NCBI GenBank assembly: GCA_030526485.1
Contig: JAUNCS010000012.1
Location: 1 to 47,932, forward strand
Origin: Erysipelotrichaceae bacterium
GTDB lineage: Bacteria > Bacillota_I > Bacilli_A > Erysipelotrichales > Erysipelotrichaceae
Direction: 5' to 3'
Length of the DNA: 47,932 bases
Below the pieces are notes generated by a model that was not told the origin of the DNA, made no database searches, and saw only the letters and a program-made list of their open reading frames with translations. Shown here piece by piece: positions 1 through 47,932 of the stretch. The position numbers were made by a program, and so were the translations under genes. Position 1 is the first letter of the stretch. Every line of letters starts with the position of its first letter.

Positions 1-2
1 CT

Positions 3-263
3 TTAGACTTAGCAACTGAAAAGATTGTTAAGGCTGCTGAAGATGGTGGTGTTAAAAAGGTCGTTGGACCAATTCCACTTCCTACAGAAAAGCAAGTGGT
101 AACAATTTTACGTGCGGTACACAAGTACAAAGATTCTCGTGAACAATTCGAAATCAGAACGCACAAAAGACTTATCGAAATCATCGGCCCTAGTGCTAAG
201 ACAATTGACGCTTTAAGTCGTCTTGAATTACCTAGCGGTGTTGATATCGAAATCAAATTATAG
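3..263 (+). CDS. rpsJ: 30S ribosomal protein S10, 3' part (cut by the window edge)
   Basis: The first 86 in-frame codons end in a TAG and read as the C-terminal most of S10, with the family's [11 protein letters not shown] segment and the [12 protein letters not shown] segment. S10 is about 102 residues long, so roughly 15 N-terminal residues and the start codon lie outside the window. S10 sits in the head of the small subunit and also serves as NusE in antitermination. It is followed after 15 nt by rplC, the normal first step of the S10 operon. The operon promoter is upstream and not visible. Confidence 0.97.
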
Positions 264-278
264 TAGAAAGGTGACATC

Positions 279-953
279 ATGAAAGGAATACTTGGAAGAA
301 AGCTTGGCATGACTCAAGTCTTCACAGAAGACGGCGTTCTTATCCCTGTAACTGTAGTTGAATGTGAACCAAACGTAGTTCTACAGAAGAAAACAGTAGA
401 AACTGATGGTTACGCAGCTCTTCAGTTAGGCTTAGAAGATAAGAAAGAATCTCGTGCTACAAAGCCTGAAATTGGCCATGCTAAAAAGGCAGGCGTTAGT
501 CCTAAGAAGTTCGTTAAGGAAGTTAAAGCTGACGAATTAATGAATTTAGAAGTTGGACAGGAAGTTAAAGTTGATATCTTTTCCGCTGGTGACATTGTTG
601 ATGTTACAGGCGTTTCAAAAGGTAAAGGCTATACTGGTGTAATTAAGAGACATAATCACCATATGATCAGAGAAACACACGGTGCTGGTCCAGTACATAG
701 AAGTGTAGGTTCTCTAGCTACTACTGGTAGAAACAATGGTCGTATCGAAAAGAATACACCAATGCCAGGTCATGACGGTGTATTAGTTACAACAAACCAG
801 AACCTAGAAGTTATCAAGGTAGATGCTGAAAAGAACTACATGTTAATCAAGGGTAACGTTCCAGGACCTAAGAGAGGTTTAGTTGTAGTTAAGACAACTG
901 TTAAGAAAAACAAACACGTGGAACCAAAGGTTCTATTAGTAAAGGAGGCGTAA
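279..953 (+). CDS. rplC: 50S ribosomal protein L3
   Basis: The 224-residue product begins [15 protein letters not shown], the hallmark of L3, and carries the conserved glycine-rich loop [13 protein letters not shown] that reaches towards the peptidyl transferase centre. L3 is an early assembly protein that binds 23S rRNA. It is slightly longer than the common 206-210 residues because of a lysine-rich tail. An AAAGGTG ribosome-binding site precedes the ATG. It lies between rpsJ and rplD as in nearly all bacteria. Confidence 0.98.
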
Positions 954-956
954 TTA

Positions 957-1592
957 ATGGCTAAGTTTGACGTATTTGACTTAAGCGCAAATAAAGTTGG
1001 TGATATTGAATTAGCTGAAGGCGTCTTCAATATCGAAGTAAATGAACAGGCTGTTTTCGATGCTGTATTAAGACAGCAGTCATCTTGGAGACAGGGTACT
1101 CACAAAGTTAAGACTAGATCTGAAGTATCTGGTGGTGGTAAGAAACCATTCAGACAGAAAGGTACTGGTCGTGCTAGACAGGGTTCATCAAGAGCTGTTC
1201 AGTACAGAGGTGGTGGTATCGCATTCGGTCCTACACCAAGATCTCATACATTCAAGTTAAACCGTAAGGTTAGAAGATTAGCTCTAAGAAGTGGCTTAAC
1301 TCTTAAGGCTCAGAAGAACAACTTGACAGTATTAGACAACATTACTTTCGCAGCTGCTAAATCAGCAGATTTCAAGAAAGTATTAGAAGCATTCAACATT
1401 GAAAGAAAGGCACTTATCGTTGTTGACGTAAATGAAGACTTCGAAAACGCATATCTTTCAGCAAGAAACTTCGGTAACGTTGAAATGGTTACAGTTGAAG
1501 GCTTAAATATTTATGACTTAGTAAATGCTAACCAGCTACTTATGACTAAGGCTGCTGCTAGCAAGATTGGGGAGGTTTTAGCAGATGAGTAA
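957..1592 (+). CDS. rplD: 50S ribosomal protein L4
   Basis: The 211-residue protein has the L4 core, including the basic extended loop GGGKKPFRQKGTGRARQGS that lines the polypeptide exit tunnel. In many bacteria L4 also represses the S10 operon by binding its leader; that leader is outside this window. The start follows rplC after 3 nt with an AAGGAGG site inside the rplC end. Its last 8 nt overlap rplW, so the two are probably translationally coupled. Confidence 0.98.
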   Translation: MAKFDVFDLSANKVGDIELAEGVFNIEVNEQAVFDAVLRQQSSWRQGTHKVKTRSEVSGGGKKPFRQKGTGRARQGSSRAVQYRGGGIAFGPTPRSHTFKLNRKVRRLALRSGLTLKAQKNNLTVLDNITFAAAKSADFKKVLEAFNIERKALIVVDVNEDFENAYLSARNFGNVEMVTVEGLNIYDLVNANQLLMTKAAASKIGEVLADE

Positions 1593-1884
1593 TGCTAGAG
1601 AAATTATCGTTCGTCCTTTAATTACTGAAAAGTCAATCAATCTACAGGATTCAAACAACACTGTAGTGTTTGAAGTAAAAAGAGGTTCTAACAAGATCCA
1701 AATCAAACAGGCTGTTGAAGAAATCTTCAACGTAAAGGTTGCTTCAGTTAACGTTGTTAACTGCCCAACTAAACAGAAGAGAATGGGCCGCTATGGACAG
1801 TATCGTTTCGAAACTAACATGGTTAAGAAAGCTTACGTAAAGCTTAAAGAAGGCTCAAAGATCGAAATCTTAGCTGATAAGTAA
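1585..1884 (+). CDS. rplW: 50S ribosomal protein L23
   Basis: The 99-residue product shows IIVRPLITEKS near the N-terminus and NVVNCPTKQKRMGRYGQ near the middle, both typical of L23. L23 sits at the exit of the ribosomal tunnel and docks trigger factor and the signal recognition particle. The start ATG lies inside the rplD end (8 nt overlap), with GGGGAGG upstream as ribosome-binding site. A 62-nt gap to rplB follows. Confidence 0.97.
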   Translation: MSNAREIIVRPLITEKSINLQDSNNTVVFEVKRGSNKIQIKQAVEEIFNVKVASVNVVNCPTKQKRMGRYGQYRFETNMVKKAYVKLKEGSKIEILADK

Positions 1885-1946
1885 TCGATCAAATATCGGA
1901 AGAAAAATGCTATTTCCGGATAATTGCATAGGAGGAAAGAAAAGAT

Positions 1947-2780
1947 ATGGCTATTAAGAAGTACAAGCCAACAACTCCTGGTAGACGTGGTATGACAGGT
2001 CTTACTTTTGAAGAAATCACAAAGACTACTCCAGAAAAGAGCCTTTGCGTAAGCTTCAATAAGTCAGGCGGTCGTAACAATACAGGAAGAATTACTACAA
2101 GACATATCGGTGGCGGTCATAAGCAGTTATACCGTATCATCGATTTCAAGAGAAATAAGGATGGTATCCCTGGTACAGTTAAGGCTATCGAATACGATCC
2201 AAACAGAAACTGCAACATCTGCTTAGTAGTTTATGCTGATGGTGAAAAGAGATATATCTTAGCACCTAAGAACTTAGAAGTAGGCGCAACAGTTATTTCT
2301 GGTGAAAAGGTTGATATCAAGGTAGGTAATGCTCTAGAAATGAGAAACATGCCTGAAGGTACAATCGTTCACAACATTGAATTAAAGCCTGGTAAGGGCG
2401 GTCAGATCGCAAGAGCTGCTGGTGCTTCTGCACAGATCTTAGCAGTTGAAGACAAGTATGTTACTTTAAGACTTGCATCTGGTGAAATGAGAAAGGTTCT
2501 AAGCAACTGCCGTGCTACTGTTGGTACAGTTGGTAATGAAGATTACAACTTAATCAACTTCGGTAAGGCTGGTAGAACTAGATGGATGGGTACTAAGCCT
2601 ACAGTAAGAGGTTCAGTTATGAACCCTTGTGATCACCCTCACGGTGGTGGTGAAGGTAAGTGTCCAATTGGTCGTAAGTCTCCAATGACACCTTGGGGCA
2701 AGAAGGCTATGGGTGTTAAGACTCGTAAGACTAAAAAGGCTTCTACTGCACTAATTGTTAGAAGAAGAAATGGTAAATAG
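1947..2780 (+). CDS. rplB: 50S ribosomal protein L2
   Basis: The 277-residue protein begins [17 protein letters not shown] and contains [15 protein letters not shown] and the C-terminal [13 protein letters not shown] loop, whose histidine region lies near the peptidyl transferase centre. L2 is needed for subunit association and catalysis. The length is normal. An AGGAGG site lies 9 nt before the ATG. The preceding 62-nt gap is the largest in the ribosomal block up to this point and contains an imperfect hairpin (about 1894-1922) without a U-run. Confidence 0.98.
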
Positions 2781-2797
2781 AAAGGGGAGAATTAATA

Positions 2798-3070
2798 ATG
2801 GCACGTAGTTTAAAGAAGGGTCCATTCTGTGATGCGCACCTAATGAAAAAAGTTGAAGCATTAAATGCTGCAAATAAAAAAGAAGTTATTAAGACTTGGT
2901 CACGTAGATCAACAATCTTCCCTAGCTTCGTAGAACACACATTCGCAGTTTACAACGGTAAGGAACATGTTCCTGTATATGTAACTGAAGATATGGTAGG
3001 CCAAAAGCTTGGTGAATTCGTTCCAACAAGAAAATTTGGTGGTCACGGTAGTGACGATAGAAAGGCGTAA
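2798..3070 (+). CDS. rpsS: 30S ribosomal protein S19
   Basis: The 90-residue protein begins [12 protein letters not shown] and ends with [17 protein letters not shown], matching S19 throughout. S19 is located in the head of the 30S subunit with S13, near the A-site tRNA. It follows rplB by 17 nt with a GGGGAG site. Gene order rplB-rpsS-rplV is the conserved S10-operon order. Confidence 0.98.
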
Positions 3071-3082
3071 GGAGGTCAAGAG

Positions 3083-3415
3083 ATGGAAGTTAAGGCAACA
3101 GCTAAGACAGTTAGACATCCTTCACGTAAAGTAAGACTTGTCTTAGATCTAGTAAGAGGCAAGGATGTCAATGAAGCATTAGGTATTCTACAGTACTTAC
3201 CTAATCATGCTGCAAAAGATGTATATAAGTTAGTTAAGAGTGCAATTGCAAACGCAACTCACAACCATGGCTTAAATGAAGAAAAGTTATACATTAAGAC
3301 ATGTTTCGCTAACGAAGGTGTAACTCTAAAGAGATGGATGCCTCGTGCAAAGGGTAGAGCAACACCTATTATGAAAAGAACAAGCCACATTACAGTGGTT
3401 GTAGAAGAAAGATAA
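3083..3415 (+). CDS. rplV: 50S ribosomal protein L22
   Basis: The 110-residue protein has the N-terminal [17 protein letters not shown] region and the beta-hairpin tip region [20 protein letters not shown]. That hairpin projects into the exit tunnel near the macrolide site in known ribosomes. The length is normal for Firmicutes. It begins 12 nt after rpsS with an AAGGAGG site and ends 11 nt before rpsC. Confidence 0.97.
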
Positions 3416-3426
3416 GGAGGTAAGAT

Positions 3427-4209
3427 ATGGGTCAGAAAGTAAGTCCAATTGGAATGCGTGTCGGCGTTATCCGTGATTGGGAATCAAGATGGTACGCTGA
3501 AAAAGAATATGGCGATTTATTACAAGAAGATATTAAGATCCGTGAATCAGTTTTCAAGAGCTGCGCAGATTGCCTAGTATCTAGAGTAGAAATCGAAAGA
3601 AGCAAGAACCGTGTCAACCTAATTATCAGAACAGCTCGTCCTGGTATGTTCGTAGGTTCTGACGGTGCTAAAATCGAAGAACTAAAGAAGGCATTAACTA
3701 AGTTAACTGCTGGTAAAGAAGTTGAAATCAAGGTAGTAGAAGTTGCTAACCCTGATTTAGATGCAAGATTAGTTGCATTAAAGATCGTTAAGATGCTTGA
3801 AGAAAGACAGTCTTTCCGTACAGCTCAGAAGAAAGCTATCCAGGCTACTATGAGAGCTGGTGCTAAGGGTATCAAGACTGCAGTATCTGGTCGTCTTGGT
3901 GGCGCAGATATCGCAAGAACTGAAGGTTATTCAGAAGGCGTAGTTCCTCTACATACTCTTCGTTCTGATATTGATTACGCTTGGGAAGAAGCTATGACTA
4001 CTTATGGTAAGTTAGGCGTTAAGGTTTGGATCTGCCGTGGTGAAGTTTTACCAGGTGAAATGGTTAAGGAACCTGAAAGACCTAAAGGAAACCCTAATGG
4101 TCGTCCTAACAGAAGAAGAAATGATAGAAGACAAGCTCCTAGAACTACAGAAGCAGCAGCTCCTGAAGTTAAGGAAGCAGTAGTAGAAACTAAGGAGGAT
4201 GCTGCATAA
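3427..4209 (+). CDS. rpsC: 30S ribosomal protein S3 with an extended C-terminal tail
   Basis: The 260-residue protein starts [18 protein letters not shown] and has a KH domain around [16 protein letters not shown] and the S3 C-terminal domain ending in [12 protein letters not shown]3 forms part of the mRNA entry site. After about residue 217 there is a tail of some 40 residues, first rich in Asn/Arg/Pro and then in Ala/Glu, so the protein exceeds the usual 210-220 residues. The stop codon overlaps the rplP start by 1 nt (TAATG). Confidence 0.97.
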
Positions 4210-4619
4210 TGTTAATGCCTAAGAGAACAAAATACCGTCGTCCTCATAGATTGAGCTACGAAGGTAACTCTAAAGCTGGTACATCAGTTGCTTACGGCGA
4301 ATATGGTCTAGTAGCTTTAGAAGGTTCATATATCTCTAACAATCAGATCGAAGCAGCCCGTGTTGCTATGACAAGATACATGAACAGAGATGGTCAAGTT
4401 TGGATCAAGATTTTCCCTCAACTTGCTATCACTAAGAAACCATTAGAAGTACGTATGGGTTCTGGTAAAGGTGCGCCTGAAGGTTGGGTTGCAGTAGTAC
4501 AGAAGGGCAGAGTTATGTTTGAAGTTGCTGGCGTAAGCGAAGAAATCGCTCGTGAAGCATTCAGACTTGCTGCTAACAAATTACCTATTAAGTGTAAATT
4601 CATTAAGAAAGGAGAATAG
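4209..4619 (+). CDS. rplP: 50S ribosomal protein L16
   Basis: The 136-residue product begins [14 protein letters not shown] and carries the L16 signature region [21 protein letters not shown]16 organises the A-site region of the large subunit and is assembled late. The first ATG is preferred over the one two codons later because AAGGAGG at 4192-4198 is correctly spaced for it and the MLxPKR start is typical. It overlaps rpsC by 1 nt and precedes rpmC by 4 nt. Confidence 0.97.
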
Positions 4620-4623
4620 TTAA

Positions 4624-4815
4624 ATGAATATTAAAGAAATTAGAGATAAATCAAATGAAGAATTACTAAAATCTTTAGAAGATATGAAGAAAGAACTATT
4701 CGACTTAAGATTTGAAAAAGCAACTGGTTCAATTGAAAATCCAATGAGAATCAGAGAACTTAAGAAGTCTATTGCTAGAATTCTTACAGTAGTAAAAGAA
4801 AGAGAAAGCAAGTAA
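4624..4815 (+). CDS. rpmC: 50S ribosomal protein L29
   Basis: The 63-residue helical protein has the L29 pattern, with [18 protein letters not shown] followed by [19 protein letters not shown]29 binds near the exit tunnel beside L23. The AAAGGAG site lies within the rplP end. It precedes rpsQ by 13 nt. An open frame on the opposite strand over the same bases is a shadow caused by the A-rich sequence. Confidence 0.96.
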
Positions 4816-4828
4816 GGAGGAGTGAACG

Positions 4829-5092
4829 ATGGAAAGAAAAAATACTAGACGTGTATTACGCGGTGTTGTAGTTTCAGACAAGATGGATAAAACTATCGTT
4901 GTTGAAATTTCTGAGAAAAAGGCTCACCCACTTTATGGTAAGCAGGTAAAATTCTCTCGTAAATTCAAGGCTCATGATGAAAACAACGAAGCTAAGATGG
5001 GCGATGTTGTTGAAATCGTTGAAACAAGAGTTCTAAGTAAGGAAAAGCATTTCCGCTTAGTTAAGATCGTCGAAAAGGCTGTAATTCTATAG
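4829..5092 (+). CDS. rpsQ: 30S ribosomal protein S17
   Basis: The 87-residue protein begins [22 protein letters not shown] and carries the OB-fold of S17, ending [21 protein letters not shown]17 binds 16S rRNA helices 7 and 11 early in 30S assembly. An AAGGAGG site sits 10 nt upstream. The gap to rplN is 10 nt. Confidence 0.97.
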
Positions 5093-5102
5093 GAGGCAAG
5101 TT

Positions 5103-5471
5103 ATGATACGTAATGAATCAAGATTAAAAGTTGCTGATAACACTGGCGCTAAAGAATTACTAGTAATCAGATGTTTAGGCGGCTCAAATAGAAAAACTTC
5201 TAACATCGGTGATGTTGTTGTATGTTCTGTAAAGGAAGCTGCTGCTGGTGGCTCAGCTAAAAAAGGTCAGGTTGTAAAGGCTGTTATCGTAAGAACTACT
5301 TACGGTATTAGAAGAGAAAATGGCTCTTACATCAAGTTTGACGACAATGCTGCAGTTATTATCAAGGATGATAAGACTCCAGTAGGTACACGTATTTTTG
5401 GCCCTGTTGCTAGAGAACTTCGTGATAGAGATTTCATGAAGATCGTATCTTTAGCACCAGAAGTATTATAA
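5103..5471 (+). CDS. rplN: 50S ribosomal protein L14
   Basis: The 122-residue length is exactly typical. The product starts [18 protein letters not shown] and ends [24 protein letters not shown], both diagnostic of L14. L14 lies at the subunit interface with L19 and is the docking site of the silencing factor RsfS. It is preceded by an AGGAGG site and begins the spc-type part of the cluster. Confidence 0.98.
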
Positions 5472-5485
5472 GGAGGATCTGAACT

Positions 5486-5743
5486 ATGAAAATTAAAAAG
5501 GGTGATAAAGTTCAGGTTATTTCTGGACAAGATAAGGGAACTGTAGGTGAAGTACTAGTTGCTCTACCTCGTTCTAATAAAGTTGTAGTTGAAGGCGTTA
5601 ACGTTAGAAAGAAACATCAGAAGCCATCTCAGGTTAATCCTGATGGCGGTATTGTTGATAAGGAAATGCCTATCGACGTAAGTAACGTAAAGTTACATGA
5701 AGGTAAGAAGAAGGCTGCAAAGAAGGCAGCTAAGAAAGCGTAA
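5486..5743 (+). CDS. rplX: 50S ribosomal protein L24, shortened with a Lys/Ala tail
   Basis: The 85-residue protein has the KOW motif in [18 protein letters not shown] and the following [14 protein letters not shown]24 initiates 50S assembly. Family members are usually about 101-105 residues. Here the protein stops soon after the DVSNVKL strand and ends in a repetitive Lys/Ala tail in place of the usual C-terminal part. It has a normal AGGAGG site and spacing, so it is most likely functional and naturally short. Confidence 0.95.
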
Positions 5744-5758
5744 GGAGGTTTGTAAGTT

Positions 5759-6298
5759 ATGAATCGTTTAAAAGAAAGATATCTTAATGAAATCAGACCA
5801 TCTTTAGCTAAAAAGCATGGTTATACTTCAACAATGCAGATTCCTAAGTTAGAAAAGATCGTTATCAACTTAGGTGTTGGTGAAGCAGTTGCTAATCCAA
5901 AGGCATTAGATGAAGCAGTAGCTGATTTAACAGCTATCGCTGGTCAAAAGCCAGTAATCACTAAGGCTAAGAAGTCAATCGCTAACTTCAAATTAAGAGA
6001 AGGTATGCCAATTGGCTGTAAGGTTACTCTTCGTGGTGAACAGATGTACGAATTCATGGACAAGTTAGTTTCAATCGTACTTCCACGTGTAAGAGACTTC
6101 CACGGCGTTAGTGCTACAGCATTCGATGGTAGAGGTAACTATACTCTTGGCGTTAAAGAACAGATCATCTTCCCTGAAATTCAGTATGACAAAGTAAATA
6201 CTGTTCGTGGTATGGATATCGTAGTTGTTACAACAGCTAAGACTAATGAAGAAGCTAGAGATCTACTTGTAGAACTTGGCGTACCATTTGTTAAGTAA
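5759..6298 (+). CDS. rplE: 50S ribosomal protein L5
   Basis: The 179-residue protein has the L5 pattern: [20 protein letters not shown] near the start, then [15 protein letters not shown] and the RDFHGVS segment. L5 binds 5S rRNA and contacts the P-site tRNA in the central protuberance. The length matches the family. An AAGGAGG site precedes it and rpsN follows after 11 nt. Confidence 0.98.
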
Positions 6299-6309
6299 GG
6301 GAGGGAATT

Positions 6310-6495
6310 ATGGCTAAGACATCAATGAAAGTTAAGTCACATCGTCCTGCTAAGTTCTCTACTAGAGCTTACACAAGATGTGAAAAATGTGGTCGTCCAC
6401 ATTCAGTTTTAAGAAAATATAAGCTATGCCGTATCTGCTTCAGAGAATTGGCTTACAAGGGTCAGATTCCTGGTGTTAAGAAGGCAAGCTGGTAA
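6310..6495 (+). CDS. rpsN: 30S ribosomal protein S14, zinc-binding type Z
   Basis: The protein is 61 residues with two CxxC pairs, at Cys24/Cys27 and Cys40/Cys43, which form the zinc site of the short S14 form (the C+ type). It begins [16 protein letters not shown]. Many Firmicutes also have a zinc-independent paralogue for zinc starvation; none is in this window. The position between rplE and rpsH is the conserved one. Confidence 0.97.
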
Positions 6496-6515
6496 GATAA
6501 GGAGGAAAGCTAACA

Positions 6516-6920
6516 ATGATGAACATGACAGATCCAATCGCAGATATGCTTACTAGAGTTAGAAATGGCCTTCAAGCTGGTCATGAAACTGTAGTAGTTC
6601 CTGCTAGCAAGATTAAAGTTGAAATCGCTAGAATCCTTAAGGCTGAAGGTTACATCAACAACTATAAGGTTGAAGGTGAAACAGCTAAAGATAAGACTAT
6701 TACTATTGAATTAAAGTATGGTCCAGAAGGTCAGAAGGTTATCACTGGTCTTAAGAGAATCTCTAAACCTGGTTTAAAGGTTTATGCAAAGGCTGATGCA
6801 GTTCCTAGAGTATTAAATGGTCTAGGTGTTGCTATCATTTCTACATCAAAGGGCTTAATGACAGACCGCGAAGCTAGAAAAGCTAAGCTTGGTGGCGAAG
6901 TTATTGCTTACGTTTGGTAA
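6516..6920 (+). CDS. rpsH: 30S ribosomal protein S8
   Basis: The 134-residue product starts [17 protein letters not shown] and ends with the [19 protein letters not shown] segment typical of S8. In many bacteria S8 represses the spc operon by binding its own mRNA. GGAGG at about 6501 is well spaced for the first of three nearby ATG codons, though initiation at the second cannot be excluded. Confidence 0.97.
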
Positions 6921-6947
6921 TAATTAAATTTAAGGAGAATTAAATAA

Positions 6948-7487
6948 ATGTCACGTATCGGGAATAAAACGATTACCATTCCTGCAGGCGTTGAATTAAA
7001 CGTTACTGCAGGCAATGAGGTGACTGTAAAAGGTCCTAAGGGAACTTTAACACGTCAATTCAGCAATCTTATTGCTATTAACGTTGAAGGCAATGAAGTT
7101 AAATGTGTAAGAGCTAATGAAGAAAAGCACACTAAACAGCTTCATGGTACTACACGTGCTTTAATTGCTAACATGATCGAAGGTGTAAACAATGGTTACA
7201 CTAAGACTCTTGAAATCGAAGGTATTGGTTACAAGGCTGCTTTAGCTGGTAACAAATTAACTCTTAACCTTGGTTACTCTCATGAAATTAACTATGTTGC
7301 CGAAGAAGGCATCAAGTTAGAAGTACCAAATCCAAACACAATTATCGTATCTGGTATCGATAAGCAGAGAGTTGGTGAAGTATCTTCAGTTATTAGAAGC
7401 TACCGTAAGCCTGAACCTTATAAGGGTAAAGGTATTCATTACAAGGGTGAAATCATCCGTCGTAAAGAAGGTAAGACAGCTGCTTAG
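6948..7487 (+). CDS. rplF: 50S ribosomal protein L6
   Basis: The 179-residue protein starts MSRIGNKTITIPAGVE and has the second-domain signature RKPEPYKGKGIHYKGEII. L6 lies at the base of the L7/L12 stalk near the sarcin-ricin loop. The length is normal. The gap to rpsH is 27 nt and includes AAGGAG. Confidence 0.98.
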   Translation: MSRIGNKTITIPAGVELNVTAGNEVTVKGPKGTLTRQFSNLIAINVEGNEVKCVRANEEKHTKQLHGTTRALIANMIEGVNNGYTKTLEIEGIGYKAALAGNKLTLNLGYSHEINYVAEEGIKLEVPNPNTIIVSGIDKQRVGEVSSVIRSYRKPEPYKGKGIHYKGEIIRRKEGKTAA

Positions 7488-7504
7488 TAGGAAAGGGGTA
7501 ATGT

Positions 7505-7861
7505 ATGATTAATAAAGGATCTAAGAATTTAGAACGTCAGAGAAGACATGCTCGTTTAAGACGTAAAATTAGTGGTACAGCTACTTGTCCTAGATTGAAC
7601 GTATTCCGTTCAAACAAGCATATTAGCTGTCAGGTAATCGATGATGAAGCAGGTAAGACATTAGTTTCTTGCTCATCTCTAACATTAAAATTAGCTAATG
7701 GCGGTAACGTGGAAGCTGCCAAGGCTGTAGGAACAAAAATCGCTGAACTATGTTTAGCAAATAACATTGAAACTGTAGTATTTGACCGCGGTGGTTACAA
7801 CTACCATGGTAGAATCCAGGCAGTTGCAGACGCAGCTAGAGAAGCTGGCCTTAAGTTCTAA
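7505..7861 (+). CDS. rplR: 50S ribosomal protein L18
   Basis: The 118-residue protein has the basic N-terminus [24 protein letters not shown] split across the 5S rRNA-binding region, and ends [19 protein letters not shown], the standard L18 C-terminus. L18 carries 5S rRNA into the large subunit together with L5. GAAAGGGG provides the ribosome-binding site. rpsE follows after 12 nt. Confidence 0.97.
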
Positions 7862-7873
7862 TAGGAGAAAATT

Positions 7874-8404
7874 ATGACACAGAAAGATAATCGTAAACCA
7901 AGAAGAAATAACTTCCGTGAACAAAAAGAATTTGAAGAACGTGTAGTTAAAATTAACCGTGTATCTAAGACTGTAAAAGGCGGACGTCGTATGCGTTTCT
8001 CTGCACTTGTTATCATCGGTGATAAGAAGGGTAGAGTTGGATTCGGTTTAGGTAAGGCCAACGAAGTACCTGATGCAATCAGAAAAGGCGTTGAAGCTGC
8101 AAAGAAAAATGTTATTAGAGTTCCACTAGTAAATGGTTATAAAACAGTTCCACACACAGTAATCGGTGAATATGGTGCCGGTGAAGTAATTCTAAAACCA
8201 GCTGTTGATGGTACAGGTATCATCGCTGGTGGCGCAGTTCGTGATATTCTTGAACTTGCTGGCTGCCAGGACGTTATCACTAAGTGCACTGGTTCTAGAA
8301 CATCAATCAACATGGTACAGGCAACTTTCGCTGCTCTTAAGGGTCTAAAGACTGTTAACAGTGTAGCTAAGTTACGTGGTAAGAAAGTAGAAGAAATTCG
8401 ATAG
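7874..8404 (+). CDS. rpsE: 30S ribosomal protein S5
   Basis: The 176-residue protein has [20 protein letters not shown] and the double-stranded-RNA-binding-like first domain, then [16 protein letters not shown] and the second domain. S5 helps control decoding accuracy and mRNA unwinding at the entry channel. The next gene is rplO, starting only 11 nt downstream. In most bacteria rpmD (L30) lies between them, and here it is missing. Confidence 0.98.
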
Positions 8405-8415
8405 GAGGACGAGCA

Positions 8416-8856
8416 ATGAATTTAAATGAATTAAAGTATAATGACGGCGCTCGTAAAGGCACTAAGCGTCTAGGTAGAGGTCCTGCATCTGGCCAGGGTA
8501 AAACATCTGGTAAGGGTCATAAGGGTCAGAACGCTAGATCTGGTGGCGGTGTAGCTATCGGTTTCGAAGGTGGTCAGACACCTTTCTATAAGAGAATGCC
8601 TAAGAGAGGTTTCACTAACTTCACTAGAAAAGAATACGCTATCGTTAATCTTGACGTATTAGAAAACTTCGAAGATGGTTCAGTAGTAACTCCTGAATTA
8701 TTAAAAGAAGCTGGTATCGTTAAGAAGGAATTAGATGGTATCAAAGTATTAGGCAATGGCACTTTAACTAAGAAGTTAACTGTTAAGTGCAACAAAATCT
8801 CTGCATCTGCAAAAGCAGCTATTGAAAAGGTAGGCGGAACAGTAGAGGTTTGCTAA
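8416..8856 (+). CDS. rplO: 50S ribosomal protein L15
   Basis: The 146-residue product has the glycine/basic N-terminus with [19 protein letters not shown] and [18 protein letters not shown], and ends [17 protein letters not shown]15 is a late-assembly protein that threads into 23S rRNA. An AGGAGG site lies upstream and secY follows after 1 nt. The length is normal. Confidence 0.98.
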
Positions 8857-8857
8857 G

Positions 8858-10135
8858 ATGTTAAGTATTTTTAAAGATTTCCTTAAAAATAAAGAAATTA
8901 GAAAAAGAATACTTTTCACTTTAGTTATTTTATTTATCTATAGACTGGGATCAGCTATTCCTGCTCCTGGTATTAACGATACAGTTATCACTTTAAGTGC
9001 TAACTCATTGTTAAATATGATGTCTATCCTTGGTGGTGGTTCTATCGAACAGATGTCAATCTTCTCGTTAGGTGTAGGACCATACATCACTGCTAGTATC
9101 ATCATTCAGTTATTAAGCATGGATATCATTCCTGCTTTAACAGAAATGACAAAATCTGGTAAGAAGGGCCGTCAGCAGATGGACCGTATTACCAGATATG
9201 TCGGTGTAGTATTAGGCATTGTACAGGGTTTCTTCATTGTACAGTTACTATCTAACACTTATGGTATTGTTGAAAATCCTGGATTTATCTCATACCTATA
9301 CATTTCTGTAATCTTTACTGCAGGTACAATGTTCTTGCTATGGTTAGCAGATCAAATTACATCGAAAGGTGTTGGTAATGGTGTATCTTTGATCATCTTT
9401 GCTGGTATTGTTGCCGACATGCCAAACAACTTTCAGCTTGTATACAATACGTTCTGCGGAGCTAATGCTACAAGCAAGTTAGGTTTATTAGGCTTCCTAA
9501 TTTACTGCTTAATGTTCGTTGCGATCATTGTATTGGTTGTTGTTATGCAGATATCTGAAAGAAGAATTCCAATTCAGCAGTCAACTTCACATCGTATGAA
9601 CAAGACTAAGGGTGATTTGAATCACTTACCATTAAAGATAAATTCTGCTTCAGTTATCCCAGTAATCTTCGCTGGTGCTCTAATTCAGGGCCCACAGATC
9701 ATTGCTTCTTGGGTAAATGCTGATGCATATAACTTCCTAAGTAAATTGTGTGATTTTACTAATCCACTATTCTTAGTGTTCTATGCTTTATTAGTAATCG
9801 CCTTCACATTCTTCTATACCAACTTAACAGTTGATCCTCAGAAGATGGCTGATGACCTATCTAAGCAGGGACAGTATATTCCGGGTGTTAGACCGGGTAG
9901 TGAGACTAAGGATTATGTATCTAAGGTCTTAAATAGAATTACTTGCCTTGGTGCGGTGTTATTGACTTTCATCGCTCTATTACCTTATATCGTATCTGGC
10001 TTAACAGGCCTTCCACAGAGAGCTGCTCTTGGTGGTACAGGTATCATCATCGTTGTTGGTGTTGCAATGGATACTATTAAGGAACTTAAGGGTAAGTTAA
10101 CTAACAAACAGTACAAAGGTTTCGTAGGAAAGTAG
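8858..10135 (+). CDS. secY: Preprotein translocase channel subunit SecY
   Basis: The 425-residue membrane protein has about ten hydrophobic segments. It shows the SecY features YRLGSAIPAPGI in the first helix region, SIFSLGVGPYITASIIIQLL near the second, and the cytoplasmic loop with QQSTSHRMNKTKGD. SecY forms the protein-conducting channel with SecE and SecG and is driven by SecA. It starts 1 nt after rplO, so translation is probably coupled. The location between rplO and adk is the conserved one. Confidence 0.98.
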   Translation: MLSIFKDFLKNKEIRKRILFTLVILFIYRLGSAIPAPGINDTVITLSANSLLNMMSILGGGSIEQMSIFSLGVGPYITASIIIQLLSMDIIPALTEMTKSGKKGRQQMDRITRYVGVVLGIVQGFFIVQLLSNTYGIVENPGFISYLYISVIFTAGTMFLLWLADQITSKGVGNGVSLIIFAGIVADMPNNFQLVYNTFCGANATSKLGLLGFLIYCLMFVAIIVLVVVMQISERRIPIQQSTSHRMNKTKGDLNHLPLKINSASVIPVIFAGALIQGPQIIASWVNADAYNFLSKLCDFTNPLFLVFYALLVIAFTFFYTNLTVDPQKMADDLSKQGQYIPGVRPGSETKDYVSKVLNRITCLGAVLLTFIALLPYIVSGLTGLPQRAALGGTGIIIVVGVAMDTIKELKGKLTNKQYKGFVGK

Positions 10136-10143
10136 GATATAAA

Positions 10144-10788
10144 ATGAATCTTCTTATTATAGGTGCTCCTGGCACTGGTAAGGGTACAATGTCTGCCTTA
10201 ATTAAGGAAGAATTTCCAATTGTACACATATCTACAGGAGATATGCTAAGAGAAGCGATTGCTAATGAAACAAACATTGGTAAGATTGCTAATCATTACA
10301 TCAGTAATGGTCAGCTGGTACCAGATGATGTAATTCATGGTATTATCGTTGAAAGACTTGGCAAGGATGATATTAAGAACGGATTCTTATTCGATGGCTA
10401 TCCACGTACTCAGAATCAAGCTATTGATTTAGATGAAATTCTGAAATCACTAAATATCAATCTAGATAAAGTTCTTTATTTAGATATTGATGATGAGGTT
10501 CTAAAGACAAGAATTACAGGTCGTAGACTTTGCTCAAAGTGTAATGAAATCTACCACGTTGTATCTAAGCCTTCAAAAGTTGAGGGTGTATGCGATATCT
10601 GTGGTGGTGAACTTATTCAGAGAGCTGATGATACACTTGAATCGCTTGTTAACAGATTAGAAGCTTATCACGGTATGACTCAGCCGGTAATTGAGTACTA
10701 TGAAAAGCAGGGCTTAGTAACTAGAATCAATGCTGACCAAGCGCCAGCTAAAGTATTTGCTGATATTAAGGACGCTTTAAAGGATTAA
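10144..10788 (+). CDS. adk: Adenylate kinase with zinc-binding lid
   Basis: The 214-residue enzyme interconverts ATP plus AMP and two ADP. The P-loop GAPGTGKGT spans residues 7-15, and the NMP-binding DGYPRT motif is present. The lid carries four cysteines at 130, 133, 150 and 153, the structural zinc site of many Gram-positive adenylate kinases. It sits between secY and map as usual, with a weak AGGA site 8-9 nt before the ATG. Confidence 0.98.
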   Translation: MNLLIIGAPGTGKGTMSALIKEEFPIVHISTGDMLREAIANETNIGKIANHYISNGQLVPDDVIHGIIVERLGKDDIKNGFLFDGYPRTQNQAIDLDEILKSLNINLDKVLYLDIDDEVLKTRITGRRLCSKCNEIYHVVSKPSKVEGVCDICGGELIQRADDTLESLVNRLEAYHGMTQPVIEYYEKQGLVTRINADQAPAKVFADIKDALKD

Positions 10789-10796
10789 AAAAATTT

Positions 10797-11546
10797 ATGA
10801 TTACTCTTAAATCAAAAAGAGAAATCGAATTAATGGACAGGGCTGGCACAGTTGTCGCCCTTGTCCATAAACGATTAAAAGAAGTCATTGTTCCTGGTAT
10901 TACTACTAAAGAGATTGATCAGATCTGTGAAGAAGTAATTAGAGAAAATGGCTGCACACCATCATTTAAAGGATTGTATGGTTTCCCAGGCAGTGTATGT
11001 ACTTCTATTAATGAAGTGCTTGTCCATGGTATTCCTGATAATCGTGTACTAAAAGATGGTGACATTATTTCAGTCGATGTTGGAGCCTGTTATAAGGGTT
11101 ACCACGGTGACAGTGCCTGGACATATGCAGTCGGTACTGTAAATGAAGAAGCTCAAAGATTAATGCAGATCACAGAAGAAGCATTATACAAGGGCCTTGA
11201 AATGGTAAAACCTGGTAATCGAGTAGGTGATATATCAAATGCTATTCAGACTTATGTAGAATCAAATGGTTATTCAACACCAATTGAATACACTGGTCAT
11301 GGCATTGGTAAGAAGGTCCATGAGGATCCATATGTTCCAAATGTAGGCAAAGCACATAGTATGGAGCTATTAAAAGCTGGAATGTGCTTAGCAATTGAAC
11401 CAATGGTCTTCACGGGGAAGCCACATTGTGTTACAATGAAGGATGGCTGGGGAGTCCATGCAAGAGACAAATCTCTGGCTGCTCATTATGAGCACACTGT
11501 AGCAATCACTGAAGAGGGCTACAAGATATTAACGAAGGAGGACTAG
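10797..11546 (+). CDS. map: Methionine aminopeptidase type I
   Basis: The 249-residue M24A peptidase removes the initiator Met from new proteins. The metal ligands fit DVGACYKGYHGDS (two Asp), HGIGKKVHEDP (His), and Glu residues in AIEPMVF and in the C-terminal EHTVAIT segment. There is no N-terminal zinc-finger extension, so it is the short bacterial form. The start follows adk by 8 nt in an A-rich gap; infA follows after 3 nt. Confidence 0.97.
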   Translation: MITLKSKREIELMDRAGTVVALVHKRLKEVIVPGITTKEIDQICEEVIRENGCTPSFKGLYGFPGSVCTSINEVLVHGIPDNRVLKDGDIISVDVGACYKGYHGDSAWTYAVGTVNEEAQRLMQITEEALYKGLEMVKPGNRVGDISNAIQTYVESNGYSTPIEYTGHGIGKKVHEDPYVPNVGKAHSMELLKAGMCLAIEPMVFTGKPHCVTMKDGWGVHARDKSLAAHYEHTVAITEEGYKILTKED

Positions 11547-11549
11547 TAT

Positions 11550-11768
11550 TTGGCTAAGCAAGACGTTATTGAAATTGAAGGTTTGGTAATTGATACTTTA
11601 CCAAATGCACAGTTCAAGGTGAAATTAGAGAATGGGCACGAAATCCTGGCTCACGTTTCTGGTAAAATCCGCATGCATTACATCCGCATTTTACCAGGCG
11701 ATAAAGTGACCGTAGAAATTTCACCTTACGATTTAACACGTGGGCGTATAACATTTAGACATAAGTAG
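11550..11768 (+). CDS. infA: Translation initiation factor IF-1 (TTG start)
   Basis: The 72-residue protein beginning [20 protein letters not shown] is a clear IF-1, an S1-type OB-fold that binds the 30S A site during initiation. Its start codon is TTG, decided by AAGGAG at 11535-11540 and by the conserved N-terminus. No in-frame ATG is nearby. A non-ATG start on such a highly expressed gene may set its dosage. It is flanked by map and rpmJ. Confidence 0.96.
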
Positions 11769-11788
11769 TCTATGGAGGGAAAAGAAAG

Positions 11789-11902
11789 ATGAAAGTAAGA
11801 CCATCTGTAAAGCCAATTTGTGACAAATGCCGCGTTATCAAGCGTAAAGGTCGCGTTATGGTTATTTGTGAAAACCCTAAGCACAAACAAAGACAAGGTT
11901 AA
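11789..11902 (+). CDS. rpmJ: 50S ribosomal protein L36, zinc-binding form
   Basis: This is a short gene of 37 codons plus TAA. The product begins [20 protein letters not shown] and continues to a [11 protein letters not shown] end. The two cysteines of CDKC, the later Cys and the His form the L36 zinc ribbon. GGAGG at 11774-11778 is correctly placed. It lies between infA and rpsM, the standard order. Confidence 0.97.
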
Positions 11903-11919
11903 GGAAGGGAGAAATTTAA

Positions 11920-12285
11920 ATGGCTCGTATTGCTGGAGTAGATATTCCTAATGATAAACGTGTAGTTATTTCATTAACATATATCTATGGTGTTGGTTTA
12001 CCAACTGCTCAAAAAGTATTAGCAGAAAATGGTATCAGTGAAGATATCCGCGTTAAGGATCTAACTGATGATCAGTTAAATGCTATTCGTAAAACATTAG
12101 ATAGCTACAAATTAGAAGGTGATCTAAGAAGAGAAACTCAACTTGAAATTAAGAGATTAATGGAAGTTGCATGTTACCGTGGTGTTAGACACAGAAAAGG
12201 TTTACCTGTAAGAGGTCAAAGAACTAAGACAAATGCTCGTACACGTAAGGGACCTCGTCGTACAGTAGCTAACAAGAAGAAGTAG
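11920..12285 (+). CDS. rpsM: 30S ribosomal protein S13
   Basis: The 121-residue protein begins [22 protein letters not shown] and ends [23 protein letters not shown], both typical of S13. S13 bridges the 30S head to the 50S subunit and touches the P-site tRNA through its basic tail. A GGAAGGGAG site precedes it. The length is normal. Confidence 0.98.
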
Positions 12286-12296
12286 GAGGTATACGT

Positions 12297-12683
12297 ATGG
12301 CACAGAAAACAGTTCGTAAGAAACGTGTTAAGAAGAATGTGGCAACAGGTATTGGCCATGTTCACTCAACATTTAATAACACAATCGTAACAATCACTGA
12401 TGAAGCTGGTAACGTTATTTCTTGGTCAAGTGCTGGTGCTCTTGGTTACAAGGGTTCTCGTAAGTCTACACCTTATGCTGCTCAAATGGTAGCTGAAGCT
12501 GCAGGCAAATCAGCAATGGATCATGGTATGAGAAAAGTTTCAGTAGAAGTAAAGGGACCAGGCCCAGGTAGAGAAGCTGCTGTTAGAGCACTTGCTACTG
12601 CTGGTTTAGAAATTACTGCTATCAGTGACGTTACACCAGTTCCACACAACGGTTGTCGTCCACCAAAGAAACCTAGAGGTTAA
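12297..12683 (+). CDS. rpsK: 30S ribosomal protein S11
   Basis: The 128-residue product has [20 protein letters not shown] and the conserved C-terminus [19 protein letters not shown]11 sits on the 30S platform near the Shine-Dalgarno helix. It is preceded by AGGAGG, 11 nt after rpsM, and is followed by rpoA after 14 nt. Confidence 0.98.
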
Positions 12684-12697
12684 TAAGGAGGATTCAT

Positions 12698-13657
12698 ATG
12701 CAAAAATTTGAACGTCCAAATTTCAAAATTGCTGAATATGTTGAATCAGATAACTACGGCAAGTTTGTTATCTCTCCTCTAGAAAGAGGTTTCGGTACAA
12801 CTTTAGGTAATGCTTTAAGAAGAACTATGCTTTCTTCATTACCTGGTGGTGCTGTTTACTCTATTAAGATGGATGGTATTTATCATGAATTCTCATCTAT
12901 CAAGGGAGTAAGAGAAGACGTTACAATGATCATCCTAAATATCAAGTCTTTAATTCTTGATATCATGGATGACGATACATACACTTTAAGAATCAGCGCT
13001 AAGGGTCCTTGCACAGTTACTGGTAAGGATATTATCGTTCCAGGTGGTGTTGAAGTATTAAATCCAGATCATGTAATCTGCCACGTAGAAGAAGGCGGCT
13101 CACTTGAAATGGAATTAGTAGCTAGAAACGGTAGAGGCTATGTTTCAGCTGATGAAAACAAGGCTTTATACCAGGGTTCATCTCAGGGTATCGGTGCAAT
13201 CTTTACTGACTCTATTTACACACCAGTTGTTAAGGCTAATTATGAAGTTGAAGCAACTCGTGTTGGTCAGAGCGCTAAATATGATGAATTGACAGTAGAA
13301 GTTTGGACTGATGGTTCAATCAATCCAAAGGAATCTATTGCGTTAGCTTCAAAGATTCTTATTTCTCACTTAGAGTTACTAGTTGATGTAGACAAGAATG
13401 TTACATCTCTTGGTTCTCTAATGGAAGAAAATGTTCATGAAATTAACTCTAAGACAGTTAATATGTCAATTGAAGATCTTGACTTAACAGTTAGATCTTA
13501 CAACTGCTTAAAGAGAGCTGGTATCTCTACTGTTGAAGAATTAACTCAGAAGACTGAAGATGAAATGAGTCATGTAAGAAATTTAGGTAAGAAATCACTT
13601 AAGGAAGTAAAGGAAAAACTTGCTGAATTAGGCCTATCTTTCAAACATTTTGAATAA
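12698..13657 (+). CDS. rpoA: RNA polymerase alpha subunit
   Basis: The 319-residue protein has the N-terminal assembly domain with FVISPLERGFGTTLGNALRR and the C-terminal DNA-binding domain with RSYNCLKRAGISTVEEL and NLGKKSLKEVKEKL, including the helix-hairpin-helix motif. Alpha nucleates RNA polymerase assembly, and its C-terminal domain reads UP elements and contacts activators. The length is normal for Firmicutes. It lies between rpsK and rplQ. Confidence 0.98.
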   Translation: MQKFERPNFKIAEYVESDNYGKFVISPLERGFGTTLGNALRRTMLSSLPGGAVYSIKMDGIYHEFSSIKGVREDVTMIILNIKSLILDIMDDDTYTLRISAKGPCTVTGKDIIVPGGVEVLNPDHVICHVEEGGSLEMELVARNGRGYVSADENKALYQGSSQGIGAIFTDSIYTPVVKANYEVEATRVGQSAKYDELTVEVWTDGSINPKESIALASKILISHLELLVDVDKNVTSLGSLMEENVHEINSKTVNMSIEDLDLTVRSYNCLKRAGISTVEELTQKTEDEMSHVRNLGKKSLKEVKEKLAELGLSFKHFE

Positions 13658-13668
13658 AGGAGACAGAC

Positions 13669-14022
13669 ATGCAAAATCGTAAATTAGGTCGTAACTCTGA
13701 CCACCGTAAAGCATTGTTAAGAAACATGGCTACTGAAGTAGTTTTAAGAGGTAAGATCGAAACTACTGAAAAGAAGGCTATGGAACTTAGAAGCGTTGTT
13801 GATGGTTTAATCACTACTGCTAAAAAGGGTGATTTAGCTGCTAGAAGACAGGCTGCTGCATACTTAAGAAATGTTACTAACAAGGATGGCAAGACTGCTG
13901 TTCAAGTACTATTCGACTTAGCTGAAAAGTATGCTGACAGAAAAGGTGGTTACACTAAGGTTACTAAGACTGCTGTTAGACGTGGCGATAATGCCCCAAT
14001 GGCAACAATCGAATTAGTTTAA
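13669..14022 (+). CDS. rplQ: 50S ribosomal protein L17
   Basis: The 117-residue protein begins MQNRKLGRNSDHRKALLRNMA and ends with the GDNAPMATIELV strand, as expected for L17. L17 lies near the tunnel exit. It is the last gene of the ribosomal block. A strong terminator begins 10 nt after the stop. In Bacillus the ECF transporter genes and truA-rplM-rpsI follow; here rplM-rpsI is 10 kb away. Confidence 0.98.
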   Translation: MQNRKLGRNSDHRKALLRNMATEVVLRGKIETTEKKAMELRSVVDGLITTAKKGDLAARRQAAAYLRNVTNKDGKTAVQVLFDLAEKYADRKGGYTKVTKTAVRRGDNAPMATIELV

Positions 14023-14031
14023 TTCATAATC

Positions 14032-14052
14032 AAGGCTCGCAAGAGCCTTTTT
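14032..14052 (+). terminator. Terminator of the ribosomal super-operon
   Basis: A perfect stem AAGGCTC / GAGCCTT with a GCAA loop is followed at once by a run of T. It lies 10 nt after rplQ and no other terminator is visible upstream, so it closes the whole rpsJ-rplQ transcript. Confidence 0.9.
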
Positions 14053-14060
14053 GTATACTT

Positions 14061-14276
14061 ATGCTTAAAAAAGGAAAATACAGACATTATAAGGGCAATT
14101 ATTATCAGTTATTAGATATTGCCAGACACTCAGAAACATTGGAAGAACTTGTCCTCTATAGAGCTCTATATGGAGAATTTGGTATCTGGGCTCGTCCAAT
14201 CAAGATGTGGGATGAAGAAGTAATCGTAGATGGTAAGAGTGTTAAAAGATTTGAATATGTAGGAGAAATGGACTAG
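14061..14276 (+). CDS. DUF1653 family small protein
   Basis: The 71-residue protein has the DUF1653 pattern: GKYRHYKGNYYQLL, then IARHSETLEELVLYRALYGE and a WARP segment. The family is widespread and its biochemical role is not established. No clear ribosome-binding site precedes the ATG. A TATACT box ends 1 nt before the ATG and so cannot serve this start, which suggests low-level read-through from the ribosomal operon. Its stop codon lies inside the loop-side of a terminator hairpin. Confidence 0.85.
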   Translation: MLKKGKYRHYKGNYYQLLDIARHSETLEELVLYRALYGEFGIWARPIKMWDEEVIVDGKSVKRFEYVGEMD

Positions 14277-14290
14277 CAATAGTCCATTTT
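14266..14290 (+). terminator. Terminator overlapping the DUF1653 stop codon
   Basis: A perfect 10-bp stem, AAATGGACTA / TAGTCCATTT, with a GCAA loop is followed by T-rich sequence. The first arm contains the last codons and part of the TAG stop at 14274-14276. The -10 box of the next gene begins 6 nt after the hairpin. Confidence 0.85.
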
Positions 14291-14295
14291 CTTTG

Positions 14296-14301
14296 TATAA
14301 T
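14296..14301 (+). promoter_or_regulatory. -10 box of the HAD hydrolase gene, probable leaderless start
   Basis: TATAAT ends 7 nt before the ATG at 14309. The expected transcription start (about 7 nt after the box) falls on or within 1-2 nt of the A of ATG, and no Shine-Dalgarno sequence is present. No convincing -35 box is seen in the preceding hairpin. Confidence 0.65.
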
Positions 14302-14308
14302 TTTATCT

Positions 14309-15067
14309 ATGAGTGAATTTAAATTATTTGTTTCCGATTATGATGGAACACTTACCGACATTAAAACTATGACAGTTGTGGAAGACAACCTTAATACTTT
14401 AAAAAGACTGCAGGAGAAAGGCTATAAGGTGGTTATTGCCAGTGGCCGTAACATTGATGCCCTGAAGGATTTAAGAGGCCTAAAACCAGATTACTATATC
14501 TGCAATGTCGGCTCTACTATCTATGACGCGGATAAAAAGATGCTTTATGGAAAATATATGGATATGAAAGCTTTTAGAAAGGTAGCCTTCTATGCTTTAA
14601 CTCATAAGTGTCGTATCAATGTTAAGTATGATAATACAACCAGACGCTACTTAAGTTTTAAGCCAATTGTAAATCTATTTAATTATTTCAAAGATTATCT
14701 AACTGTAAGAGATGTTCCTAATTCTATGTCTCTTTGGTCAACTGATGAAGTGACTTCCTATATCTACAGTAACTTTGCAGAATACTTTGAATCGGTATCT
14801 GGTGGTTTTCTGTTAGACTTAACACCTAATGGTGTATCAAAAGGTGAAACGCTTAAAGTTTTATGCGATATGATTGGTATCGATACCAAAGAAGTTATGT
14901 CCTTTGGTGACAGCGAAAATGATTTAACACTAATTAAGACAGCTGGCGTTGGTGTAGCAGTTGAAAATGCTGAAGAAATTCTAAAGAAAAATGCTGACTA
15001 TGTAACTACAGCCAGCACAAATAATGGTGTCTTAAACGCTCTAAAACATTTTAATATCTTAGATTAA
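14309..15067 (+). CDS. Cof-type HAD hydrolase
   Basis: The 252-residue protein is a HAD-superfamily phosphatase of the Cof/YidA subgroup. Motif I is SDYDGTLTD with the nucleophile Asp10 and Asp12. Motif II is VIASGRN. Motif IV is SFGDSENDLTLI, and a cap domain lies between. Such enzymes dephosphorylate sugar phosphates, flavins or similar small molecules; the substrate cannot be told from sequence. The mRNA is probably leaderless. The gene is convergent with the minus-strand pair that follows and shares a terminator with it. Confidence 0.9.
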   Translation: MSEFKLFVSDYDGTLTDIKTMTVVEDNLNTLKRLQEKGYKVVIASGRNIDALKDLRGLKPDYYICNVGSTIYDADKKMLYGKYMDMKAFRKVAFYALTHKCRINVKYDNTTRRYLSFKPIVNLFNYFKDYLTVRDVPNSMSLWSTDEVTSYIYSNFAEYFESVSGGFLLDLTPNGVSKGETLKVLCDMIGIDTKEVMSFGDSENDLTLIKTAGVGVAVENAEEILKKNADYVTTASTNNGVLNALKHFNILD

Positions 15068-15069
15068 AT

Positions 15070-15089
15070 AAGGACTCGCGAGAGTCCTT
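15070..15089. terminator. Shared bidirectional terminator between convergent genes
   Basis: The perfect 8-bp stem AAGGACTC / GAGTCCTT with a GCGA loop lies 2 nt after the HAD stop. It touches the stop codon of the convergent minus-strand gene. T-rich sequence follows on both strands. Confidence 0.8.
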
Positions 15090-15373
15090 TAATCATGGTC
15101 GAAGATTGCTTTAGAAGCGATATATTTAGAATAATTATCCTTCCATTCCTTATGTAATGTTGAAACATCATAGTTTAGTAAGCCCTGCTTGCTGCATTCA
15201 ATTTCAATCATTACATCATAACGGTTAGAACGATCAGAATTATTCTTATAGACATTTAAACCTGTTACCTCATCAATGTCAGTAACATTCTTAAAAGCTT
15301 CATATGCCTTGTTGTAGAAAAGCTCCTTATCAGTTACTTCATCATTCCATTTAACGATAATATAGTGCTTCAT
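15089..15373 (-). CDS. Small Dabb-like (stress-responsive alpha/beta barrel) protein
   Basis: The 94-residue protein begins MKHYIIVKWNDEVTD, continues with a helix and a YDVMIEIEC strand, and ends with HKEWKDNYSKYIASKAIFDHD. This strand-helix-strand pattern and the HxxW...Y end fit Dabb-domain proteins, which are dimeric ferredoxin-like barrels of mixed or unknown function. The assignment rests on pattern only. Its start overlaps the stop of the upstream HAD gene by 1 nt (TAATG), so the two are co-translated. Confidence 0.6.
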   Translation of the reverse strand: MKHYIIVKWNDEVTDKELFYNKAYEAFKNVTDIDEVTGLNVYKNNSDRSNRYDVMIEIECSKQGLLNYDVSTLHKEWKDNYSKYIASKAIFDHD

Positions 15374-16065
15374 TAGTTTCCCTCCACAATATCAATTACT
15401 TCTTTGATATCCTTAATTTCATAATCAATAACGACATCACTGTTATTAGTCTGTGACTTAAAGTTAAACCAGACGCCCTTAATTCCTACATTATTGGCAC
15501 CCTTAATATCGGAACTTAAAGAGTCACCAACTATCAGCATTTCTTCCTTTGAATAATCTTTTAAATCATTTAAAACTGGTTCAAAGAATTCTAAACTTGG
15601 TTTTTCGTGTTTAATCACATCAGAGATATAGACACCATCCAGAATATTGATTAAACCTGAACGGCTTAATTTCTTATCCTGAGCAGCCTTGGTACCATTA
15701 GTGATGGCATACTGTTTGATTCCCTTATCCTTTAAATGATTCAATGTTTCTAAGACATTAGGATAGAAAACAATGGTATCACCTAAAGCGTTCTGATATC
15801 TTTTATTGAATACTGCTGGATCAGCATGTAGATTATATTTATTAAAGAATTCTACAAAACGGTTAAGTAATACTTCGGGTTTAGTAATCTCTTTTCTTTC
15901 CAGCATACCCCAGTATTTATGATTGATGTGGTCGTAGTCCTCTAACATTTCATCACTACATTCACCTAGATTAAATTCCTTAAATAATGTTTTAATAGCT
16001 GCACCCTGTGCTGCATCAAAATCTAATAATGTTCTATCAACATCCCATAAGACAACTTTATACAT
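15373..16065 (-). CDS. YjjG/YfnB-type HAD hydrolase (nucleotidase-like)
   Basis: The 230-residue protein has HAD motif I LWDVDRTLLDFD, with Asp8 as nucleophile and Asp10 as acid/base, motif II in YAITNGTKAAQ, and motif IV VGDSLSSDIKGANNVG. The helical cap and the length match the YjjG family, whose studied members hydrolyse pyrimidine nucleoside monophosphates and remove odd nucleotides. The function here is inferred. A GAGGTG site precedes the ATG. It is divergent from the chromate transporter pair and transcribed with the Dabb-like gene. Confidence 0.88.
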   Translation of the reverse strand: MYKVVLWDVDRTLLDFDAAQGAAIKTLFKEFNLGECSDEMLEDYDHINHKYWGMLERKEITKPEVLLNRFVEFFNKYNLHADPAVFNKRYQNALGDTIVFYPNVLETLNHLKDKGIKQYAITNGTKAAQDKKLSRSGLINILDGVYISDVIKHEKPSLEFFEPVLNDLKDYSKEEMLIVGDSLSSDIKGANNVGIKGVWFNFKSQTNNSDVVIDYEIKDIKEVIDIVEGN

Positions 16066-16143
16066 AGTTTCACCTCTATAAAATAGTACTATATTTGTTA
16101 TCTTAAGTCTTATAATAATTTAGTACGTTTAAAAGGGGGATAC

Positions 16144-16677
16144 ATGAAATATTTAGAATTATTTATCTCTTTCTTTAAAATCGGCATCACTACCTTCGGT
16201 GGTGGTTATGCGATGTTACCAATCATTGAAAGAGAAATTATAGAAAAAAGAAAATGGTCTACCAAGGAAGAAATACTGGACTATTATGCTGTAAGTCAAT
16301 GCACACCAGGCGTTATTGCGGTTAATGTAGCTACTTTTATTGGCTACAATATCGCTGGTGTCCTGGGCGGTATAGTCGCTACTTTATCAGTAGTATGTCC
16401 TTCAGTGATTATTATTTCGATTATTGCAGCTTTCTTAAAGAACTTCGCTTCTATACCGATGGTAATCAGTGCTGTTAAAGGATTAAGTGCGGGTGTATGT
16501 GCAATTGTTATTAGTGCAGTCTATGCCATGGGCAAGAAGGTAGTTAAAGATTATATCAGTGTTATTCTATTATTATTTGGCTTCATCTTTGCCTATTTTA
16601 CCGATCTGTCTATCGTTATTGCGGTTGTAATTGCGGCAGTTGCGGGTATTGTTTTAAGTAAAGTGAAGGCTAAATAA
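16144..16677 (+). CDS. Chromate transporter family protein, first half
   Basis: The 177-residue membrane protein has the CHR domain: FFKIGITTFGGGYAMLPIIE at the N-terminus and a CTPGVIAVNVATFIGYNIAG segment. Long CHR proteins have two such domains; here, as in many Firmicutes, each is a separate gene. Related proteins export chromate, but in anaerobes the natural substrate is uncertain. A strong AAGGGGGA site precedes the ATG. TATAAT at 16111-16116 may be its -10 box. The stop overlaps the next start by 1 nt. Confidence 0.9.
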   Translation: MKYLELFISFFKIGITTFGGGYAMLPIIEREIIEKRKWSTKEEILDYYAVSQCTPGVIAVNVATFIGYNIAGVLGGIVATLSVVCPSVIIISIIAAFLKNFASIPMVISAVKGLSAGVCAIVISAVYAMGKKVVKDYISVILLLFGFIFAYFTDLSIVIAVVIAAVAGIVLSKVKAK

Positions 16678-17243
16678 TGAGTCTATTAATTACTTTATAT
16701 ATTGAATTCTTTAAAACTGGCTTATTTGCCTTAGGCGGTGGTTTAGCCACTATCCCGTTCTTATCAAAGATGGGCGCCCAGTTTAACTGGTTTAGCAATG
16801 CTGATCTGGCAAATATGATTGCGGTATCTGAATCTACTCCTGGTCCTATTGGTATCAATATGGCTACTTATGTAGGGTTTACGGTAGCTGGTTTACCAGG
16901 TGCCATCATAGCGACAATTGGCGAAATTACACCAAGTTTAATCATTATTATGATTGTGGCTAACTTCTTAAAGAAGTTTAAAGAAAATGATTATGTACAA
17001 GCAGCCTTCACTGGCATCAGACCTTTAGTAGTAGGCCTTATCTCTTCGGCAGTTGTTGGTATTATTACAAGTTCTGTCTTATTCGTGGATAAGTTTAAGG
17101 CCAGTGGCAATATCTTGGATATGTTTGATATCCGTGTGATATTAATTTTCTGCCTGACATTTATTCTAAATAAGAAATTAAAGCTTCATCCGGTATTTTA
17201 TCTATTAGGTGCAGCGCTACTTGGGATTTTGTTCAGTTTATAA
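16677..17243 (+). CDS. Chromate transporter family protein, second half
   Basis: The 188-residue membrane protein repeats the CHR pattern: FFKTGLFALGGGLATIPFL and ESTPGPIGINMATYVGFTVAG. It partners the preceding half, and the 1-nt overlap (TAATG) supports equal synthesis and a heterodimer. The two halves are clearly diverged from each other, so this is the usual short-CHR pair rather than a recent duplication or a broken long gene. Confidence 0.9.
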   Translation: MSLLITLYIEFFKTGLFALGGGLATIPFLSKMGAQFNWFSNADLANMIAVSESTPGPIGINMATYVGFTVAGLPGAIIATIGEITPSLIIIMIVANFLKKFKENDYVQAAFTGIRPLVVGLISSAVVGIITSSVLFVDKFKASGNILDMFDIRVILIFCLTFILNKKLKLHPVFYLLGAALLGILFSL

Positions 17244-17281
17244 GCGTTATAATGGCCTTGTAAGTAACGAGGTATCAGATA

Positions 17282-17497
17282 ATGTTAAAGGTAAATAGTC
17301 AGAAAGCTAAACAGCTAATTGATAAGTTAGACGGTCAAACAGTAGATGGTGTTACGTTTAAGCTAGAAAAAATTATTAATGCATTCTTCTTTGAATTAAG
17401 TTTTGAAGGAGGAACTGCTGAAAAAGCGAAGGATATTGTCAGAAGAACTTCTGAGAGTATTTCAAAGACGGCTTTTACTAAAATTGATATTCTATAA
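17282..17497 (+). CDS. Unrecognised 71-residue protein
   Basis: I do not recognise a family. The protein is soluble, predicted mixed alpha/beta, with a basic N-terminus (MLKVNSQKAKQLIDKL), a DGVTFKLEKIINAFFFELSFEGG stretch and a C-terminal amphipathic helix. A TATAAT box at about 17249 and a weak CGAGG site before the ATG support expression. A good terminator follows directly. An overlapping reverse-strand open frame lacks these signals. Confidence 0.6.
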   Translation: MLKVNSQKAKQLIDKLDGQTVDGVTFKLEKIINAFFFELSFEGGTAEKAKDIVRRTSESISKTAFTKIDIL

Positions 17498-17530
17498 AAG
17501 GTTGTGGAAGAAATTTCACAACTTTTTTCT
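17496..17530 (+). terminator. Terminator after the 71-residue gene
   Basis: The stem GTTGTG / CACAAC (17501-17506 with 17517-17522) is extended by one G-T pair and by AAAA / TTTT. A run of six T follows. It starts at the stop codon of the gene. Confidence 0.8.
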
Positions 17531-17536
17531 AATAAG

Positions 17537-17580
17537 GTGAGGATTTTTTTATTTTTTTCACTATAAAGATATGAAGGAGG
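17537..17580 (+). promoter_or_regulatory. Shared promoter element, copy 1 (102-residue gene)
   Basis: GTGAGGATTTTT at 17537, a T-rich spacer, TTTTCAC ending at 17561, three bases, AAAGATAT at 17565-17572 and AGGAGG at 17575-17580. The same blocks in the same order and nearly the same spacing occur upstream of the WXG100 operon (27482-27525). The AGGATT block resembles a sigma-H-type -35 more than a sigma-A one; that reading is speculative. Confidence 0.65.
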
Positions 17581-17587
17581 TAGAAGA

Positions 17588-17896
17588 ATGTTCACAGTAG
17601 ATAGAGAATATATTGAACACTTTCGTGTAATTGAAAGAGCTAAGGACGCTGAGTTTAACGACTTAATTGAAGGATTTGCCTGTCTTTTTGATGAACTGTA
17701 TCTTGATGTACCACTAACTTATCAGGAAATACAGGATCATGGTTTTAAAAGATGCAAGAGAAACAATAAGTCCGAGAATCTTGTTTACTACAAGAAGCGT
17801 ATGCTGATTGATGAAACACTATGTGAATTAATTTTGAGTGCTCAAAGAATAAATGAAAACGAAGTATTTGTAGTGAGAACAGAGTTTGTTTGTTAG
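17588..17896 (+). CDS. Unrecognised 102-residue protein under the T7SS-like promoter element
   Basis: I do not recognise a family. The protein is soluble and acidic in its first half (FTVDREYIEHFRVIERAKDA), with FDELYLDVPLTYQEIQDHGF in the middle and a basic KRCKRNNKSENLVYYKKR patch. It ends in a short hydrophobic strand and Cys. There is no signal peptide and no WxG motif. A strong AGGAGG site precedes it. Its promoter region closely matches that of the WXG100/EssC operon 10 kb downstream, so it may be co-regulated with it. Confidence 0.75.
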   Translation: MFTVDREYIEHFRVIERAKDAEFNDLIEGFACLFDELYLDVPLTYQEIQDHGFKRCKRNNKSENLVYYKKRMLIDETLCELILSAQRINENEVFVVRTEFVC

Positions 17897-17918
17897 TGTC
17901 TGATATTTTGCATACAAT
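17890..17918 (+). promoter_or_regulatory. Sigma-A-type promoter of the M20 peptidase gene
   Basis: TTGTTA at 17890-17895 and TACAAT at 17913-17918 are separated by 17 nt. The -35 box overlaps the stop of the previous gene. A leader of about 20 nt with GAGGG at 17933-17937 leads to the ATG at 17945. Confidence 0.7.
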
Positions 17919-17944
17919 GAAATAAGAATGTTGAGGGACAAAAT

Positions 17945-19369
17945 ATGATTTTAATATTGTTGGCTGTTTTAATTCTTATATTACTAGTAAGAACTTTAAT
18001 GTTTAAACCATTAAAGGAAGAAGAAAGAGATGAGGTGCATGTCGAGTTTGATGGCGATGAAGCCATCAATAATCTACAGAAACTTGTGCAATGCAAGACT
18101 GTATCTTACTATGACAGTAGTCTTGAAGATGATGATGAGTTCAATAAACTGATAGATTTATTGCCAGGGCTATATCCAATGGTCTTTGAAAAGCTGGAAT
18201 TAAAGAAATTTGCAAATAATCGTGCTTTATTATTCCACTGGCCTGGTAAAAATCAGGGTGAGGCAGCAGTATATATGGCCCACTATGACGTAGTACCAGT
18301 TGAAGAAGACTTATGGACTAAGCCAGCCTTTGAAGGTTTAATTGAAAATGGAGTCATGTATGGTCGAGGTACACTTGATACTAAGCTTACTTTTAATGGT
18401 ATTCTTTGTTCCTGTGAAAATCTTTTAAGAAAAGGCTTTGTGCCAGAGAATGATATCTATTTCGCTTTCTCAGGAGGAGAAGAAGTTTCTGGCCCTGGTG
18501 CCAAGATGATAGTTGATTACTTTAAGGAAAACGATATCAAGTTATCAATGGTTCTTGATGAAGGCGGAGCGGTTGTTGAAGATGTCTTCCCTGGTGTAAA
18601 GGGGCAATGTGGACTTGTTGGTATTGCGGAAAAGGGTTTAATGAATGTTGAATTCAAGGTCAAATCTAATGGTGGTCATGCCAGTGCTCCGGGACCCCAT
18701 ACCCCAATTGGTATTTTATCCAGAGCTTGTCAAAGAGTAGAAGATAATCCATTTAAGCCACACTATGATGCGCCGGTTCTAAAGATGTTTGATACTTTAG
18801 GACGCCGTTCAAACTTCTTGTATCGTATGATATTTGCTAACTTATGGTTATTTAAACCGGTCTTAAATGCTTTATGCAAGAAACAGGGTGGTGAACTTAA
18901 TGCCCTAATCAGGACAACAGTAGCCTTTACCCAGATGAGTGGTTCCAAGGCTCCTAATGTTGTACCACCGGTTGCTTCAATGGTAGCTAACTTAAGACTA
19001 AATCCTGCGGATACGGTGGATAGTGCGCTAAAGTATCTGAAAGAAGTTGTAAATGATACTAGTGTTGAAATTAATGTTTTAGATGGTGAAAATCCAAGTG
19101 ATATCTCCGTTACAGATAATAGAGGATATCACATTGTTAAGGAAGCCATTGAAGATACCTGGAAGGGATCGGTAGTATCACCATACCTGATGATTCAGTG
19201 TTCTGATTCCCGTAACTATTCAGGATTCTCTGATAAGGTTTATCGTTTCTCAGCTATGGATGTCACAAGTGAGGAAAGAAAGACAATCCACGGCAATGAT
19301 GAAAGAGTGCGCTTAGAAACAGTTAAGCGTGCTGTTGAATTCTTTATGCGTTGTATGCTTAATAACTAA
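17945..19369 (+). CDS. Membrane-anchored M20 family metallopeptidase
   Basis: The 474-residue protein starts with a hydrophobic segment (about residues 2-17) and then an M20 peptidase. The first zinc ligands lie in MAHYDVVPVEED and GRGTLDTK. The catalytic Glu pair is in SGGEEVSG, a further ligand in VLDEGG, and the last His in TIHGNDERV. A lid/dimerisation domain lies in the middle (GGHASAPGPHTP). The layout resembles PM20D1/carboxypeptidase-S-like enzymes that act on peptides or N-acyl amino acids. The substrate is unknown. It is monocistronic with its own promoter and terminator. Confidence 0.88.
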   Translation: MILILLAVLILILLVRTLMFKPLKEEERDEVHVEFDGDEAINNLQKLVQCKTVSYYDSSLEDDDEFNKLIDLLPGLYPMVFEKLELKKFANNRALLFHWPGKNQGEAAVYMAHYDVVPVEEDLWTKPAFEGLIENGVMYGRGTLDTKLTFNGILCSCENLLRKGFVPENDIYFAFSGGEEVSGPGAKMIVDYFKENDIKLSMVLDEGGAVVEDVFPGVKGQCGLVGIAEKGLMNVEFKVKSNGGHASAPGPHTPIGILSRACQRVEDNPFKPHYDAPVLKMFDTLGRRSNFLYRMIFANLWLFKPVLNALCKKQGGELNALIRTTVAFTQMSGSKAPNVVPPVASMVANLRLNPADTVDSALKYLKEVVNDTSVEINVLDGENPSDISVTDNRGYHIVKEAIEDTWKGSVVSPYLMIQCSDSRNYSGFSDKVYRFSAMDVTSEERKTIHGNDERVRLETVKRAVEFFMRCMLNN

Positions 19370-19400
19370 AAAGTTGAACTTATAAAGTTCAACTTTTTAT
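19368..19400. terminator. Bidirectional terminator between the M20 peptidase and darA
   Basis: A perfect 13-bp stem AAAAAGTTGAACT / AGTTCAACTTTTT with a TATAA loop overlaps the peptidase stop codon. Because of the A and T runs on both sides it can serve both convergent genes. Confidence 0.9.
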
Positions 19401-19403
19401 TGA

Positions 19404-19727
19404 TTATAATTTATAGAATTGGTCGACGTTCAAGACGAAGATTGTAGCTCCACCAACTGTTACTTCAAGTGGCATAGAAGAGAATTCGCTGTTTAAGAAG
19501 GCTGCAGAACTGGGCGCAATTTCTGTTCTTCTTTTTGATTCATTGCCGATAATTTCAATAGCCTTTTCTACCAGATCATCTTCACAACCAATGATTAAAG
19601 TGGTATTACCAAGAGATAAGAAACCACCTGTTGTTGCCAGTTTTGTAACCTGGAAAGAATTGCTGTTTAAGGCTGATAAAACAGCTGAACTATCATCGTT
19701 TGAGACGATTGCTAATATTAATTTCAT
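19404..19727 (-). CDS. darA: Cyclic-di-AMP receptor, PII-like
   Basis: The 107-residue protein is a close match in pattern to DarA/PstA (YaaQ): MKLILAIVSNDDSSAVLSAL, then FQVTKLATTGGFLSLGNTTL, and a VGGATIFVLNVDQF end. The family forms a PII-like trimer that binds cyclic di-AMP; its downstream target is generally unknown. The gene has an AGAGGA site and an extended -10 box. In Bacillus it lies near tmk and holB, whereas here it stands alone between the M20 peptidase and ftsE. Confidence 0.93.
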   Translation of the reverse strand: MKLILAIVSNDDSSAVLSALNSNSFQVTKLATTGGFLSLGNTTLIIGCEDDLVEKAIEIIGNESKRRTEIAPSSAAFLNSEFSSMPLEVTVGGATIFVLNVDQFYKL

Positions 19728-19748
19728 AAATAAGTCCTCTTTTTTATC

Positions 19749-19757
19749 ATTATAACA
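19749..19757 (-). promoter_or_regulatory. Extended -10 promoter of darA
   Basis: On the minus strand TGTTATAAT forms an extended -10 (TGn plus TATAAT) about 22 nt before the ATG. AGAGGA lies between as ribosome-binding site. No clear -35 box is seen, as is common with extended -10 promoters. Confidence 0.6.
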
Positions 19758-19794
19758 ATTTCAAGACTGATAAAAGGCTATTTTGGAAATATAG

Positions 19795-19800
19795 TATAAT
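19795..19800 (+). promoter_or_regulatory. -10 box of ftsE, probable leaderless or very short leader
   Basis: TATAAT ends 9 nt before the ftsE ATG at 19810, leaving room for at most 2-3 untranslated bases. No Shine-Dalgarno is present. An ATG at 19802 is followed by a stop after two codons and cannot be the gene start. Confidence 0.6.
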
Positions 19801-19809
19801 AATGAAGTT

Positions 19810-20520
19810 ATGATAAAGTTTGATAAAGTATCCAAAGTGTATAAAAATGGTACACGTGCGCTTAACGATATTTCGCTGGAAATTAATGAAGGCGAATTTG
19901 TTTATATAATTGGTAAGACTGGTTCGGGTAAATCAACACTTATCAAGATTCTTGATGGTGAAGAAATTCCTAGTTCTGGTACCGTAACAGTATTTGATAC
20001 TAATGTCGGTAAACTGAAAAAGAGAAAAGTACCTCTATACCGTCGTAATATTGGCGTAGTTTTCCAGGACTTCCGTCTGCTTCCTAAAAAGACGGTTTTT
20101 GAAAACGTTGCCTATGCCATGGAAGTGGTAGATACTCCAAAGGATCAGTTAAGACCAAGAGTAAGAGAAGTTTTAAAACTGGTAGAACTTACCGAAAAGT
20201 CTAGTTCTTATCCAAGAGAGTTGTCTGGTGGTCAGCAACAGCGTGTAGCTATTGCCAGAGCCATTGCCAATCGTCCAAAGATTCTGATTGCCGATGAACC
20301 GACTGGTAACCTGGATCCAAAGATGAGTGGCGATATCATTTCTCTTTTTGAAAGAATTAATGAAGAAGAGGGCACAACTGTGCTTATCGTTACCCATGAT
20401 ATTCATACAGTTAAGGCTCATCCAAAACGTACTATCGAAATTGATAGTGGACATGTAGCTAGAGATAGAGCGGAAGGACTAAAAGATGAAGATAATAAGA
20501 CGATTCTTCAGGAAGATTAA
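19810..20520 (+). CDS. ftsE: Cell division ATP-binding protein FtsE
   Basis: The 236-residue ABC ATPase has Walker A GKTGSGKST at 35-43, the signature LSGGQQQRVAIARA, Walker B ILIADEPTGNLD and a switch His in TVLIVTHD. It begins MIKFDKVSKVYKNGTRALNDI, typical of FtsE. FtsE drives FtsX to activate extracellular peptidoglycan hydrolases during division. It overlaps ftsX by 35 nt, so the two are translationally coupled. The transcript is probably leaderless. Confidence 0.95.
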   Translation: MIKFDKVSKVYKNGTRALNDISLEINEGEFVYIIGKTGSGKSTLIKILDGEEIPSSGTVTVFDTNVGKLKKRKVPLYRRNIGVVFQDFRLLPKKTVFENVAYAMEVVDTPKDQLRPRVREVLKLVELTEKSSSYPRELSGGQQQRVAIARAIANRPKILIADEPTGNLDPKMSGDIISLFERINEEEGTTVLIVTHDIHTVKAHPKRTIEIDSGHVARDRAEGLKDEDNKTILQED

Positions 20521-21388
20521 AGAAGGTTTTATTGGCGTTGGTAGACATTTTGGTATGGCTATCTCTTCAAGTGCGTCAGTAACTATCACCTTATTATTAA
20601 TAGGTTTCTTCCTGACTTTAACCTATAACTTAAATACTATTACCCAGGATATTGAGAGTTCCATTTCTTTAAGTGCTCTGGTTGATTATGATATTACTTC
20701 TAAGACAACTTTAGACAGCCTGGAAAAGCAGATCCTGGCTATTGATGGTGTTTTAAGTGTTGATTACCGCAGTAAGGATGAAGAATTCACTTACTACGTA
20801 GAAATGTATCCGGATATTCGTGAATTTAACGAATTGTATCGCGAACAGAATCCTTTCCATGATGCTTATCTTGTAAGTGTCAAGGATGGTACGATGCTGG
20901 AAACAGTTAAGAACCGTATCAGTGGTATCAATGGCATCGCTTCTGTTCATGATGGCGGTTCTAATACTTATCTGTTAATTGATTTATTACAGAAAGTTCG
21001 TATTTTTGGGGCAGCATTAGTATTGTCATTGACTCTATTGGCTGTATATCTGATTTATAATACGATTTCGATTACGATCAGAGCCCGTGATACCGAGATC
21101 TGGATTATGAAGAATGTTGGTGCTACCAATGGCTATATCCGTGGACCTTTTATGGTTGAGGGTGTTATCATCGGTATTCTTGGTTCCATTATTCCTATTG
21201 CCTGCATGATTGCGGGATACTTATACCTTTACAATATGTCTAATGGTGTAATTTTGGGTGTCTTTACACTTACTAATCCTAAGCCTTTCTTATACTATCT
21301 ATGCGCTGTTTTAGCGGGTATTGGTATTGTGGTAGGTTATATTGGCTCATTCTTAAGTGTTAATAAACTGTTGAGGTCAAAGCGATGA
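20486..21388 (+). CDS. ftsX: Cell division ABC transporter permease FtsX
   Basis: The 300-residue protein has a basic cytoplasmic N-terminus and a first membrane segment (about 25-50). A large extracellular loop (about 51-165) follows, then three more membrane helices near residues 172-195, 223-250 and 270-292. This is the FtsX/MacB-like layout. The loop is expected to contact the coiled coil of the next gene's product. It ends in TGA inside an ATGA overlap with that gene, one of only two TGA stops in the window. Confidence 0.94.
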   Translation: MKIIRRFFRKIKEGFIGVGRHFGMAISSSASVTITLLLIGFFLTLTYNLNTITQDIESSISLSALVDYDITSKTTLDSLEKQILAIDGVLSVDYRSKDEEFTYYVEMYPDIREFNELYREQNPFHDAYLVSVKDGTMLETVKNRISGINGIASVHDGGSNTYLLIDLLQKVRIFGAALVLSLTLLAVYLIYNTISITIRARDTEIWIMKNVGATNGYIRGPFMVEGVIIGILGSIIPIACMIAGYLYLYNMSNGVILGVFTLTNPKPFLYYLCAVLAGIGIVVGYIGSFLSVNKLLRSKR

Positions 21389-22710
21389 GAAAGAAACTTA
21401 GTGCTATCTTTCTGATCTCTTTAATTGTTTTATTTAGTTTTAATACCAGCTTTTCAACTGTCAAAGTAAGTGCTGATGACGAATGTGATAAGCAGTGTCA
21501 GTTAAACAATATCCGTAATACTATTGCGGAACTGGAAAAGGAAATGGAAAAGGCTAAGGCTGATATGGCTACTTTTATGGCCAAGGCCAGTGAGTATGCC
21601 CTAAAGGCTGATGAAATCGAGGCGGAAATCAATGAATTAAAGCCAAAGATTGAAGAGCTGGCTAGACAGATTGCTGAACTTGAAGCCAGTATCGCTGAAA
21701 AAGAAGCTTTAGTTGAAGAACTTAATAATCGTGTGCTTTCAAGAATGGAAAGTGCTCAGAGTTCTATGCATTTTTCACCAATGCTGGATTTCCTGATGGG
21801 TTCTAATGGTTTCTCGGATATGGTTAGAAGAATCTACGGTATTGAGGCTATTAATGCCAAGGAAGAAAAGGATCGTAACGAATTACTGGAAACAATTCGT
21901 TTATTAAATATTGAAAAAGAAGAACTGGCAGCTAAAAAGGATGAATTGGACATTGCTTTAGTTGAACTTGAATATAAGGAAAAAGAAGTTGAAAAGATGC
22001 GTGCCTACTACTATGAGGCAGCAACTAATGCTGAACAGCAGGTCAACGACTACTTAAACCAGATTGAAGAACAGCAGTCTTTAAAATCACAGATTGAATT
22101 CAAACTGGATGACTTATATGAACTTGACCCCTTAACCGGTTTTAGTTCACCAGTGCCAGGTTCAAGTATTTCGGCAGGTTTCCCTAGATACCCACAAAGC
22201 TTTGGTGGTGGTGTACATTTAGGTGTCGACTATGCAGCCAGAGTTGGTACAACTCTTTATGCACCAGCTGATGGTGTAATTATTGTTTCAGATGATAACT
22301 GTCCTACCTATGGTTATTTAGGTAATTCATGTGGTGGTGCCGGTGGTGGTGTTGGCTATGGTGGTAATCAGATTTACTTCCTATGCTCAGTAAATGGAAA
22401 AGTCTACGCTTTGACTTTCTCACATCTATATTCTGGCTCCTTAGCTGGTTTAGGTGTCGTTTTACAGGGAACACCAATTGCCAAGGTTGGCAGCAGTGGT
22501 AACTCTTCTGGTCCACATTGCCATATTGAAATGTACTACCTTGGTAAGGGCAATAACGAAGACTTACAGTCATATATCAACGCAATTAATAATGGCCGTT
22601 ACTCTAAGTCATTTAACTGTGGCTGGGGTTCTGCTGCCCTTCCTAATAACTGCGATAATAAGGGTTCTGCACCTTGCCGTTTAAATGGTGCAAATTATTT
22701 ACCAGGTTAA
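21385..22710 (+). CDS. FtsEX-linked coiled-coil M23 peptidoglycan hydrolase
   Basis: The 441-residue secreted protein has a signal peptide (about 1-31). A long Glu/Lys/Ala coiled coil follows to about residue 240, then an M23 (LytM) endopeptidase domain with ligands in VHLGVDYA and GPHCHIEMY. The order matches EnvC/PcsB-type activators that FtsX switches on. The M23 domain has a glycine-rich insertion and many cysteines (CPTYGYLGNSC, CGG, FNCGWG, NNC, APC), unusual for a secreted Firmicute protein. It overlaps ftsX by 4 nt and is followed 1 nt later by the protease gene. Confidence 0.9.
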   Translation: MRKKLSAIFLISLIVLFSFNTSFSTVKVSADDECDKQCQLNNIRNTIAELEKEMEKAKADMATFMAKASEYALKADEIEAEINELKPKIEELARQIAELEASIAEKEALVEELNNRVLSRMESAQSSMHFSPMLDFLMGSNGFSDMVRRIYGIEAINAKEEKDRNELLETIRLLNIEKEELAAKKDELDIALVELEYKEKEVEKMRAYYYEAATNAEQQVNDYLNQIEEQQSLKSQIEFKLDDLYELDPLTGFSSPVPGSSISAGFPRYPQSFGGGVHLGVDYAARVGTTLYAPADGVIIVSDDNCPTYGYLGNSCGGAGGGVGYGGNQIYFLCSVNGKVYALTFSHLYSGSLAGLGVVLQGTPIAKVGSSGNSSGPHCHIEMYYLGKGNNEDLQSYINAINNGRYSKSFNCGWGSAALPNNCDNKGSAPCRLNGANYLPG

Positions 22711-22711
22711 T

Positions 22712-24190
22712 ATGTCAGAGGAAAAAGTTGTAGTAAAACTGATAAAGAAGCCTCTTAAATCGGAAAGAGAGGAAATAAGACAAAAGAAAAGACATAAATT
22801 TTATGTCTTTTTGTTGTGTCTATGTATCTTTCTGGCAGGTACTGGTGTAGGCTTTGGCGCAACCTTCCTTAGAAAATATACTCTTTATGTTTCTCATTCC
22901 AACAATAAGTTTGATGAGATTAAGGACTATATGAAAAAGGTCTGGTTGTATAGCGATGAATATGAGGATTTAGATACTTTATTAGAAGATAAGGCTTTCT
23001 ATGGCATGACCAATTTCGCTGATGACCGTTATACGACTTATATGTCTAAGGAACAGTTAAGTGGTTATGTGCAGAATATTAATAAAAACTACGTAGGTAT
23101 TGGTATCCAGTACTACACAATTAATAATAATTTTATTGTTGAAAAAATCTTTAAAGATTCTCCAGCTGAAAATGCTGGTATGCATGTTGGCGATGTCGTA
23201 ACTAAAATCAGTGGTGTTGATATCAGCGATAAGACAAGTGATGAAATTAAAGAACTGGTTCTTGGTGAAGAAGGAACAGTGGTGGAGATTGTTGTACAAA
23301 GAGGCAATCAGGAAATCACTTTAAATGTTGTAAGAGGCCAGGTTGATTCAACTGTTTATGCAGAAGGATATGAAGACTATGTGCTTTTAGAGATAAGTAG
23401 TTTCGGTAACAATACTGCCAATGAAATTATTAAATACTTAGATGAGTATCTAGAAAAAGATAAGCTGATCATTGATTTAAGAAATAATGGTGGAGGCTAT
23501 GAAAAGGCAGCCAGAGAAGTTGCTGGTCTATTCCTTGGTGATGATGCCATTTTAATGAATGAAGTCTACAATAATGGCGATAAACAGGTAGTCAAGGTTA
23601 TTTCTAATCGTCATTACACTAACTTTAAGAAAGTTGTTATTTTAACCAATGAAAATACGGCTTCAGCAGCTGAAGTATTCACTATTGCGATGAAGGAACA
23701 GCTAGCTGGTGTTAGCCAGGTTGGTATAACTACCTATGGTAAGGGTATAGTCTTAAGTACTTATACCTTAACTGATGGCTCAGCTCTAAAGATGTCAGTG
23801 GCGTACTGGACTTCACCAAATGGTGTCTTTATTGATAAAGAAGGTATTAAACCAGATGTTGAAGTATATCTTGATGAGCTGATGTATATGAGTCTGTATG
23901 AAATTGGTGATCAGACATTTAAATATGATGAAGTTTCTTCTTATGTGGAAGTTTGTCAAAGAGCACTAAATTTTGTTGGCTATCCAGTTGATAGAACTGA
24001 TGGTTACTTTGATAAGAGTACTGAAAAGATGGTAGAAAAGTATCGAAAAGATAAGGGCTTAAGTGCTTCTAATATCATCGATAAAGAGTTCTATGATGCC
24101 TTATTGCTGGAAGTTGATTATTTGAGCCTGACTGATAAGTCCAAGGACTTGCAGATGCTGAAGGCTATTGAAATCATCAGGGAAGACTAG
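22712..24190 (+). CDS. C-terminal processing peptidase (S41) with PDZ and peptidoglycan-binding domains
   Basis: The start at MSEEKVV, 1 nt after the M23 gene, is preferred over an in-frame ATG nine codons earlier inside that gene. The 492-residue product has a membrane anchor (about 30-55), a PDZ domain (PAENAGMHVGDVVTKISG), an S41 protease domain with Ser318 in NTASAAEV and Lys344 in YGKGIV, and a C-terminal peptidoglycan-binding domain (CQRALNFVGYPVDRTDGYF). CtpA/CtpB proteases trim secreted or wall proteins. The operon with ftsEX suggests it may process the hydrolase. Confidence 0.93.
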   Translation: MSEEKVVVKLIKKPLKSEREEIRQKKRHKFYVFLLCLCIFLAGTGVGFGATFLRKYTLYVSHSNNKFDEIKDYMKKVWLYSDEYEDLDTLLEDKAFYGMTNFADDRYTTYMSKEQLSGYVQNINKNYVGIGIQYYTINNNFIVEKIFKDSPAENAGMHVGDVVTKISGVDISDKTSDEIKELVLGEEGTVVEIVVQRGNQEITLNVVRGQVDSTVYAEGYEDYVLLEISSFGNNTANEIIKYLDEYLEKDKLIIDLRNNGGGYEKAAREVAGLFLGDDAILMNEVYNNGDKQVVKVISNRHYTNFKKVVILTNENTASAAEVFTIAMKEQLAGVSQVGITTYGKGIVLSTYTLTDGSALKMSVAYWTSPNGVFIDKEGIKPDVEVYLDELMYMSLYEIGDQTFKYDEVSSYVEVCQRALNFVGYPVDRTDGYFDKSTEKMVEKYRKDKGLSASNIIDKEFYDALLLEVDYLSLTDKSKDLQMLKAIEIIRED

Positions 24191-24233
24191 TTCATAGCAC
24201 AAAACAGGAAAAAATAAAAGAAATTTATTAAAG

Positions 24234-24265
24234 AAATCGGTTTTAATATTGAAAACCGATTTTTA
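24234..24265 (+). terminator. Terminator of the ftsEX operon
   Basis: The perfect 11-bp stem AAATCGGTTTT / AAAACCGATTT with an AATATTG loop is followed by TTATTTG. It lies about 43 nt after the protease stop and carries the -35 box of the next promoter. Confidence 0.88.
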
Positions 24266-24332
24266 TTTGTACTATAATATTTAAGCATAACTGCAATCCT
24301 GCCCCGGTAAGACAGGAAAAGAGGTAAATTAT
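24249..24332 (+). promoter_or_regulatory. rplM promoter and short leader
   Basis: TTGAAA at 24249-24254 and TATAAT at 24273-24278 are 18 nt apart; the -35 box lies inside the upstream terminator. The leader of about 45 nt holds a small hairpin, TCCTG / CAGGA (24297-24301 with 24313-24317), then AGAGG before the ATG. It may be a version of the L13 autoregulatory leader known in Firmicutes, but it is too short to be sure. Confidence 0.65.
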
Positions 24333-24761
24333 ATGCGACAGACTACAATGCTTAAAGCTGAAGAAGTCAAGAAAGAATGGTATGTAATTGATGCTGAAGG
24401 CCAGACTCTTGGTAGACTTGCAACTAAGGTTGCTACTGTATTAAGAGGTAAGCACAAGCCAACTTACACACCAAACGTTGACTGCGGAGATTACGTAGTA
24501 GTAATCAATGCTGACAAGATCGTTTATTCAGGCGATCAGGAAAACAAGAAGATCTACTATCACCACACTATGTTCCCAGGTGGTTTAAAGAGTAGAAGTA
24601 TCGGTCTAATGAAGAGAGAATATCCAGTTGAATTAGTGAAGAAAGCAATCCAAGGTATGCTTCCTCATAACAAACTTGGAGATCGTATGAGAACACACTT
24701 ATACGTTTATGAAGGTGCTGAGCATCCACATACAGCTCAAAAACCTATGGAGCTTAAATAA
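24333..24761 (+). CDS. rplM: 50S ribosomal protein L13
   Basis: The 142-residue protein has [21 protein letters not shown] and the [21 protein letters not shown] segment, both diagnostic of L13. L13 is one of the first proteins to bind 23S rRNA. The start [12 protein letters not shown] fits the family's MRTTxMAK start. The gene leads the rplM-rpsI pair, here separated from the main ribosomal cluster and driven by its own promoter. Confidence 0.98.
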
Positions 24762-24772
24762 GGAGAAAATCA

Positions 24773-25177
24773 ATGCCTAAGAAGAAAACAAATGTACAAT
24801 ACCTTGGAACAGGAAGACGTAAATCTTCAGTAGCTCGTGTTTATGTAACACCTGGTACTGGTGTAATCACTGTTAATAACAAATCATTAGACGAATACCT
24901 ACCACAGCCAATCTTAAGAATGGTTGTTAAGTCACCACTAGTTGTAACTAACACAGAAGGTTCATACGACGTAAACATCAATGTTTATGGCGGTGGTTTA
25001 ACTGGTCAGGCTGGTGCTATGCGTCATGGTATCGCTAGAGCACTACTTGAAGCAGGTGAAGACTTTAGACCAGTTCTAAAGGCTGCAGGCTTCTTAACTC
25101 GTGATTCTCGTGCTAAGGAACGTAAGAAATACGGTTTAAAGGGTGCACGTCGTGCTCCTCAGTTCTCAAAGCGTTAA
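24773..25177 (+). CDS. rpsI: 30S ribosomal protein S9
   Basis: The 134-residue product has [19 protein letters not shown] and the conserved end [17 protein letters not shown], whose final Arg contacts the P-site tRNA anticodon. It is co-transcribed with rplM, 11 nt apart, with AAGGAG upstream. A strong terminator lies about 30 nt after the stop. Confidence 0.98.
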
Positions 25178-25206
25178 TTTCGAGAATTATCAATCAAAAC
25201 AGAATC

Positions 25207-25239
25207 AAAAAAAGACCATTTTCCACTTGGTCTTTTTTT
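25207..25239 (+). terminator. Terminator of rplM-rpsI
   Basis: A perfect 12-bp stem AAAAAAAGACCA / TGGTCTTTTTTT with a loop of nine bases ends in seven T. Its A-run could also let it act on the minus strand. Confidence 0.92.
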
Positions 25240-25249
25240 GTGCGTTCTC

Positions 25250-25277
25250 AAATAAAAAAGGAATCTTTTAGATTCCT
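25250..25277 (-). terminator. Terminator of the downstream DAHP synthase gene
   Basis: On the minus strand the stem AGGAATC / GATTCCT is followed by TTTTTTATT. The TAA stop codon of the gene (25268-25270) lies mostly within the loop of the hairpin. Confidence 0.85.
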
Positions 25278-26311
25278 AATTGTCCATGTAGCGCTAAGAC
25301 CAGCTTTTCAGTTTTTTCCCAACCGATGCAGGCATCAGTAATAGACTGGCCATATACTTCACCGCCTGGTTTTTGGTTGCCATCAACAAGATAGCTTTCA
25401 ATCATTAAACCTTTTACCAGTTTATGAATATCTTTAGAAACAAATCTTGAATGAATGACATCAGAGGCAATACGCATCTGTTCTTCATACTGCTTGCCAG
25501 AATTTGAATGGTTGCAGTCAACGATGACAGCTGGATATTTAATGCCAGAGTCTTCATATAATTTTAAGATAGTCTTTAATTCTTCATAGTGATAGTTAGG
25601 GTAGGCATTGCCAAACTTATCAACATAGCCTCTTAAGATACAATGGCTTAAGTTGTTACCCTTAGATTCTACTTCATAACCGCGGTAGACAAAGCGGTGC
25701 TTGGCATTGGCAGCGATAATCGCATTCATCATTACCGAATAGTCACCACTTGTTGGATTTTTCATACCTACCGGTACATTGACGATAGAGCCAACCATAC
25801 GGTGTAACTGATTTTCAACACTTCTGGCACCAACTGCTACATATGCCAGTAAGTCACTTAGATATGCGTAGTTTTCTGGATATAGCATTTCATCAGCACA
25901 GGTAAAGCCTGTTTCTCTGATTACTCTTAGATGCAGTTCTCTAATCGCAATAATGCCAGCCAGCATATCTTCTTCTTTAGTAGGATCGGGCTGGTGCAGC
26001 ATGCCCTTATAGCCAATACCCTTGGTACGTGGTTTATTGGTATAAACTCTTGGTACAATCACAATCTTGTCGATTACTTTTTTCTGCAACTTCTTTAGAC
26101 GATGCATATATTCCATTACGGCATCTTCTCTATCAGCTGAACATGGGCCGATGATTAATAATAATCTTTTATCTTTGCCAGTAAAGATATTTTTAATAAT
26201 CTGGTCTCTTTCTTCTTTGATCTTGCGGCATTCTTCATCAAGGGGGTATTGTTCCTTGATTTCAAATGGCGAAGGTAATTCTCTAATAACTTTTAAATTT
26301 GCGTCTAACAT
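25268..26311 (-). CDS. 3-deoxy-7-phosphoheptulonate (DAHP) synthase, paralogue 1
   Basis: The 347-residue protein is a class I (AroFGH-type) DAHP synthase. It joins phosphoenolpyruvate and erythrose 4-phosphate in the first step of the shikimate pathway. The active-site motifs LLIIGPCSADRED, NKPRTKGIGYKG, GFTCADEMLYPE and VIVDCNHSNSGK are intact, so it should be active. It lies downstream of a very similar paralogue in the same direction, with a terminator between them. Such pairs usually differ in feedback inhibition by Phe or Tyr; which is which cannot be told. Confidence 0.94.
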   Translation of the reverse strand: MLDANLKVIRELPSPFEIKEQYPLDEECRKIKEERDQIIKNIFTGKDKRLLLIIGPCSADREDAVMEYMHRLKKLQKKVIDKIVIVPRVYTNKPRTKGIGYKGMLHQPDPTKEEDMLAGIIAIRELHLRVIRETGFTCADEMLYPENYAYLSDLLAYVAVGARSVENQLHRMVGSIVNVPVGMKNPTSGDYSVMMNAIIAANAKHRFVYRGYEVESKGNNLSHCILRGYVDKFGNAYPNYHYEELKTILKLYEDSGIKYPAVIVDCNHSNSGKQYEEQMRIASDVIHSRFVSKDIHKLVKGLMIESYLVDGNQKPGGEVYGQSITDACIGWEKTEKLVLALHGQLGI

Positions 26312-26361
26312 TCTTGTCCACTCTCTAAATATACTTATTTAATTGTACTTCAAATTAAAAA

Positions 26362-26391
26362 TAAAAAAAGCCACTTAGCGTGACTTTAGAT
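26362..26391 (-). terminator. Terminator between the two DAHP synthase genes
   Basis: On the minus strand the stem AAGTCAC / GTGGCTT (one G-T pair) with a GCTAA loop is followed by TTTTTTATT. It begins at the TAA stop of the upstream gene, so the two genes are at least partly separate transcripts. Confidence 0.82.
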
Positions 26392-27426
26392 TCCCATTTG
26401 GCCGTGTAAGGCAAGTACCAGCTTTTCAGTCTTTTCCCAGCCGATGCAGGCATCAGTAATAGACTGACCATATACTTCACCACCTGGCTGCTGGTTTCCA
26501 TCAACTAGATAGCTTTCAATCATTAAACCTTTTACCAGTTTATGAATGTCTTTTGAGACAAATCTTGAATGAATGACATCAGAGGCAATACGTAACTGTT
26601 CCTCATATTTCTTGGCAGAATTTGAATGGTTACAGTCAACGATGACTGCTGGATTCTTTAGATCACTGTCCTTATAAGCCTCCAGAACCATAGAAATATC
26701 TTCGTAATGATAATTAGGATATGCCTTGTTGAAACGGTCGACATAGCCTCTTAAAATGGCGTGTGTTAAAGGATTCCCCTTAGACTGTACTTCATAGCCA
26801 CGATAGACAAACTTCTGGGCTGATTGAGCAGCTACGATAGAATTCATCATAACGCTTAAGTCACCACTGGTAGGATTTTTCATACCAACTGGTTCATCGA
26901 TCATGGAAGCCACCATACGGTGCTGCTGGTTTTCAACACTTCTGGCACCTACGGCATTATAAGCCAGTAAGTCGCTTAGATAAGCGTAGTTTTCTGGATA
27001 CAGCATTTCATCAGCGCAGGTAAAACCAGTTTCTCTGATTACTCTTAGATGCAGTTCTCTAATCGCAATAATGCCAGCCAGCATATCTTCTTCTTTGGTA
27101 GGATCGGGCTGGTGCAGCATACCCTTATAACCTACGCCCTTAGTACGGGGCTTATTAGTGTAGACACGAGGGATGAAAACTATCTTATCAATAACTTTCT
27201 TCTGCAGTTTCTTTAAACGATGCATGTATTCCATTACCGCATCTTCTCTATCAGCTGAACATGGGCCAATAATCAGCAGTAATCTTTTATCTTTACCGGT
27301 AAAGATATTCTTAATAATCTGGTCTCTCTCAGCCTTAATTTTCTTGCACTCATCATCCAATGGATAAAGTTTTTTTATTTCATCAGGCGATGGTAATTCT
27401 CTTATAAATGTTGCGTTTTTACTCAT
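26386..27426 (-). CDS. 3-deoxy-7-phosphoheptulonate (DAHP) synthase, paralogue 2
   Basis: The 346-residue protein matches its neighbour over the whole length, with all class I DAHP synthase motifs present (GPCSADRED, NKPRTKGVGYKG, TCADEMLYPE, DCNHSNSAK). The two proteins are almost identical at residues 25-165 and in the last 60 residues but diverge between about 165 and 290 and at the extreme N-terminus. Parts also match closely at the DNA level. The start has a TAAGG site. It is divergent from the WXG100 operon across a 107-nt gap. Confidence 0.94.
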   Translation of the reverse strand: MSKNATFIRELPSPDEIKKLYPLDDECKKIKAERDQIIKNIFTGKDKRLLLIIGPCSADREDAVMEYMHRLKKLQKKVIDKIVFIPRVYTNKPRTKGVGYKGMLHQPDPTKEEDMLAGIIAIRELHLRVIRETGFTCADEMLYPENYAYLSDLLAYNAVGARSVENQQHRMVASMIDEPVGMKNPTSGDLSVMMNSIVAAQSAQKFVYRGYEVQSKGNPLTHAILRGYVDRFNKAYPNYHYEDISMVLEAYKDSDLKNPAVIVDCNHSNSAKKYEEQLRIASDVIHSRFVSKDIHKLVKGLMIESYLVDGNQQPGGEVYGQSITDACIGWEKTEKLVLALHGQMGI

Positions 27427-27481
27427 AATTTGTACCTTATATCACTGATTTTAGTATATTTTTAAAGTTTTTTTGAAAAAA

Positions 27482-27525
27482 GTGAGGATTTTTCCATCTA
27501 TTTTCACAATAAAGATATATAGGAG
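27482..27525 (+). promoter_or_regulatory. Shared promoter element, copy 2 (WXG100/EssC operon)
   Basis: GTGAGGATTTTT at 27482, CATCTATTTTCAC ending at 27507, three bases, AAAGATAT at 27511-27518 and AGGAGG at 27521-27526. It matches the element at 17537-17580 in block order, with TCAC-N3-AAAGATAT identically spaced. The region lies just upstream of the first WXG100 gene. Confidence 0.7.
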
Positions 27526-27533
27526 GAAATTTT

Positions 27534-27836
27534 ATGAATAACTTAATCAACGTCGAACCTGGGCGTTTGGAAGAAGTTGCCAGCAGGGTAGAAACTGCCG
27601 ATTTGGATTATCAGCGACTTTTCAAAATGCTTTATCAGGAAATTGACAAACTTGCCGGAAACTGGGGTGGAAAGGATAATCTGGCCTTTACCAGTCGTAT
27701 TAAGTCTTTTGAAGATGACTTCAGACAGATTTCAATTATCAATCGCCAGTATGCGGAATATTTAAGAAGCTCAGCCAAGGCTTATCGCGAAGTTCAGGAA
27801 GAACTGACCAGTTCAGCTAATCGTTTAAAAGTGTAG
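27534..27836 (+). CDS. WXG100 family protein (ESAT-6-like), first
   Basis: The 100-residue, all-helical protein has the WxG turn at Trp44-Gly45-Gly46 between two long helices, the length and layout of WXG100 proteins. Such proteins are exported as dimers by type VII secretion systems and act as substrates or cofactors. There is no signal peptide. I do not see a YxxxD/E tail motif after the second helix. It is the first gene of a tight operon with AGGAGG upstream. Confidence 0.88.
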   Translation: MNNLINVEPGRLEEVASRVETADLDYQRLFKMLYQEIDKLAGNWGGKDNLAFTSRIKSFEDDFRQISIINRQYAEYLRSSAKAYREVQEELTSSANRLKV

Positions 27837-27848
27837 GAGGAAAATTAA

Positions 27849-28145
27849 ATGGAAGAAATTAGAATCAGCTTACCGGAAGTCAGCAGTTGTGCCAGTACTA
27901 TCAGAGTAATCAATGCCAGTCTTGATGATACTCTAAGCAATATCTCTGGCAGTATGAGGGAACTGACTGGTGTCTGGAAGGGTACGGCGGGTGAGAGTAT
28001 CGTTTCCCGTTTTCAGAAGTATGCGACAAAATTTATTGATGAAAGTGAAACAATTGAAGAATATGCCAAGTTTCTGGATTATATCGTATCGACATATGAC
28101 TCAATTGAGACAACCTTAACTACTAATGCGTCAAACTTTGAGTAG
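27849..28145 (+). CDS. WXG100 family protein (ESAT-6-like), second
   Basis: The 98-residue, all-helical protein has the WxG turn at Trp43-Lys44-Gly45 and a YxxxE sequence at Tyr83-Glu87, which matches the type VII export tail signal. It likely pairs with the previous product, giving one partner with and one without the tail signal as in the EsxA/EsxB pair. A Cys at position 14 is unusual. The end overlaps the lipoprotein gene by 20 nt. Confidence 0.88.
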   Translation: MEEIRISLPEVSSCASTIRVINASLDDTLSNISGSMRELTGVWKGTAGESIVSRFQKYATKFIDESETIEEYAKFLDYIVSTYDSIETTLTTNASNFE

Positions 28146-30006
28146 GAAAGTCCTGATTTCCTTAATAAGTATCTTGTTACTCTTGACTCTGGGTGCCTGT
28201 AAGAAGAAGGAACCCATCAAGACAGAAGAATATCTTTCAATATTGAGTGACAGAATGGGCCTTGAAGGTGATGCTTATGAAAACCTTATTAAGTGGGGAA
28301 TCGTTGATGAAAATGAGAAACAAGAAGAATACCTCGATTATGACTACCTCTATAAGACAATGAACAGGCTATTGCCTGATAACAACTATAAGATAGTGCC
28401 TAATAGTGAAATGGTCGATAGAGAAACAGCCATCAGATATATTGATAAGGCTGTAGCTTCAATCAACAATCAAAGTTTTAAGGAAAAATTTGAGGTCAAG
28501 GAAAAGGAAGAAGTCATTAAACTAGATGATTACACACTGTTAAATGACAGTTTAAAGTGTGACAAAGCTTTAAAGATTAATGATTATATCTATCTGCAAG
28601 ATGAAGGGTCTTATAAGAAAATCATTGGTTATCGTGGTGACTACTATGCCTTTAAGGATGTGAGTTTTGAAGAAATAATTGCGGAAATTGAAATCAGTGA
28701 TTCTTTTGAAATTGATTTTGAAAATGCGGAAATCATCAGTCCAGAAACAGAAAAAGAAGCTGTCTACTTTAATGAAGACAGACAGCTTCTTTCTTCTACC
28801 TTATTGTCTAATACCTTCTGTAAAGATGGATATCGCATATCCTATAGCTTTAAGTCTAATTCCTTAAGTGCCCGTATCAGTAAGGAAATAAATAAGAAAA
28901 ATGTCTTTTTAGATATCAGCGTCAGTGGTATTAAACCTTCTTTTAAATGGAAGTATCAGGATGGTAACGTTCTAGAAACCTACATGAAGATTGACTTTAA
29001 GAGCAGTGAAGAATTGGGCGTGAGTGATGGTACCTATAAGAATTATTATCTGGATTTAAAGAATGAGGATGGCATTGGCTTTAAGAAGTTTATTAATTCT
29101 AAGTTAAGAAACAGCGAAGAAGATATTGAAACAACTATCAAGATTTGTGAGATTAAAACACCGTTACCCAATATCCCTTCGGCCTATTTCAATATCGATG
29201 TTTTAGCTAAAATCTATACTTCAGGTAAGGTGGAACTCTTGCTGCAGAATAATCATTCATTAGGTTTTGAAGTAAAGAATGGAGTTTTCAGAGTAATTAA
29301 TGATACCGATAGGGACCTGGACTTTAAGATTGGTGCCAGTTCTAAGGCTGCCTTGGGTCTTAACTTTAATCTTGAAGCCAGCAAATACCGATTAATGGAT
29401 ATTGAACTGGATGGTGGTATTAGAGCGGCAGTTTCTAGTACTATGCATATTTATGATAAAGAAGGAGATAAAACAGAGGAAGCAAGCGATATTCCTTATT
29501 CGGTACTTGATGAAGTAGCCAGGGAAAATGAGGATGTAAAGATTTGTGGAGACCTCTCTTTAAACTGGATAATGGATATTAATTTTAATACTTCTAAATC
29601 CTTGTTAAGCAAGTTTGGCTTTAGTGCATCCAAGACCATTCTTGATGCCGGGGATCAGATTTTTGATAACTATACCCACATTGAAAATATGGCCTTGGTT
29701 AAAAAGTGTACCCGTAAGGCCAAATATAAGACTAATGTTAAGGACTTCAGCACAAATGTTGAAAAGATAATTCTGGAAAAATATTCCAAGGTTATTAAGA
29801 TTGGTGAAACAACAAATGTCCCAATCAGATTACTTCCTAAGGATATGAGCGAAAAAGATCTGATCTATACTAGTTCCAATAATGAAGTAGCTATTGTAAA
29901 TGAAAGTGGTTTGATTATAGGCCTAAAAAGAGGTTCAAGTCTGATTACAATAAGCAGTAAAGATAATAAGTATTCAACTCAGTTTGATATTTTGGTGAGT
30001 GACTAA
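28126..30006 (+). CDS. Large lipoprotein with C-terminal BIG2-like domain in the T7SS-like operon
   Basis: The 626-residue protein has a lipoprotein signal with lipobox LGAC and Cys25. The bulk (30-580) is an acidic and Lys-rich, beta-rich ectodomain I do not recognise. The last 50 residues fit a bacterial Ig-like group 2 fold (YTSSNNEVAIVNESGLI, then GLKRGSSLITI). It overlaps the second WXG100 gene by 20 nt and abuts the EssC-like gene. A TTG start four codons later (28138) is possible. It stands where EssB or EsaA would be expected, but resembles neither by eye. Confidence 0.85.
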   Translation: MRQTLSRKVLISLISILLLLTLGACKKKEPIKTEEYLSILSDRMGLEGDAYENLIKWGIVDENEKQEEYLDYDYLYKTMNRLLPDNNYKIVPNSEMVDRETAIRYIDKAVASINNQSFKEKFEVKEKEEVIKLDDYTLLNDSLKCDKALKINDYIYLQDEGSYKKIIGYRGDYYAFKDVSFEEIIAEIEISDSFEIDFENAEIISPETEKEAVYFNEDRQLLSSTLLSNTFCKDGYRISYSFKSNSLSARISKEINKKNVFLDISVSGIKPSFKWKYQDGNVLETYMKIDFKSSEELGVSDGTYKNYYLDLKNEDGIGFKKFINSKLRNSEEDIETTIKICEIKTPLPNIPSAYFNIDVLAKIYTSGKVELLLQNNHSLGFEVKNGVFRVINDTDRDLDFKIGASSKAALGLNFNLEASKYRLMDIELDGGIRAAVSSTMHIYDKEGDKTEEASDIPYSVLDEVARENEDVKICGDLSLNWIMDINFNTSKSLLSKFGFSASKTILDAGDQIFDNYTHIENMALVKKCTRKAKYKTNVKDFSTNVEKIILEKYSKVIKIGETTNVPIRLLPKDMSEKDLIYTSSNNEVAIVNESGLIIGLKRGSSLITISSKDNKYSTQFDILVSD

Positions 30007-30007
30007 A

Positions 30008-33000
30008 ATGTATATCGTAATTGAAGATGGAATCAGCTTTATCAGGTTTAATCTGGATAAGGAAAGTCTGCCCTTAAGCTATAAGGGTATTGAGATATTA
30101 AAGAAAAACGAATACTATTATCTCTCTTTAAAGAAGGGCTATTTCTTTGATGACCGCGATAAGGTTAGAAGAATTGAATATAAGAAATATATTATCAAGC
30201 ACAAGGAACTTTTCTTTGATATTAAGATTTATGTCTATAAAGATGATAAGGGCTTTTATGACTATCAATTATATGAAAATAAGCCTTTTATTGTCGCTGC
30301 TTCTAGCAAGGCTAACATCGTTAATCGTGATCAGTATCTGTCAAATTATTATCTTTACTACAAGGAAAAGAAACTGGAGACCAATTCTGACTGCCTATTA
30401 TTAAATGGGCGTCTATATAAGAGTGAGGAACTGAAAGATGGTGATGAGATAAGTTTTTATAACTTTATCTTTTATTACTATGACACTTATCTTTATATCA
30501 ACAGTTTCCAGGTAGAGAATAAGTTGCCTCTAAAACATATTGATGAACAGCTGATTGTCTATAAGGAAGAAAAGGTTCCAATAAAGAGTCACTATCTTCC
30601 TAAGAAAAAAGAGATTGTTTTAAAAGATATAAAGAATTATGAAGAAGTAAGAAAAGTAACCGGTAAGAATCTGATACTAAGCATTGGTCCGAGTCTAACC
30701 ATGAGTATCGGGATGTTTGGTATAGCTGGTATCAATCTCTATAATCTTTATTTAAATAATGGCAGTTTACTAAATGGAATTATTTATCTTTTAATGCCTC
30801 TTACCATGCTTGTATCAGGGATAGTCTGGCCTTTGATCGCTAATAAGAGCGAGAAGAAACAGAATCTTTTGGAGATAAAGGAAAACAAGGATAAGTATCT
30901 TTCTTATCTAAGTGATTATGAGAATAAGGTTCAGAAAGAAATCGATGATTATTTAAAAGAAGAAAGACAGTATTACTTTGATGGTGAATTAAACAAAGAT
31001 AAGCTTTTTTATATCACGGATAAAAGTGAGGAATTTCTAAAGGTCAGTATTGGCTTTATTACTTCTAAATATCCAAAAGAATACAAGGAATATGAAGATG
31101 AAGATGTTAATGAGGGAATAAGAAGAATTGAATACCGTTTAAACAATATTGAGAATTGCCCATATTACATATCGCTTTTAGAGAAAAGACTGGTATCAGT
31201 TATTTCTAAAAAGAGTCAGAGGATGTATCTCTTTAAAAAGTTTGCTTTAGAACTGTCCAGTAAGTATCACTATGAAGATTTCTATCTGGCTTTATATGCT
31301 GAGGATATTAATCAGCTCAGTGAACTTTATTCTTTGCCACAGCTGATGTTTAATAACACACGCTTAACTTTAAATAAGAAAAGAGAGCTGCAGGAATTAA
31401 ACAGTACTTTACTGGATAAGCCTTTAATCCTTTTATCTTTGGATAAGATTAATATCAGTATCACTAATCCTAATATCCACTTATTGTATTTCTGTAACGA
31501 TATTAATTCAGTCTATAAGAATTCGGAAGTTGTAGTAGAGTATCGGAATGATGGTGGAACCATTTATCTTGAAGAGCAGCTGCCTTTTACTTTTAAGGAG
31601 TTTGAACTGGATGTAAAGGCATATGTTAAAACGCTGGGTTTATATCAGAAGACCAATTATTTAAATAAGACCTTAACTTTTAAAGATATCTTTAAGGATA
31701 TCGATGTGAAGAATAATTATCTGGAAAAACAGGTGGGACTTAGAGCTGATTTTGCGACAATTTCCAAGGAAGTCATGTCCTTTGACTTACATGAAAGTAA
31801 GCAGGGTCCTCATGGCTTAATCGGTGGTTCTACTGGCTCTGGTAAGTCAGAACTTATTGTGTCAATGTTACTTTCACTGTGTTTTAGATATCGACCAGAT
31901 TATTTAAATATCATTTTGATTGATTATAAGGGCGGTGGTATTGAAGAATCTTTATCTTATAAGGGACAAAGATTACCGCATATTGTAGCTTCAGTGAATA
32001 ATCTGGAAAATGATATCTTTGAAAGATTAATTTTAAGAATTGATTATGAATGTAAAAGAAGACAAAGACTCTTTAAGGAACTTTCCAATAAGGCTATGAC
32101 TTCCATTATGAATATTGATGATTATCTAGATAATAATTATGAAAAGTTTGGCTTGGAATCGATGGCACATCTCTTGATTGTGGTTGATGAATTTGCGGAA
32201 CTAAAGAAAGAAAATCCCCAGATTATTAAGGAACTGATATCTTTCTCAAGAATTGGTCGAAGCCTGGGCATTCATTTAATATTGGCAACCCAAAGACCAA
32301 GTGGATCCATTGATGATGAAATCTGGTCTAATTCCCGTTTTAAGATAGCTTTAAAAGTATTATCCGAAAAAGACTCCAACGACATTATCAAGAGTAAGGA
32401 AGCCGCCATGTTATGTAATCCTGGTGAATTTTATCTGCAGGTTGATGGCAGTCTCGTTAAGGCTAAGGCCTTATACAGTAAGAAAGACATTAATAATGCC
32501 GATAACTATGAGGTGGCTCTGTTGGATAATCGTCTTAATACTTTATGTAAGAAAAAGGTAAAGGGCGAACTGAGTGAAACCGAGGCATCTTACCTGGTTA
32601 GAAAGATCATTGAAACCAGTGATGAATTAAACATTGATAGTGTACCGATGGGCTTTGATAAACCATCGGCTAAGAAAAGAAATGAATTAATTGAAGAATA
32701 TCATACTGATGGAATTATCCTTGGTGAAATAGATGATTATCTAAATTCCAGAAAAGATATCTTGTTTATCCCGGAAGAAGAAAATGCCTTGATTATTTCA
32801 AGTCGTAAAAACGAAATCAATAATCTGATCAATTCTATAAAAGATGATCTGATACTGATTGGTCAAAATAAAGTTGAGAAAGAAAATATCATTGAATATT
32901 TAAATTATGAAGAAGTAGAGGATATTAAATTTACTTTTGAAAAGTTATTAAAAGAAAACAAGCCTTTAACATTACTGATAGAAGATATCTCCATTCTCTT

Positions 33001-33628
33001 GGCCTATAGCGATGACTTTATTTCTTATTTGTATCAGCTATTAAAGAGGAATATCATTCGGATTATCGCTATCAGTAAGACTTCGAATTTGAATTTTAAA
33101 TTAATCAACAGTTTTAAGAATAAGTATCTGATTGAGACAAATGATAAGCAGGATCTCATTAATATCTTTTCGGCTTATTCAGCTTATAAGGGTAATTCTT
33201 TTGCCTATACCGACAAGCTTGTTTCCTTTGTTCCACTTGTGATTGAAGAAATAGAGAAAGGAGTAAATCATCGCCGATATATCAATCGCATTCCGGATAT
33301 TGTGAAATATGAAAAAGGTTTAATAGGCATTGATTTAAATAATCGTGAAAAGATTTATCTAAGAGAAGATGAAAGTCTTTTAATCACTTCTTATGAAGAA
33401 AGAACTGTGGAGAAATATAAAGAAATCTATATGGATGATCCAAATATAAGCGTTGAATTATACGATAAGAAACTGAAGGATGAATATTCTAATTATCTGT
33501 GGTTAGGCAGAGATATTTACAGTCAGAAGCTCTTTTATGGAAATATGTTGAAAGAACTGGAAAACGGTCAGGGCTACCTGTTTAAGGATAATAAGACATA
33601 CTTATTGAAGGTGGTGGATAATGAATAA
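30008..33628 (+). CDS. EssC/YukB-like FtsK-SpoIIIE ATPase with one intact P-loop
   Basis: The ATG at 30008 is chosen over a GTG three codons earlier because it clears the lipoprotein stop and has GGTGAG upstream. The 1206-residue product has FHA-like beta regions (about 1-165), two membrane segments (about 222-270), a linker and one FtsK domain with Walker A GSTGSGKS at 607-614 and Walker B LLIVVDE at 722-728. The last 320 residues look like a further ATPase module without a Walker A. EssC has two or three ATPase modules and is near 1450-1500 residues. This is the likely motor of the WXG100 proteins. Confidence 0.9.
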   Translation: MYIVIEDGISFIRFNLDKESLPLSYKGIEILKKNEYYYLSLKKGYFFDDRDKVRRIEYKKYIIKHKELFFDIKIYVYKDDKGFYDYQLYENKPFIVAASSKANIVNRDQYLSNYYLYYKEKKLETNSDCLLLNGRLYKSEELKDGDEISFYNFIFYYYDTYLYINSFQVENKLPLKHIDEQLIVYKEEKVPIKSHYLPKKKEIVLKDIKNYEEVRKVTGKNLILSIGPSLTMSIGMFGIAGINLYNLYLNNGSLLNGIIYLLMPLTMLVSGIVWPLIANKSEKKQNLLEIKENKDKYLSYLSDYENKVQKEIDDYLKEERQYYFDGELNKDKLFYITDKSEEFLKVSIGFITSKYPKEYKEYEDEDVNEGIRRIEYRLNNIENCPYYISLLEKRLVSVISKKSQRMYLFKKFALELSSKYHYEDFYLALYAEDINQLSELYSLPQLMFNNTRLTLNKKRELQELNSTLLDKPLILLSLDKINISITNPNIHLLYFCNDINSVYKNSEVVVEYRNDGGTIYLEEQLPFTFKEFELDVKAYVKTLGLYQKTNYLNKTLTFKDIFKDIDVKNNYLEKQVGLRADFATISKEVMSFDLHESKQGPHGLIGGSTGSGKSELIVSMLLSLCFRYRPDYLNIILIDYKGGGIEESLSYKGQRLPHIVASVNNLENDIFERLILRIDYECKRRQRLFKELSNKAMTSIMNIDDYLDNNYEKFGLESMAHLLIVVDEFAELKKENPQIIKELISFSRIGRSLGIHLILATQRPSGSIDDEIWSNSRFKIALKVLSEKDSNDIIKSKEAAMLCNPGEFYLQVDGSLVKAKALYSKKDINNADNYEVALLDNRLNTLCKKKVKGELSETEASYLVRKIIETSDELNIDSVPMGFDKPSAKKRNELIEEYHTDGIILGEIDDYLNSRKDILFIPEEENALIISSRKNEINNLINSIKDDLILIGQNKVEKENIIEYLNYEEVEDIKFTFEKLLKENKPLTLLIEDISILLAYSDDFISYLYQLLKRNIIRIIAISKTSNLNFKLINSFKNKYLIETNDKQDLINIFSAYSAYKGNSFAYTDKLVSFVPLVIEEIEKGVNHRRYINRIPDIVKYEKGLIGIDLNNREKIYLREDESLLITSYEERTVEKYKEIYMDDPNISVELYDKKLKDEYSNYLWLGRDIYSQKLFYGNMLKELENGQGYLFKDNKTYLLKVVDNE

Positions 33629-33851
33629 GATAATTCTGCGATTACACATTCTTTCTTTAAACAAGGTCTATGAAGTTATCTTTGATACCCGTTTAAGTTT
33701 TAGAGAAAACCTGAAGATACTAAACGAATTAGTTGATTTGAAAAACAGGGATTACTATATCTTTGACCCAGAAAAGAAGATAGCTTTAAAAAGAGATATA
33801 CCCTTAAAGGACTTTAATTTTAGAGCTTTTAAAAATCTGAACCTGTATTAG
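33621..33851 (+). CDS. EsaB/YukD-like small ubiquitin-fold protein (probable)
   Basis: The 76-residue protein begins MNKIILRLHILSLNKVYEVIFD, has a central helix (RENLKILNEL) and ends in KRDIPLKDFNFRAFKNLNLY. This strand-helix-strand order and size fit YukD/EsaB, a ubiquitin-fold component of Firmicute type VII systems. The identity rests on context and pattern rather than a clear motif. It overlaps the ATPase gene by 8 nt and ends the operon at a terminator. Confidence 0.6.
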   Translation: MNKIILRLHILSLNKVYEVIFDTRLSFRENLKILNELVDLKNRDYYIFDPEKKIALKRDIPLKDFNFRAFKNLNLY

Positions 33852-33880
33852 AAAGCTGTCATTTACTGACAGTTTTCTAA
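33851..33880 (+). terminator. Terminator of the WXG100/EssC operon
   Basis: The stem GAAAGCTGTCA / TGACAGTTTTC (one G-T pair) with a TTTAC loop starts at the stop codon and is followed by TAATAATG. The T-run is part of the stem's 3' arm, so termination may be only moderately efficient. Confidence 0.75.
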
Positions 33881-33883
33881 TAA

Positions 33884-33892
33884 TGATAGAAT
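33884..33892 (+). promoter_or_regulatory. Extended -10 box of the large secreted protein gene, leaderless
   Basis: TGATAGAAT (TGn plus TAGAAT) ends 6 nt before the ATG at 33899, so transcription should begin at or next to the start codon. No Shine-Dalgarno is present. The same nine bases occur before the phosphoesterase gene on the minus strand (47357-47365). Confidence 0.65.
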
Positions 33893-33898
33893 ATAGAC

Positions 33899-36637
33899 AT
33901 GAATTTATTTCAGAAATGTCTTTTAGTATGGCTTGTTTTAGGGATGGTATTAACAAATTCCGCTAAAGTAAGTGCTGATGAGATTAAATATAGCGTAGCT
34001 GATGTCTCTTCTGGTGAGAATAATGTTTTAGAGAGCTTTGCCACTTTTACAGCGGCCAATAACTACTTTAGAAGACATGTAAATGAATATGATAATCTGG
34101 TTATTTATTATGGTGAACAGGTTGTAAAGATGGAATATGGTGTCGTTGAGTTTAAGACCAATGATGCCTGTACTCTAAAGACTGAATACCGTTCTACCAT
34201 TTCGAAGAATAATTCAACTATCAATGGCTGTTATGGCAGGGATGCAGCTTATTTATATACTGACACTGCCAATGAAACGGTTTATTTTAAATTGAGTGGC
34301 GATACTGGTTATATCGACTTAGAGGATGTAAGACTGATTCCTTTGGAATTATTAAATGTCAGACCCTCAGCTTATATGAATATTGATGGTACTTTCTATC
34401 ATTTGATTAAGAGTCAGCTGGACAGTGATTTCTACTATAAGTCTCTTGAACTGGATAAATCACTTGGTTTTCTAAAGGATAAGACTCCTTATTATTCATA
34501 TGATGGCAATTATTTCTATGAAGACTATAAGACCATGATTGATGATTATCTAGGTGGTACATATGAGAATGCGGTTAACTTTGATAATCCTTACTATAAC
34601 TATTATCAGTATCTGAACTATCGTTCTTTTACTAATTATGAATACAGTGATATTGAAAAGTATTTCTATGAAATCTTAATGATTGATGGAAAGATTTCTT
34701 ACTATGAGGATCAGGTAAAAGATGGGGCCAATGATATCGTCAATAAGTCACAGCTTTATGGCGAATTAAAGGCTTTTGTGGAAGGGCAGAATGTCTATGG
34801 TGTAAATGCCTTAAGCTCTTTAGCTATGGCTGTAGTAGACAGTTCTTATGGCAAGAGTGAATCTTCTTTTAAGAAGAACAATGTCTTTGCCTACAGTGCT
34901 TATCATAATGATGAAGAAAGAGAGAGAAATTCTTACAACACTATTGAAGAAGGTATCCATTACTTCATTAAGTATTTCTTATCGGATAAGTATGCCTTCT
35001 ATCGCAGTGGTACTTATAATGGGGCTTACTTTGGCAATAAGCTTAGTGGTTTAAATAAGGAATATTCCAATAACCCTTATTATGGTGAAGAAGCAGCTTC
35101 TTTCTACTTTAAGTTTGATTCAGCTATGGGCTATAAGGATAAGGATGCTTACTGTTTAGGTATTGTGGATGCGCAAACTTTGCGTTTCTATAATCCAGAA
35201 GATGAAAAGGAACAGCTTTTTAAACAGACTATCAGAAATCCTAAATCCTTTATTATTCTTGATGAAACAGAAAAGTATTATCTGGTACAGTTAGAGGCCA
35301 GTGGCAACGACAGATATGTTTATGACTTTAATGATAGAGTTGCCTTATTGAAGAAAGATGTCTTTACAGCGGTTCTAAATCCGGAAAAGATGCATAAAAA
35401 TGAAGTTGTTAAGATTAACTTTGATGCGGATGGTGGGCTTATTGCTGGCAGTGAAAATATTAGTATGCAGGTTCTAGAGGGACAGACACCAGTAGTGAAC
35501 TGTGTCTTAAAAGATGGTTATGAATTTATCGACTTCGATAAGGAAGTTTTACCAGCTCTTGAAGAAGCGACATATACAGCCAAATATAAGGAGATTTCTT
35601 CTATTAAGGTCAGTGGTCATATCAATAAAGAAGTAATGCTTGATGGATCGCTGGATTTAAGAAATGGCGTCTTACAGGTTGACTATAAGGATAGAAGCCG
35701 TAAGAAGATTCCTTTAAATACCAATATGATTAAAAACTTTGATAGTTCTACTGCTGGCGAAAGTAGTATCACTATCAGTTATCAGGGTGTGGAAATTGAA
35801 TATCCAATTACTGTTTCAAGCGAATTAAGAGAGGAATATGATAGAACCACAGCTTTAATCAGCTCCAATATTGAAAATTATCAGAAGAATCAGTCTTTGC
35901 ATCTGGATGAATTAAAGAGTGTCAAGAAGAGCTTTAATAAGCTGGAATATGTCTATGATATGGAAAGCCTAAGAGACCTTGATGGTGCCTTTATGGATAC
36001 ATATCACAATAGTGCTTATTACTGTATTGATCCAAATGACTACAGTCTTTCAGTCAGTGGTCTGGCTTTATCGGTAGCTGATATCAATATCACTAATCTA
36101 TTAAAGCCTTTTAAGGATACCTACTATGTTCATATAAGAAGTGTGAATAATAATGTTAAGTCTAAGCTTGAAACAATAGCCAGTGCTTATGGCTTTGAAG
36201 TAGCAGACTTTGTGAATATTTCTTATTCGTTGAATATGCAGTCTGCCAAGCAAAAGGGTGCTACTATTATTTCTCTGCAATTACCAGACAAGGCGACCGA
36301 TAAGATTTATTCTGTTTATCGTTATGATCCAAATGGTGACATCATTAAGTGTAAGACTATTCAAAGTGAAAATCAGATTAGATTCTTAACCAAGCAGACT
36401 GGTGATTTTGCTATCCTTTCTAAGGATAGCGTTAATGACTATAAGCTGATGGATTTTGATGAAAATATCAATAAGGATAATTCCGATCCAAATAATCATG
36501 AACTGTTTATCATGGACTTTATTACTTTGGCAGTAATTGTCTATGGTTTTATTCAGATTGTGATTTATAAGGATATCGAAAGACAAAAAGAAAAGCTTTC
36601 AAAAGAATACAAGAAGCTTCTAATGAAAGCTAAATAG
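33899..36637 (+). CDS. Large secreted, membrane-tethered protein with altered glucosaminidase domain
   Basis: The 912-residue protein has a signal peptide (about 1-26). A glucosaminidase-like domain lies near residues 295-420, with NALSSLAMAVVDSSYGKSESSFKKNN split around the motif and NVFAYSAY. In GH73 enzymes the motif is ALESGWG with a catalytic Glu; here Asp314 occupies that place (VVDSSYG). Next come an InlB-like repeat (NFDADGG, DGYEFIDFD), a BIG3-like Ig domain, an unrecognised domain and a C-terminal membrane helix (about 878-897). It follows the T7SS-like operon with its own promoter. Confidence 0.82.
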   Translation: MNLFQKCLLVWLVLGMVLTNSAKVSADEIKYSVADVSSGENNVLESFATFTAANNYFRRHVNEYDNLVIYYGEQVVKMEYGVVEFKTNDACTLKTEYRSTISKNNSTINGCYGRDAAYLYTDTANETVYFKLSGDTGYIDLEDVRLIPLELLNVRPSAYMNIDGTFYHLIKSQLDSDFYYKSLELDKSLGFLKDKTPYYSYDGNYFYEDYKTMIDDYLGGTYENAVNFDNPYYNYYQYLNYRSFTNYEYSDIEKYFYEILMIDGKISYYEDQVKDGANDIVNKSQLYGELKAFVEGQNVYGVNALSSLAMAVVDSSYGKSESSFKKNNVFAYSAYHNDEERERNSYNTIEEGIHYFIKYFLSDKYAFYRSGTYNGAYFGNKLSGLNKEYSNNPYYGEEAASFYFKFDSAMGYKDKDAYCLGIVDAQTLRFYNPEDEKEQLFKQTIRNPKSFIILDETEKYYLVQLEASGNDRYVYDFNDRVALLKKDVFTAVLNPEKMHKNEVVKINFDADGGLIAGSENISMQVLEGQTPVVNCVLKDGYEFIDFDKEVLPALEEATYTAKYKEISSIKVSGHINKEVMLDGSLDLRNGVLQVDYKDRSRKKIPLNTNMIKNFDSSTAGESSITISYQGVEIEYPITVSSELREEYDRTTALISSNIENYQKNQSLHLDELKSVKKSFNKLEYVYDMESLRDLDGAFMDTYHNSAYYCIDPNDYSLSVSGLALSVADINITNLLKPFKDTYYVHIRSVNNNVKSKLETIASAYGFEVADFVNISYSLNMQSAKQKGATIISLQLPDKATDKIYSVYRYDPNGDIIKCKTIQSENQIRFLTKQTGDFAILSKDSVNDYKLMDFDENINKDNSDPNNHELFIMDFITLAVIVYGFIQIVIYKDIERQKEKLSKEYKKLLMKAK

Positions 36638-38255
36638 CTTTAATCTTGATATCAGAGCTTAGCTCTGGATCAATATAAATTGTTTTATAGTTTCTCATGG
36701 TGACAAAGCCCGCTTTGGCACCTTTTACTTTTTTGACATCTTTCACAAGACAATAGCTTACCGGTACTGAACTAGAATAGCGGCCCTTAGAGAAGTAGGC
36801 AGCCAGATTAGCACAGGCTCTTAGAACTTCTTCACTTGGCTTATCAGTATCTACCACCAGGTGGGCACCATGGTAATCCAAGGCGTGGAACCACATATTA
36901 TTGGACTTGGCAAAAGTAAAGGTCAGATAATCATTCTGGGTATTATTCTTGCCAAAGGTAATAGTGTTATCACCTACTTTTACCTGGTATAAAGATATTT
37001 TCTTATTCTTTTTAAGCTTGCTGGTTTTCTTCTTTAGATAGCCATAGCGAATAAGTTCATCTTTGATTTCCAGGGCATCATTATAAGAAGCGATATCCAG
37101 TTGTTCCTTTAAAGCGGTAAAGTATTCCAGTTCTCTAGAAGCAATCTCAATCTGTTCCTCAATATAGACCTTACCTTTTCTTTTCTTGGAATAGGTATTG
37201 TAGTACTTGTTGGCATTAGCCTTAATAGTCAGTTTAGGATCAAGTTTAATGACTCGAGTCTCGCCGTAGTAGTCTTCGATACTTATTTCTTTCAATCCCT
37301 TTTTCTCTAAGTTTGAATAAGTATAAAGCAGTTCACCATTTTCTCGATCTTCATTTAAAGTCTTGCCATCTTCTAAAGATTGTCTTAACTTAACAAGTTT
37401 ATTATCGTAGTGTTTAATCTGTCTTTTAATAAACTTGAAGATATCTTCAGTTACTTTCTTGATTCTTTCTACTTCATTAGACTTGTAATATAAAGTATCG
37501 AAGCCTTCTTTAATATCTTTTTTCTGATATTCCAGATTTAGATATGTTAAAGGAATGACATGATATTCATTATTGCTTGAAATGTATAAAGAATCAGATT
37601 CCTTGATCTCCTCAATTATTTCTTTATATGATTGAGTTTCTAATCTTTGCCTTAGTTCCAGTTCCAGTTGTTTAGAAAAGCCCTGCAGCTGTTTTACCAG
37701 CGATTCATCAAAGTTAATTTCATTTTCACTTACATTGAATGGATCAAGCTTGTTCTGTTTTTCCGGAAGAGTGAAGACAGCTCCCTGTAAGATAGTACGC
37801 TTAGTATTCTGAAAAGGCGGAATCTTCTTTAGGGCGTCAATGATCTTATTGGTTTCTTTATCAACCAGTATCAGGTTGGCATACTTGCCCATCAGTTCAA
37901 CACTTAGAATATATTCTTTTTCATCATAGAGTTCATTAAGTGCTCTTATCTCTAATAATAGATATCGGTCATAATCATTCTGAATGATATTGGTGATAAT
38001 ACCATTTAATAAGTGTTTTCTTAGAACCATGATAAAAGTTGATGGTTCTTCATAGTCACTGTAGCTTTCATTTGATAAAGCTATATGGTTATAGACACTG
38101 TGTAATGAGATAACTAAAGAAGTTCTGTTCTTATTAGCCAGGACATTAAAAATAACTTCTGTATCTGAAGTGCCATTGATTTTATTGATTTTGATAGGAA
38201 GCGACTTGTCCAGATCTTCCTTAACTTTGCTTAAAATAATTCCATCTAAAGCCAT
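36630..38255 (-). CDS. rqcH: Ribosome quality control protein RqcH (NFACT family)
   Basis: The 541-residue protein has the NFACT-N domain at the start (MALDGIILSKVKEDL), coiled-coil middle parts with KFIKRQIKHYDNKLVKLRQS, and the NFACT-R (DUF814) domain with MWFHALDYHGAHLVVD and SSSVPVSYCLVKDVKKVKGAK. RqcH binds obstructed 50S-peptidyl-tRNA complexes and adds C-terminal alanine tails. Older annotations call it fibronectin-binding protein. The stop overlaps the convergent secreted-protein gene by 8 nt. It is divergent from gmk. Confidence 0.93.
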   Translation of the reverse strand: MALDGIILSKVKEDLDKSLPIKINKINGTSDTEVIFNVLANKNRTSLVISLHSVYNHIALSNESYSDYEEPSTFIMVLRKHLLNGIITNIIQNDYDRYLLLEIRALNELYDEKEYILSVELMGKYANLILVDKETNKIIDALKKIPPFQNTKRTILQGAVFTLPEKQNKLDPFNVSENEINFDESLVKQLQGFSKQLELELRQRLETQSYKEIIEEIKESDSLYISSNNEYHVIPLTYLNLEYQKKDIKEGFDTLYYKSNEVERIKKVTEDIFKFIKRQIKHYDNKLVKLRQSLEDGKTLNEDRENGELLYTYSNLEKKGLKEISIEDYYGETRVIKLDPKLTIKANANKYYNTYSKKRKGKVYIEEQIEIASRELEYFTALKEQLDIASYNDALEIKDELIRYGYLKKKTSKLKKNKKISLYQVKVGDNTITFGKNNTQNDYLTFTFAKSNNMWFHALDYHGAHLVVDTDKPSEEVLRACANLAAYFSKGRYSSSVPVSYCLVKDVKKVKGAKAGFVTMRNYKTIYIDPELSSDIKIKAI

Positions 38256-38261
38256 ATTCCT

Positions 38262-38267
38262 ATTGTA
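38262..38267 (-). promoter_or_regulatory. -10 box of rqcH, probable leaderless start
   Basis: On the minus strand TACAAT ends 6 nt before the ATG. The AGGA between them is only 2 nt from the ATG, too close to act as a ribosome-binding site. The box overlaps the -35 box of the divergent gmk promoter, so the two promoters would compete. Confidence 0.5.
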
Positions 38268-38290
38268 ATACAGAATACAAGTAGTAAAAT
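38263..38290 (+). promoter_or_regulatory. gmk promoter, leaderless or near-leaderless
   Basis: TTGTAA at 38263-38268 and TAAAAT at 38285-38290 are 16 nt apart. The ATG at 38300 is 9 nt beyond the -10 box. There is no Shine-Dalgarno. Confidence 0.6.
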
Positions 38291-38299
38291 AAACTCAAT

Positions 38300-38866
38300 A
38301 TGAAAAAAGGGTTATTAATTATTTATAGTGGACCTAGTGGCGTAGGTAAGAGCACTATTTTAGCTGAAGTATTAAAAAATGAGGACTTAAACTTAGCTTT
38401 CTCAGTTTCTATGACAACCAGATCACCAAGAGAAGGTGAACAGAATGGTGTTGATTACTTCTTTGTAAGCAAGGAAGAATTTGAAGAGGCTATTAAGAAT
38501 GATGAATTCCTTGAACATGCTCAATACGTAGAAAACTACTACGGTACTCCAAGAGCTTATGTAGAAAAGATGAGAGAGAACGGTAAGAATGTAATCTTGG
38601 AAATCGATGTACAGGGTGGGATTCAGGTAATTGAAAAATGTCCTGATGCCGTAAGTATCTTCATCTGTCCACCTTCAATTGAAGAATTAAGAAAGAGACT
38701 TACAGGTCGTGGTACTGAAAAGGAAGAAGTGGTTAATAAGCGTGTTGATCAGGCTCAAAGAGAAATCATGACTTCTAAAATCTATAAATATCACGTCGTA
38801 AACGAAGTGGTAGAAGACAGTGTTAATACTGTTGTAAATATCTTAAAGAATGAAATGGGTGCTTAG
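38300..38866 (+). CDS. gmk: Guanylate kinase
   Basis: The 188-residue enzyme converts GMP plus ATP to GDP plus ADP. It has the P-loop GPSGVGKS at residues 11-18, the GMP-binding TTRSPREGEQNGVDYFF region and the lid segment YYGTPRAYVE. The length is slightly below the usual 200-207. In Firmicutes it often lies near RqcH-like genes and priA/rpoZ; here rpoZ is not adjacent. A terminator overlaps its stop codon. Confidence 0.97.
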   Translation: MKKGLLIIYSGPSGVGKSTILAEVLKNEDLNLAFSVSMTTRSPREGEQNGVDYFFVSKEEFEEAIKNDEFLEHAQYVENYYGTPRAYVEKMRENGKNVILEIDVQGGIQVIEKCPDAVSIFICPPSIEELRKRLTGRGTEKEEVVNKRVDQAQREIMTSKIYKYHVVNEVVEDSVNTVVNILKNEMGA

Positions 38867-38877
38867 GCATCCTTTTT
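38856..38877 (+). terminator. Terminator overlapping the gmk stop codon
   Basis: The stem GGGTGC / GCATCC (one G-T pair) with a TTAG loop is followed by five T. The loop and the last codons carry the stop TAG at 38864-38866. Confidence 0.82.
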
Positions 38878-38885
38878 ATTTGTAC

Positions 38886-38921
38886 AGTAAACTTAATTAT
38901 AGTAAAGATAAGTTTACTATA
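38886..38921 (+). repeat. Overlapping inverted repeats, probable operator
   Basis: AGTAAACTTA (38886-38895) is the exact reverse complement of TAAGTTTACT (38909-38918). TATAGTAAA (38898-38906) is the exact reverse complement of TTTACTATA (38913-38921). The two pairs share the right arm, giving three half-sites AGTAAA, AGTAAA and TTTACT upstream of the ATPase gene. There is no T-run, so this is more likely a protein-binding site than a terminator. Confidence 0.6.
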
Positions 38922-38933
38922 AAGAGGTATCCT

Positions 38934-40337
38934 ATGAGATTTATCGGCAGAAAAGAAGAGTTAAAAAACCTGGAGAATGCTTATTCGAAGAATTGTTTTC
39001 AAATGTGTGTTCTTTATGGTCGTAGAAGAATTGGTAAAACAACTTTAATTAAAGAATTCTGTAAGAATAAAGAATTTATCTATTTCACAGCTGTTAAGGG
39101 AAGTATAAGCAGAAATATTGAATTGTTTAGTGAAGTGGTAGTTAATCACTTTCTACCAGGTGTAGCTGGTGTAAAGTTCAATGATTTAAAGGATATTATT
39201 TCTTTTGTGTCTAATAATATTAAAGACAAAAAACTGGTATTTGTAATAGATGAATTGCCTTACTTAGCCCAGGCGGATGAAAGCTTCTTATCACTTTTGC
39301 AAGTGGAAATCGATAGTAAGTGGCAGGATTCAAAGATGTTTTTGATTTTAAGTGGTTCATCTGTCAGTTTTATGGAACAAGAAATACTTAGCAGCAAGAG
39401 CCCTATTTATGGTCGCAGAACAATGCAGATAGATTTGAAACCTTTTAATTATCTGGAAGCAGCTGAGTTTGTGAAGGACTACAGTTTAGAAGAGAAGGCG
39501 ATAACTTATGGGGTAACCGGAGGTATTGCCAAGTATCTGGAAATGTTTGATGAGAACATATCTTTAGATGAAAATCTGATTAATCTGTATTTCACTTCTT
39601 CTGGCTTCTTATATGAAGAGCCTCATAATCTTTTGGTACAGGAATTTAAAAATGCTCCAGTCTATGACGATGTAATCTATGCGGTTGCCGGTGGCGCCAA
39701 TAGAGCTAATGAGATAAAAGATAAAACAAAGATGGAAAGTACTTCTGTACATAATGTGCTAGATAATCTTATGAAGACAAGAATCATCGAAAAGGATTAC
39801 TGTATCACAGACGAAAAGAATAATAAGAAAGTAAGATACAACCTGAAGGATGGGATGTTTCTGTTCTGGTACAAGTTTATTCCAAGGGGAATTCCGGCAA
39901 TAGAAGTAGGAAATGGTGAACAGTATTACTACTCACAGGTGAAACCATTCTTACATGAATATATGGGAGAGATATTTGAGAAGATGGCCCATAATTATGT
40001 CTTAATGAATGCTTTTAATTCTAATATGCCTTTTGTGGTGAGTGAAGTAGGTAAATGGAATGGCAGTAATCCCAAAAAGAAGGAACAAACTGATATTGAT
40101 GTAGTTGGCATTAATCAAACACTCAAAAAAGCGTTAATAGGCGAATGTAAGTTTAAGAATAGTCCAATTGATAAAGGAATAGTGGAGCAACTGTTAGATC
40201 GAAATGGTTTAATTGATAATAAATATACCATTGAGAGATATTTCTTGTTTTCGCTAAATGGTTTTAGTGAATGGGTTAAGGAAAATGCTGAAGAGCTTAG
40301 ATTAACACTTATCACTCTTGAAGAAATGTATAAATAA
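38934..40337 (+). CDS. AAA ATPase with C-terminal DUF234-like nuclease-fold domain
   Basis: The start MRFIGRKEELKNLENAY is chosen because AGAGG lies 7 nt upstream; a longer frame would overlap gmk and its terminator. The 467-residue protein has Walker A GRRRIGKTT (29-37), Walker B LVFVIDELPYL, a winged-helix region, and a C-terminal TDIDVVGIN...LIGECKF segment with the Asp and Glu-x-Lys of a PD-(D/E)xK fold. This is the archaeal-ATPase/DUF234 family, common as orphan genes in anaerobes and of unknown role. The inverted-repeat operator upstream suggests autoregulation. Confidence 0.87.
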   Translation: MRFIGRKEELKNLENAYSKNCFQMCVLYGRRRIGKTTLIKEFCKNKEFIYFTAVKGSISRNIELFSEVVVNHFLPGVAGVKFNDLKDIISFVSNNIKDKKLVFVIDELPYLAQADESFLSLLQVEIDSKWQDSKMFLILSGSSVSFMEQEILSSKSPIYGRRTMQIDLKPFNYLEAAEFVKDYSLEEKAITYGVTGGIAKYLEMFDENISLDENLINLYFTSSGFLYEEPHNLLVQEFKNAPVYDDVIYAVAGGANRANEIKDKTKMESTSVHNVLDNLMKTRIIEKDYCITDEKNNKKVRYNLKDGMFLFWYKFIPRGIPAIEVGNGEQYYYSQVKPFLHEYMGEIFEKMAHNYVLMNAFNSNMPFVVSEVGKWNGSNPKKKEQTDIDVVGINQTLKKALIGECKFKNSPIDKGIVEQLLDRNGLIDNKYTIERYFLFSLNGFSEWVKENAEELRLTLITLEEMYK

Positions 40338-40341
40338 AGTT

Positions 40342-40366
40342 AAGGGATATCGATAGATATCCTTTT
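40342..40366 (+). terminator. Terminator of the AAA ATPase gene
   Basis: The stem GGATATC / GATATCC with a GATA loop, extended by A-T pairs, is followed by four T. It begins 5 nt after the stop. Confidence 0.78.
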
Positions 40367-40373
40367 CAAATAT

Positions 40374-40404
40374 AAAAAAAGATGACTCCTAAGAGCCATC
40401 TTAA
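40374..40404 (-). terminator. Terminator of rpsD
   Basis: On the minus strand the stem AAGATGGCTC / GAGTCATCTT (one G-T pair) with a TTAG loop is followed by seven T. It lies about 20 nt after the rpsD stop. Confidence 0.9.
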
Positions 40405-40423
40405 TTTCGAAATAGTTTCTCTA

Positions 40424-41029
40424 TTATCTAGAGTAGAATTCGACGATAAGTAGTTCGTTAACTTCAGTGTTAAGTTCTTTTCTTTCTGGAAGTCTTACGA
40501 ATTTACCTTTTCTAGCATCCTTATCTACTTCAACGAAGTCCTTGAATGAAACTGTAGCTTCTAAAGCATCAGCGATAGAAGAGTTGTTTCTTGAAGCTTC
40601 CTTAACTTCGATAGTAGAACCAGGCTTAACTAAAGCGCTTGGGATGTTCACTTTCTTACCGTTTACTAGGATATGACCGTGATTTACAAGCTGTCTAGCA
40701 CCACGTCTAGTTCTTGCTAAACCCATACGGTATACTAGGTTGTCTAATCTTGATTCAAGAAGGATTAATAGGTTAGTACCTGTAACGCCTTCCATCTTAG
40801 TAGCTCTTAAGTAAGTGTTGTAGAACTGCTTTTCGTTAAGACCATATAAATGTCTAACTTTCTGCTTTTCAGCCTGCTGTAGACCATAGTTACTTAACTT
40901 GATTCTCTTGTTTGCGCTTCCGTGCTGACCAGGAATATAAGCTCTCTTCTGTAATTCTTTACCTGTTTCTAGGATAGAGAAGTTAAGACGACGAGATATA
41001 CGCCATACTGGTCCAGTATTTCTTGCCAT
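40424..41029 (-). CDS. rpsD: 30S ribosomal protein S4 (zinc-independent form)
   Basis: The 201-residue protein begins MARNTGPVWRISRRLNFSI and has the S4 RNA-binding domain with ESRLDNLVYRMGLARTRRGARQLVNHGHILVNGKK split over that region. It contains no cysteine, so it is the zinc-free form. S4 is a primary 16S binder and represses its own synthesis in Firmicutes. Here it is a single gene away from the alpha operon, as in Bacillus, with an AGGAGG site and a long structured leader. Confidence 0.98.
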   Translation of the reverse strand: MARNTGPVWRISRRLNFSILETGKELQKRAYIPGQHGSANKRIKLSNYGLQQAEKQKVRHLYGLNEKQFYNTYLRATKMEGVTGTNLLILLESRLDNLVYRMGLARTRRGARQLVNHGHILVNGKKVNIPSALVKPGSTIEVKEASRNNSSIADALEATVSFKDFVEVDKDARKGKFVRLPERKELNTEVNELLIVEFYSR

Positions 41030-41183
41030 GTGTGTATTCCTCCTAATATTTCTTCACTTTAGAGGTGTAAATCATTTATGAGGTGTGTTAATATACGATG
41101 TTCGCCACTTACGCTGGGTTACTAATCTTCCCTATAGGATATTAACGCTCGTCTCAAAACTTTACATGCGTCATCTAATGTGC
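41030..41183 (-). promoter_or_regulatory. Structured rpsD mRNA leader, probable S4-binding autoregulatory RNA
   Basis: About 150 nt of untranslated RNA lie between the promoter and rpsD with no open frame. ATATTAAC (41139-41146) and GTTAATAT (41087-41094) can pair perfectly over 8 bp and enclose a smaller hairpin region with GC-rich parts (AACGCTCGTC, GCCACTTACGCTGGG on the plus strand). Firmicute rpsD leaders that bind S4 have this position and size. The exact fold was not computed. Confidence 0.65.
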
Positions 41184-41189
41184 CTAATA

Positions 41190-41218
41190 ATATTACCAAA
41201 AAGCTTATTTTTAGTCAA
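41190..41218 (-). promoter_or_regulatory. Sigma-A-type promoter of rpsD
   Basis: On the minus strand TTGACT (41213-41218) and TAATAT (41190-41195) are separated by exactly 17 nt. The expected transcription start is near 41183. It is the best sigma-A match seen in the window. Confidence 0.8.
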
Positions 41219-41270
41219 TTGAAAAAGCCTATTATTAATAGTAAAATTATTGTGATTTAAGCGAGGAATT

Positions 41271-42974
41271 ATGACTGATCAGACAAAGTTAATACTAATT
41301 GGGGTTTTGGTAGTGGCAGTAGCCATTATTGTGGCAATTATCTACTTTAATACAAGAAAGGCCAACTTGAGAAAAGACATTGATGACTTAAATGTTCGTT
41401 TCAATGAAATCAAGACTGTACCTTTGGCTTTTAAACTGAACAAGGCGCAGGCTATGGCTAAGCGCAATGAACAGACTGCTGAAGAAGTTAAGGTCTATTA
41501 TCAAAAGTATGAAGATGCCCAAAAACATATCGACCAAATCACCGAAATGATTGAAAATATCGAGGACTCTATTGCTGGTAGAAACTACAAGGAAGCAAGA
41601 GAGGCTTTAAGTATTGTCTTGGAGAACATTAATGACAGTGAAAAAGAAGTTAATGCGATCGATAAATTCCTTGAACAGTTTGCTGAAGAAGAAAACAATC
41701 AGCGTGAAAATTCTGCCCGTTTAAAAGAATCTTTTAGAGAATTAAAACTATATATTCATTCCAATGCAGCTGCTTTATCAATTGCCCTAGAGGGTATTGA
41801 AAAGAAGGTTGAAGTAATTGAAGACCTGTTCTCACAAAGTGAAGAATTCATGTATATCAATGAATATTTGAGTTCACAAGAATGTCTAATGAAAATTGAA
41901 GACTCAATTAAGGAACTTAGACTTACTGTTTCTAAGCTTCCTGAGGTCTTAACTGATACCAAGGGTGTGGTTCCGACTTTACTTGATGAAGTAAGCAGAC
42001 AATATGCCCTGACTCGTCAAAGAGGTGTTCACACTGAGCATTTAAAGATTGATTCTAAGCTTGAACAGATCAAGAAAGTCTTAAATGAAGATGTCAGAAC
42101 ACTTAGTCATGGCGATATTGGTGATACTATCAAGCATAATGAAGAAATCAAGAATGAACTTAATGAATTACTGGCTTCACTGGAAAGAGAAAATGAAGAC
42201 TTCCAGGCTTTAAAGGTTGTTTCTGATAAGATCGCTAATCTGATGAATGAAACAAGAGGCTTAAATGCCTATGTAGCTGGTGCTTATAAGAAGGATAAGG
42301 AACGCTTTGGCTTAGAAGATATGGAAAGCTTCTTAAGTGAAACTGATGCCAAGGTTAAGGCTTACCAGGCTGAATATATTGCCCTAAACCAGGATATTGC
42401 GGCTAATGATAAGGCTGCCAGTGTGCTTAAGGCTCAAAGTGATGAATTAATCACTAAGATTGAAGAAGATAAGACTGTTTTAAGTAAATATAAGGCAACT
42501 TTTGATAAGAATACTACTGATGAACAAAGAGCTAAGACTCAGCTTATGAAACTGCAGGTAGTCTTAAATGAAGTTGAAGTTAAGGTATTGGAATATCATT
42601 TGCCAACTATCGCTAATTCTTACCATGATGACTTAATCAGAGGCAGAGAGAAGATTGCTCAGATTAAGAGCGAATTAAAGGAAATTCCAATCGATATTGA
42701 AAAGCTTAATAAGACACTTGATGACACTATTGATTTCATCTATAAGTTCTACAACAATGTCAACAATGTTGTAGGTATGGCTATTATGGTGGAAAATGCC
42801 ATTGTCTTTGGAAACAAGTATCGTTCTTCTTTCCCTGAAGTGGAAAGAGACTTATCAAAGGCTGAGTTCTCATATATCAATGGTGAGTATACTAAGGCTT
42901 TAACGATGGCTATTTCTTGTATGGAAAAGCTTTTCCCAAATAGAAAAGAAACTGATTATCTGGAGAATGTCTAG
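41271..42974 (+). CDS. ezrA: Septation ring formation regulator EzrA
   Basis: The 567-residue protein has one N-terminal membrane helix (about 7-27) followed by long helical, Glu/Lys-rich spectrin-like repeats to the C-terminus. Family features include the QAMAKRNEQTAEEVKVYY region and the AGRNYKEAREAL segment. EzrA is found in low-GC Gram-positives. It restrains FtsZ ring assembly and links it to cell-wall synthesis. GCGAGG precedes the ATG. The order ezrA-nifS-thiI matches Bacillus. The stop overlaps the next start (TAGTG). Confidence 0.92.
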   Translation: MTDQTKLILIGVLVVAVAIIVAIIYFNTRKANLRKDIDDLNVRFNEIKTVPLAFKLNKAQAMAKRNEQTAEEVKVYYQKYEDAQKHIDQITEMIENIEDSIAGRNYKEAREALSIVLENINDSEKEVNAIDKFLEQFAEEENNQRENSARLKESFRELKLYIHSNAAALSIALEGIEKKVEVIEDLFSQSEEFMYINEYLSSQECLMKIEDSIKELRLTVSKLPEVLTDTKGVVPTLLDEVSRQYALTRQRGVHTEHLKIDSKLEQIKKVLNEDVRTLSHGDIGDTIKHNEEIKNELNELLASLERENEDFQALKVVSDKIANLMNETRGLNAYVAGAYKKDKERFGLEDMESFLSETDAKVKAYQAEYIALNQDIAANDKAASVLKAQSDELITKIEEDKTVLSKYKATFDKNTTDEQRAKTQLMKLQVVLNEVEVKVLEYHLPTIANSYHDDLIRGREKIAQIKSELKEIPIDIEKLNKTLDDTIDFIYKFYNNVNNVVGMAIMVENAIVFGNKYRSSFPEVERDLSKAEFSYINGEYTKALTMAISCMEKLFPNRKETDYLENV

Positions 42975-44089
42975 TGAAAAAGATCTATTTTGATAATGTT
43001 GCGACAACTTCCCTAAATGAAGAAGTATTAAAGACTTATGAAGATTTATTAGCTAAATACTACTGCAATAGCGACGCTTTATACGATGATGGTGTCGCTA
43101 TTTATAATATGCAGGAAAAAAGTAGAGAGATGATTGCCAAGATGCTGGGAGTTAAAAAAGATGAAGTAATCTTTACTTCTGGAGCTTCGGAAGCTAATTC
43201 CCTGGCAATAAAGGGTATCTGTCTGAATAACCAGAATAAGAAACATATCGTTTCTTCAATCTATGAACATTCCAGTGTTCATAATTCCTTAAAACAGCTG
43301 GAAGAAAAGTTTGGTTATGAAGTTACCTATTTAGAACCGGGTAAGGATGGCAAGATTAATCCTGAAGATGTAAGAAAAGCGCTTAGGGATGACACAATTC
43401 TTGTTACTATCATGCTGGTAAATAATGAGATAGGGGCAGTGAATGATATTGATACTATTAAGAAAATAGTCAAGAAGCATTCTGGCACTTATTTCCATAC
43501 CGATATAACTCAGGGTCTGGCAAAGATGGATATCAATTTTGAAGATATTGATATGGCTTCTTTCTCAGCTCATAAAATACATGGCTTAAAGGGCAGTGGT
43601 GTTTTAATCAGAAAGCAGCATGTTGAACTGTTGCCACTAATATCTGGTGGCCAGCAGGAGTTTGGTATCCGTGGCGGTACTTCTAATGCCCTGGTAAATA
43701 TTGTCTTGGCCAAGACTTTAAGACTGGCGCTGGAAAGTCATAAGAACAGTGAAGGCCATATTGAAGATTTGAAGAATTATTTCTATCAAAGAATCAAGGA
43801 AGTTGAAAATGTCAGCATTAATTCACCAGATGGTGGTATTTCCAATCTGATTAATATTTCGACTTCAGTACAAAGTGAAGTAATGCTTAATGCGTTAAAT
43901 AGACGAGGCATTATGGTTTCAAGTAAATCAACCTGTGGTTCGAGAAAAAACGAGGGCAACCGTGCCTTAAAGAGTCTGGGTTTTGATGAAGATTATGCAA
44001 TAAGAATTTCTTTTGACTACAGTAATACAAAAGAAGAAATTGATTATTTAATAGATGCCTTAAAGGAGGACATAAAAAGATATGAATGA
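42974..44089 (+). CDS. Cysteine desulfurase, NifS/NifZ type (GTG start)
   Basis: The 371-residue PLP enzyme starts at GTG overlapping the ezrA stop by 1 nt. It has the PLP-related EHSSVHNSL region (His99), the Schiff-base Lys201 in SFSAHKIHGLKG and the active-site Cys321 in SKSTCGSRKN. It moves sulfur from cysteine to an acceptor, here most likely ThiI, as the dedicated NifZ does in Bacillus. It ends in TGA within an 8-nt overlap with thiI, the second TGA stop of the window. Confidence 0.92.
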   Translation: MKKIYFDNVATTSLNEEVLKTYEDLLAKYYCNSDALYDDGVAIYNMQEKSREMIAKMLGVKKDEVIFTSGASEANSLAIKGICLNNQNKKHIVSSIYEHSSVHNSLKQLEEKFGYEVTYLEPGKDGKINPEDVRKALRDDTILVTIMLVNNEIGAVNDIDTIKKIVKKHSGTYFHTDITQGLAKMDINFEDIDMASFSAHKIHGLKGSGVLIRKQHVELLPLISGGQQEFGIRGGTSNALVNIVLAKTLRLALESHKNSEGHIEDLKNYFYQRIKEVENVSINSPDGGISNLINISTSVQSEVMLNALNRRGIMVSSKSTCGSRKNEGNRALKSLGFDEDYAIRISFDYSNTKEEIDYLIDALKEDIKRYE

Positions 44090-45284
44090 ACTACTATATG
44101 ATCATATTGTCGTAAGATATGGCGAATTATCTACTAAGGGTAAAAACCGTAAGGATTTTACTAAAGCTTTAACTAACAACATCAAGAGAAGATTAAAGGC
44201 TTATGAAGGACTTACTTATAAGATGCTTCATGATGGTCTTTTCATTAAATTAAATGGTGAAGACTACAACCTTATCAAGGAAGACCTAAAGCAGGTCTTT
44301 GGTTATTCTTATTTCTCTGGAGCTTTAATACTTCCAAAGGATATTGAAGCTATTAAGGAAACAGCTTTAAAGATTGCCTTAAAAAGAGACTACAAGACTT
44401 TCAAGGTTAATGCCAGAAGAAGTGATAAGTCATTCCCACTTAAGAGCGACCAGATTAATCGTCAGGTAGCTTCACATATCTTAAAGAACAGTGAAATTAA
44501 GGTTGATGTCCACAATCCTGACTTAATGATTTATATCGTAATCGACCATGCCAATGCGATTATGATGGATGAAAAGGTTAGAGGTATCGGTGGCTATCCT
44601 ACTGGTATCAATGGTAAGGCGATGCTGATGATGTCTGGTGGTATTGATTCACCAGTTGCTGGCTACATGACAATGAAGCGTGGTTTAAAGATTGAAGCTA
44701 TTCACTTCGCATCTGAACCATATACTTCTAAGCAGGCTAAGGAAAAGGTGCTGGAACTGGCTAGACAGCTAAGTGTTTATCAGGGTGATATGCTGGTGCA
44801 TGTTATTCCATTTACTGAACTGCAGCTGGCTATTTATAAGCATGCGGATGAATCTTATGCGATTACTATCATGAGAAGAATGATGTATCGTATTGCTGAC
44901 CAGATCTGTAAGAACCGTAAGATTAAGCTAATCACTAATGGTGAATCTGTTGGTCAGGTAGCTTCGCAGACTCCTGAAAGTATCAGTGTTATCGCCAAGG
45001 TTTGTGAAACCTTAATTATGCGTCCATTATGTATGATGGATAAGATTGAAAGTATTGATATGGCTAAGAAGATTGGTACTTATGAAACTTCTATCCTGCC
45101 ATATGAAGACTGCTGTACTATTTTTGATCCAAAGAATCCGGTTACTAAGCCTAAGGAAAAGGAATGTCTGTTCTTTGAATCTAAGTTTGATTACCAGTCT
45201 TTAATTGATGAATGTATCAAGAATGATCAGATTATCAAGGTTTCTTATCTGGATAAGAAAGAAGAAGAGGAAGATTTATTCTAA
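44082..45284 (+). CDS. thiI: tRNA 4-thiouridine synthetase ThiI
   Basis: The 400-residue protein has a ferredoxin-like/THUMP region (DHIVVRYGELSTKGKNRKDF, then HNPDLMIYIVI) and the PP-loop ATPase motif MSGGIDSPVAGYMTMKRG. A PYEDCCTIF segment holds the candidate catalytic cysteine. There is no rhodanese domain, as is usual in Gram-positives. It makes s4U8 in tRNA, a near-UV sensor, with sulfur from the preceding desulfurase. An AAGGAGG site lies in the end of that gene. Confidence 0.95.
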   Translation: MNELLYDHIVVRYGELSTKGKNRKDFTKALTNNIKRRLKAYEGLTYKMLHDGLFIKLNGEDYNLIKEDLKQVFGYSYFSGALILPKDIEAIKETALKIALKRDYKTFKVNARRSDKSFPLKSDQINRQVASHILKNSEIKVDVHNPDLMIYIVIDHANAIMMDEKVRGIGGYPTGINGKAMLMMSGGIDSPVAGYMTMKRGLKIEAIHFASEPYTSKQAKEKVLELARQLSVYQGDMLVHVIPFTELQLAIYKHADESYAITIMRRMMYRIADQICKNRKIKLITNGESVGQVASQTPESISVIAKVCETLIMRPLCMMDKIESIDMAKKIGTYETSILPYEDCCTIFDPKNPVTKPKEKECLFFESKFDYQSLIDECIKNDQIIKVSYLDKKEEEEDLF

Positions 45285-46504
45285 TGAATATCTATAAACA
45301 AAGAAGAGCTAAACTTATGGATACTTTAAACAACACTACTGTGGTGTTATTTTCAGGTATGGCTCCTTTAAAGAGTGAAGATGAATTTTATCCCTTTGAA
45401 GTAAATAGAAACTTTTATTATTTAACTGGTTTAACTAATGAATCAATGGCTCTTGTCTTAAATAAAAAGGGTAATGTCTTAAAGGAAAAACTATTCATTT
45501 TGCCTTTTGATGAAAAACTGGCAAAGTGGGTAGGTGGTCGCATGCTTAAGGAAGAAGCTATAGCTTTAACTGAAGTTGATGAAGTTGGTAACTATGAAGA
45601 AATCGAAGACTTCATTGAAAGCTTAAGCAATAGTGAAGATACTGTCTACTTTGATTTATGGACTAATGAAGATGCCAAGGACAACAATATCGGTGTAGAT
45701 TTTGCCTATGCCTTAAAGGAAAATAATCCAGAACTGGATATTGATGATATTTATCCTTTGATTGCCAAGATGAGAATGAAAAAGGATGAAACAGAAGTCG
45801 AAGAAGTAAAGAAGGCTATCGCTATCACTAAGAAGGGTGTTGAAGCGATGATGAAGAATATCCGTCCAGGTATTGTAGAAATGGCTATGGAAGGCTTGTT
45901 CAATTATGAACTGGCTAAGGAAAACTGTTCATTGAATGCCTTTAAGTCAATCTGTGCATCTGGTAAAAGAGCTACTATTCTTCACTATTCAAGCAACAAC
46001 AGCTTAATGGAAGATGGCGAATTATTCTTATGTGATTTAGGCGCTACTTCTAATAAGTACTGTGCTGATATTTCCCGTACTTTCCCGGTTAATGGCAAGT
46101 TTACTGATAGACAGAAAGAAATCTATGAAATTGTCTTAAAGGCACAACAGCTGGTAATTGATAACGCGAGACCTGGTTTATCAACTGTCGATTTAAATAA
46201 GATTGTAGTGGATTTCTATAAGGAAGAACTTCCAAAACATGGTTTAAATAAGGATGTTAGAGAATACTACTATCACGGTGTATCACATCAGCTGGGCCTA
46301 GATACTCATGATGTAACGCTTGATCGAAAGGCACCTTTAGAAGCCGGTAATATCATTACTGATGAACCGGGTTTATATATTGAAGATGAAAATATTGGAA
46401 TTAGAATTGAAGATGATCTGTTAATCACTGAAGATGGCTGTATTGTCTTATCAAGTGATATTCCAAAGACCGTAGAAGAAATAGAAGAGTTAGCAGCACG
46501 CTAA
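45284..46504 (+). CDS. pepP: Xaa-Pro aminopeptidase (M24B)
   Basis: The 406-residue enzyme has an N-terminal aminopeptidase P domain (FSGMAPLKSEDEFYPFEVNR, YYLTGL) and a C-terminal pita-bread domain. The metal ligands are in CDLGATSNKYCADISRTF (two Asp), HGVSHQLGLDTHD (His), ITDEPGLYIE (Glu) and GIRIEDDLLIT (Glu). It removes N-terminal residues before proline. It starts on the last base of the thiI stop codon (TAATG). Its last codons form one arm of a hairpin shared with the convergent gene. Confidence 0.93.
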   Translation: MNIYKQRRAKLMDTLNNTTVVLFSGMAPLKSEDEFYPFEVNRNFYYLTGLTNESMALVLNKKGNVLKEKLFILPFDEKLAKWVGGRMLKEEAIALTEVDEVGNYEEIEDFIESLSNSEDTVYFDLWTNEDAKDNNIGVDFAYALKENNPELDIDDIYPLIAKMRMKKDETEVEEVKKAIAITKKGVEAMMKNIRPGIVEMAMEGLFNYELAKENCSLNAFKSICASGKRATILHYSSNNSLMEDGELFLCDLGATSNKYCADISRTFPVNGKFTDRQKEIYEIVLKAQQLVIDNARPGLSTVDLNKIVVDFYKEELPKHGLNKDVREYYYHGVSHQLGLDTHDVTLDRKAPLEAGNIITDEPGLYIEDENIGIRIEDDLLITEDGCIVLSSDIPKTVEEIEELAAR

Positions 46505-46515
46505 CTCTTCTTTAA
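46484..46515. terminator. Terminator hairpin built into two convergent gene ends
   Basis: The perfect 11-bp stem GAAGAGTTAGC / GCTAACTCTTC with an AGCAC loop contains the last codons of pepP and, in its 3' arm, both the pepP stop and the stop of the minus-strand gene. TTTAATTTAT follows on the plus strand; the minus side has a poorer T-run. Confidence 0.78.
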
Positions 46516-47349
46516 TTTATAGACTACAATTTCGCTGTCAGCAAATAATCTGACATTTTCACTTGGTGTACCAACACCATTGGTGATATCAACAGTTAAA
46601 TCAACATCTTTATATTTGCCATGGTAGTAGTTATTAGAACCTTCATCTCTAAATAATAAGTTGATTAATGGGATATAAACCTTGCCGCCAAGACTGTGTC
46701 CAGCGATGAAGTAATCACATTTTGTCTTATCAATGCCATTGGCACTATCACCAGTGTGGCTGACAGCCAGGCTGAAGTAATTGGCATTTAAGCCTTCAAA
46801 TGACTTTTCAATATCTGGTGTAGAACCTAGCATTGAATCAATACCGATGATATTGATGAAGGAATCATTAATCATAATGCGGTCATTAGTATTTTCATAG
46901 ATTCTAAAGTCCGCTCTTTTTAAGATATTGCGAATACTTTCTTCCATTTCTGCTGTATATAAATCAGCTTCACCAAGTACTGCACATTTCATGCTGCTGG
47001 CTTTCAAGTCTTTGAAGAAAGTAACAAGTATTTCACTTTCTTCTTCGCTTAATTTAGTAATGTTTAAGGTATCGATGACATCACCACCAAAGAAAATCAC
47101 ATCAGCCTTGAATTCATTAATCTGTTCTTTTAAACTTTCCAGCCTATCTTCATTGATGTTTGAACCATATTTAAGATCAGAGAAATAAAGGATTAAAGAT
47201 CCATCCAGTTTGGAATCAACCTTATCAGAAACAAGGGTTTCGGTTCTTACTTTTAACTGATGAGGATTTATATAAAAGGCATTATAGATAAGCAATGCCA
47301 GAGCTATTACCGTAATTAAGACATAGCTTAGTATTTTCTTCTTATTCAT
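46501..47349 (-). CDS. Membrane-anchored metallophosphoesterase-like protein with lost metal ligands
   Basis: The 282-residue protein has an N-terminal membrane helix (about 6-25) and the YkuE-like calcineurin phosphoesterase frame. Its motifs are altered. SDLK has Lys60 where the family has His. GGDVID keeps Asp90. VLGEAD has Glu127 and Ala128 in place of Asn-His of GNHD. SHTGD keeps His198. AGHSLGG has Leu220 in place of the second His of GHTHGG. It may be a non-enzymatic binding protein. The gene is intact and its -10 box lies 7 nt before the ATG. Confidence 0.82.
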   Translation of the reverse strand: MNKKKILSYVLITVIALALLIYNAFYINPHQLKVRTETLVSDKVDSKLDGSLILYFSDLKYGSNINEDRLESLKEQINEFKADVIFFGGDVIDTLNITKLSEEESEILVTFFKDLKASSMKCAVLGEADLYTAEMEESIRNILKRADFRIYENTNDRIMINDSFINIIGIDSMLGSTPDIEKSFEGLNANYFSLAVSHTGDSANGIDKTKCDYFIAGHSLGGKVYIPLINLLFRDEGSNNYYHGKYKDVDLTVDITNGVGTPSENVRLFADSEIVVYKLKKS

Positions 47350-47356
47350 ATCTATT

Positions 47357-47365
47357 ATTCTATCA
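47357..47365 (-). promoter_or_regulatory. Extended -10 box of the phosphoesterase-like gene, leaderless
   Basis: On the minus strand TGATAGAAT ends 7 nt before the ATG, with no ribosome-binding site between. It is identical to the nine bases before the large secreted protein gene at 33884-33892. Confidence 0.65.
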
Positions 47366-47404
47366 AAATAAGTGAGTGCTAAAAATCACACATTTTTCCA
47401 TATT

Positions 47405-47442
47405 GTAAACATATTTAAACTATTAATTTTGTTTACTATAAG
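47405..47442 (+). repeat. GTAAAC-N20-GTTTAC inverted repeat followed by TATAAG
   Basis: GTAAAC (47405-47410) and GTTTAC (47431-47436) are inverted copies 20 nt apart, followed directly by TATAAG. A like arrangement, GTAAAC-N19-GTTTAC-TATAAA, occurs at 38887-38923. TTTAAA at 47414-47419 is 17 nt before TATAAG, so a promoter is possible here. Confidence 0.45.
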
Positions 47443-47481
47443 TGTGTAAGATATTTACAAATTAAATTGTCCCCTTATGAG

Positions 47482-47510
47482 AAGGTAGCGCGAGCTATCT
47501 TTTCTTTTTA
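47482..47510 (+). terminator. Terminator with no obvious upstream gene
   Basis: The stem AAGGTAGC / GCTATCTT (one G-T pair) with a GCGA loop is followed by TTCTTTTT. No plus-strand gene ends before it; the 130 nt upstream hold no open frame. Confidence 0.75.
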
Positions 47511-47516
47511 TATAAT
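47511..47516 (+). promoter_or_regulatory. -10 box of the small lipoprotein gene, leaderless
   Basis: TATAAT ends 6 nt before the ATG at 47523, directly after the terminator T-run. There is no Shine-Dalgarno and no clear -35 box. Confidence 0.65.
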
Positions 47517-47522
47517 TGAATT

Positions 47523-47888
47523 ATGAAAAAGTTATTAATTATTTGTTTATGTATATTCTGTTTATCGGGTTGTCACAGACAGGAAGTAATTGTTGGCGAT
47601 GACTGGCGCACGACTGGTGTAATTCTTGATTATGGGCAAGTTACACAAAATGGCGAAAAGATTGAAGTAGTCTTAACGATGGATGAAGAAAAGGCTATGC
47701 TTTATCTTGATAGTAAAGAACATATTGAATTTGCAGAACTTAGATTTCCTGAAGGCTTTAAAGATGAATATGTATCAATCGATTTCTCAGATTTAAATGA
47801 GGATGGTAGCAGTGATATCTCTATTTCTTTTAAAGAAAGTAAACTCAGCTGGGTCTGGGATAAGGAAAGTGGATTTGTGATAGTGTAA
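47523..47888 (+). CDS. Small lipoprotein of unknown function
   Basis: The 121-residue protein has a lipoprotein signal with lipobox LSGC. A short beta-rich, acidic domain follows, with GVILDYGQVTQNGEKIEVVL and a DFSDLNEDGSSDISI segment that has the look of a calcium-loop or EF-hand-like Asp-rich stretch. I do not recognise a family. The transcript is probably leaderless. The window ends 44 nt after its stop, in which nothing further can be assigned. Confidence 0.75.
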   Translation: MKKLLIICLCIFCLSGCHRQEVIVGDDWRTTGVILDYGQVTQNGEKIEVVLTMDEEKAMLYLDSKEHIEFAELRFPEGFKDEYVSIDFSDLNEDGSSDISISFKESKLSWVWDKESGFVIV

Positions 47889-47932
47889 ATTAATCTGTGT
47901 AAGTTAGTTAAGAGCGTACGGCTTAGCTGCTT

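What the first reader, a model, noticed from the sequence alone, without database searches (positions are those of the whole stretch)
27534..33851. Reduced type VII secretion-like locus lacking EssA, EssB and EsaA
Seen: a five-gene operon of two WXG100 proteins, a 626-residue lipoprotein, an FHA/FtsK ATPase and a 76-residue ubiquitin-like protein, all overlapping or within 12 nt of each other, with one promoter element and one terminator. Known: Firmicute T7SSb systems need EssB, EsaA, EssA, EssC and EsaB. Inference: this is a minimal variant in which the BIG2-domain lipoprotein replaces the missing membrane parts. It could be a distinct secretion subtype of this lineage.
Basis: partly seen in the sequence, partly recalled or inferred. 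Interest (0 to 1): 0.68.

Follow-up and report, generated by a model that had tools for sequence, protein, structure and literature searches.

The report
Lipoprotein-type type VII secretion locus
A gut bacterium of the family Erysipelotrichaceae carries a compact five-gene protein-export locus that lacks the usual membrane parts of type VII secretion and instead pairs the export motor with a surface lipoprotein; at least 15 genera of the family share it, so it looks like an undescribed subtype of a known machine.

Summary
At 27534-33851 lies a tight cassette: EsxA, EsxB, a lipoprotein, an EssC-type ATPase and a small EsaB/YukD-like protein. It recurs in about 20 genus mates. The lipoprotein occurs in 106 of 244 sampled family genomes (15 genera); in 89 the EssC gene follows it directly. 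The own genome has no EssB, EssA or EsaA, and its only Ser/Thr kinase is housekeeping PrkC. EssB is in 2 of 244 family genomes, EssC in 140. So this is not a T7SSb with parts hidden elsewhere. The ATPases of lipoprotein-type loci form one supported clade (one row unresolved), apart from full EssC and from T7SSe/j-like loci of the same family. None is described with this lipoprotein. The lipoprotein has a lipoprotein signal, an SLH-like N-terminus, a long-stranded beta domain without a clear structural match, and a Big_2 domain. EsxB carries a YxxxD/E tail (30/30); EsxA has the WxG motif. Best reading: a new T7SS subtype in which the lipoprotein is the dedicated extracytoplasmic component. That it replaces the missing membrane parts is plausible but untested.

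The parts
27534..27836 (+). EsxA-like WXG100 protein (100 aa), WGG motif at the hairpin turn
   Evidence: Pfam WXG100 7.2e-9 over cut-off; WxG in 28 of 29 orthologues
27849..28145 (+). EsxB-like partner (98 aa) with C-terminal YxxxD/E tail (YDSIE)
   Evidence: WXG100 1.1e-8; ESAT6_2 NF035934 1.4e-28, one bit under its cut-off; YxxxD/E in 30 of 30 orthologues, WxG in only 2 of 30
28126..30006 (+). lipoprotein (626 aa): lipobox Cys25, SLH-like N-terminal helical part, long-stranded beta domain (about 115-540), C-terminal Big_2 domain
   Evidence: (SLH over cut-off in orthologue L121)
29999..33628 (+). EssC-type FtsK/SpoIIIE ATPase (1209 aa; probable start ATG 30008): FHA-like N-terminus, hydrophobic segments near 220-275, one intact ATPase domain (Walker A GSTGSGKS at residue 610), degenerate C-terminal ATPase domains
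   Evidence: TIGR03928 5.9e-95; YukB 9qks profile match E 3.7e-94; Walker A only in D1; FHA-region alignment
33621..33851 (+). EsaB/YukD-like small protein (76 aa)
   Evidence: conserved after the ATPase in 21 loci; profile chain to YukD
33846..33882 (+). strong hairpin after the last gene, probable terminator without a plain U tract
   Evidence: -19.8 kcal/mol, z -7.6
33899..36637 (+). possible accessory, not counted as core: exported glucosaminidase (912 aa) with Big_3 and C-terminal TM
   Evidence: Pfam PF01832 over cut-off; adjacent in 6 genus mates and, by size and topology, in 4 other genera; absent from that place in many others

Best explanation
The locus encodes a distinct type VII secretion subtype, mostly vertically inherited in Erysipelotrichaceae. 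An EssC-type ATPase is the only membrane-spanning protein of the cassette. It recognises an EsxA-EsxB heterodimer through the YxxxD/E tail of EsxB and drives it, with any partner substrates, across the membrane using its single intact ATPase domain. The EsaB-like protein binds the ATPase as in other T7SS. The lipoprotein is exported by Sec, sits on the outer leaflet, probably touches the wall through its SLH-like part, and uses its long beta domain as the dedicated extracytoplasmic partner of the ATPase: a vestibule, cap or anchor in the place that EsaA/EssB hold in T7SSb or the Ig-type TsxI protein holds in T7SSd/e/j. Shown: gene content, conservation, linkage, absence of EssB/EssA/EsaA and of a TsxD-type kinase, the separate ATPase clade, motifs and domains. 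Inferred: secretion itself, the heterodimer, tail recognition, and the role and contacts of the lipoprotein.
For: Fixed order in about 20 genus mates and in other genera. The lipoprotein HMM matches 106 of 244 family genomes; 89 have the EssC hit directly downstream on the same strand. EssB in 2 of 244 family genomes against EssC in 140. No EssB, EssA or EsaA over cut-off in the own genome, and its only kinase is PrkC. ATPases of lipoprotein loci form a supported clade (SH-aLRT 97, one row unresolved, one odd row inside). EsxB YxxxD/E 30/30 and EsxA WxG 28/29. Lipoprotein core in 15 of 395 genomes of the class, all in this family. An orthologue has an SLH domain over cut-off.
Against: No secretion experiment and no substrate other than EsxA/EsxB in sight (LXG proteins were not searched for). 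The own genome is a 97.8% complete draft. The lipoprotein core has no convincing structural match (best Z 6.1), so its role is inferred from linkage. The Ubl and FHA calls are indirect. Unlinked components of unknown families cannot be excluded.
Confidence: 0.68

Rival explanations
1. The machine needs further, unlinked or loosely linked envelope parts, for example the 912-aa exported glucosaminidase with a C-terminal TM, and the lipoprotein is only one of several extracytoplasmic components.
For: The glucosaminidase follows the Ubl gene in 6 genus mates and, by size and topology, in 4 other genera. A dedicated wall hydrolase, EssH, copurifies with T7SSb and is needed for EsaA assembly across the wall (PMC13059805).
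Against: The gene lies behind a strong hairpin, keeps its own synteny with neighbouring genes, and is missing from that place in many lipoprotein loci.
Confidence: 0.3
2. The lipoprotein is a co-expressed surface receptor, adhesin or immunity-like accessory, not part of the export channel; the ATPase works alone or with unknown partners.
For: Big_2 and SLH-like domains are common in surface proteins; the beta domain has no match to a secretion component.
Against: Near-invariable position between EsxB and EssC in 15 genera with overlapping or abutting reading frames, and high conservation.
Confidence: 0.2
3. It is a member of a described variant (T7SSe, T7SSj or T7SSg) that has lost or replaced genes.
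For: T7SSg has the same formula of two WXG100, Ubl, ATPase and one extra protein (PMC11217815). T7SSe/j-like loci with kinase, DUF6382-FHA and Ig-TM proteins exist in the same family, and one genome of another family has kinase, Ig-TM protein and lipoprotein together (L133).
Against: No beta-propeller family match in the lipoprotein and no Tad genes among the flanking genes tested; no T7SS kinase in the own genome; ATPase clade separate from the T7SSe/j-like loci of the family.
Confidence: 0.2
4. Classical T7SSb whose EssB, EssA and EsaA genes lie elsewhere in the genome.
For: Weak sub-threshold matches exist.
Against: The EsaA-like match is a sensor histidine kinase; EssB has no match; EssA matches are fragments at noise level.
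Confidence: 0.02

Closest known systems
T7SSg (TsgA1, TsgA2, TsgB, TsgC, TsgL; Acetivibrio, Paenibacillus), PMC11217815
   Same: five components: two WXG100 proteins, a Ubl, the ATPase and one further protein; no EssB/EssA/EsaA, no kinase
   Different: the fifth protein is a beta-propeller (DUF5050) there, an SLH-like/beta/Big_2 lipoprotein here; TsgC lacks FHA domains and the locus lies next to a Tad pilus
T7SSe and T7SSj, PMC11217815
   Same: EssC-type ATPase, Ubl and WXG100 proteins, and (T7SSe) a WXG100 pair; T7SSe/j-like loci occur in the same family
   Different: these have a membrane Ser/Thr kinase, a DUF6382-FHA protein and an Ig-type TsxI protein; none is in the window cassette
T7SSb (EsxA, EsaA, EssA, EsaB, EssB, EssC)
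   Same: EssC-type ATPase with FHA-like N-terminus, EsaB-like protein, WXG100 protein
   Different: EssB, EssA and EsaA missing; WXG100 pair instead of one; Walker A of D2 lost; extra lipoprotein
T7SSa / ESX
   Same: non-identical WXG100 pair with a YxxxD/E tail on one partner
   Different: no EccB, EccD, EccE or MycP in the cassette; ATPase is EssC-type

Membership tests
type VII secretion (any subtype) | EccC/EssC-type FtsK-related ATPase | tested here: met
   TIGR03928 5.9e-95, EccCa 5.6e-58; YukB and EccC5 structures by profile
type VII secretion (any subtype) | WXG100 protein encoded with the ATPase | tested here: met
   two Pfam WXG100 hits over cut-off, the only ones in the genome
type VII secretion (any subtype) | EsaB/YukD-like ubiquitin-fold protein (all but T7SSd) | tested here: inconclusive
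   no direct Pfam hit; indirect profile chain to YukD
type VII secretion (any subtype) | ATPase-dependent export of WXG100 proteins | not testable with these tools
   needs an experiment
T7SSb | EssB/YukC | tested here: not met
   no match in the own genome, none over cut-off in 36 genus genomes
T7SSb | EsaA | tested here: not met
   only a weak match (E 0.018), which is a sensor histidine kinase; N-terminal model, own genome only
T7SSb | EssA | tested here: not met
   no match over cut-off in 36 genus genomes; short protein, weak model
[quoted passage not shown]
   no Pfam FHA hit in 21 orthologues; profile alignment to the EssC FHA region, 91%
T7SSg | DUF5050 beta-propeller protein TsgL | tested here: not met
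   no such Pfam match in the lipoprotein family or the cassette
T7SSg | adjacent Tad pilus genes | tested here: not met
   flanking genes tested are housekeeping (EzrA, ThiI, S4, peptidases)
T7SSe / T7SSj | membrane Ser/Thr kinase TsxD | tested here: not met
   own genome has one kinase, PrkC-like, beside PP2C- and RlmN-like genes
T7SSe / T7SSj | ATPase groups with TseC/TsjC | not tested
   published TsxC sequences were not at hand; only loci of this family and one of another family were compared

The most novel reading that the evidence does not exclude
This is an eleventh T7SS subtype with a single membrane-spanning protein, in which a wall-contacting beta-rich lipoprotein, possibly of a fold not yet solved, forms the extracytoplasmic conduit that other T7SS build from membrane-spanning subunits.
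Probability: 0.3. Interest if true: 0.72.

Novelty: new variant of a known kind. Interest (0 to 1): 0.52.

Why it matters
T7SS types differ in everything but the ATPase, the WXG100 protein and (mostly) the Ubl. A cassette with only those plus one lipoprotein, kept across at least 15 genera, is close to the smallest natural T7SS and would let one ask which parts a T7SS really needs outside the membrane. It also shows that EssB-based searches miss nearly all T7SS-like loci of this family: 140 of 244 genomes have EssC, 2 have EssB.

Tried and rejected
Hidden EssB/EssA/EsaA: rejected. A TsxD-type kinase acting as EssB: the only kinase is PrkC-like. Fold of the lipoprotein: the full model matched only through the Big_2 domain; the core alone gave barrel-like and ApoB-like rows at Z up to 6.1, too weak to use. 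Direct Ubl match in Pfam or PDB sequences: none. Mobile origin: no lipoprotein match in plasmids, only generic FtsK-like matches in viral contigs (not followed up), and in several genera the cassette sits near infB. Literature on T7SS in Erysipelotrichaceae: none found (held open-access papers only).

Full report
The window is one contig (C50) of a 1.95-Mb draft genome, 97.8% complete.

The five ORFs stand as described. Pfam and NCBIfam give two WXG100 proteins, Big_2 in the lipoprotein and an EssC-type ATPase. The profile of 21 orthologous ATPases matches the solved YukB chain 9qks (E 3.7e-94) and aligns to full-length EssC over most of its length, FHA region included. Only the first ATPase domain keeps Walker A; the places of D2 and D3 lack it in 21 of 21 orthologues. 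The kinase-type loci of the family also show only one Walker A, while most full-length EssC show one in D2. The 76-aa protein has no Pfam hit, but its profile matches the small protein behind the ATPase in other lipoprotein-type genera (98.6%), of which one matches YukD (E 1.9e-4, under the cut-off).

EsxA and EsxB differ in a fixed way: WxG in 28 of 29 EsxA and 2 of 30 EsxB, YxxxD/E near the C-terminus in 30 of 30 EsxB and not at that place in EsxA. ESX pairs likewise carry the C-terminal signal on one partner (established knowledge; WXG100 pairs and their C-terminal signal are described in PMC11217815). A heterodimer here is inferred.

Conservation. The ATPase has relatives in 30 of 36 genus genomes and the gene order is the same in about 20 loci. 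The lipoprotein profile matches 106 of 244 family genomes below 1e-20; 89 have an EssC hit within 3.5 kb downstream on the same strand. Of the other 17, several are near contig ends or have the EssC hit on another contig, and nine genomes have no EssC hit under the limit of 1e-60; two of these nine, both of genus g31, gave a shorter or weaker ATPase in the one locus read (L120). Fifteen genera of the family and one genome of another family have the lipoprotein; in 395 genomes of the class its core occurs only in this family.

What is missing. EssB: none in the own genome, none over cut-off in the genus, 2 of 244 in the family, against EssC in 140. EsaA: one weak hit that is a histidine kinase. 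EssA: nothing over cut-off. Kinase: only a PrkC-like one beside PP2C- and RlmN-like genes.

Other T7SS in the family. Besides two EssB-bearing loci there are loci with a DUF6382-FHA protein, a single-TM kinase and an Ig-type TM protein, the make-up of T7SSe/j in PMC11217815. The tree of 49 ATPases puts full EssC, kinase-type and lipoprotein-type rows in separate parts; the lipoprotein rows fall in one branch with SH-aLRT 97, except one unresolved long row, and with one odd row inside. Many end branches are long and it is a quick tree, so finer order is unsafe. L133, from another family, has kinase, Ig-TM protein and lipoprotein in one locus, which suggests that the lipoprotein belonged to a fuller system before the kinase and Ig protein were lost; this is inference from one genome.

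The lipoprotein. Lipobox Cys25 is invariant. AlphaFold gives mean pLDDT 82: helical N-terminus, long strands, C-terminal Ig fold matching Big_2 structures (Z about 12). An orthologue has an SLH domain over the Pfam cut-off in the N-terminal part. The core alone (pLDDT 82.5) has no convincing PDB match; this does not show a new fold.

Known work. T7SSc-j were defined in 2024 by ATPase clade and gene set (PMC11217815). They already include systems without EssB, EssA and EsaA, so the finding is not the first such T7SS of Firmicutes. The text does not mention lipoproteins or Erysipelotrichaceae; its supplements could not be read. T7SSg is the nearest in formula. A wall hydrolase tied to T7SSb is known (EssH, PMC13059805), which keeps the neighbouring glucosaminidase (33899-36637) a candidate accessory.

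Verdict: a real, conserved, lineage-bound T7SS subtype; new variant of a known kind. The replacement role of the lipoprotein is the likely reading but untested.

Noticed in passing
window 33899-36637 (+): Exported 912-aa glucosaminidase with Big_3 domain and C-terminal TM next to the cassette; kept there in several genera together with its own neighbours.
   Followed up: partly
window 25268-26311 and 26386-27426 (-): Two tandem, very similar DAHP-synthase-like genes (347 and 346 aa) just upstream of esxA; named from sequence likeness only.
   Followed up: no
L145-L150, L155 (other genera of the family): T7SSe/j-like loci: DUF6382-FHA protein, single-TM kinase with EssB topology, Ig-type TM protein, ATPase, Ubl, WXG100 pair, and after EsxB a 260-290 aa protein that may be a substrate. 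Family matches were run for L145 only.
   Followed up: partly
L136 and L137: Full-length EssC loci without EssB, with TPR and FHA membrane proteins and (L136) a LytTR-like regulator by eye, in genomes that also carry the lipoprotein type.
   Followed up: no
L121, L125 and similar loci: In several genera the cassette lies directly after infB and a gene of rbfA size, a stable chromosomal place that speaks for vertical descent.
   Followed up: partly
L133 (G277, another family): One locus holds kinase, Ig-TM protein, ATPase, Ubl-sized gene, WXG100 pair and lipoprotein together: a possible intermediate.
   Followed up: partly
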